Below, in pieces: positions 1 through 32,055 of a stretch of DNA of 32,055 nucleotides. A program made the translations under genes and the position numbers. The number at the start of each line of letters is the position of its first letter. Positions within the stretch are counted from its first letter, which is position 1. The notes beneath the pieces are model-generated. The model did not search any database, had not been told where the DNA came from, and saw nothing but the letters and a program-made list of their open reading frames with translations. Origin of the DNA: a virus; the IMG/VR virus record IMGVR_UViG_3300048928_000202, positions 1 to 32,055 of that record; one strand, written 5' to 3'.

Positions 1-116
1 ATGTTCTGGTCGTTATCCAGATCTAGGATCCGTGCGAGTTGCGCGCCCGTGATTCCGGCGAACTCCAGTGCTTGACGGAAGCGTTGCCCTTTGAGGCGGT
101 GTGGTTGTTTGCTCAT
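1..116 (-). CDS. Phage repressor, cI/C2 type, N-terminal part only
   Basis: The 38 visible residues begin MSKQPHRLKGQRFRQAL and contain a helix-turn-helix pattern (RQALEFAGITGAQLARIL). The reading frame runs off the left edge, so the rest of the DNA-binding domain and any C-terminal S24 or oligomerisation domain cannot be seen. It is divergent from a Cro-like gene, with 86 bases between the two starts, which is the classic lambdoid immunity arrangement. That position suggests the lysogeny repressor acting on the shared operator region. I see no strong Shine-Dalgarno before the ATG. It could instead be another HTH regulator; the position is the main argument. Confidence 0.7.
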   Translation of the reverse strand, partial: MSKQPHRLKGQRFRQALEFAGITGAQLARILDLDNDQN

Positions 117-135
117 AAACAGGATGTTACAACCC

Positions 136-164
136 TTGCGTCCAAATGATAACAAACGTATTGT
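136..164 (+). promoter_or_regulatory. Candidate PR promoter of the lytic operon
   Basis: TTGCGT (136-141) and TATTGT (159-164) are separated by exactly 17 bases, upstream of the Cro-like gene. Both hexamers are imperfect matches to the sigma-70 consensus. An inverted repeat (151-165) covers the -10 box, as expected for a repressed early promoter. The assignment rests on sequence and position only. Confidence 0.45.
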
Positions 165-165
165 T
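151..165. promoter_or_regulatory. Candidate immunity operator
   Basis: AACAAACGTATTGTT is an inverted repeat with 5-base arms (AACAA/TTGTT) around ACGTA. It sits between the divergent repressor and Cro-like genes and overlaps the candidate PR -10 box. Related half-site-like runs (TTGTTCG, CGTTTTGT) follow at 173-187. This would be a binding site for the repressor and/or the Cro-like protein. Confidence 0.4.
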
Positions 166-202
166 TGCCTCGGTTGTTCGTTTTGTTTTCTTTGGGTGAC
201 AT

Positions 203-457
203 ATGAATACGCCTGATCAGGTGTTCGATTTGATCGTACGAGTTGCGGGAGAGGCCGGAAAACGTCCGTCGCAGCTTGCGCGGGAGTGTGAGGTTAGCCC
301 TCAGCGCTTTTTCAATTGGCGGCATCGTGGCGTACCAGTTGCCCATGTTCGTCCGCTTGCAAAAGCACTTTCGTGGGGGCTTTTGCCGCATGAATTGCGG
401 CCAGACTTGCCGGAAGTATTTCCGGCACCTGAAAGCGTCGTTGTAAGAGCGGCTTAG
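203..457 (+). CDS. Cro/YdaS-like transcriptional regulator
   Basis: This is an 84-aa basic protein. Residues 20-62 form a Cro-like HTH (RPSQLARECEVSPQRFFNWRH), followed by the VPVAHVRPLAKAL and LLPHELRPDLP pattern typical of YdaS/Cro-like phage proteins. It is the first gene of the rightward early transcript, divergent from the repressor. The expected role is to repress repressor synthesis during lytic growth. The ATG start is preceded only by a weak GGGTGAC-type ribosome site. The stop codon abuts a leftward-oriented terminator. The family call is confident; the role as Cro is inferred from position. Confidence 0.75.
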   Translation: MNTPDQVFDLIVRVAGEAGKRPSQLARECEVSPQRFFNWRHRGVPVAHVRPLAKALSWGLLPHELRPDLPEVFPAPESVVVRAA

Positions 458-481
458 AAAAAAGGCGACCGAAAGGCCGCC
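458..481 (-). terminator. Leftward intrinsic terminator after cro
   Basis: On the minus strand, GGCGGCC-TTTC-GGTCGCC forms a 7-base stem with one mismatch and is followed directly by TTTTTT. On the plus strand there is no T run after the stem, so it should stop leftward transcripts. No leftward coding gene is visible upstream, so it suggests a leftward noncoding transcript. Confidence 0.6.
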
Positions 482-790
482 CAGTTCCTCCCGGCACACA
501 CCACCACAGTGCTGTCGGGGTCGCGATAAAGGTAGGCGGGCAAACCACATGCAAACCGCCTCTCTTTACCGCGCTGCCAAGGCACGGATGCCTTGGGTTG
601 CCTGCTAACCCACCACGGCCTGCAGGCTGTAACAGCAAGGCACATGCGGAGCGTGTGCCTTGCCATTGGGGTGCAGTCGGCCTTCCTACCACAGAGCAAC
701 CGACTGCATGCGACCACTTGTGAGTGACCACGGCACAACTGTACCAAACAGACGTGTGGCGGTCACTGGCAGAGTTTTTGGAGTTTTGCC
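482..790. other. Gene-free hairpin chain between cro and cII (possible structured RNA)
   Basis: No credible coding frame fills this stretch. It holds eight consecutive inverted repeats: 490-519 (CCCGGCAC with GTGC and CGGG), 527-568 (TAAAG..AGGCGG with CCGCCT..CTTTA), 579-594 (AAGGCA/TGCCTT), 595-611 (GGGTT/AACCC), 618-627 (GCCTGCAGGC), 635-663 (a perfect 10-base stem, GCAAGGCACA/TGTGCCTTGC), 672-708 (9-base stem, TGCAGTCGG/CCGACTGCA) and 723-767 (AGTGACC/GGTCACT). It could be a structured leader of the early mRNA. It could also be a leftward antisense RNA ending at the terminator at 458-481. No clear promoter was found for the latter. Confidence 0.45.
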
Positions 791-1300
791 ATGAACCGTA
801 AACCCTTCAATTCCATTGAACGCGCACGGCGTTCGCTGTTGACCCTACCGCAAGCGCTCCTCCATGCCGCACGTGATTACCCTGGCGGTGCCACCGCCAT
901 TGCCGCCATCGACGGCGGTAACGCCACCACGCTCAACCATAAGCTGAGCCTGACCAACACCAGTCACACGCCAAACATTGGCGACCTGGAGTTGGTGCTG
1001 GATGCCACGCGGGATCCGCGCATCGTAGATGCGTTGTTGCATCCCATCGGTTGGGTGGGGATCGACGTTTCTGAGTTGAGCGACACCGACACGGCGCAGA
1101 CGCTATTGGCCGGCATTGGCGAGTTGCTTTCTCGTGAGGGGGAGTTAGCCACGCATGTATCGACCTCATTGTCCGATGACAGATTGGACGATGACGAGCT
1201 GGCTGAGTTTGAATTGCTGGCTGAGCGCATGGTGCAGGCGGTGTTCAAGTTGCGCGCGGTGCTCCGCAAGAAACACGCGGAGGATCTGTCCTATGTCTGA
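791..1300 (+). CDS. CII-like phage regulatory protein (Phage_CP76 family)
   Basis: This 169-aa protein matches the Phage_CP76/CII family of lambdoid and P2-like prophages. It has an N-terminal segment (RRSLLTLPQALLHAARDYPGG), a central HTH-like segment with NATTLNHKLSLTN and a conserved LELVLDATRDPRIVDALLHP stretch at about residues 56-76. The C-terminal half is rich in D, E and A and probably helical. It would control the lysis/lysogeny decision or early transcription as a cytoplasmic DNA-binding protein. A TTGGAG ribosome site lies 7 bases before the ATG. Its last 8 bases overlap the next gene, so translation is probably coupled. The family is recognised from memory and was not confirmed by search. 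Confidence 0.75.
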   Translation: MNRKPFNSIERARRSLLTLPQALLHAARDYPGGATAIAAIDGGNATTLNHKLSLTNTSHTPNIGDLELVLDATRDPRIVDALLHPIGWVGIDVSELSDTDTAQTLLAGIGELLSREGELATHVSTSLSDDRLDDDELAEFELLAERMVQAVFKLRAVLRKKHAEDLSYV

Positions 1301-1511
1301 CAATGCAGATGTTGCTGATGATGTTATCGCCCACAACCTTGCACTTGCTATGTCCGCGCGACCTACTGCGAACCCAGGCCAATGTGCCCTAGAGTGCGTA
1401 GCTTGCGGTGAGGTCATCCCTGAGGCTCGGCGGTTGGCGATGCTTGATCGCGGCTGTACGCGCTGTATTGACTGCCAGGAACTGGCAGACCGGCGTGGGG
1501 TATGGGCATGA
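1293..1511 (+). CDS. TraR/DksA-type C4 zinc-finger protein
   Basis: This is a 72-aa protein whose second half carries CVAC-G-VIP-ARR (C35, C38) and CIDC (C58, C61), the four-cysteine signature of phage TraR/DksA-type zinc fingers. C31 and C55 are extra cysteines. Full DksA has a long coiled coil; this protein keeps only a short N-terminal helix, as TraR does. TraR-family proteins bind the RNA polymerase secondary channel and shift promoter choice, which would suit an early phage gene. The start at 1293 follows a GAGGA site and overlaps the CII-like gene. It also overlaps the primase-helicase downstream. Confidence 0.75.
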   Translation: MSDNADVADDVIAHNLALAMSARPTANPGQCALECVACGEVIPEARRLAMLDRGCTRCIDCQELADRRGVWA

Positions 1512-3730
1512 CTAATCACGAACTTCTCGATGATGTGCTGGCCCAGTTGCAGGACTATGGGCTTAAACCAGAAACCCCACTGGTGATTGGCAAGCGAACG
1601 CGTTGCGAGTGCGACGGCGACAAGGCTATGGAAAAAACCGGCTGGTATGTGATCTATGAGCATCTGACTGGCGGTAAGACACTGTATTGCGGCGCGTTTG
1701 GTGACTGGCGCCAGGGTGAAAAGGGAAGTTGGCAGAAGATTAAGGTCAAGGGTGGCCGGTTGAGCGCTGAGGATCGGGCGGTGATGCGGGCGAGGGCCGA
1801 GGAGGGCCAGCGTAAGGCAGCTGAGGCCGAGGCGCGCAAGCATCGAACTGCCGCGCGCCGAGCTGCGGGTATGTGGAAGCATTTGGAGGAAAAGGGCCAC
1901 TGCGCTTATCTGGATGCGAAGCGTGTGGTCGGTTTCGGCCTGCGTTTTAAACGCAAGTCGGGCTGCGCGCTTGTACCGATGCGCAATGTGAAAACCAGAG
2001 AGGTGATCGGCCTGCAGGTGTTGTTCCCTGAGGTGCAGCCCAAACTGGGGCGTAATAAAACCTATTGGCCGGCGGGCTTGGAGAAAGAGGGGGCAGTTCA
2101 TTTGATCGGCCCTGAGCCTGAGCCTGGTGACGTGATTCTGGTGTGCGAGGGCTACGCGACCGGGGCGAGCTTGCATATGGCGACCGCGCTGACGGTGGCG
2201 GTGTGCTTTGATGCTGGCAATCTGTTGCCGGTGGCGCAGGGGCTACGGGTGCGTTATCCCGGTCGCCCGCTGCTGTTCTGTGCGGATGATGATTGGAAAA
2301 CCCAGGTGCAGGGTAAACCGTTCAACACGGGCAAGGTGAAGGCGGAGAATGCGGCGGTGGTCGTTGGTGGCCAGGTGGTGTTGCCGATCTTCGATAATGA
2401 CCGTGAGGCTGGTTGGACGGATTTCAACGACCTGCACTGTGCTGAGGGTTTAGATGCGGTACGCCGTCAGGTGTTGGCGCTGGTGAGGCCGGCGACAGAT
2501 GCCGGATGGCATGAAAAGCTGCTGCGGTCTGCTAAAGGCGGGATTCTGGCGCACCCTTATAACGTCGGATTGATTCTGGGTAATGACTCGCGCTGGGGCG
2601 GGGTGATTGCGTGGGATTCGTTCGCGTCGAAAATTATTAAGGCGCGCACGCCGCCGTTTGGCGGCAGTGCAGGTGACTGGGAGGATATCGACGATATCAA
2701 GGTGATGATGTGGCTGGCCGAGGTTTACGGGTTGTCTGTGAAGTCGCCGAATGTGTTTGAGGCGGTGAACTCGGTTGCGCACGACAATGCCTTTCATCCG
2801 GTGCGCGAGTATCTGGATGGGTTGGCGTGGGATGGTGCACCGCGACTTGATAGGTGGCTACAGGATCGGCTGGGCGTTGCGGACAGTGAGTACACGCGCA
2901 AGGTGGGTAAGCGCTGGTTGCTGTCTGCCGTGGCACGGGTTTTCCGTCCAGGCTGTAAGGTGGATGTGATGCTCATTCTGGAGGGGTTGCAGGGTGAGGG
3001 TAAGTCGACGGCGGCAGGTGTGCTTGCCGGGAAGTGGTTTATGGATACGGCATTTGATATGAGCAGTAAGGATGCGTATCAGGCGATCCGGGGTAAGTGG
3101 ATCATAGAGATGGCGGAGCTGGATGCGCTGAATAAGTCCGATACGACGAAGGCCAAGCAATTCGTTTCATCGGCTACGGACCATTATCGGGAGAGCTATG
3201 GGCGGCGGCATTTGAGTGTGCCGCGCCAGAGCGTATTTATCGGCACCACGAACCAGGATGAGTACCTGAAGGATGACACGGGCAACCGCCGTTATTGGCC
3301 GGTGACGTGTACGAAGGTGGATCTGGATGGCCTGCGGGCCGATCGTGATCAACTCTGGGCCGAGGCGGTAGCCTGTTTTCGCGCGGGAGATATTTGGTGG
3401 GCCGAGCGTGAAGAGAACGAACTGTTTGCGGCTGAGCAGGATAAGCGCTTCCAGGCGGATATGTGGGAAGAACCAGTGGTTCACTACCTGGCAGCCAAGC
3501 ATCTCGGCGAAACGGTGACGGGCGCGCACTTGTTGCAGCATGCGCTGAATATCGACCCCAGCCACTGGGGCAAGCCTGAGCAAATGCGGATCGGCAAGAT
3601 TATGCATCGGTTGAAATGGCCGCGCCGGCGCCGGAGTAGCGGCCCTGGTGGCGTGCGTGGTTATGAATATATAAAGCCGGCCGAGTGGAAGCGCGGGATG
3701 GTCGAGCCCAGGCAGGAGACTGCATTTTGA
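1502..3730 (+). CDS. Primase-helicase: Toprim domain fused to VapE-type helicase
   Basis: This 742-aa protein is the only replication gene visible. The N-terminal region (about 30-120) holds CECDGD and a charged helix. The Toprim part has VCEGYATGASLH (E216) and LLFCADDD (about 258-264), the acidic metal-binding motifs of a primase. The C-terminal part is a virulence-associated E (VapE/DUF5906-like) superfamily 3 ATPase: Walker A GLQGEGKST (495-503), a Walker B-like WIIEMAELDAL (533-543) and FIGTTNQDEYL with GNRRYWP (579-600). It probably primes and unwinds at the phage origin in the manner of P4 alpha-type proteins. The gene may start at the ATG at 1502 or two codons later at 1508; either overlaps the preceding stop. 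Confidence 0.88.
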   Translation: MGMTNHELLDDVLAQLQDYGLKPETPLVIGKRTRCECDGDKAMEKTGWYVIYEHLTGGKTLYCGAFGDWRQGEKGSWQKIKVKGGRLSAEDRAVMRARAEEGQRKAAEAEARKHRTAARRAAGMWKHLEEKGHCAYLDAKRVVGFGLRFKRKSGCALVPMRNVKTREVIGLQVLFPEVQPKLGRNKTYWPAGLEKEGAVHLIGPEPEPGDVILVCEGYATGASLHMATALTVAVCFDAGNLLPVAQGLRVRYPGRPLLFCADDDWKTQVQGKPFNTGKVKAENAAVVVGGQVVLPIFDNDREAGWTDFNDLHCAEGLDAVRRQVLALVRPATDAGWHEKLLRSAKGGILAHPYNVGLILGNDSRWGGVIAWDSFASKIIKARTPPFGGSAGDWEDIDDIKVMMWLAEVYGLSVKSPNVFEAVNSVAHDNAFHPVREYLDGLAWDGAPRLDRWLQDRLGVADSEYTRKVGKRWLLSAVARVFRPGCKVDVMLILEGLQGEGKSTAAGVLAGKWFMDTAFDMSSKDAYQAIRGKWIIEMAELDALNKSDTTKAKQFVSSATDHYRESYGRRHLSVPRQSVFIGTTNQDEYLKDDTGNRRYWPVTCTKVDLDGLRADRDQLWAEAVACFRAGDIWWAEREENELFAAEQDKRFQADMWEEPVVHYLAAKHLGETVTGAHLLQHALNIDPSHWGKPEQMRIGKIMHRLKWPRRRRSSGPGGVRGYEYIKPAEWKRGMVEPRQETAF

Positions 3731-4086
3731 TCCCTGAAATGGATGAGATGTTGAAGTTGTGGGCGCTCGATATGCATGGCTGTGGAGGTGCAAATGGATC
3801 TGCTAGCACCATGTTGGGCCAGTTGATGGATTGCAAGGGAGAACTGATTCGTGGCACACGCGGTGGTTCGAGGATGTTACTGCCATGGAGTGCGGACATT
3901 GAGGTGATAGTAAACAAGCACCTGTCTTGGCAGCTGGAGCAGGTGGTGTACGAGCAATACCTAAACCGTGAGAGCGCAGAGCGTCAGAAGTGGGCACATT
4001 GTGGATGCGGACGTACGCAGTTCTATGAGCGCTTGCATGCTGCCCATCTGGAGATCGCAGGTATGTTGCTGGAGCGCGCAGCGTGA
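3727..4086 (+). CDS. Q-like late antiterminator candidate
   Basis: The protein (119 aa from the TTG start, 115 from ATG 3739) begins IPEMDEMLKLWALDMHG after the initiator. It resembles small Pseudomonas phage proteins annotated as antitermination or ArpU/Q-like. The C-terminal half (QVVYEQYLNRESAERQKWA, then CGRTQFYERLHAAH) looks like a sigma-region-4 type HTH. TTG 3727 is favoured because AGGAG ends 8 bases before it and it overlaps the preceding TGA as TTGA; ATG 3739 is 20 bases from that site. Downstream lie a promoter and terminator arranged like pR'-tR', which supports a role in releasing late transcription. The function is inferred from context. Confidence 0.65.
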   Translation: MIPEMDEMLKLWALDMHGCGGANGSASTMLGQLMDCKGELIRGTRGGSRMLLPWSADIEVIVNKHLSWQLEQVVYEQYLNRESAERQKWAHCGCGRTQFYERLHAAHLEIAGMLLERAA

Positions 4087-4396
4087 TCATGCTGTTTGGC
4101 CGGCCTGGCCTACTGGTGTTATCGCTGGTGGAGCAGGCGCAGGCAGCGCCAATCGGGGGTTTGACCTTCCGTCCCACCTTTTCCGGGATTTCCCCGCGTA
4201 GTGCGCGTACCTACGCGCACGCGCATCACGCGCAGCGTTTATTAATCTCTCTCTATACGGGGGAAAAGGTAAGAAATAGTAGGACGGTAGGTCAGCGCTT
4301 TGATTTTTGGGGGCTGCAAATGGCGCACCTGTCTTTAGTTGTGTGGGGCTGGTCGGTCACTGCCCTGCGGGGCGGTAGCCAGTTACGTTATATGTC
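4087..4396. other. Noncoding stretch after the Q-like gene
   Basis: I find no supported gene here. A frame from 4083 to 4412 could encode 109 aa, but it has no recognisable domain and crosses the repeat region. A near-perfect inverted repeat (GTGCGCGTA/TACGCGCAC) lies at 4201-4220, followed by more GCGCACGCGC-like sequence and a short AT-richer piece (4239-4290). It is probably untranslated sequence leading into late control elements. Confidence 0.5.
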
Positions 4397-4467
4397 CGTT
4401 GATTGCCGTTGATTGCCGGTGCGTGTCCGTTGATGGCCGTTGATTGCCGCTGATGGCCGTTGATTGC
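4397..4467 (+). repeat. Iteron array: six 10-base direct repeats
   Basis: Units with consensus CGTTGATKGC lie at 4397-4406, 4407-4416, 4428-4437, 4438-4447, 4448-4457 (CGCTGATGGC) and 4458-4467. An 11-base spacer (4417-4427) separates units 2 and 3. Ten-base phasing puts every unit on about the same DNA face, as in protein-binding arrays. The array sits 20 bases before the candidate late promoter. It could bind the Q-like protein or serve as replication-origin iterons. Confidence 0.75.
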
Positions 4468-4469
4468 GG

Positions 4470-4498
4470 GGTGGCAGCGTCAAACGCTTGCTGCCACC
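4470..4498. repeat. Palindrome overlapping the late promoter -35 box
   Basis: GGTGGCAGC (4470-4478) and GCTGCCACC (4490-4498) are perfect 9-base inverted arms around 11 bases. The right arm includes the candidate -35 hexamer TTGCTG. No T run follows, so it is not a terminator. It could be an operator or structured DNA at the promoter. Confidence 0.6.
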
Positions 4499-4516
4499 GG
4501 ATTGGAGGGGTATAAA
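4488..4516 (+). promoter_or_regulatory. Candidate late promoter (pR'-like)
   Basis: TTGCTG (4488-4493) and TATAAA (4511-4516) are spaced by exactly 17 bases. Transcription would start near 4523 and reach a terminator about 36-60 bases later, before the holin gene. A short terminated leader downstream of a Q gene is the hallmark of lambda-type late control. Confidence 0.6.
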
Positions 4517-4558
4517 TCAGTCATGTTCAAAGAGGTACGCAACCAGCGACCTCACCAC

Positions 4559-4583
4559 AAACCCGGCCCTCGCGCCGGGTTTT
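4559..4583 (+). terminator. Leader terminator before the holin (tR'-like)
   Basis: AAACCCGGC and GCCGGGTTT form a 9-base perfect stem around CCTCGC, with TTTT at its 3' side and another T run shortly after. It separates the candidate late promoter from the lysis and structural genes, so antitermination would be needed for late expression. Confidence 0.75.
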
Positions 4584-4603
4584 CGCGTTTATGAGGCCGG
4601 GAA

Positions 4604-4948
4604 ATGACGAACGAACAGCAAGCGCTGGCAGAAATGCCGATCTGGTTAGTGATCGTCCTGGCCCTGGTGGGCGGTGTGTCGGGCGAGATGTGGCGTGCGG
4701 ACAAAGAAGGGGCTCGGGGTTGGGCGTTGATCCGGCGTTTGGCTCTTCGTTCAGGCGCCTGCGTGGTCTGCGGGGTGTCGGCGATCATGCTGCTGTACGC
4801 GGCGGGCATGTCGATCTGGACATCTGGTGCGATTGGATGCCTGACAGCGATGGCAGGCGCAGATGTGGCGATCGGGTTGTACGAACGATGGGTGGCCAAG
4901 CGACTGGGTGTGAATGAGGCGTCCGCCGATGTCCAGTCAGAACAATGA
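4604..4948 (+). CDS. Phage holin, class I type
   Basis: This is a 114-aa membrane protein with three hydrophobic segments: about 13-27 (IWLVIVLALVGGVSG), 50-67 (SGACVVCGVSAIMLLYAA) and 74-92 (GAIGCLTAMAGADVAIGL). Its C-terminal tail is charged. The length and three-helix topology fit the phage_holin_3/LydA-like holins of Pseudomonas prophages, which form inner-membrane holes that release the endolysin. It is the first gene after the leader terminator and lies far from the endolysin and Rz genes (26905 onward), so the lysis functions are split. Confidence 0.8.
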   Translation: MTNEQQALAEMPIWLVIVLALVGGVSGEMWRADKEGARGWALIRRLALRSGACVVCGVSAIMLLYAAGMSIWTSGAIGCLTAMAGADVAIGLYERWVAKRLGVNEASADVQSEQ

Positions 4949-5297
4949 ACGTCGCGGCAGTAGCACGGAGCGCGGTTATGGGTACAAGTGGCAGAAGTCC
5001 CGCGATGGGCATCTGCGGGAGAACCCTTACTGCACGATGTGTTCGACTGATCAGCGGCCCGTCGCGGCAACAGTCGTCGACCACAAGATTGCGCCCAAGC
5101 TCAAGGACGCCAAGGACAGTGGCGATCCGGTGCGGCTCAAGGCGGCATGGAAGCTGTTCTGGAACCCGGCGAACTGGGCGAGCCTCTGCAAGTTCTGTCA
5201 CGACTCGACCAAGCAGCGGATGGAGCGGACCGGCACGGTGCCAGGCTGCAACCCTGACGGTCGCCCCGTGGATCCTGGCCATCACTGGAATCGGTGA
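4929..5297 (+). CDS. HNH endonuclease adjacent to terminase
   Basis: This 122-aa protein has an HNH fold signature: CTMC (C35, C38), VVDHKI (D51, H52), NPANWASL with asparagines at 79 and 82, and CKFCHD (C87, C90, H91). The two CxxC pairs probably bind a structural zinc. An HNH protein just before terS is typical of HK97-like cos phages, where it stimulates terminase cleavage at cos. The start at 4929 is chosen because GAGG lies about 9 bases upstream; an in-frame ATG at 4914 is less likely. It overlaps the end of the holin gene in another frame. Confidence 0.85.
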   Translation: MSSQNNERRGSSTERGYGYKWQKSRDGHLRENPYCTMCSTDQRPVAATVVDHKIAPKLKDAKDSGDPVRLKAAWKLFWNPANWASLCKFCHDSTKQRMERTGTVPGCNPDGRPVDPGHHWNR

Positions 5298-5450
5298 CCA
5301 GGGGGCGAAAACGCACCAAAAAATGGCACTCCCTAGGGTGGGGGGGGGAAAAACTTCTTTCGGGATTCGTTCTAGACCGCTCGCCCCCCTCCGTGCGCAA
5401 CGTCGGGATAAATGAGGGAGGGGGGGTATCAACAGGTAGGGGTTATTTTT
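5298..5450. other. Candidate cos region with G/C homopolymers
   Basis: This gap between the HNH and small terminase genes contains CCCTAGGG (5331-5338), a G9 run (5340-5348), and an inverted repeat CCCCCCTCC (5384-5392)/GGAGGGGGG (5417-5425). In HK97-like phages the cos site lies in this position. The cut site cannot be located from sequence alone. Confidence 0.4.
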
Positions 5451-5984
5451 ATGGCCGGAAACGGAAATTCGGGGCGCCCTGGGAAACCAGCGGCGCTCAA
5501 ACTGCTGCAGGGAAATCGTGGTCGGGAAAATATCAGCGACCTGTTGGCCGAAGTCGCGGCGCCGTCGGTTCCGGTCGGCGCACCGCCCATGCCCGATGTG
5601 CTGTCTGATGAGGCCATCGCTGAGTGGGAGCAGCTGGTCCCTGCGCTGATTTCGTTGGGCATCGTTTCGCAGCTGGATGCTATGGCGCTGGCCACCTACT
5701 GCCAGGCTGCCGCTGATTGGCGCCGCTATCAGCGGTTGATCGCGAAGCGCAATAAAGCCTCCGATGATGACCTGGGCGGCGAAATCCAGACTTTCAAAAC
5801 CGGCGCCCAGCAAATGCATGTACTTCGCCAGCTTGCGAATGACGCGGAAAAACGCGCCAACGCCGCCGGCGCGCAGTTCGGTCTGTCGCCCGTGTCCCGA
5901 CGTAACCTGAAAACGTCGGCGGCGCCGCAAGGTGAGCTATTCCCCAATGACCAACGAGACGCTGCAGACAAGTACTTCAACTGA
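5451..5984 (+). CDS. terS: Terminase small subunit, P27 family
   Basis: This 177-aa protein begins MAGNGNSGRPGKPAALKLL, the glycine/proline/basic N-terminus typical of P27-type small terminases. A helical core follows (DEAIAEWEQLVPALISLGIVS, then ALATYCQAAADWRRY) and the C-terminus has the FGLSPVSRRNL pattern. It recognises the packaging site and recruits the large subunit. ATG 5451 follows GGTAGGGG by about 9 bases. An in-frame ATG at 5412 would add 13 residues across a G7 tract and seems less likely. The gene overlaps terL by 38 bases. Confidence 0.88.
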   Translation: MAGNGNSGRPGKPAALKLLQGNRGRENISDLLAEVAAPSVPVGAPPMPDVLSDEAIAEWEQLVPALISLGIVSQLDAMALATYCQAAADWRRYQRLIAKRNKASDDDLGGEIQTFKTGAQQMHVLRQLANDAEKRANAAGAQFGLSPVSRRNLKTSAAPQGELFPNDQRDAADKYFN

Positions 5985-7764
5985 AGATCGCATCAGCGCA
6001 TTCGCTCTTGCGGTGTTGTCCGGTGAAACAGTCGCCGGCCCTGACGTCCGAAACGCCTGTAAGCGGCATCTGCTTGACCTGGAACACGGTCCGTCTCGCG
6101 GCCTGATCTGGGATCTGGCCAAGGCCAACCGAGCCATCGGTTTTTTTGAAGAGGTGCTTTGCCTCAACGGTGGCGACTACGAAGGCATGCCCTTCCTGTT
6201 GGCCCCGTGGCAAGCTTTCGTCATCGGCAGTTTGTTCGGCTGGATGACGGTAGACGGGTTCCGGCGTTTCCGTCTGGGCTACATCGAAACCGGCAAAGGT
6301 TCCGGCAAGAGTCCATTGGTAGCCGGGATCGGCCTATACGGCCTGGTATCCGATGGTGAGCAGCGCGCTGAGATCTATGCCGCTGCAACCAAGCGCGATC
6401 AGGCGATGATCTTGTTTCGTGATGCCGTGTCGATGGTCGACATGTCGAAAAAGCTCAGCTCACGACTGGTGCAGTCGGGCCGGGATGAAAAGGTCTGGAA
6501 CCTGTTCTACCCCAATACCAATTCGTTCTTCAGGCCGATCAGTGCCGACGAAGGCAAGTCAGGACCACGGCCCCATATCGGCTTGCTGGATGAGGTGCAC
6601 GAACACAAAACCGCCGCCACCGTGAACATGATGCGCGCCGGTACCAAGAACCGGCGCAAGGCCATGGTGGTGATGATCACCAACAGTGGCTCCGACAAGA
6701 AAACCGTCTGCGGTCAGTATCACGACCTAGGCGTGCGGATCTGCGCCGGCATTGAGGACGACGACAGCTTCTTCGCCTTCATCTGCTCGCTCGATGAGGG
6801 TGACGATCCGTTCAGGGACGAGAGTTGCTGGGCGAAGGTTAACCCCTCGCTCGACCACATCGCCGAGGGGCAGACCGATGGCATCCCTGGTCGCAAGTAC
6901 CTGCGCGAGCAGGTGAAGGCCGCGCGGGGGCTGCCGGCGCAAGAGTCGGTAGTGCGCCGCCTGAACTTCTGCGAATGGACCCAGGCCGATGCCCCGTGGA
7001 TTTCCTGGGCGGTTTGGAAACAGGCAGAAGAGCGTGTGCCGATGCGCATGTTGCGCAACCGCCGGTGCGTCGGCGGGCTGGACTTGGCGAGCACCACGGA
7101 CTTGACGGCATTCGTTCTGCTGTTCTGGCCGGCACCGCACGATCCGCACTGGCGGTTGTTGCCGTACTTCTGGATTCCAGACGATGACCTGCAAGGGCGT
7201 GAGGATCGCGACAAGGTGCCTTATGCCATGTGGGTCAAGGCCAAACACCTTGAAACCACTCCAGGCCGGGCGATCAGCAAGCTGCATGTGTTGCGGCGCC
7301 TGGTGACGATCACCGCCTACTTTGGCGTTGAGCGCATCGCGTATGACCGTTGGCGGATCGAAGACCTGCTGCAGCTGATGTCCGAGTACGACATCACGCT
7401 GCCGGAGATGGTGGGTTTTGGCCAGGGATTCAAGGATATGGGCCCGGCTGTTGATGAGTTTGAACGGCGCCTATTGGGTCTGGCCCCTGATGAAGAGGGC
7501 GTGACTGACCTCGATTCTAGTGAGTGGGAGCTCGTCGAAAGCGAGACAGTCGAAACCCTGCGGCATGACGGCAACCCGGTGATGACCTGGAACGCCGGCA
7601 ACGCGGTGATCGTCTCCGACCCGGCCAACAACCGCAAAGCCGACAAGGCCAAGGCGACGGGCCGCATCGACGGCATTGTCGCCTCCATCATGGCCACCGG
7701 CATCAGCAGCAAGTCCGGCGGTGTGAGCGGTACATCCATTTATGACGAAGGGATCAGTATATGA
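5947..7764 (+). CDS. terL: Terminase large subunit
   Basis: This 605-aa packaging motor has an N-terminal ATPase with Walker A TGKGSGKS (about 115-122) and Walker B HIGLLDEVHE (acidic pair about 215-216). A motif III-like MVVMITNSGS follows. The nuclease half starts near GGLDLASTTDLTAF (D379) and has a later acidic stretch in ERIAYDRWRIEDL. It belongs to the terminase_1/YmfN group usually paired with P27 small subunits. ATG 5947 has AAGGTGAG about 10 bases upstream; a GTG at 5932 is also in frame. Its stop overlaps the next small gene as ATGA. Confidence 0.92.
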   Translation: MTNETLQTSTSTEDRISAFALAVLSGETVAGPDVRNACKRHLLDLEHGPSRGLIWDLAKANRAIGFFEEVLCLNGGDYEGMPFLLAPWQAFVIGSLFGWMTVDGFRRFRLGYIETGKGSGKSPLVAGIGLYGLVSDGEQRAEIYAAATKRDQAMILFRDAVSMVDMSKKLSSRLVQSGRDEKVWNLFYPNTNSFFRPISADEGKSGPRPHIGLLDEVHEHKTAATVNMMRAGTKNRRKAMVVMITNSGSDKKTVCGQYHDLGVRICAGIEDDDSFFAFICSLDEGDDPFRDESCWAKVNPSLDHIAEGQTDGIPGRKYLREQVKAARGLPAQESVVRRLNFCEWTQADAPWISWAVWKQAEERVPMRMLRNRRCVGGLDLASTTDLTAFVLLFWPAPHDPHWRLLPYFWIPDDDLQGREDRDKVPYAMWVKAKHLETTPGRAISKLHVLRRLVTITAYFGVERIAYDRWRIEDLLQLMSEYDITLPEMVGFGQGFKDMGPAVDEFERRLLGLAPDEEGVTDLDSSEWELVESETVETLRHDGNPVMTWNAGNAVIVSDPANNRKADKAKATGRIDGIVASIMATGISSKSGGVSGTSIYDEGISI

Positions 7765-7940
7765 AATTGGTCATCCTGTCCTGGCTCTCCGGCTTGCTGG
7801 GCTTCGGGCTGCTGGTCGGTGGCGTGGCGATGATGCATGTGCCCGCTGCGTGTGTTGTAGCGGGTGTTGGGCTGATGGCCTGGTCCCGGCTGGCGGATCG
7901 TGCAGCTGCTGCACTGAAACCTAAACCCAAAGGAGGTTGA
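7761..7940 (+). CDS. Small two-helix membrane protein between terL and portal
   Basis: This 59-aa protein starts at an ATG overlapping the terL stop (ATGA) and ends with a basic KPKPKGG tail. Two hydrophobic segments cover about residues 4-25 (VILSWLSGLLGFGLLVGGVAM) and 28-44 (VPAACVVAGVGLMAWS), leaving almost no soluble part. Its last codons contain the AGGAGG site that serves the portal gene. Small hydrophobic genes at this position are seen in some HK97-like prophages; I know of no established role. The tight overlaps on both sides and the coherent membrane profile argue that it is real. Confidence 0.65.
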   Translation: MKLVILSWLSGLLGFGLLVGGVAMMHVPAACVVAGVGLMAWSRLADRAAAALKPKPKGG

Positions 7941-7942
7941 GC

Positions 7943-9214
7943 ATGTTCTTTTCAAGCGTGCTCGGCGAAGGTCGCGGCAATCTCACCGAAACAGGCAGTG
8001 GCTTCTGGCGTGGCCTTATTGGTAGCGGACGCAACAGCACTGGCGTAAAGGTCACGCCGGAGACGGCGCTGGGTCTGCCGATCCTGCAAAACTGCGTCAC
8101 GCTGCTGGCTGAGACCATGGGGCAACTGCCCTGCGAGATGTACAAGCGGTTGGACAAAGGCCAGCGAGAAGCGGCGATCAACCACCCGGCGTATGACGTG
8201 CTGCGGTACCAGCCGAACGGATTCCAGACGCCGTACGAATACATGGAGTGCATGCAGGGTGCTGCGGGTTTGCGGGGCAACGGTTACAGCTTCATTGACC
8301 GTCGGGATGACGGCAACGTGATGGCGCTCTGGCCGCTGTGCAACGAAAAGGTGCAGGTACTCAAGGGCGGCGACATGCTGCCGTACTACCGGATCGCCGG
8401 CGGCGACGCGCTGCCGATGCGCATGATTCACCATGTGCGGTGGTTCAGCACCAACCACTACGTTGGGCTTTCGCCGATTGAGGTTCATGCGGAATCAATA
8501 GGACTGGCTCAGGCCGTAAGGCAGTACACGGGTAAGAGCTTCGCCAACGGTGTGACGGTATCTGGCGTGATCGAAAGACCGCGTGAAGCTCCGCCCATCA
8601 AGGATCAGGGCAGCATCGATAAGATCGTCGATCAGTGGGGGCAGAAGTTCGGCGGCATGGACAACGCCAAGAAGGTAGCCCTGCTGCAGGAGGGCATGAC
8701 CTTCAAACCCGTCTCCATGAACAACGTCGACGCCGAGGTGCTTGGGATCCTCAAAACCACGGGTACCGATATCGCCAGGATCTACAAGATCCCGTTGCCT
8801 ATGGTCAACGACCTGGAGAAGTCCAACTACAACACCCTTGAGCAACTGATGATTCAGTTCGTGGTGTTCGCGTTGTTGCCGTGGGTCAAGCGCCATGAAC
8901 AGTCGATGATGCGCGACTTCCTGTTGCCTGCCGATCGGCGCAACTACTTCATCGAATTCAACCTGTCCGGGTTGCTGCGTGGTGATCAGAAGAGCCGGTA
9001 CGAAGCCTATGCCATCGGACGGCAGTGGGGGTGGCTGAGTGCCAATGACATCCGGCGCTTGGAAAACATGCCGCCGGTACCTGGTGGTGACATCTACATG
9101 CAGCCGCTGAATATGGTTGATGCGGGTAAGAGCGGCACCGACTTGACCAATCCGGCAGTGCGCGCGCAACTCGAAATGCAGCACGCTGAAATTGAGAGGA
9201 TTCTGGCGCAATGA
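7943..9214 (+). CDS. Portal protein, HK97 family
   Basis: This 423-aa protein matches phage_portal (HK97 gp3-type). Recognisable stretches are LPILQNCVTLLAETMGQLPCEMYKR near the N-terminus, the NPAYDVLRYQPNGFQT-like segment (here NHPAYDVL), GYSFIDRRDDGNVMALWPL, and a C-terminal FVVFALLPWVKRHEQSMMRDFL. It forms the dodecameric ring at the packaging vertex. ATG 7943 lies 6 bases after AGGAGG; the in-frame TTG at 7937 directly abuts that site and is unlikely. The stop overlaps the protease start. Confidence 0.92.
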   Translation: MFFSSVLGEGRGNLTETGSGFWRGLIGSGRNSTGVKVTPETALGLPILQNCVTLLAETMGQLPCEMYKRLDKGQREAAINHPAYDVLRYQPNGFQTPYEYMECMQGAAGLRGNGYSFIDRRDDGNVMALWPLCNEKVQVLKGGDMLPYYRIAGGDALPMRMIHHVRWFSTNHYVGLSPIEVHAESIGLAQAVRQYTGKSFANGVTVSGVIERPREAPPIKDQGSIDKIVDQWGQKFGGMDNAKKVALLQEGMTFKPVSMNNVDAEVLGILKTTGTDIARIYKIPLPMVNDLEKSNYNTLEQLMIQFVVFALLPWVKRHEQSMMRDFLLPADRRNYFIEFNLSGLLRGDQKSRYEAYAIGRQWGWLSANDIRRLENMPPVPGGDIYMQPLNMVDAGKSGTDLTNPAVRAQLEMQHAEIERILAQ

Positions 9215-10155
9215 AAAATTACCTTCGAGCCTCCAGCCTGCTGTTCAATCAGCCGCTGTTGGTGATGCCTGATATGTTGGACCTGGGTGTTCGCTGGGCC
9301 AACCAGGTGATGAGCTTGAACATCGTCAACATCGGCGCCCAGGGTGCACCCGGCCTGTGGTCGGATGACGGTATGGACCGCATCGCCCAGCGCGAAGAAG
9401 AGCGTCGAACTGCGATCGCCCGTACTGGTATCGAGGTGATTCCGGTCAGTGGCGTGTTGGTCAGTCGTGGCAGCCATATCGGCATGTGCGAGACGATGAC
9501 CAGCTATGAACAGCTGCGTAGCCAGATCCGCAACGCGGTTGCCGACCCGATGGTCGAGCGGATCGTGCTGGATATCGACAGCCCCGGCGGCTCTGCCGTA
9601 GGGGCGTTCGAACTGGCGGCAGATATCCGCGCGATGTCCCAGCAGAAGCCCATCACCGGCATCGTGAACTTCATGGCCTACAGCGGCGGCTACCTGCTCG
9701 GCTCTGCCTGTAGCGAACTGGTGGTGAGCCAGACCAGCGGTGTCGGCTCCATCGGGGTTATCGCCAGTCACATGGACCGCTCCAAGATGGAGGAGGGCAT
9801 GGGCGTCAAGGTGACCACGGTGTTTGCCGGAGCCCACAAAAATGACCTCAGCCCTCATGAGCCCTTGAGCGATCAGTCGCTTAAGTATCTCAATGACGTA
9901 GTGCAAGAGAGCTACCAGCTCTTTGCCAACGCCGTTTCCGAGTACCGGGGGATGTCCGTTCAACAGGTTATGGCGACGGAGGCCGGGCTTTATCGCGGCC
10001 AGGCAGGCATCAGCGCCGGGCTGGCAGATCGAATGCAGAACCCGCAGCAGGCCGTTGATGACCTTGCTCATTCCATCTCGGTAAGCCGGGCCAACCGCCA
10101 GGGCGGCCGTATCGCGGTGCGCGCTGCCGCACTGAGTCTTCAAACACTGATCTGA
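9211..10155 (+). CDS. Prohead protease, S49 (SppA/ClpP-fold) family
   Basis: This 314-aa serine protease has the S49 fold: IVLDIDSPGGSAVGAFELA (119-136), the nucleophile in FMAYSGGYLLGSA (Ser158), GVGSIGVI (177-184), and a likely lysine base in GAHKND (Lys210). In lambda-like and HK97-like heads this type cleaves scaffold or capsid N-termini during maturation. No separate scaffold gene is visible; the capsid protein has a long N-terminal helical region that could be removed. Translation is coupled to the portal gene through ATGA. An intrinsic terminator follows. Confidence 0.9.
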   Translation: MKNYLRASSLLFNQPLLVMPDMLDLGVRWANQVMSLNIVNIGAQGAPGLWSDDGMDRIAQREEERRTAIARTGIEVIPVSGVLVSRGSHIGMCETMTSYEQLRSQIRNAVADPMVERIVLDIDSPGGSAVGAFELAADIRAMSQQKPITGIVNFMAYSGGYLLGSACSELVVSQTSGVGSIGVIASHMDRSKMEEGMGVKVTTVFAGAHKNDLSPHEPLSDQSLKYLNDVVQESYQLFANAVSEYRGMSVQQVMATEAGLYRGQAGISAGLADRMQNPQQAVDDLAHSISVSRANRQGGRIAVRAAALSLQTLI

Positions 10156-10179
10156 CCGCGTTCGCGGCAGTCGTCATAG

Positions 10180-10201
10180 CCCGCCCTGTGCGGGTTTTTT
10201 T
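10180..10201 (+). terminator. Intrinsic terminator between protease and capsid genes
   Basis: CCCGC and GCGGG arms around CCTGT are followed by seven T. The AGGAGG of the capsid gene begins 7 bases later. It lies inside the late operon and so should be read through by antiterminated polymerase. Confidence 0.7.
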
Positions 10202-10217
10202 ATGCCCAGGAGGCACC

Positions 10218-11537
10218 ATGTCCCTTGTACTTCAAATGCGTAGCGAACGCGCCAAGCTGAATGAGCAGGTCCAGGCTCTGGCCAAGATCGAATCGGACGG
10301 CGGTGATCTGTCCGTCGAACAGCTGGCCCAGTTTGCTCAACTGGAAACCCAGATCAAGGATTTAACCGCGAAGCTCACGCGTGCTGAAGCCGCAGAGCGT
10401 ATTGCGGCAGAAACAGCGGTGCCCGTTGAGGAGAGTGCCCAAGGTAACAACAGCCCGCCTACGCATATTTCTGGCCCGCATGCGCCAAAGCTCGCACCTG
10501 GTGTGCGTATGGCTCAGATGGTGCGCCTGCTTGCTGCTGCCCAAGGCAACCAGCAACAGGCGGCTTTAATGGCGCAACAGGGCGGCTACTCGCCCGAAGT
10601 GGCTATGGCTTTGAACACGGTCACGCCAGGTGCTGGCGGCGTTTTGGTCCCAACGAACTTTTCGTCCGAGATCATCGAAGCGCTTCGCCCAATGTCGATT
10701 GTCCGCAAGATGGGGACGCGAAGCCTGCCGTTGAACAATGGCAACCTGACCCAGCCCCGTATCACCGGTAACACCGTGGTGACATACATCGGGACCGACA
10801 CCGATATCCCAATCACCGGCATGACGTTCGCCGATACAAAGCTTTCTGCAAAAAAAGCTGCAGCGATCGTGCCGATCTCAAATGACTTGATTGCCAATGC
10901 GGGAGTCAACCCTCGTATTGATGGCCTTGTCGTTGAGGATCTTTCCGTTTCTATGGGTCTTTCCGAAGACCTTCACTTCATTCGGGCAGATGGTTCGGGT
11001 TCGCTGCCGAAGGGGATGCGCTACTGGGCACTGCCATTCAATATTTTGACGGCGCCTGCTGTAGCTGACCTCACCCTTGAGAAAATCGACCTGTTCTGCG
11101 GTGGAATGATGCTTCGCATCGAAACTGCGAACGTGATGATGAAGTCCTGTGGCTGGTTGATGCATCCGCGCACGCTGCGCTGGTTGCAGACGCTGCGCGA
11201 TGGCAACGGTAACAAGGCGTATCCCGAAATCGAACAGGGTTTGTTCAAGGGCTATCCCGTGGGCCTGAGCAATCAGATTCCGGTGAACCTCGGTGCAGGC
11301 GGTGATGAGTCCGAATTCTACTTCGTTAACTTCGCCGACATGATGATCGGTGAAGACATGGACCTGACGATCTCGTTCAGCAACGAAGCGTCTTACAAGG
11401 ACGCAGACGGCAACATGGTCAGCGCCTTCCAGCGCGATCAGACCCTGGTGAAAGTCATTGCGAAGCATGACTTCGGCCCACGACATGTGGAGTGCATCGT
11501 CGTCGCTGTCGCCGTCAAGTGGGGCGCGGGCATGTAA
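10218..11537 (+). CDS. Major capsid protein, HK97 fold
   Basis: This 439-aa protein starts with a charged, helical delta-like region (about 1-65, including LNEQVQALAKIES and QFAQLETQIKDLTAKL). A flexible proline-rich linker follows. The mature HK97 domain appears to begin near GGYSPEVAMALNTVTPGAGGV, with LVPTNFSSEIIEALRP, AAAIVPISNDLI and YPVGLSNQIPVNLG. Comparable capsid proteins lose the delta region to the prohead protease. ATG 10218 follows AGGAGG by four bases and is preferred over in-frame upstream starts that overlap the terminator. A hairpin terminator follows the gene. Confidence 0.92.
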   Translation: MSLVLQMRSERAKLNEQVQALAKIESDGGDLSVEQLAQFAQLETQIKDLTAKLTRAEAAERIAAETAVPVEESAQGNNSPPTHISGPHAPKLAPGVRMAQMVRLLAAAQGNQQQAALMAQQGGYSPEVAMALNTVTPGAGGVLVPTNFSSEIIEALRPMSIVRKMGTRSLPLNNGNLTQPRITGNTVVTYIGTDTDIPITGMTFADTKLSAKKAAAIVPISNDLIANAGVNPRIDGLVVEDLSVSMGLSEDLHFIRADGSGSLPKGMRYWALPFNILTAPAVADLTLEKIDLFCGGMMLRIETANVMMKSCGWLMHPRTLRWLQTLRDGNGNKAYPEIEQGLFKGYPVGLSNQIPVNLGAGGDESEFYFVNFADMMIGEDMDLTISFSNEASYKDADGNMVSAFQRDQTLVKVIAKHDFGPRHVECIVVAVAVKWGAGM

Positions 11538-11545
11538 TTCCCTTT

Positions 11546-11566
11546 GCCCCGCCCAGGCGGGGCTTT
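11546..11566 (+). terminator. Hairpin terminator after the capsid gene
   Basis: GCCCCGC and GCGGGGC form a perfect 7-base stem with loop CCAG, followed by only TTT. The short T run suggests a leaky terminator or an mRNA 3'-end stabiliser for the highly expressed capsid message. Confidence 0.5.
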
Positions 11567-11586
11567 GCATCTCAGAGGTCAATGCG

Positions 11587-11943
11587 ATGAGCGAAAAAAT
11601 TGTGGTGCGTTTCCTGAAGGCCTGGCGTGGTTATTCAGTGGATGAGCTGGCAGGATTCGATCCGGCAGTTGTTGAAGGCCTGGAGTTGAAGGGGTTCGCT
11701 GAAGTCTATGAAGACACTGGAACCGCATCGAAGGCGAAACCGACAAAAGGATCAGCCTCGAAACCGGGCAACAAAAAAACGGCTACCACGGGTGCTAAAA
11801 AGGATCAGGTCGCTGATGCTGGTGGTGAGGGGGACGCGAACAGCGGTGCTGATGGTGACGCTGGCACTGATGCTGCTCCCGCTGACACCGGTGGTGGTGA
11901 CGATACCAGTGGTGAAGATGATGCCGATGAAGCGAAGCCATAA
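11587..11943 (+). CDS. Small protein with acidic low-complexity tail, capsid-adjacent
   Basis: This 118-aa protein has a short ordered N-terminus (MSEKIVVRFLKAWRGYSVDEL, about 1-40). A lysine/threonine linker follows (about 48-75) and then a strongly acidic Gly/Asp/Ala/Thr tail ending DDADEAKP. The N-terminal part resembles small proteins annotated as hypothetical next to HK97-like capsid genes. Its place between capsid and connector genes suggests a head-associated accessory protein, perhaps decoration or FI-like, but I do not recognise a family with certainty. An AGAGG site precedes the ATG. Confidence 0.65.
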   Translation: MSEKIVVRFLKAWRGYSVDELAGFDPAVVEGLELKGFAEVYEDTGTASKAKPTKGSASKPGNKKTATTGAKKDQVADAGGEGDANSGADGDAGTDAAPADTGGGDDTSGEDDADEAKP

Positions 11944-11946
11944 ACC

Positions 11947-12498
11947 ATGGCCCGCCGAATCGAATACATCGGTGACCCAGTTCTGACCTTGGCCCAGGTT
12001 GCATTCCAGTGCCGCGTTGAGCCGGAGGATATGGCGCCAGAGTTGATCGAGCAAATCATCATCCCCGGCGTCACGGCTCAATGCGAGTCGAAAACGGGCG
12101 CTGCTATTCGGGGCGCCGTGTACGAGGAAGAGTGGCCAGCGGATAGACAGGGTGGTCATGCGCTGGATGTCGGCCAGGCGAGCGAGATTGTTTCGGTGTT
12201 CGCCCTGCAGGCCAGTGGCAGTTGGGTGGAGCAGGTCGGTCCTTTCGACCTGCGGCGGGATCAGCGGGAAAGCTTTCTGCACTTCCCTGCGGGTCGGCCT
12301 GCTGGGCGGCTGCGGATCCGGTACAAGGCAGCGCTTGATGTTGACTTGCATCCGGGCGTGCGCAACTGGTTGTTGATGGCGGCGGCGACGATCTACCGAC
12401 ACCCCGAGGTATTTCTTGTCGCGCAGACGCTGGCCGAACTGCCCTCGACATTCCTTGATCACCTGGTTGCGGATATCACCGTTCCTCCGAGGTTCTGA
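11947..12498 (+). CDS. Head-tail connector protein, gp6-like
   Basis: This 183-aa protein matches the HK97 gp6/phiE125 gp8-like adaptor family: an N-terminal LTLAQVAFQCRVEPEDM, ELIEQIIIPGVTAQCESKTGAAIR, a beta-rich centre, and the C-terminal helix VRNWLLMAAATIYRHPE. Such proteins form the ring directly under the portal. The gene lies 3 bases after the preceding stop and 2 bases before the next start, within a block of small connector genes. Confidence 0.8.
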   Translation: MARRIEYIGDPVLTLAQVAFQCRVEPEDMAPELIEQIIIPGVTAQCESKTGAAIRGAVYEEEWPADRQGGHALDVGQASEIVSVFALQASGSWVEQVGPFDLRRDQRESFLHFPAGRPAGRLRIRYKAALDVDLHPGVRNWLLMAAATIYRHPEVFLVAQTLAELPSTFLDHLVADITVPPRF

Positions 12499-12500
12499 AT

Positions 12501-12863
12501 ATGGCCATGCGCGAACCGAGTGCCGGCGAGTTAGACCGTCGCATCTTGTTGCGATTGCGGTCTGACATACCCTCCCAGGACCTGGGGCTAGATTCGGTAT
12601 TCGCCGATCAGAAAAAACGGTGGGCAAAGATCGAGCCGGTTGGAACTGCTGTTTATGCAAACGGTGTTCAGACGGACGTGAAAATCACGCATCGGATCAT
12701 CTTTTACTACCTGAAAGGCATGAGCGAGGCACATGAGGTCGTGCACGGTAATTCCATTTATCGAGTGCGCCGCGTTGCCGATATGAATGGCGCCCGATGC
12801 TTCACGATGCTGGAGGTGGAAGAGTTGGGCACCCTCAAAACCGGCGGAGGCATCTATGTCTAA
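12501..12863 (+). CDS. Head closure / head-tail adaptor protein
   Basis: This 120-aa protein belongs to the phage head-tail joining (PF05521) type. It opens with the diagnostic AGELDRRILLRLR, followed by WAKIEPVGTAVYANGVQTDVKITHRI and the late YRVRRVADMNGARCFTMLEVEEL. It would seal the connector and form the docking surface for the tail. The stop overlaps the next ATG by 8 bases. Confidence 0.82.
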   Translation: MAMREPSAGELDRRILLRLRSDIPSQDLGLDSVFADQKKRWAKIEPVGTAVYANGVQTDVKITHRIIFYYLKGMSEAHEVVHGNSIYRVRRVADMNGARCFTMLEVEELGTLKTGGGIYV

Positions 12864-13368
12864 TTCGGCTTCGATAGACGGCTACTTGCACATTGAGGGT
12901 TATAACAACCTGCCGCGCGATATTTTCGATAAGCGAAAAATTCGTGCCGGGATGCGCAAGGCCGGGCGGTTGGTGATGCAACGAGCACAGATGAATCTTG
13001 CACTCGCTCGAGGAGAGGAGGGATACCCGGTCAACCGCACCGGGGCGACATTGGAGTCGATCAACTTCAAGGTGTCCCGCGCAGGTTTCCTGGTGAAGGT
13101 GGCACCTGATAAGACAAGCAGGATGAAAGAGTACTACCCAGCTTATCTATTTTATGGTGTCCGCCGAGGGGCAAGGCTGTCGCGCCTTAAACAAGGAGAG
13201 ACTCATAACCGCAAGCGTCAGCGCGAGCGTTTGAAATTGCGCGAGCAACGCAGAAGGAATGACTGGCTTATTGAACCCCGCGACAACTACATGGCCGACG
13301 CACTGCAGGATTCCAAGTCCGAAGTGCAAGCCATTCTCTCTGCGGCATTCGCTGCGGCACTGAGCTGA
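12856..13368 (+). CDS. HK97 gp10-like tail completion protein
   Basis: This 170-aa basic protein fits the HK97_gp10/minor tail family in length and position. It has an N-terminal segment with LPRDIFDKRKIRAGMRKAGRLVMQRA, a central beta portion (NRTGATLESINFKVSRAGFLVKVAPD), an unusually basic stretch (HNRKRQRERLKLREQRRRNDW) and a C-terminal helix. The ATG at 12856 overlaps the end of the adaptor gene. The basic insert is longer than I would expect for gp10. Confidence 0.6.
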   Translation: MSNSASIDGYLHIEGYNNLPRDIFDKRKIRAGMRKAGRLVMQRAQMNLALARGEEGYPVNRTGATLESINFKVSRAGFLVKVAPDKTSRMKEYYPAYLFYGVRRGARLSRLKQGETHNRKRQRERLKLREQRRRNDWLIEPRDNYMADALQDSKSEVQAILSAAFAAALS

Positions 13369-13411
13369 CCCCAGACAGTATTTTTTGGCACCTCTAACGC
13401 TGGAACACACG

Positions 13412-14005
13412 ATGAAAATCAGTCTGATCGTCGCGCAGCTGCGTGCGTATTGTCCTGCCTTTTCCGCCAGGGTATCGGCGGGTATTGATTGGGATGCGGT
13501 GGCCAGCAGCGCAAAGCTGAGTCATCCCTCGGCCTACGTGATCGCCGCCGGTGACGACGCATCCGCCAACGATGTGGATAACGCCATACGCCAGGATATT
13601 ACCGACCTGTTTGACGTGATCCTGGTGCTCGATAGCACCGACGAGCGCGGCCAGGAGGCTGCAGATCTGCTGCACGATTTGCGTGCGAGCTTGTGGAAAG
13701 CGTTGGTGGGCTGGAAGCCCAGCACCGAATACGACCCGATCGAGTACGGCGGTGGAAGTTTGATCTTCATCAACCGCGCCCGTGTTGTGTACCGCTTCAG
13801 CTTTGAGGCCGCGTTTCAACTGGGACGCAATCGGGCATCCGAACCTGCTGAAACCTGGGAAGAGTGGAAACTTGACGGCCTTCCGGCGTTTGAGGGCGTG
13901 GACGTCGATGTCGATTTTATCGATCCCTCTGACCCCAATCTACAAACACCTGGCCCAGATGGCCGGATCGACGCGCAGTTTTCCGTAGACCTTCCCCAAC
14001 CGTAA
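13412..14005 (+). CDS. Tail terminator-like protein (gp37/Phage_TTP type)
   Basis: This 197-aa protein opens MKISLIVAQLRAYCPAFSARVSAG and continues with SHPSAYVIAAGDDASANDV, FDVILVLDSTDERGQEAADLLHDLR and FINRARVVYRFSFEAAFQL. This pattern is seen in Mu-like and related tail terminator proteins that cap the tail tube and join it to the head. It marks the switch from the head module to the tail module. The in-frame TTG at 13385 is not preferred. Confidence 0.7.
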   Translation: MKISLIVAQLRAYCPAFSARVSAGIDWDAVASSAKLSHPSAYVIAAGDDASANDVDNAIRQDITDLFDVILVLDSTDERGQEAADLLHDLRASLWKALVGWKPSTEYDPIEYGGGSLIFINRARVVYRFSFEAAFQLGRNRASEPAETWEEWKLDGLPAFEGVDVDVDFIDPSDPNLQTPGPDGRIDAQFSVDLPQP

Positions 14006-14016
14006 GAGGATTTCTC

Positions 14017-14235
14017 ATGTCCCGCATCACTGTGTACCCGGCTGAGGGCCGGAAGACCCCGGATCCGGAGGCCGGTGATTATTTGCCGCCCGAAGGCCGT
14101 GCAGTTCCTCGCAACACCTATTGGTTGCGGCGTTTGAGTGACCAAGACGTCACTGAACAACCGCCGAAGAAAACCAAGTCCACTACCAAAGCTGCCGCCG
14201 ATGTCGCCGCGGCTGAACCTGGGAGCGCGGAGTAA
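14017..14235 (+). CDS. DUF2635 (Mu gp38-like) small protein
   Basis: This 72-aa protein has the DUF2635 layout: MSRITVYPAEGRKTPDPE, then LPPEGRAVPRNTYWLRRL and DQDV, with a Lys/Ala-rich tail. In Mu-like tails it sits directly before the sheath gene, as here, and its role is unknown. AAGAGG precedes the ATG. Its TAA overlaps the sheath ATG as TAATG. Confidence 0.8.
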   Translation: MSRITVYPAEGRKTPDPEAGDYLPPEGRAVPRNTYWLRRLSDQDVTEQPPKKTKSTTKAAADVAAAEPGSAE

Positions 14236-15731
14236 TGAGTGAAGTCAGCTTTAACACTATTCCCAGTGACATTCGGGTGCCGCTTTTCTACGCCGAAGTG
14301 GATAACAGCCAAGCGAACAATGCGACATCCAGCATGGCGCGACTCATCGTCGCTCAGGTCAACGACGACTCGGTTGCTGAGGAGATCGGGCACTTGACCT
14401 TGGTCTCCAGCCTTGGGCTGGCCAAGAGCATCGGCGGCGTTGGTTCGATGCTGGCGCAGATGTACGAAACCTGGCGCTCCAGCGATCCCGCTGGCGAGGT
14501 TTGGTGCTTGCCGGTTAAAGGAGTGGGTACCAAGGCCGCTGGCACGGTCACCATCACGGGGGCTGTTACCGCCGGTGGGGTGATCAACCTGTACATCGGT
14601 GGCACCCGTGTTCGCGCCACGGTGGCGACCGGTGCCAGTCCCACGGTGGCTGCTGCTGCTTTGGTGGCGTCCATCAATGCTGCCGGCCTTGCGGTCACTG
14701 CTGCAGCGGTCGCTGGTGTGGTTACCCTGACCTGTAAGTGGTCGGGTGACAGTGGCAACGACATTGCGCTGCAGCTCAATCGGCTTGGCCGCAACAATGG
14801 CGAGACTACCCCCGCAGGTCTGACGGTTGTGCTTGCCGCGATGGCTGGCGGCGTTGGTTCGCCAGATGTGGCCGTTGCTCAGGCAAGTATCGGTGATGAG
14901 CCTTTTGAGTTCATCTGTGCGCCGTGGTCGGACACGACCTCGCTGGATGCCTGGAAGGAATTCATGAATGATTCCAGTGGCCGCTGGAGCTGGGCCAAGC
15001 AACTCTATGGTCATGTGTATGGTGCGAAACGCGGCACGCTGGGTTCTCTGGTGGCGTTCGGATCGGCGCGCAACGATCAGCACGTCACGGTTCATGGGTT
15101 CGAGGCTCTGGTGCCGGACCCATTTTGGAAAGTGGCAGCGGGTTATGCGGCGCGCCAGGCAGTGTTTATTTCCGCTGATCCGGCTCGACCCACACAGACC
15201 GGGGAACTGACTGGCGTTAACCCGGCGCCGGCGGGCAGCCGCTTTTTGCTGCTTGAGCGGCAATCGCTGCTGACGCACGGTGTCGCTACGGCTTACTACG
15301 GTGGCGGTGCAGTACGCATCGAACGCGCAATCACCACTTATCAGCGCAATGCGTTTGATCAGAACGATGATTCGTACCTGGACAGTGAGACGTTGCACAC
15401 CTCTGCCTATGTCATCAACTTCCTGAAAACGCGGGTGACCAGCAAGTATGGCCGTCACAAGCTGGCCGACGACGGTACCCGCTTTGGTGCCGGCCAGGCG
15501 ATCGTAACCCCGTCGGTTATCCGCGCCGAAATGATCGCGGGTTATTACGCGCTTGAGCAACTGGGCATTGTCGAGAACGCCGACGCTTTCGCCCAAAACC
15601 TGATCGTCACGCGATCCTCGACCAACCCCAACCGGGTCAACGTCCTGTATCCGCCAGATCTGATCAATCAGTTGCGCATCTTCGCACTGCAGTATCAGTT
15701 CCGCCTGCAGTACGCCGCAGACGCCGCGTGA
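14235..15731 (+). CDS. Contractile tail sheath protein, Mu L-like
   Basis: This 498-aa protein shows Mu-type sheath features: IPSDIRVPLFYAEVDNSQA at the N-terminus, the surface domain around VTITGAVTAGGVINLYIGG, FEFICAPWSDTTSLDAWKEFM in the core, and a C-terminal region with SYLDSETLHTSAYVINFLKTR and NRVNVLYPPDLINQLRIFAL. The sheath contracts to drive the tube through the envelope, so the phage is a myovirus. It is followed by an intrinsic terminator before the tube gene. Confidence 0.92.
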   Translation: MSEVSFNTIPSDIRVPLFYAEVDNSQANNATSSMARLIVAQVNDDSVAEEIGHLTLVSSLGLAKSIGGVGSMLAQMYETWRSSDPAGEVWCLPVKGVGTKAAGTVTITGAVTAGGVINLYIGGTRVRATVATGASPTVAAAALVASINAAGLAVTAAAVAGVVTLTCKWSGDSGNDIALQLNRLGRNNGETTPAGLTVVLAAMAGGVGSPDVAVAQASIGDEPFEFICAPWSDTTSLDAWKEFMNDSSGRWSWAKQLYGHVYGAKRGTLGSLVAFGSARNDQHVTVHGFEALVPDPFWKVAAGYAARQAVFISADPARPTQTGELTGVNPAPAGSRFLLLERQSLLTHGVATAYYGGGAVRIERAITTYQRNAFDQNDDSYLDSETLHTSAYVINFLKTRVTSKYGRHKLADDGTRFGAGQAIVTPSVIRAEMIAGYYALEQLGIVENADAFAQNLIVTRSSTNPNRVNVLYPPDLINQLRIFALQYQFRLQYAADAA

Positions 15732-15748
15732 CGGATCGACTAACCATG

Positions 15749-15771
15749 GCCCGCCAAGTGCGGGCTTTTTT
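15749..15771 (+). terminator. Intrinsic terminator between sheath and tube genes
   Basis: GCCCGC and GCGGGC around CAAGT are followed by six T. The core from CCCGC to GCGGG is identical to that of the terminator before the endolysin gene. The AGGAG of the tube gene follows within 5 bases of the T run. Confidence 0.75.
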
Positions 15772-15785
15772 GTAGGAGTAAGGCC

Positions 15786-16133
15786 ATGGGCCAGAAAGTC
15801 GCCGGCACCGTCTACATCAAGGCGGACGGTATCCAGTTCACAACGACGGGTGGTGTGGAATGCCCGCTGAGTGACGTCAAGCGCGAATCCGTAGCGCCGG
15901 GTTTCTTCAAGGAAGAGGATCTGGTGCCCTATGCGAAAGCCACCGTTGTTCATTCCCCTGACTTGCCCATCAAGCAAATCACGACCGCCACTGACCAGAC
16001 CATTACCGTCGAGTTCAAGAACGGTGGCGTTTACGTATTGTCAGGCGCCTACGTCATCGGAGAGCCGGTGTCGAAGGGTGACGACGGGACCATCGACATC
16101 CAATGGGATGGCACCAAGGGAGGTTGGCAATGA
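15786..16133 (+). CDS. Tail tube protein, Mu M-like
   Basis: This 115-aa protein matches the phage_tail_tube (PF10618) family: MGQKVAGTVYIKADGIQF, then KRESVAPGFFKEEDLVPYAKATVVHSPDLP and a C-terminal EFKNGGVYVLSGAYVIGEP. It polymerises inside the sheath. It has its own strong AGGAG after a terminator, fitting a high-copy structural protein. Its stop overlaps the chaperone start. Confidence 0.9.
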   Translation: MGQKVAGTVYIKADGIQFTTTGGVECPLSDVKRESVAPGFFKEEDLVPYAKATVVHSPDLPIKQITTATDQTITVEFKNGGVYVLSGAYVIGEPVSKGDDGTIDIQWDGTKGGWQ

Positions 16134-16426
16134 GCGAAGTCGTAAAGCTGTCCGCGCCTATTGAGGCCCACGGCGCGCAATTGAGCGAGCTGACCATACG
16201 CCGGCCCACGCCGCAGGAAGCCAGGGCCATCAAGGCGTTGCCCTACAAGATCGACAAGGATGAAGCGGTATCGATCGATCTGGACATCGCTGCCAAGTAC
16301 ATCGTCGTGTGCGCGGGTATCCCGTCGTCCTCGGTCAACCAGTTGGACCTGGCTGACCTCAACAGTCTCAGTTGGCAGATTGCTGGTTTTTTCATGACGC
16401 CGGCATCTGCGACCTTGACGGCCTGA
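16130..16426 (+). CDS. Tail assembly chaperone (Mu gp41-like)
   Basis: This 98-aa protein carries MSEVVKLSAPIEAHGAQLSELTIRRPTPQEARAIKALP and a C-terminal SSSVNQLDLADLNSLSWQIAGFF, typical of phage_TAC_7/gp41 proteins. The tube stop and this start overlap. Near its end lies T TTT TTC in the reading frame, a canonical -1 slippery heptamer. The gene should therefore give both this protein and a longer fusion, as lambda G/GT and P2 E/E' do. The chaperones coat the tape measure before tube assembly. Confidence 0.88.
   Translation: MSEVVKLSAPIEAHGAQLSELTIRRPTPQEARAIKALPYKIDKDEAVSIDLDIAAKYIVVCAGIPSSSVNQLDLADLNSLSWQIAGFFMTPASATLTA
16387..16393 (+). other. Programmed -1 frameshift site T TTT TTC
   Basis: The chaperone frame reads GGT TTT TTC ATG, placing the heptamer T TTT TTC exactly in X XXY YYZ phase. 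Slipping back one base re-reads C16393 and continues CAT GAC GCC into an open frame ending at 16557. The zero frame stops at 16424-16426. Confidence 0.85.
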
Positions 16427-16557
16427 TAGCCGTTGCCTACGACCTGGCCTACTTCTGGAAAACGGACCCAGAGCTGGTTATGGCCAGGTCGCTGGATATC
16501 GTTCTTGAGTCGATTGCGCACGCCCAGCGCATCAACAATGTGTTGGAGGGGGGGTGA
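16393..16557 (+). CDS. GpE'-like extension made by -1 frameshift
   Basis: This is the shifted part of the chaperone fusion. The first 88 residues of the gp41-like protein join to 54 residues starting HDAGICDLDGLIAVAYDLAYFW, giving about 142 aa. The tail AYFWKTDPELVMARSLDIVLESIAHAQRI style resembles GpE/gp42-type extensions that contact the tape measure protein. The frame has no good start of its own (only a TTG at 16372 with no ribosome site), which supports expression by frameshift. Confidence 0.8.
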   Translation, partial: HDAGICDLDGLIAVAYDLAYFWKTDPELVMARSLDIVLESIAHAQRINNVLEGG

Positions 16558-18476
16558 TGGCAGATAAATTTCAGCTCAAGGCGTTGATCACCGGCGTTGA
16601 TAAACTTTCGCCTATGTTGGCCGGCGCCCGTAAAAACGTCGCCGCGTTCCGTAAGGGGCTGGAGAAAACCGGCCTTGGCAAGATTGGGTTCAGCGATGTC
16701 GTCACTGGCGGCGTATTGGCTGCACCCTTTGTCGCGGGTGCCAAAGCGGCCATTGATTTTGAGTCGCAGATGGCAGACGTGAGGAAGGTTGTTAACTTCG
16801 ACACGCCGCAACAGTTCAAGCAGATGGGGGATGACATTGGCCGAATGTCGGACCGCTTGCCAATGGCTGCTGGCGACATTGCCAAAATTGTCGCCGCAGG
16901 CGGACAGGCGGGTTTTGCGCGTGAAGAGCTGCTGGGCTTCGCTGAGTCTGCCGTGAAGATGGGGATTGCATTCGACCAGACTGCCGAGCAAAGCGGCGAC
17001 ATGATGTCCACCTGGCGAACCGCGTTCAGGATGACCCAGGAAAGCGCAATTCGCCTGGCCGATCAAATCAACTACCTGGGCAACACGGGGCCGGCCAACG
17101 CGCAGAAAGTGTCGGCGATTGTCACGGAGGTAGGGGGGCTAGGGGAAGTTGCGGGTCTGTCAGCGGCTCAGGTCGCGGCGCTCGGTGCGACGATGGCCGG
17201 CGTCGGCGTGAAACAAGATGTGGCGGCAACAGGCATCAAAAACTTCATGCTGTCATTGACCAAGGGCACTGCGGCGACCAAGAGTCAGTCGCTCGCTTTT
17301 AAGTCGTTGCGCCTGGACTCAAAAAACGTTGCCGAGGGTATGCAGAAGGATGCTCAAAAAACTCTTCTGGATGTCCTAACGCGTATCTCAATGGTCGATG
17401 CCACCAAGCGTCCGGCCCTGTTAACTGAGTTGTTTGGCAGCGAGTCCGTAGCGGCCATTACGCCGCTGCTCACAAACGTCGAACTGTTGCGCACGAACCT
17501 GCTCAAGGTGGGCGATGCCACCAAATATGCGGGCTCGATGGAAAAGGAGTACCAATCAAGAGCAGACACGACGGCAAATAACCTGAATGTCTTAGGCAAC
17601 AACGCCGACGGCGTGTCTCGGGCGTTTGGTGAGGGGTTGCTTCCGAACATCAACTCGGTGGTGGACGCCATGCGACCAATGATCACCCAGGCAGCAGAGT
17701 TCATTAAAGCCAACCCCCAACTGGTCAAAGGCTTGGCGGTTGCGGGTATCGCTTTCACGGCGCTTCGTGCAGGTGTTTTTGCCGCGACCGTGGCCGTGCG
17801 GGTGCTGGGTGTTGCCTTTGCTGCGACCCCGATCGGCATCATTGCGGTAGCGATCGCGGCGGCGGCAGGCTTGATCGTCGCCAACTGGGAAACCGTTGGG
17901 CCGTTCTTCACGGCGTTGTGGGATCTGATCAAGGCTTACACCACTCCCTTCATCGACTTCATGAAATCGGTTTTTGGTTGGACGCCCATGGCGCTGATCA
18001 TTAAAAACTGGACGCCGATCACGGAGTTTTTCAAGAAGTTGTGGGAGGACATTCAGCCCTACATTCAGCCGATTTTGAAGCTGTTTGGCATGGAAGACGG
18101 TGGTGTCGGCTTGACCGCAAAGGTCCAGCAGCAGGCCGAGGCGCAACGCATTCGCAATGCCGGGGTGGGTGGCGGTACGGGGGCGTTCTTGTTGGCGGAT
18201 GCGCCGCAGACAATGCGCAGTCAGCAGGCCCAGCGTAATGCGACCCAAGCAGGGTTAGATCCCAATCAGTTGCTGCGGGTACCCGGTTTGCCGGCTCCCG
18301 GCTCGCTGCTCCAGCAGACGGCAGCGGCGAACAAAACGCAGCTTAACGGTGAGCTGGTGATGCGCTTTCAAAACGCTCCGCCGGGGATGCGGGTTGACCC
18401 GGCTAAAACCAGCCAGCCAGGGCTTTCCATTACACCGAAGGTCGGCTATCGGTCCTTGTCGGGAGATGCACCATGA
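16557..18476 (+). CDS. Tail tape measure protein (TP901 family)
   Basis: This 639-aa protein is of the TP901 core type: an N-terminal helix region, MADVRKVVNFDTPQQFKQMGDDIGRMSDRLP, AAGGQAGFAREELLGFAE, and the LSAAQVAALGATMAGVGV segment. A hydrophobic stretch with several helices lies at about 395-450 (GIAFTALRAGVFAATVAVRV and IGIIAVAIAAAAGLIVA), perhaps inserted in the host membrane. It sets tail length and sits inside the tube. The ATG overlaps the preceding stop as TGATG and follows GGAGG with a G7 run. Confidence 0.92.
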   Translation: MADKFQLKALITGVDKLSPMLAGARKNVAAFRKGLEKTGLGKIGFSDVVTGGVLAAPFVAGAKAAIDFESQMADVRKVVNFDTPQQFKQMGDDIGRMSDRLPMAAGDIAKIVAAGGQAGFAREELLGFAESAVKMGIAFDQTAEQSGDMMSTWRTAFRMTQESAIRLADQINYLGNTGPANAQKVSAIVTEVGGLGEVAGLSAAQVAALGATMAGVGVKQDVAATGIKNFMLSLTKGTAATKSQSLAFKSLRLDSKNVAEGMQKDAQKTLLDVLTRISMVDATKRPALLTELFGSESVAAITPLLTNVELLRTNLLKVGDATKYAGSMEKEYQSRADTTANNLNVLGNNADGVSRAFGEGLLPNINSVVDAMRPMITQAAEFIKANPQLVKGLAVAGIAFTALRAGVFAATVAVRVLGVAFAATPIGIIAVAIAAAAGLIVANWETVGPFFTALWDLIKAYTTPFIDFMKSVFGWTPMALIIKNWTPITEFFKKLWEDIQPYIQPILKLFGMEDGGVGLTAKVQQQAEAQRIRNAGVGGGTGAFLLADAPQTMRSQQAQRNATQAGLDPNQLLRVPGLPAPGSLLQQTAAANKTQLNGELVMRFQNAPPGMRVDPAKTSQPGLSITPKVGYRSLSGDAP

Positions 18477-19732
18477 GCGAGTGGCGTGACCGAAAACAGG
18501 CCGCATCCTTTCGTGGGGTTCCGTTTTGGGTTGATACCGATAATGTACCGGTGGGCCGGCGCACGCAGGTCCACGAATACCCCCAGCGTGATCAGCCTTA
18601 CACGGAGGACATGGGGCGCCAGACACGCAAATACCGGTTTTCCGGGTTTGTCGTGGGTGACGACTGCCTGTCGCAACGTGACCGCCTGCTGACCGCGCTG
18701 GACAAACCGGGCGCGGGCGAGTTGGTTCACCCCTGGTTTGGCCGGCTGACGGTCACGGCGGGGGAGTGCGAGGTCTCCCACGCGCGGGATGAGGGGGGCA
18801 TGGTTCGCTTCGCACTGGAGTTCATTGACGGCACGTTGGAGTTTCCAGTCCAGGCCCCCAATACCAAACAGCAACTGGTCAAACAGCAGGATTCGTTGCT
18901 GGCGTCCATACAGAGCCGGTTCAGCACTGCGATGGCCGCCGTCAACTTGGCGGGGCAGCGAGCGCGGGCATTGCGTACCGCGTTGTCGAGCGTCTACGCG
19001 TTCGGTATCAACTTCCTGAAACCCATGACGTCGTTGGCGTCGGATCTAGATGCTTTCGTGAATGGCCTGGTGAACGCACCGGATGCGTTTGCGGCGAGCT
19101 TGTTGAGTGACCTGACTCGTTTGGAAAGGACGTTTGACGGTTATGGCGCCGGCAGTCAGCTGAAGAGCAGCCAGGCCATGGCGGAGGCTATCCCGGCGCT
19201 TGAGACTGGGGCGCCTGTGACGTCGACCGCCGATGAAGCTGCGTTTCAAGCGGCGGTCATCGGGTTGATCCAGGACGCTGCCATTCTGGACCTGGTGCTG
19301 GACATGGCAGAGGTGCCCATTGCTGATGTGTCCAGTTCTGGCCAGGCCGCTAGCGTGGCTGCCCAGCTGGGTGAGCAGGGGCTGACGACGGTAGCGGGTG
19401 AGGCCGAGCTGACCAGTGTCCCGGTCGCTGACGATATTCTTGAATTGCGTGATGCAATCAGCGAGGCCGTATGGGCCGTTGCCGCCGATAGCGCTCCGGA
19501 TCACTTCAGCGTCCTCAGTGATGCACGGCTACGCCTAGATCGCCATTTGACCGAGGTTGCCCGCAGTGGTGTGTGGTTGCGCGCCTACACGCCACGGCAA
19601 ACGGTTCCGTCGCTTGTTCTCGCTTACAGCCTTTACGGCGATGCGCTGCGCGGCGCTGAGATTGTTTCGCGCAACCGCATCCGTCATCCCGGCTTCGTGC
19701 CGGCCACTGAGCTACAAGTCGCCAAGAGCTGA
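18473..19732 (+). CDS. DNA circularisation/tail protein, Mu N-like
   Basis: This 419-aa protein has the DNA_circ_N signature: WRDRKQAASFRGVPFWVDTD, GRRTQVHEYPQRDQPYTEDMG, RKYRFSGFVVGDD, QRDRLLTALDKPGAGELVHPWFG, and EGGMVRFALEFIDG. In Mu the homologue is a tail or baseplate protein whose historical name refers to DNA circularisation after injection. The C-terminal half is helical and variable. ATGA coupling links it to the tape measure gene. Confidence 0.88.
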   Translation: MSEWRDRKQAASFRGVPFWVDTDNVPVGRRTQVHEYPQRDQPYTEDMGRQTRKYRFSGFVVGDDCLSQRDRLLTALDKPGAGELVHPWFGRLTVTAGECEVSHARDEGGMVRFALEFIDGTLEFPVQAPNTKQQLVKQQDSLLASIQSRFSTAMAAVNLAGQRARALRTALSSVYAFGINFLKPMTSLASDLDAFVNGLVNAPDAFAASLLSDLTRLERTFDGYGAGSQLKSSQAMAEAIPALETGAPVTSTADEAAFQAAVIGLIQDAAILDLVLDMAEVPIADVSSSGQAASVAAQLGEQGLTTVAGEAELTSVPVADDILELRDAISEAVWAVAADSAPDHFSVLSDARLRLDRHLTEVARSGVWLRAYTPRQTVPSLVLAYSLYGDALRGAEIVSRNRIRHPGFVPATELQVAKS

Positions 19733-19734
19733 TT

Positions 19735-20847
19735 ATGGATCAATCCAATATCGTCACCCTAAGCGCTGGGGGGTACGACTACGCCGGGTGGAAATCTGTA
19801 CGGATCAGTGCCGGCCTGGAGCGCCAGGCCCGTGACTTTGAGTTGGGAGTCACCTGGAGCTGGCCAGGCGGTGGTGATGTGCCGGTACGCATCAAACCGG
19901 GTGAAGCGGTCGAGGTACGGATCGGCAGAGAGTTGATCCTGACGGGGTATGTGTCATCAGCCCCCGTTCAGTACGATGGCCGGGCCGTGACTCTGTCGAT
20001 CTCGGGAAAGTCACGGACAGGCGACTTGGTTGACTGTGCTGCGATCAATGCTCCTGGCCAATGGCGCGCCCAGAGCGTGCAGAGCATCGTTGCCGCACTG
20101 GCGGGTGAGTACGGGATCACTGTTGTTGATGATTCCGGCCTGGCGCAGGCGATCGATGACCATACGATCGAGCCCGGTGAAACGGCGTTCGAGAGCATCG
20201 ACCGATTGTTGACTCTGTCTCGCCTGTTCAGCACCGACGATGGTCGCGGGCGTTTGATCATCGCCTCACCAGGTAGTGCTGGCCGTGCGGCTGATCGGCT
20301 GGTGCTGGGTGAGAACATCCTGACCGGCGATGCGCAGATGGATTTCTCCAATGTGTTCTCCCAATACGTTAGCAAGGGTCAGCGGAGTGGTACCGATACG
20401 AGCTTCGGTGTCGCTGCAACAGAGGTCGAGGCCTCGGTTACGGATGATCGAATCGGTCGCAAACGCGTCAAGGTCATCCAACAGTCAGGTCAACTTACCC
20501 CAGCTATTGCGCGTGCGCGTGTCGTGTGGGAGCGCGCCAATGCCATCAGCAAGGCCCTGGCTGCCACCTACAAATACCAGGGCTGGCGACAGAGTAACGG
20601 CGAGCTGTGGCGGCACAACATGATTGTGCGTGTGGTGGATCCCATTATCGGTTTTGACCGGGACATGTTGATCACGGAAATCAGTTACGAGCTCGTCGAG
20701 CAAGGCACTTTTGCCACGCTCAGTGTTGCTCCACCCGATGGTTTTCTGCCCGAACCGAACGATGCCTACGAGAAGCGCAAGCTTCGCAAGGGCAAGAAAA
20801 CAGACAACTTTGAATACCTCATACCAGCGGACTACAAACCCTCATGA
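19735..20847 (+). CDS. Baseplate hub protein, Mu gp44/P-like
   Basis: This 370-aa protein resembles Mu gp44 and phage late-control D hub proteins: GGYDYAGWKSVRISAGLERQARDFEL, RIGRELILTGYVSSAPVQYDG, LSISGKSRTGDLVDCAA, and AFESIDRLLTLSRLFSTDDGRGRL. It would form the trimeric hub at the end of the tube and hold the spike. The C-terminus (EKRKLRKGKKTDNF) is basic. Its stop overlaps the spike gene. Confidence 0.9.
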   Translation: MDQSNIVTLSAGGYDYAGWKSVRISAGLERQARDFELGVTWSWPGGGDVPVRIKPGEAVEVRIGRELILTGYVSSAPVQYDGRAVTLSISGKSRTGDLVDCAAINAPGQWRAQSVQSIVAALAGEYGITVVDDSGLAQAIDDHTIEPGETAFESIDRLLTLSRLFSTDDGRGRLIIASPGSAGRAADRLVLGENILTGDAQMDFSNVFSQYVSKGQRSGTDTSFGVAATEVEASVTDDRIGRKRVKVIQQSGQLTPAIARARVVWERANAISKALAATYKYQGWRQSNGELWRHNMIVRVVDPIIGFDRDMLITEISYELVEQGTFATLSVAPPDGFLPEPNDAYEKRKLRKGKKTDNFEYLIPADYKPS

Positions 20848-21359
20848 GCGCACTGACGAACTTCCTCGCGCGTGGCGTGGTTGCCTTGGCCAACTCAGCC
20901 AGCAAGTTGCAGGGCCTGCAGCTTCGTCTGTTGGCTGGCGAAGTGAAGGACCAGGTCGAGCACCTTGAGCCCTACGGGTTCACGGCCTGTCCGCATGACG
21001 GTGCTGAGGCTCTGGCTGGCTTCATTGGTGGCGATCGCAGTCACGGGGTGGTGATTGTAGTGTCGGACAGGCGATACCGCTTGGTTGGAATGAAGCCCGG
21101 TGAGGTGGCCATCTATACCGATGAAGGCGACAAGGTCCACTTCAAGCGTGGCCGAATCATCGATATCGAAACTGAAACTCTCAACATCAAAGCCACGGCA
21201 GGCGTCAACTTTGATACGCCGAAAATCACCCAGACGGGGAGCATCGTCAGTGATGGCGATCAGGTCGCCGGCGGGGTCAGCCAGATCAATCACCCACATG
21301 AAGGCGTCCAGAAAGGTACCGACCAAAGCGGGCCGCCCATTCCGGCTGGAGGCGATTAA
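20844..21359 (+). CDS. Baseplate spike protein, Mu gp45-like
   Basis: This 171-aa protein matches Mu gp45 (PF06890): an N-terminal OB-like part, the HDGAEALAGFIGGDRSHGVVIVVSDRRYR segment, GEVAIYTDEGDKVHFKRG, then a beta-helix ending NHPHEGVQKG. The H150-P-H152 pair matches the HxH motif that binds iron at the tip of spikes such as P2 gpV. The trimer would pierce the outer membrane. ATG overlaps on both sides keep it in the baseplate operon. Confidence 0.9.
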   Translation: MSALTNFLARGVVALANSASKLQGLQLRLLAGEVKDQVEHLEPYGFTACPHDGAEALAGFIGGDRSHGVVIVVSDRRYRLVGMKPGEVAIYTDEGDKVHFKRGRIIDIETETLNIKATAGVNFDTPKITQTGSIVSDGDQVAGGVSQINHPHEGVQKGTDQSGPPIPAGGD

Positions 21360-21748
21360 TGAGTGAACGTGAGCAGCTTCTTCGACGCGCCGTAACCATT
21401 AGCTTGTTTTCCTGGCGTCGGGCCAATGATGACGATGACTTGGACGACAGTGACCGCCAGGGTTGGTGGGGAGACAGCGTGCCCACCGTGGCGGGCGATC
21501 AGATAGGTTCACGCCTCTGGTTGTTGCGCCGGCGATCGCTGGTGCCGGACACCTTCAAGGATGCCAAGGACTATGCCGATGAGGCCCTGGCCTGGATGGT
21601 CGCGGATGGCATCGTCACGGAGGTCGCTGTCACCGTAGAGCGCTACGGCATCAACGGGATGCGCATGAGGGTGCTGATGACCGAGGCAAACGGCGAAGCG
21701 CTAGAACTGGCCTTTGAGGATACCTGGAGTTTAATCAATGCCTTATGA
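21359..21748 (+). CDS. Baseplate wedge protein, Mu gp46-like
   Basis: This 129-aa protein belongs to the GP46 (gp25/W-like) family: an acidic DDDDLDDSDRQGWWGDS segment, QIGSRLWLLRRR, DYADEALAWMVADGIV, and GINGMRMRVLM. It forms part of the baseplate wedge with the J-like protein. Its end overlaps the next gene by 11 bases. Confidence 0.9.
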   Translation: MSEREQLLRRAVTISLFSWRRANDDDDLDDSDRQGWWGDSVPTVAGDQIGSRLWLLRRRSLVPDTFKDAKDYADEALAWMVADGIVTEVAVTVERYGINGMRMRVLMTEANGEALELAFEDTWSLINAL

Positions 21749-22781
21749 CATCCCAACGCTGCCTGCGCTGATTACGCGTACGGAGGCAGACTTTGAGCGA
21801 AACGCCCCCGATGCGTTGCGCCGATCTGACGCCAAGGCCGCTGCCCGCGCACACAGCGGCACCGCTTTCGAGCTGTATGGCTATCAGCAATGGATCGCCA
21901 AGCAGTCGCACCCGGCCACTTGTGATGAGGAAAACCTTCTGCGCTGGGCTGACTGGCGGCTGGAGAAGGGGAGAACAGCTGCAGTTGCTGCTACGGGCCC
22001 GATAGCTGTTACAGGGGTGTCTGGCTCTTTGGTCGACGCTGGCGTCGTCTACCAGTATGAAGACGGGCGCCTCTATACCGTTACCCAGACCACCACTCTG
22101 GTAGCCGGTACTGCCGTTGTTCCTGTTACGGCAAATGATGTCGGGACGATTGGCAACCTTGCCGGGGGTACCTTGACGGCGGTTTCTCCAGTAATCGGTG
22201 TTAATTCCACGGCGACCATCGGTGTCGGTGGCATCGTCGGCGGAACCGATCAGGAAACGGTAGAGGCCTTACGCGCCAGGGTACGGCAGGCGTTCAAGAA
22301 CCCGAGCAAGGTAGGAAACGGTGCGGACTTTGTTGAGTGGGCCTTGGAGGTGCCTGGGGTCACTCGGGCCTGGCCTCTGCCGCGCTGGATGGGACCGGGT
22401 ACATTTGGCCTGGCCTTTGTGCGTGACGCGGATGTCAGCATTTTCCCTACGCCTGCCCAGGTGGCAGAGGTTCAGGCTCACTTGGATGCCAGGCGCCCCG
22501 TTACCGCTGAAGTCTACGCCTTTGCGCCGATTGATCGGGTGCTCAACTTCTCGATCAAGTTGACGCCTGATAGCACTGCGTTGCGTACGGCGGTAACGCA
22601 ATCATTGGCAGCGCTGATCAATGATGAAGCGGGAGCTGATTCTACTCTTTTGATTTCCCATATCCGTGGCGCGATCGGCAATACCGCTGGGGAGACAGAC
22701 CATGTGCTGTCGTCTCCCACTGCCGATGTGGTCATTGCCAATAACGAAGTGGGCTCACTTGGAGTGATCACATGGCTTTGA
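21738..22781 (+). CDS. Baseplate J-like protein, Mu gp47-like
   Basis: This 347-aa protein carries baseplate_J features: IPTLPALITRTEADFER, EENLLRWADWRLEKGRTAAVAATG, GTDQETVEALRARVRQAFKNPSKVGNGADFVEWALEVPGVTRAWPLP, and FPTPAQVAEVQAHLDARRPVTAEVYAFAP. It bridges the wedge to the sheath and fibres. It lies in the order gp44-gp45-gp46-gp47-gp48 of phage Mu. Confidence 0.92.
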   Translation: MPYDIPTLPALITRTEADFERNAPDALRRSDAKAAARAHSGTAFELYGYQQWIAKQSHPATCDEENLLRWADWRLEKGRTAAVAATGPIAVTGVSGSLVDAGVVYQYEDGRLYTVTQTTTLVAGTAVVPVTANDVGTIGNLAGGTLTAVSPVIGVNSTATIGVGGIVGGTDQETVEALRARVRQAFKNPSKVGNGADFVEWALEVPGVTRAWPLPRWMGPGTFGLAFVRDADVSIFPTPAQVAEVQAHLDARRPVTAEVYAFAPIDRVLNFSIKLTPDSTALRTAVTQSLAALINDEAGADSTLLISHIRGAIGNTAGETDHVLSSPTADVVIANNEVGSLGVITWL

Positions 22782-23413
22782 GTGAGGACGACTACAAGCA
22801 GCAGATGCAACAACTGCTGCCGCCCGGTCCGGCATTTGACATTGAACTACAGCCCGATATTGCGGCGCTGGTTGCGGCCTTCGCGCCCGAATTCTGGCGC
22901 ATTGATGTCGCCTTGGATGGCCTTCAAGCAGAGCTCAATCCCGCCAGCGTCACCCAGCTTTTAACTGACTGGGAAGAGTACCTGGGCATTCCGGATGCTT
23001 GTGTTGTGCCTGGATCACAAACGGTGGCTGAGCGTCGTCAAGCGGTGCTGAACAAGATGAGTGCGACCGGGGCTCCTCAGCGTGCGTACTACCTGCGAAT
23101 GGCCAAGCAGACCGGCATCGGCATCACCATTGATGAGTTTCGCCCCGCTCGTGTCGGCTCGACCAATGCGGGCGACTTTCTGTATGGAGAGGGTTGGCCC
23201 TGGAGCTGGCTGGCGTCGGCACCGATCAATGCTTTCGGTACTGCAGAAGCCGCCACGCTGGATTGTCGCCTGCAGCTGGAGGCGCCTGAATACACAGATG
23301 TGGTGTTGGGCTTTGGGCAGGAAGTCGTCGCCGGCATTTTTAGTCAGGTCGACATCTTTTTTAACGCGATCCATTACGTGATGCCCTCAGCGGTCGCCGG
23401 AATTGAGGACTAG
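22772..23413 (+). CDS. Tail protein, Mu gp48-like (DUF2313)
   Basis: This 213-aa protein fits DUF2313/YmfQ: YKQQMQQLLPPGPAF, LLTDWEEYLGIPDACVV, ERRQAVLNKMSATGAPQRAYYLRMAKQTG, and a C-terminal beta part with CRLQLEAPEYTDVVLGFGQ. It closes the baseplate block and probably attaches tail fibres, as gp48 or P2 gpI do. It overlaps the J-like gene by 10 bases. Confidence 0.88.
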   Translation: MALSEDDYKQQMQQLLPPGPAFDIELQPDIAALVAAFAPEFWRIDVALDGLQAELNPASVTQLLTDWEEYLGIPDACVVPGSQTVAERRQAVLNKMSATGAPQRAYYLRMAKQTGIGITIDEFRPARVGSTNAGDFLYGEGWPWSWLASAPINAFGTAEAATLDCRLQLEAPEYTDVVLGFGQEVVAGIFSQVDIFFNAIHYVMPSAVAGIED

Positions 23414-23417
23414 TAGC

Positions 23418-24329
23418 ATGCAGCGAATTTCTAGTTGGACCGATCTGGTCACGGTACTTGGCCGGTTTCGCTACGGTTCCTTAGTGGGAGGCGTGAGCCC
23501 TACACCGATAAAGGCCGAATGGCTGAACATGGTTCAGGAAGAAATCTCCAACGTCATTCTCGATGCTGGTATGGAGCTGAAGGCAGAAGAAGAGAATCAG
23601 CTCAGCCAGGCCTTGGCGCTGATGATGGAGGGGTACCTGCCTCTTTTAGGGGGCACGCTAACAGGGCGCTTGAATGCAACCAAAGGCGTCAGGACGGCTA
23701 AGGGGTTGCCGACAACCAATGCCAGTGAGGTCGGGTTTTCATTCGGCGGGGACGGCGACAGCGGCTTATTCGCGGCGTCCGGTACAGATGCAGATGGATC
23801 TTACCTGGTGTTAGTCATTGATGGAGAGGAGGTCTGCCGTTGGGACGCTGATGGAAGTCTCACGATCCCAGGGGAACTGACCTTAGCCGGTGGAAAAACG
23901 ACTTACCACACTGGCAACAAGCCGGCGTTACTGGGGCTCGTTTATCCGGTGGGTTCAATCTACATTAATGCCGGCGTGGCCACTTCTCCCGCTGATCTGT
24001 TTGGGTTTGGCTCCTGGGTGCAACTGGCCCCTGGTCGTTTGTTGATAGGCGCTGGTACTGGTGAGGACAGTCGCGGCGAGAGTCGAACCTTTGCGGGTGG
24101 TGCGGTCGGTGGTGAATACAGCCATGTGCTGTCGGTAGATGAAATGCCGGCGCACACCCACACAAACCCCCAGGGCGGTGTCTTGGGGACCGGTGGGTCA
24201 CTCACATCGGGTGATGACACGACAGACAGTGTTCTTTCCACTCCTCAATCCAGCTCTACCGGAGGCAGTGCGGCGCACAACAACATGCCGCCTTACCTGG
24301 TGGTGCACATGTGGCAGCGTACTGCCTGA
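23418..24329 (+). CDS. Tail fibre with collar-type C-terminus
   Basis: In this 303-aa protein, residues 1-60 (SSWTDLVTVLGRFRYGSLVGGVSP and EEENQLSQALALM) resemble fibre attachment domains. The C-terminal third has LGLVYPVGSIYI, FGFGSWVQLAPGRLLIGAGT, VDEMPAHTHTN and HNNMPPYLVVHMWQR, the tail-collar/phage baseplate-protein fold used for receptor contact or trimerisation. ATG 23418 follows GAGGA; an in-frame TTG at 23403 is less likely. A strong terminator follows. Confidence 0.85.
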   Translation: MQRISSWTDLVTVLGRFRYGSLVGGVSPTPIKAEWLNMVQEEISNVILDAGMELKAEEENQLSQALALMMEGYLPLLGGTLTGRLNATKGVRTAKGLPTTNASEVGFSFGGDGDSGLFAASGTDADGSYLVLVIDGEEVCRWDADGSLTIPGELTLAGGKTTYHTGNKPALLGLVYPVGSIYINAGVATSPADLFGFGSWVQLAPGRLLIGAGTGEDSRGESRTFAGGAVGGEYSHVLSVDEMPAHTHTNPQGGVLGTGGSLTSGDDTTDSVLSTPQSSSTGGSAAHNNMPPYLVVHMWQRTA

Positions 24330-24349
24330 GATAGATCCCTGACGCCCGG

Positions 24350-24371
24350 CCCGCAAAAGCGGGTTTTTTTT
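24350..24371 (+). terminator. Intrinsic terminator after the first fibre gene
   Basis: CCCGC-AAAA-GCGGG is followed by eight T. The TGGAG of the next fibre gene begins within 5 bases. It is the strongest internal terminator of the late operon by T-run length. Confidence 0.8.
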
Positions 24372-24388
24372 CGACTGGAGAAACGTGA

Positions 24389-25987
24389 ATGACCGATATT
24401 TCAGCACTGGAGGCTTACGCCGGCCAGTTGGCTGAGGCGGCTGAACTTGCCACCTCCTCAGCACAAAAGCAGCATGCGGTTGTCAACGGTGACGCGTCGA
24501 CGGACGTGCTTACCGAATCGGGGTTGGTACCGACGCTGGCTAAACAAGCTGTTTTGTCTCAGGCCAAAGTTACTGCGTCGTTGACCGAGGTTGCTTCGCA
24601 GATGGCCGGCGCGATGACTTATCCAACGATCGCACTCGGGCTGGCCGGAACCGTCAACGGTGGGTATTTCAGTGTGCCGTCACCCGATGCCGATGAGTAT
24701 CTGATCCTGTACGAGAACGTCGCCGGCGTAGCGACTGAGCGAAAGCGCTACCCAAGTGCGGACGGCATCCTGAACCTTATCCGTAAGACGGGCAGTCGCG
24801 ACGTGTTACGTGTTCTGGATCAAGTCGGAAAGTCAGCACTGCGAATCACCAGGTCCGGCGGGTTTATTGTCCTGGGCCGGGATATATTTGCGGAGCTTGG
24901 TGTGGCCCTTGGTGTGGCTAAAAATGTCTTGTTCAGCGGCAGTGCCCGAGGTGGCGCAATTGCATTTGGGGACAGCCAGGGCAAAGCGCCGTTGACACTG
25001 ACCAGAACGGGCCGATTCAAAGTGTGGGGCCGTGACATCCTGCGCGAGTTGGACGCGCTTGGTGATGGTGCCGCGTTCGCTGCGAAGCTGGACAGCATCA
25101 ACCAAATGCTCACCCCAAACAAAAACCTGATTGTCGCCGGCGACTCGTTGTCTGCCTACGCTGATTCATGGGTACGCACTTTGATTCCGGCGCTGACGGA
25201 TCAGAGTCGTACCCTGACAAACCTGGCTGTCGGAGGGCAGACGTCCTCTCAGCAGGCCGGGCGCCTCGGCGCGTTACCGTTCCTGCTGACCCTCCAGAAC
25301 AACAAGATTCTGGCATCGGGCGCAACGACTGTATCGGCTTCTCAGATGCTCGCCCCGGACGGGGTGACCCTTGTCACCGTCTGGCCGATATCGTCACAGG
25401 GTACTGGTCCGACCTGGCGTGCCCGCGTGTCTGGCGTACTGGGCACCTTCTCCAGCGCAACGTTCACCGGCGAGGTACCCACGGCATTGGTATTCACGCC
25501 GGACGCAGGGCAGCTCTCTGCAGATCTGCCTGTTGAGGTGGGTGTGCCTACTGAGTCGGCCTGGGCGGCTGGGCATGAGTACGACACGTTGCTGATCGCC
25601 ATGGGGCGCAACAACTTCCAAGACACAGCGACCGTCAAGCGCGACTGGCTAGCGGTGAGGAACTGGCAGCGCACGCTCAACAAGCGGTGCGTCATGGTCA
25701 CACCGCCGAACATGTCGGGCGAAGGTATCGTCTCGGGACCGGCCAAGTATGCGGCCATCGTGGAACTGGAGCGTTACGCGCAAGAGCTGTTTGGCGAGTA
25801 CGTGGTGGTGTCGCGCCAGGTGCTCATGCGTCACCCGGACACCAGCCTCACCGCCGACGTCGACGCTGTGGCCGATGGTCGTGTCCCTCCATCGCTGACG
25901 TCCGACGGCCTGCATTGGTTGCCGGCAACGGGGCACGCGTACATCCGGGCGGCTGCAGCTGCCATCATCAATCGTAAGGGATACTGA
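24389..25987 (+). CDS. Tail fibre/tailspike with SGNH (GDSL-type) esterase domain
   Basis: In this 532-aa protein, residues 1-240 are a fibre part with an internal repeat: GKSALRITRSGGFIVLGRD at about 148 and GKAPLTLTRTGRFKVWGRD at about 198. From about 245 an SGNH hydrolase fold appears: block I IVAGDSLSAY (Ser253), block II NLAVGGQT (Gly282-283), block III LIAMGRNNF (Asn408-409) and block V SDGLHW (Asp506, His509). A stretch of about 100 residues (295-395), rich in beta-type sequence, is inserted between blocks II and III. The likely activity is removal of acetyl or other ester groups from surface polysaccharide during adsorption; the substrate is unknown. Confidence 0.82.
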   Translation: MTDISALEAYAGQLAEAAELATSSAQKQHAVVNGDASTDVLTESGLVPTLAKQAVLSQAKVTASLTEVASQMAGAMTYPTIALGLAGTVNGGYFSVPSPDADEYLILYENVAGVATERKRYPSADGILNLIRKTGSRDVLRVLDQVGKSALRITRSGGFIVLGRDIFAELGVALGVAKNVLFSGSARGGAIAFGDSQGKAPLTLTRTGRFKVWGRDILRELDALGDGAAFAAKLDSINQMLTPNKNLIVAGDSLSAYADSWVRTLIPALTDQSRTLTNLAVGGQTSSQQAGRLGALPFLLTLQNNKILASGATTVSASQMLAPDGVTLVTVWPISSQGTGPTWRARVSGVLGTFSSATFTGEVPTALVFTPDAGQLSADLPVEVGVPTESAWAAGHEYDTLLIAMGRNNFQDTATVKRDWLAVRNWQRTLNKRCVMVTPPNMSGEGIVSGPAKYAAIVELERYAQELFGEYVVVSRQVLMRHPDTSLTADVDAVADGRVPPSLTSDGLHWLPATGHAYIRAAAAAIINRKGY

Positions 25988-25990
25988 AAC

Positions 25991-26836
25991 ATGACCACCC
26001 AAATCCTTTCAGACGCCGCGTTCTACGACCCAAACAACTTGATCCCGTACATTGAGCTGGACGACGCCATCGTGCGTGGCGCTACTTTAGCCATGCTTGA
26101 TTTCAGCAACGGCGATTGCTACACCGGCAGCGGTGCCGTCGCCGCCGGTGCACAGATGCTCAGCCTCACCAATGATCGTGCTGTGGCGACTGCTGCCACC
26201 GCGTTGGGTGCGGTGACGCAAGGACTCCTGGGCATTCCCAGCTCGGTGACCAGTCCAAAGCTCAACTTGCCCAACAGCTTTTTGCTGCCGTCCACTTGCC
26301 GGCGGTTTCTGTCGATCGCCTGGCTGAAAGCACCGGCGTCCGGTTGGGCCGCATCCGGCTCGACGTACTCCCTAATCGGCGTTCTCAATAACACCACGAC
26401 GACGGCGCAATGGGGGATCACGTTGACTAACTCGGCGGGCACGATCGCTAAAGCCTCTGTCATCTTCCCGATCTCCTCGAGCTCCGCCGGCGGACTTGAT
26501 ATTTCAGGTGCTGCCCTGGCTGCGATATTGGACGGCAACTTGCACCAGCTCGCTGTTGAGTGGTCGGTGAATGATGTTGCACACACGTACACCGTCAATG
26601 TGTATTCGGACGGGGTCAAGATCGCGAGCGGGAGTGGTGCGTACAGTGACGCTACCATCGTGGTTCCTGCTACCGCCCCGTGCATTGGCCGCGCAGGCAG
26701 CAGCTTTATCACCACCTATGCCTCCGACGTCTACATTGGGCGTCCATCGTTGTGGAACTTGACCGATCGTACTGACTTGCTAGTGGCCAATATCCTGGCC
26801 GACGATGCAGAAGCCGCCGGGGGCTACCTCTCATAG
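25991..26836 (+). CDS. Lectin-like protein in the fibre module
   Basis: This 281-aa protein is not assigned to a named phage family. Its C-terminal half has the pattern of LamG/concanavalin-type jelly rolls: LHQLAVEWSVNDVAHTYTVNVYSDGVKIASG, then CIGRAGSSFITTYASDVYIGRPSLWN. The N-terminus (MTTQILSDAAFYDPNNLIPY) could be an attachment region. It starts 3 bases after the SGNH fibre stop, so the two probably act together, for example as an accessory receptor-binding or capping subunit. An intrinsic terminator follows. Confidence 0.65.
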   Translation: MTTQILSDAAFYDPNNLIPYIELDDAIVRGATLAMLDFSNGDCYTGSGAVAAGAQMLSLTNDRAVATAATALGAVTQGLLGIPSSVTSPKLNLPNSFLLPSTCRRFLSIAWLKAPASGWAASGSTYSLIGVLNNTTTTAQWGITLTNSAGTIAKASVIFPISSSSAGGLDISGAALAAILDGNLHQLAVEWSVNDVAHTYTVNVYSDGVKIASGSGAYSDATIVVPATAPCIGRAGSSFITTYASDVYIGRPSLWNLTDRTDLLVANILADDAEAAGGYLS

Positions 26837-26864
26837 CCGCCCGTACATTCCCGCAGTTTCTTCC

Positions 26865-26888
26865 AACCCGCCAAGTGCGGGTTTTTTT
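26865..26888 (+). terminator. Intrinsic terminator before the endolysin gene
   Basis: AACCCGC and GCGGGTT around CAAGT are followed by T residues to 26888. The hairpin core is identical to the one before the tube gene. A TGGAG ribosome site follows within 5 bases. Confidence 0.8.
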
Positions 26889-26904
26889 ACGCCTGGAGAA
26901 AAGT

Positions 26905-27438
26905 ATGCCGATTACCGAGCAGCAGTTGCTGCAGATACTTCCCCGAGCCGGCTCGCGAGCTGGTGTTTTTGTCCTCGGGCTTAACGCTGCCATGAGCCAG
27001 TACTCGATCGATACCCCGGCGCGGATCGCAGCGTTCATTGCCCAGGTCGGTCACGAGTCGGGCCAGTTGCGCTACGTGCGTGAGATCTGGGGACCGACGG
27101 CGCAGCAGGCCGGTTATGAAGGTCGCGCCGATCTGGGCAACACCGTGAAGGGCGACGGCTCCAGATACCTTGGGCGTGGCCTGATCCAGATCACTGGCCG
27201 GGCAAACTACACGGCATGCGGTGAGGCGTTGGGCTTGGATCTGATCAATCACCCCGACTTCCTCGAAGTGCCACAGCACGCCGCCATGTCGGCTGCGTGG
27301 TTCTGGTCGACGCGTGGACTGAATGTCCTGGCCGATCGCGGTGACTTCGTGAAGATCACACGCCGCATTAATGGTGGGCTCACCGGTCTGGATGATCGCC
27401 AGGCGCTGTACGACAGGGCGCTGAAGGTGCTGGCATGA
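26905..27438 (+). CDS. Endolysin, GH19 chitinase-like
   Basis: This 177-aa protein is a compact GH19-type muramidase: PARIAAFIAQVGHESGQLRYVREIW with the two likely catalytic glutamates (E51, E60), then SRYLGRGLIQITGRANY and a C-terminal WFWSTRGLNVLAD with RRINGGLTGLDDR. It hydrolyses the glycan strands of peptidoglycan. There is no signal peptide, so release depends on the holin at 4604. TGGAG precedes the ATG by about 8 bases. The stop overlaps the next gene. Confidence 0.9.
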   Translation: MPITEQQLLQILPRAGSRAGVFVLGLNAAMSQYSIDTPARIAAFIAQVGHESGQLRYVREIWGPTAQQAGYEGRADLGNTVKGDGSRYLGRGLIQITGRANYTACGEALGLDLINHPDFLEVPQHAAMSAAWFWSTRGLNVLADRGDFVKITRRINGGLTGLDDRQALYDRALKVLA

Positions 27439-27746
27439 GCGGTACCGGCTTCACCAGATTGTCGCGGGTGCTGGCCAAGGCCAAGGACGACAGTCTCTTC
27501 TTTGAATGCCCAGGTTGTGGCATGGCCCACGGTATTTCCCATGGTGCAGGCGCTGGTCCGCGCTGGGGTTGGAACGGCAACGTCAATGCGCCCACGTTCA
27601 CGCCGTCGATATTGGTCCGATATACCTGGTCGGACGGCCCACGGGTTTGCCATTCGTTCGTGACCGATGGGCGCATTCAGTTCCTGGACGACTGCACGCA
27701 CGAACTGGCGGGCCAGACTGTTGATCTGCCTGACTGGGAGGAATAG
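27435..27746 (+). CDS. DUF6527-like putative zinc protein in the lysis cassette
   Basis: This 103-aa protein contains CPGCGMAHGI (about 25-34), WNGNVNAPTFTPSIL (46-60), CHSFVTDGRIQFLDDCTHELAGQTVDLP (72-99). The conserved Cys and His residues suggest a bound metal. Proteins of this pattern are common in the lysis region of Pseudomonas and other proteobacterial phages and are now usually called DUF6527; no function is established. It is coupled to the endolysin by ATGA and lies just before Rz. Confidence 0.75.
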   Translation: MSGTGFTRLSRVLAKAKDDSLFFECPGCGMAHGISHGAGAGPRWGWNGNVNAPTFTPSILVRYTWSDGPRVCHSFVTDGRIQFLDDCTHELAGQTVDLPDWEE

Positions 27747-27748
27747 TG

Positions 27749-28261
27749 ATGACTATTTTTCAGAAGCTGGCAATCCTGCTGGTGGCGATGGGCGTTGCCT
27801 TCGGATCCGCTTGGCAGGTTCAGACGTGGCGTTACGACGGGAAATTGGCCAATCAAGCCCAACTGCACCAGGCGGATCTGTCATCTATCGGCAATGCCGC
27901 CACCGCCCAAGTCCAGGCCGAGCAGAATAAGCGCCTGGCTATCGAACAGCGGCTTTCTGCCGCTGACCTACAACACAGCCGAGAACTTTCCGATGCCCAA
28001 CGTAACCAGGCTTCTCTGCGTGATCGCCTTGCCACTGCTGATGTGCGGCTGTCAGTCCTTCTCGACGCCACGGATTCAGCCAGTGGCTGCGACATGCCTG
28101 CCACCCCCGGCGCCGTCGGCGTGGTTCATGCAGCCCGTAGAGCCCAACTTGACCCAGCGCATGCTCAACGAATTATCGGCATCACCGACGCCGGCGACCA
28201 AGGATTAATCGCCCTGAGGGCCTGTCAGGCCTACGCAAAAGAAGTCTCTACATCTAAATGA
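27749..28261 (+). CDS. Rz-like i-spanin
   Basis: In this 170-aa protein an N-terminal membrane anchor (about 4-20, FQKLAILLVAMGVAFGS) is followed by a long charged helical region in the periplasm (LAIEQRLSAADLQHSRELSDAQRNQASLRDRL). A C-terminal region carries paired cysteines. It matches Rz/DUF2514-type inner-membrane spanins. A second reading frame inside it encodes the partner lipoprotein. ATG 27749 lies 7 bases after GGAGG; the GTG just before it is also in frame. Confidence 0.85.
   Translation: MTIFQKLAILLVAMGVAFGSAWQVQTWRYDGKLANQAQLHQADLSSIGNAATAQVQAEQNKRLAIEQRLSAADLQHSRELSDAQRNQASLRDRLATADVRLSVLLDATDSASGCDMPATPGAVGVVHAARRAQLDPAHAQRIIGITDAGDQGLIALRACQAYAKEVSTSK
27993..28208 (+). CDS. 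Rz1-like o-spanin lipoprotein, embedded in Rz
   Basis: This 71-aa product is read in the +1 frame inside Rz. It starts MPNVTRLLCVIALPLLMCGC, a lipoprotein signal with lipobox ending at Cys20 (Cys18 is an alternative). A short proline-rich chain follows (CLPPPAPSAW). Proline content and full embedding are typical of Rz1, which sits in the outer membrane and fuses the membranes together with Rz at lysis. Confidence 0.82.
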   Translation: MPNVTRLLCVIALPLLMCGCQSFSTPRIQPVAATCLPPPAPSAWFMQPVEPNLTQRMLNELSASPTPATKD

Positions 28262-28376
28262 AAGGAGCGGTCGGGCAGGATGCGCCAACATCCAACCCGG
28301 CCACCTTTCCCGCAGAGTTCCCCTGCAAGTCCAGCCAAGGCTCCTGCTTCGTGCACAAAGCGAAATGAGCCTAGCA

Positions 28377-28392
28377 CTGTTTATTCATACAG
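28377..28392. promoter_or_regulatory. LexA (SOS) box before the methyltransferase gene
   Basis: CTGTTTATTCATACAG is a perfect CTGT-N8-ACAG match to the gamma-proteobacterial LexA site, with an AT-rich centre. It lies 18 bases before the methyltransferase ATG, in a gene-free gap of about 150 bases. LexA bound here would repress the gene until DNA damage. Promoter hexamers were not clearly resolved. Confidence 0.75.
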
Positions 28393-28410
28393 CAAAGGTC
28401 TTGCTTTTAT

Positions 28411-29205
28411 ATGTCCACACCCATCATCCCTTGGATGGGCGGCAAACGCCGCCTGGCCGATCGCCTTATACCGCTCTTCCCACCCCACGAATGTTACGTT
28501 GAAGTCTTTGCCGGCGGCGCCGCGCTCTACTTCATGCGACCACAGGCCGCGCCGGTTGAAGTTCTCAACGACATCAACGGCGACCTGGTGACGCTGTACC
28601 GCGTTGTGCAGAATCATCTGGAAGAATTCGTGCGCCAGTTCAAATGGGCGCTCAGCTCGCGGCAGGTGTTCGAGTGGCAGAAGATGGCCCGCCCTGAAAC
28701 ACTCACAGACATCCAACGCGCTGCTCGTTTTTTCTACCTGCAGCACCATGCCTTTGCCGGCAAGGTGACAGGACAGACGTTTGGTACCGCAACTACTGGC
28801 CCGGCCATCAACCTGTTGCGGATCGAGGAGAACCTGTCTGCAGCATGGCAGCGGTTGTCCGGCACTTACGTCGAAAACCTCCCCTGGCTTGACTGCGCTG
28901 AGCGCTATGATCGCGCGCATACCTTCCACTACATGGATCCGCCTTACTGGCAGACCGCCGGCTATGGCGTGGATTTTCCCTTTGAAAACTATGAGCGGAT
29001 GGCCGAATTCATGAGGCGCTGCGAGGGCAAGGTGATGGTCAGCATCAATGATCACCCTGACATCCGGCACGTGTTTAAGGGGTTTCACTTTGAGACAGTG
29101 GACATCCGGTACAGCACGGCGAATCAGCGGCAGGGGAAAGCCGAGGTGAGTGGAGAGTTGGTGATCATGAACTGGGTGCCTGCAGAGCTAGGTGGGTTGT
29201 TTTAG
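28411..29205 (+). CDS. DNA adenine N6-methyltransferase, D12/Dam class
   Basis: This 264-aa protein shows the D12-class motif order: PWMGGKRRLADRL (motif X), YVEVFAGGAALYF (motif I, SAM binding, about 29-41), EVLNDINGDLV, and the catalytic DPPYW (176-180). It methylates adenine, perhaps in GATC, but the target is not provable here. Roles could be protection from host restriction or control of packaging or promoter sites. A perfect LexA box lies directly upstream and no restriction endonuclease gene is adjacent. It stands after the lysis genes and is followed by a strong bidirectional terminator. Confidence 0.9.
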   Translation: MSTPIIPWMGGKRRLADRLIPLFPPHECYVEVFAGGAALYFMRPQAAPVEVLNDINGDLVTLYRVVQNHLEEFVRQFKWALSSRQVFEWQKMARPETLTDIQRAARFFYLQHHAFAGKVTGQTFGTATTGPAINLLRIEENLSAAWQRLSGTYVENLPWLDCAERYDRAHTFHYMDPPYWQTAGYGVDFPFENYERMAEFMRRCEGKVMVSINDHPDIRHVFKGFHFETVDIRYSTANQRQGKAEVSGELVIMNWVPAELGGLF

Positions 29206-29220
29206 TTGCAGGGATAAAGA

Positions 29221-29246
29221 CAAAGCCTCGCGAGGGCGAGGCTTTG
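29221..29246. terminator. Bidirectional terminator between convergent genes
   Basis: CAAAGCCTCGC and GCGAGGCTTTG form a perfect 11-base stem around GAGG. Each strand ends in CTTTG. It lies between the rightward methyltransferase and the leftward protease gene and can serve both. Confidence 0.75.
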
Positions 29247-29253
29247 ACAGGAA

Positions 29254-30159
29254 TTAGCTCAGATTCATGCGCACATGGGCGATGCCACGATCGTTCTCAA
29301 CAACTTTGGCGACTCGGCCGGTATCCATCGCATTGATATAGCAATGATGAACGGTGAGGATTAGATCCTGCAGTTCGTCATCGTCTTCCATTTGTAAAAT
29401 GTTCAGACCAATTTCTTTGCATCGGTTGATATTGATATGGCGGGTGTGGTGGCGGGTCGCATCAAAATCGCTCAAAAACTCAACGACAGATTTAGCTCGC
29501 TGCTCGAAATCAGGCTCACCGTTGAACATGACTGTCTTGAGGGAGGTTTCGACAAATTCCTTTGCCCATTTGATTGCCTGTTCGCAGCTCACGACAAGTG
29601 TCGGATGGTACTTGTTGATGATCACTCTCCAAAGTTCAAGCTTGGAGGGGTCATCCTTAATATCTGCTGCAGCTTTGTCGAGCTCGGCGAGCACGCCAAT
29701 TGCTGGCACGTTCTGTAGCTGAGGATCGATTGGTCCGAGGCTGGATTGCTTACCCATAACGATCACTTTCGCCGCGCACGCAATCATTGTGCCGGCAGAC
29801 ATAGCCAACTGCGGGACAATCACACGAATGTCGGATCCGAACAGCTGATGCAGGTAGTCGACGAGCGATTCTGCAGCTGCAATATCGCCTCCGGGCGTAT
29901 GTAGGATAAGGTCCAAACCCTTCTTAAACTCGCACCCATGAACTACCGTCATGAAAGCGTTTTTATCGCTGTCATTAACGTAGAGTTGCGGGTTGTTAGG
30001 TGTGGAGGTCAACCAGCCGGAGTAGTAGGCAATGGTATTCCGGCCAGTGTGCGCTGACAGTTTTGCGAGGTACTTGCGACGGACAAAATCCGTCGCCATC
30101 TCTCCATGATTCTGTGATTCAGCAGCAATCTCAGTGAGTACATCGGTCCAGTTAGGCAT
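29254..30159 (-). CDS. ClpP-fold serine protease, SDH/S49-like, in the accessory module
   Basis: This 301-aa protein carries LDLILHTPGGDIAAAESLVDYL (82-103), the nucleophile in PQLAMSAGTMIACAA (Ser121), and VIVMGKQSSLGPIDPQL (132-148). This is the pattern of SDH_sah/SppA-like proteases. It lacks a signal peptide or membrane segment, so it should be cytoplasmic, unlike SppA. Its start overlaps the end of a 64-aa gene by 8 bases, so the two form an operon transcribed against the late genes. That suggests a lysogen-expressed accessory gene. Substrate and role are unknown. Confidence 0.8.
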   Translation of the reverse strand: MPNWTDVLTEIAAESQNHGEMATDFVRRKYLAKLSAHTGRNTIAYYSGWLTSTPNNPQLYVNDSDKNAFMTVVHGCEFKKGLDLILHTPGGDIAAAESLVDYLHQLFGSDIRVIVPQLAMSAGTMIACAAKVIVMGKQSSLGPIDPQLQNVPAIGVLAELDKAAADIKDDPSKLELWRVIINKYHPTLVVSCEQAIKWAKEFVETSLKTVMFNGEPDFEQRAKSVVEFLSDFDATRHHTRHININRCKEIGLNILQMEDDDELQDLILTVHHCYINAMDTGRVAKVVENDRGIAHVRMNLS

Positions 30160-30346
30160 TCCGTACGCTTATAGTATTTGTGGTGACGGCGGTTTTCAGA
30201 GAATAGTCAAGACCGGTGTAGATCTCAAAACCTTGAAGCATTTGCTGCGGCTCAGCCGGAGCGGGTGCAACCGGCACTGCCTGCCCAAAAATCGCTTGTA
30301 GAAGCTCTACACGTGATGATTTCTTGTCTTGCATGTGCTGTTGCAT
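30152..30346 (-). CDS. 64-aa partner protein of the leftward protease operon
   Basis: This small protein is not recognised. It begins MQQHMQDKKSSRVELLQAIFG, has an Ala/Pro linker (VPVAPAPAEPQQML) and ends GLDYSLKTAVTTNTISVRNA. A good TGGAGG site lies 6 bases before the ATG at 30346, which decides this start over a longer frame that would pass through the upstream hairpin. Its TAA overlaps the protease ATG, so translation is coupled. It could be an adaptor, inhibitor or leader for the protease; the sequence alone does not say. Confidence 0.6.
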   Translation of the reverse strand: MQQHMQDKKSSRVELLQAIFGQAVPVAPAPAEPQQMLQGFEIYTGLDYSLKTAVTTNTISVRNA

Positions 30347-30399
30347 GTCCGCCTCCAGAGATCCCTGCCTGCATATGTCTTTGCATACTTTTGGCTGCG

Positions 30400-30424
30400 A
30401 AAAAGCCCACGATGCGTGGGCTTT
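30400..30424 (-). terminator. Leftward hairpin terminator/attenuator upstream of the protease operon
   Basis: AAAGCCCAC and GTGGGCTTT arms (30402-30410, 30416-30424) enclose 5 bases. On the minus strand the stem is followed by a T5 run. It lies 54 bases before the ATG of the 64-aa gene, so it either ends a leftward transcript from outside or acts as an attenuator in the operon leader. Confidence 0.6.
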
Positions 30425-30477
30425 GATTTGAATGTTGCTGATTCTGCTAAGTCCACGCCCAATAGACAATAGCCAAA

Positions 30478-30493
30478 CATCGAAAATTCGATG
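30478..30493. promoter_or_regulatory. Palindrome in an AT-rich stretch, operator candidate
   Basis: CATCGAA-AA-TTCGATG is a 7-base perfect inverted repeat. It sits in AT-rich sequence upstream of the leftward operon. It could be an operator for that operon, or part of the attachment region. Confidence 0.35.
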
Positions 30494-31337
30494 AATTTTT
30501 TTGCAGAAAAAAGAAAAAAATAATAAGTCAATAAAAATTCAGCGTGTTCTGGTGGAAAACCATTCGTGAAAAGAGGTCAAGCGACCAGTGACATTCATAG
30601 TAATCCAAAGCGATCAGCCTAAGCTGTCGTGACCGCATCAGCCCACCGGTTCCGGTGACGAAGGATTGATCACGCGGTTGATCTGTTATGCCTATGCAGA
30701 GAGAGGGGGGCTTAGTGCTGGGCTTTTCCTCATGCAATCCGCATGCGTCGGGGCAAAAATGAAGGAAGCCTATTGCCAACCCTTCTGCTGAACGATATGC
30801 CCGCGTTTTGAAATGCGCTGCGTCGTTGCGTAAGGGGGCCTGTTTCACGTTTATACGCCGGCAAAAAAGACGTTGGCGATAGTGCCCATCGTTAGGCTTG
30901 GTATGGCGGAAGGAGAATGAGTCGTCGATTCTTCCCCAAAATACAGCTGTTTGGGGCAATGTTTATTGAGTTTGAAACAGTGATCAATGTGAGCAAATCG
31001 CTCTTATTTTTTTTGCGTAACTTATTGATTTGTATACTTAATATTGGTTTTTATGCGGCGTTTCAGGCTTTGATGCCGAAAAGGTGCAACGTTTTGCTTG
31101 AAGCGGTCAAGGAATTGCCCCCCCTGCTTTACTGATGCAAGTGCCAATGAAAATGAAAGGTCACGGATTATGCCACGCCCAGAGATTTTGGGTGCCGCTC
31201 GTCAGCAGCGTGCGACTTTTGTGCAAAAGCCAGCGCGCAGCATAGGCCGGTAAGATAGCCGGGTAATATGGCACTTCAACGGCCAGTTGTTGCCTGATGT
31301 GTGTCGTTGCAAGCCGATCGTCCGGGAAACCCGCGTT
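30494..31337. other. AT-rich, gene-poor stretch, probable phage/chromosome junction
   Basis: No gene is convincingly supported. A leftward frame (30528-30959) could encode 143 aa and a rightward one (30917-31135) 72 aa with a hydrophobic segment (LLFFLRNLLICILNIGFYAAF), but neither has a recognisable domain or good ribosome site. A 7-base-stem hairpin CCCCAAA/TTTGGGG lies at 30934-30956. No tRNA or tmRNA end was found. The right attachment site is probably here but cannot be placed without the left one. Confidence 0.45.
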
Positions 31338-32055
31338 ATGCAAACCGCCTACACCGTTCTTATCCTGCTGATGCTGGTCAGCGTTTCGCGTCTGGTCGGA
31401 CGTGTCATCCCCCTGCCGTTACCCCTGGTGCAGATTGCCGCCGGCGCCTTGCTGGCCTGGCCCACACTGGGGCTGCATGTGGCGCTGGACCCGGAGCTGT
31501 TCCTGTTTCTGTTCCTGCCACCGCTGCTGTTCTCCGATGGCTGGCGCATGCCCAAGCGCGAATTGTGGCGCCTGCGTGGGCCGATCCTGACACTCGCCGT
31601 CGGGTTGGTGCTGTTCACCGTGGTCGGTGCTGGCTACTTCATTCATTGGCTATTGCCGACGATCCCGCTGCCGGTGGCCTTCGCCCTCGCGGCCGTGTTG
31701 TCGCCGACAGATGCCGTGGCCGTGTCGGCAATTGCCCAGAACCGCTTGCCGACGCCGCTGATGCATATGCTTCAGGGCGAAGCGTTGATGAATGACGCCT
31801 CGGGCCTGGTGACCTTCAAGTTCGCCTTGGCGGCCGCGTTGACCGGTGTGTTCTCGTTGGCCGATGCCAGCCTGACCTTTGTCCTGGTGGCCTTGGGCGG
31901 CCTGGCGGTGGGGGTGGCGCTGAGTTGGCTGGTCGGCCGCCTGCGCGCCTGGATGATTGCCCGGGGCTGGGATGACCCGGCAACGCATGTGGTGTTCATG
32001 TTGCTGTTGCCGTTTGCGGCCTACGTATTGGCCGAACGGCTCGGCGCCTCGGGCA
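31338..32055 (+). CDS. Na+/H+ antiporter, CPA1/NhaP type, N-terminal part
   Basis: The open frame of 239 codons runs off the right edge. It begins MQTAYTVLILLMLVSVSRLVG and continues with several membrane helices: LPLPLVQIAAGALLAWP, LFLFLFLPPLLFSDGWRM, ILTLAVGLVLFTVVGAGYF. The family-defining VAFALAAVLSPTDAVAVSAI and GEALMNDASGLVTFKFAL are present, including the ion-binding ND motif. This is the CPA1 sodium/proton antiporter family of the inner membrane. It looks chromosomal and marks the host flank. The C-terminal part lies outside the window. Confidence 0.88.
   Translation, partial: MQTAYTVLILLMLVSVSRLVGRVIPLPLPLVQIAAGALLAWPTLGLHVALDPELFLFLFLPPLLFSDGWRMPKRELWRLRGPILTLAVGLVLFTVVGAGYFIHWLLPTIPLPVAFALAAVLSPTDAVAVSAIAQNRLPTPLMHMLQGEALMNDASGLVTFKFALAAALTGVFSLADASLTFVLVALGGLAVGVALSWLVGRLRAWMIARGWDDPATHVVFMLLLPFAAYVLAERLGASG

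Follow-up and report, generated by a model that had tools for sequence, protein, structure and literature searches.

The window, i.e., the whole 32,055-base stretch of DNA that was analysed, is a virus record of IMG/VR. Genes for portal, capsid, contractile tail sheath and Mu-like baseplate proteins are found in it, and its source is a temperate Pseudomonas phage with a contractile, R-pyocin-like tail. The locus of interest includes, in order, a primase-helicase gene, a small gene (3727-4086), about 0.3 kb of further DNA, a set of direct repeats, an inverted repeat, a promoter, a terminator, a holin gene and the remainder of the late operon. The holin gene (4604-4948, plus strand; Phage_holin_3_5, PF16085, E=1.4e-54) is the first late gene, and the operon that it opens (4604-28261, plus strand) spans about 24 kb with HNH, terminase, portal, protease, capsid, tail sheath, baseplate, endolysin and Rz genes. 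The operon also carries, on its coding strand, five terminator-like hairpins (10178-10196, 11546-11563, 15748-15766, 24348-24365 and, directly before the endolysin gene, 26865-26883); gene gaps make up 4.5% of the late-operon sequence, yet hold all five. Expression of the capsid, tail and endolysin genes would be shut off stepwise if no processive antiterminator acted. An open reading frame at 4083-4412 has no family match and was treated as non-coding, and a plasmid search with the regulatory region returned 0 matches.

The direct repeats (4391-4474, plus strand) are 7-8 phased units of 10-11 bp with the consensus ATTGnn(n)GTnn(n). The same rule describes the pyocin P-box, the repeats of 10-11 nt that are bound by the activator PrtN (PMC4905994; PMC8609362), and the array has the at least about four fitting units by which a P-box is recognised. 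From their sequence, the repeats are a P-box and the predicted site of PrtN. Tandem Repeats Finder reports 4396-4467 with a period of 10 and 7.1 copies, while a repeat search finds seven in-register copies spaced 10, 10, 11, 10, 10 and 10; one unit is degenerate. The first-pass annotation had seen six phased 10-base repeats, of which the phasing stands and the count does not, as there are 7-8 units and one step of 11 bp. The repeat unit is CCGTTGATTG, which from ATTG on reads ATTG-CC-GT-TG. A chain score built on the P-box rule reaches 11.5 at 4381-4480, a value attained by none of 5000 first-order Markov sequences (maximum 8.5) and the highest on either strand of the whole 32 kb, where the next independent place scores 4.5. 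The comparison of repeat number among relatives that had been proposed for this site bears out a variable array: its length is 43/44, 53, 63, 73 or 83 bp with fixed flanks, so that whole 10-bp units have been gained or lost.

The window begins inside the repressor gene (3-155, minus strand) and therefore lacks the left phage arm and the PrtN gene, of which no copy is found in it. PrtN (PF11112) is, however, encoded in all 20 related virus contigs examined; in a near-identical relative (G001) some 6 kb separate the PrtN gene, which lies beyond the repressor, from the homologue of the small gene downstream, and the equivalent position of PrtN would fall outside the window. Among Pseudomonas genomes with loci of this kind, PrtN is found in 5/6, and one P. 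protegens genome carrying such a locus gave no PrtN match. In clusters with an altered repeat, an 11-bp period persists (combined Z of 12.5 at lag 11 and 2.9 at lag 10, in an exploratory test that took the best of 13 lags). Promoters L152-L217, which have TAAAAA as the -10 box and belong to tailocins and phages of the P. fluorescens group, carry an 11-bp phased array with an altered unit (e.g., GTTGCACCCGT), which suggests PrtN specificity groups.

Between the array and the promoter is an inverted repeat, GGTGGCAGC-N11-GCTGCCACC (4470-4498), a predicted dyad operator whose right arm lies over the -35 element. The arms (4470-4478 and 4490-4498) are complementary at 9/9 positions and 11 nt apart; the 9-base palindrome on the -35 box noted earlier thus keeps its arms and its overlap, but is an interrupted inverted repeat and not a strict palindrome. 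The conserved core is TGGCA-N15-TGCCA, present in the phage and tailocin promoter groups and missing from the R/F-pyocin promoters. The inverted repeat may serve as an operator or as a second loading site. The divergent locus L137 has another inverted repeat, AACCGAAA...TTTTCGGTT (about 3150-3185), at the same position, as if the operator had changed with its protein. A sigma-54 promoter (TGGCA...TTGC) was considered and rejected, as the spacing is 10 bp and about 5 bp is expected.

Promoters located 3' of homologues of the small gene were collected from virus contigs and Pseudomonas genomes and aligned on the -10 box, which gave 113 promoters from phages, tailocins and the R and F pyocins; these fall into 25 clusters that share less than 85% identity. 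In the window the -35 element is TTGCTG (4488-4493, plus strand), the spacer is the 17-bp ccaccggattggagggg (4494-4510) and the -10 element is TATAAA (4511-4516, plus strand), exactly the sigma-70 promoter at 4488-4516 that had been called from the sequence. A promoter scan with a strict consensus found 0 promoters, as TTGCTG-N17-TATAAA is too weak to pass it. In 112 of the 113 promoters the -35 element has the same TTG, a count that is partly biased, since the anchoring was by a score that favoured TTGCTG, a downstream hairpin and, at one offset, GGTGCG. The spacer is more conserved than its flanks (mean major-base frequency 0.74) and is similar within promoter groups and different between them. 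By analogy with alpB and its ABE, the spacer is a candidate loading site at the QBE/ABE position.

Transcription is predicted to start at 4523, and the hexamer CATGTT at -1 to +5 (4522-4527, plus strand) is a -10-like pause element within the initially transcribed region. Its second and sixth positions are A+1 and T+5 in every promoter (113/113) and every cluster (25/25), and neither was used by the anchoring score. In the alpB promoter of P. aeruginosa, the -10-like CACGAT occupies -1 to +5, and mutation of A+1 or T+5 harms AlpA-dependent antitermination (PMC9371919). The divergent L137 has this same CACGAT at the equivalent position. An elemental-pause-like TACG follows at +14 to +17 (4536-4539, plus strand), with TRCG at +13 to +18 in 109/113 promoters (a count partly biased by the same anchoring score); the elemental pause sequence of sigma-dependent pausing sits near +16. 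The major-base frequency is 0.90 at -1 to +5 and 0.53 at +18 to +30, and this drop in conservation past +17 points to a DNA pause and not to an RNA structure.

The predicted fold of the 68-nt leader has an energy of -27.2 kcal/mol (z = -4.1, reached by 0/200 shuffles), and an Rfam search of it gave no family. It includes an accessory hairpin, GAGGTaCGC...GCGACCTC (4532-4553, plus strand), which is common in relatives but not universal: the 5' half, which holds the pause, is conserved, whereas the 3' arm is variable and is lost in L048, L167 and L216. The hairpin is thus unsupported as a conserved functional part. Farther downstream is the tR'-like intrinsic terminator AAACCCGGC-CCTCGC-GCCGGGTTT (4559-4582, plus strand) at +37 to +60, in agreement with the terminator 36-60 bases past the start that had been predicted, and a few tens of nucleotides downstream as at Q/AlpA-type antitermination promoters. 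A strict terminator scan of the window missed it because its U run is short; relatives keep the terminator and have longer U runs, and a GC-rich terminator (CCCGGC...GCCGGG) lies 3' of the pause in nearly all of the linked promoters. L163 of Pseudomonas yamanorum, a natural variant of the switch, has a leader without the usual GC-rich terminator, rearranged after the pause and with T-rich runs.

The small gene upstream (3727-4086, plus strand; start TTG 3727 or ATG 3739) encodes a candidate Q/AlpA-type antiterminator. Its product belongs to the 'PA0613 family' of NCBIfam (NF051483, E=5e-51, 171.9 bits against a curated cut-off of 100 bits) and matches phrog_4300, a family of unknown function; a Pfam search gave no match. 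The NCBIfam name is taken from the uncharacterised PA0613 gene of the P. aeruginosa R/F-pyocin cluster, which we take to lie 3' of ptrB and 5' of the holin gene PA0614 and to be part of the ptrB operon. The order ptrB, PA0613, holin is seen in L138. Both prtN and ptrB are repressed by PrtR (PMC6429228). In the literature searched, no published experiments on PA0613 were found, searches for pyocins or tailocins with antitermination returned nothing on PA0613, and the titles and abstracts of papers that mention PA0613 hold nothing on its function.

Membership of PA0613 in the 82Q family (PF06530) is rejected by profile comparison (hhalign probability 0.1%, E 0.79). This is unsurprising, since AlpA, Q21, lambda Q and 82Q have no sequence homology to one another (PMC9371919). 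AlphaFold models (pLDDT 76 and 79) have confident C-terminal helices resembling sigma region 4, with low confidence at residues 20-48, and sigma region 4 domains are the best matches in a fold search. The fold sought, that of Q21 and AlpA, is an N-terminal ring with a C-terminal helix-turn-helix; Q21 (6p18, 6jnx) and AlpA (7xya) are among the matches, at non-significant E-values of about 1-7, so that the likeness is a lead only. A search of solved structures by sequence gave chance ankyrin matches only. The label 'Q-like' given to the gene in the first-pass annotation is a guess at function: the antiterminator-like position holds, while no homology to 82Q and no significant fold match to Q21 or AlpA were found.

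What is observed is the set of elements, how well they are conserved and which genes lie around them; the reading that we favour, with a probability of about two in three, is that this late promoter is under two keys, PrtN at the P-box and a PA0613-family antiterminator at the sigma-dependent pause. From known PrtN biology, failure of the repressor would allow the phage PrtN to bind the P-box, one unit per helical turn, and to activate the weak sigma-70 promoter. As the conserved cis elements suggest, RNA polymerase would then pause about 16 nt downstream through renewed binding of sigma to the -10-like CATGTT (-1 to +5), and polymerase lacking a second factor would stop at the terminator 37-60 nt past the start. 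The PA0613-family protein, made from the adjoining upstream gene, is proposed to load on the promoter-paused polymerase as Q and AlpA do, and the loaded polymerase would resist the leader terminator and the terminators within the 24-kb late operon. PA0613 would play the same part in the R- and F-pyocin clusters. It is probable that PA0613 represents a new family of Q-type antiterminators of Pseudomonas prophages, tailocins and R/F pyocins that forms an AND gate with PrtN. The late switch of pR'-tR' layout that had been put forward for the locus is in this way supported in part, and the comparison adds the conserved signature of a sigma-dependent pause. The P-box itself is already known; no description was found of a P-box coupled to a Q-type leader next to PA0613, and the two-key switch and the role of PA0613 are new as candidates only.

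The arrangement shares features with several known systems. With the S, R and F pyocins of P. aeruginosa it has in common the direct repeats of 10-11 bp fitting ATTGnn(n)GTnn(n) upstream of the promoter and a PrtN gene in the same element (here in relatives); it differs in having 7-8 units where four are usual, and in an array that lies about two turns upstream of the -35 element with an inverted repeat in between. With AlpA/alpB, also of P. aeruginosa, it shares the pause element at -1 to +5 with A+1 and T+5, a terminator within 60 nt, lysis genes as the first genes, DNA-damage activation and the host genus; by contrast, no P-box is described at alpB, the AlpA binding element GGGACGN5GGTA is absent from the spacer of the window and PA0613 is of a different protein family. 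Like lambda Q/pR'-tR', Q21 and Q82, the locus has an antiterminator-like gene adjoining the late promoter, an early pause, a leader terminator, a lysis gene next and a long late operon, while the activator array is absent in lambda. The GafY/GafZ system of the Caulobacter gene transfer agent (PMC11150451) has a similar two-tier logic, with one activator and one antiterminator for a phage-derived cluster, but uses other proteins, needs IHF and has no P-box.

Pyocin clusters provide further examples of the layout. The R-pyocin leader (L213 of PA7; L138) has P-box-like repeats, the pause element and a terminator, and the F-pyocin genes of PA7 (L219), 13 kb away, have a second site with the same three features. 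Of 18 genomes with PA0613, 16 have the R-pyocin pause pattern, as against none of 7 that lack the gene, a co-occurrence of gene and promoter that linkage alone would partly give; the two genomes that have PA0613 and no match to the R-type pattern are G027 and G029. The same two-part switch beside PA0613 implies that PA0613 acts likewise in these clusters, so that one key may not be enough for pyocin production. The S-type pyocin promoter of PA7 (one example) differs from the window in having a P-box followed by neither pause nor terminator. In a time course after UV, pyocin S4 is expressed early and the R2 genes late, along with the AlpA-antitermination regulon (PMC12796719). This order is predicted by the two-key model; other causes are possible. 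If the model is true, the lag of R2 behind S4 is explained even though both need PrtN, an unannotated gene of the pyocin cluster gains a function, and R- and F-pyocin production, not just phage late genes, depends on antitermination. For work on bacterial warfare and explosive lysis, the R and F pyocins serve as standard models, with PrtN as their textbook switch. The phage would, moreover, combine array-type activation and Q-type antitermination at one promoter.

The alternative that deserves most weight, although we consider it unlikely, is that PrtN bound to the P-box drives the late operon alone, with a terminator that is leaky or overrun by strong initiation and with PA0613 as a co-activator or an unrelated sigma-4-like regulator. 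PrtN is indeed the sole established activator of pyocin genes, and the best fold matches of PA0613, to sigma region 4 domains, would suit such a regulator. This account, however, leaves unexplained the invariant A+1/T+5 with TRCG in 25 clusters, the terminators within the operon and the late rise of R2 relative to S4, and the S-type promoter of PA7 demonstrates a P-box promoter without pause or terminator. That same promoter has no terminator to overcome, and so speaks against PrtN as the antiterminator itself, binding the array and travelling with polymerase while PA0613 does other work. PrtN and the array always accompany these promoters, but the array lies upstream of -50, outside the -35 to -10 interval of known loading sites; we regard this version as improbable. 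The earlier suggestion that the repeats load an antiterminator is accordingly given up for one of activation, since the PA7 S-type gene has its P-box without pause or terminator.

Still less probable is an RNA attenuator, in which a leader hairpin competes or signals and RNA folding sets read-through with no loaded protein. Most loci have a predicted hairpin and the leader as a whole folds well, but conservation is confined to the 5' half with the pause while the 3' arm varies, and no Rfam family is matched. Least credible of all, and rejected, is the other function once suggested for the repeats, that of iterons of a replication origin, or of a partition site. Phased iterons near a primase-helicase gene would suit an origin; the array, however, matches the P-box for a PrtN that related contigs encode, is fixed in position relative to the promoter in >100 loci and recurs at the non-replicating R/F and S pyocin genes, while no replication initiator that uses sites of this kind was found and the GC content at the array is ordinary.

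Two further sites flank the regulatory region. A non-coding block (4100-4380), kept in all PA0613 loci read and located directly 3' of the primase-helicase and PA0613-family genes, includes a 39-nt imperfect inverted repeat (4162-4200 and 4256-4294) flanking TTTATTAATCTCTCTCTATACG, and is a candidate replication origin or other structured site. At 4591-4610, close relatives (L007, L009, L011, L035 and L039) carry unrelated first late genes, while the regulatory region is constant; the joint just 3' of the leader terminator is likely a recombination point of lysis modules.
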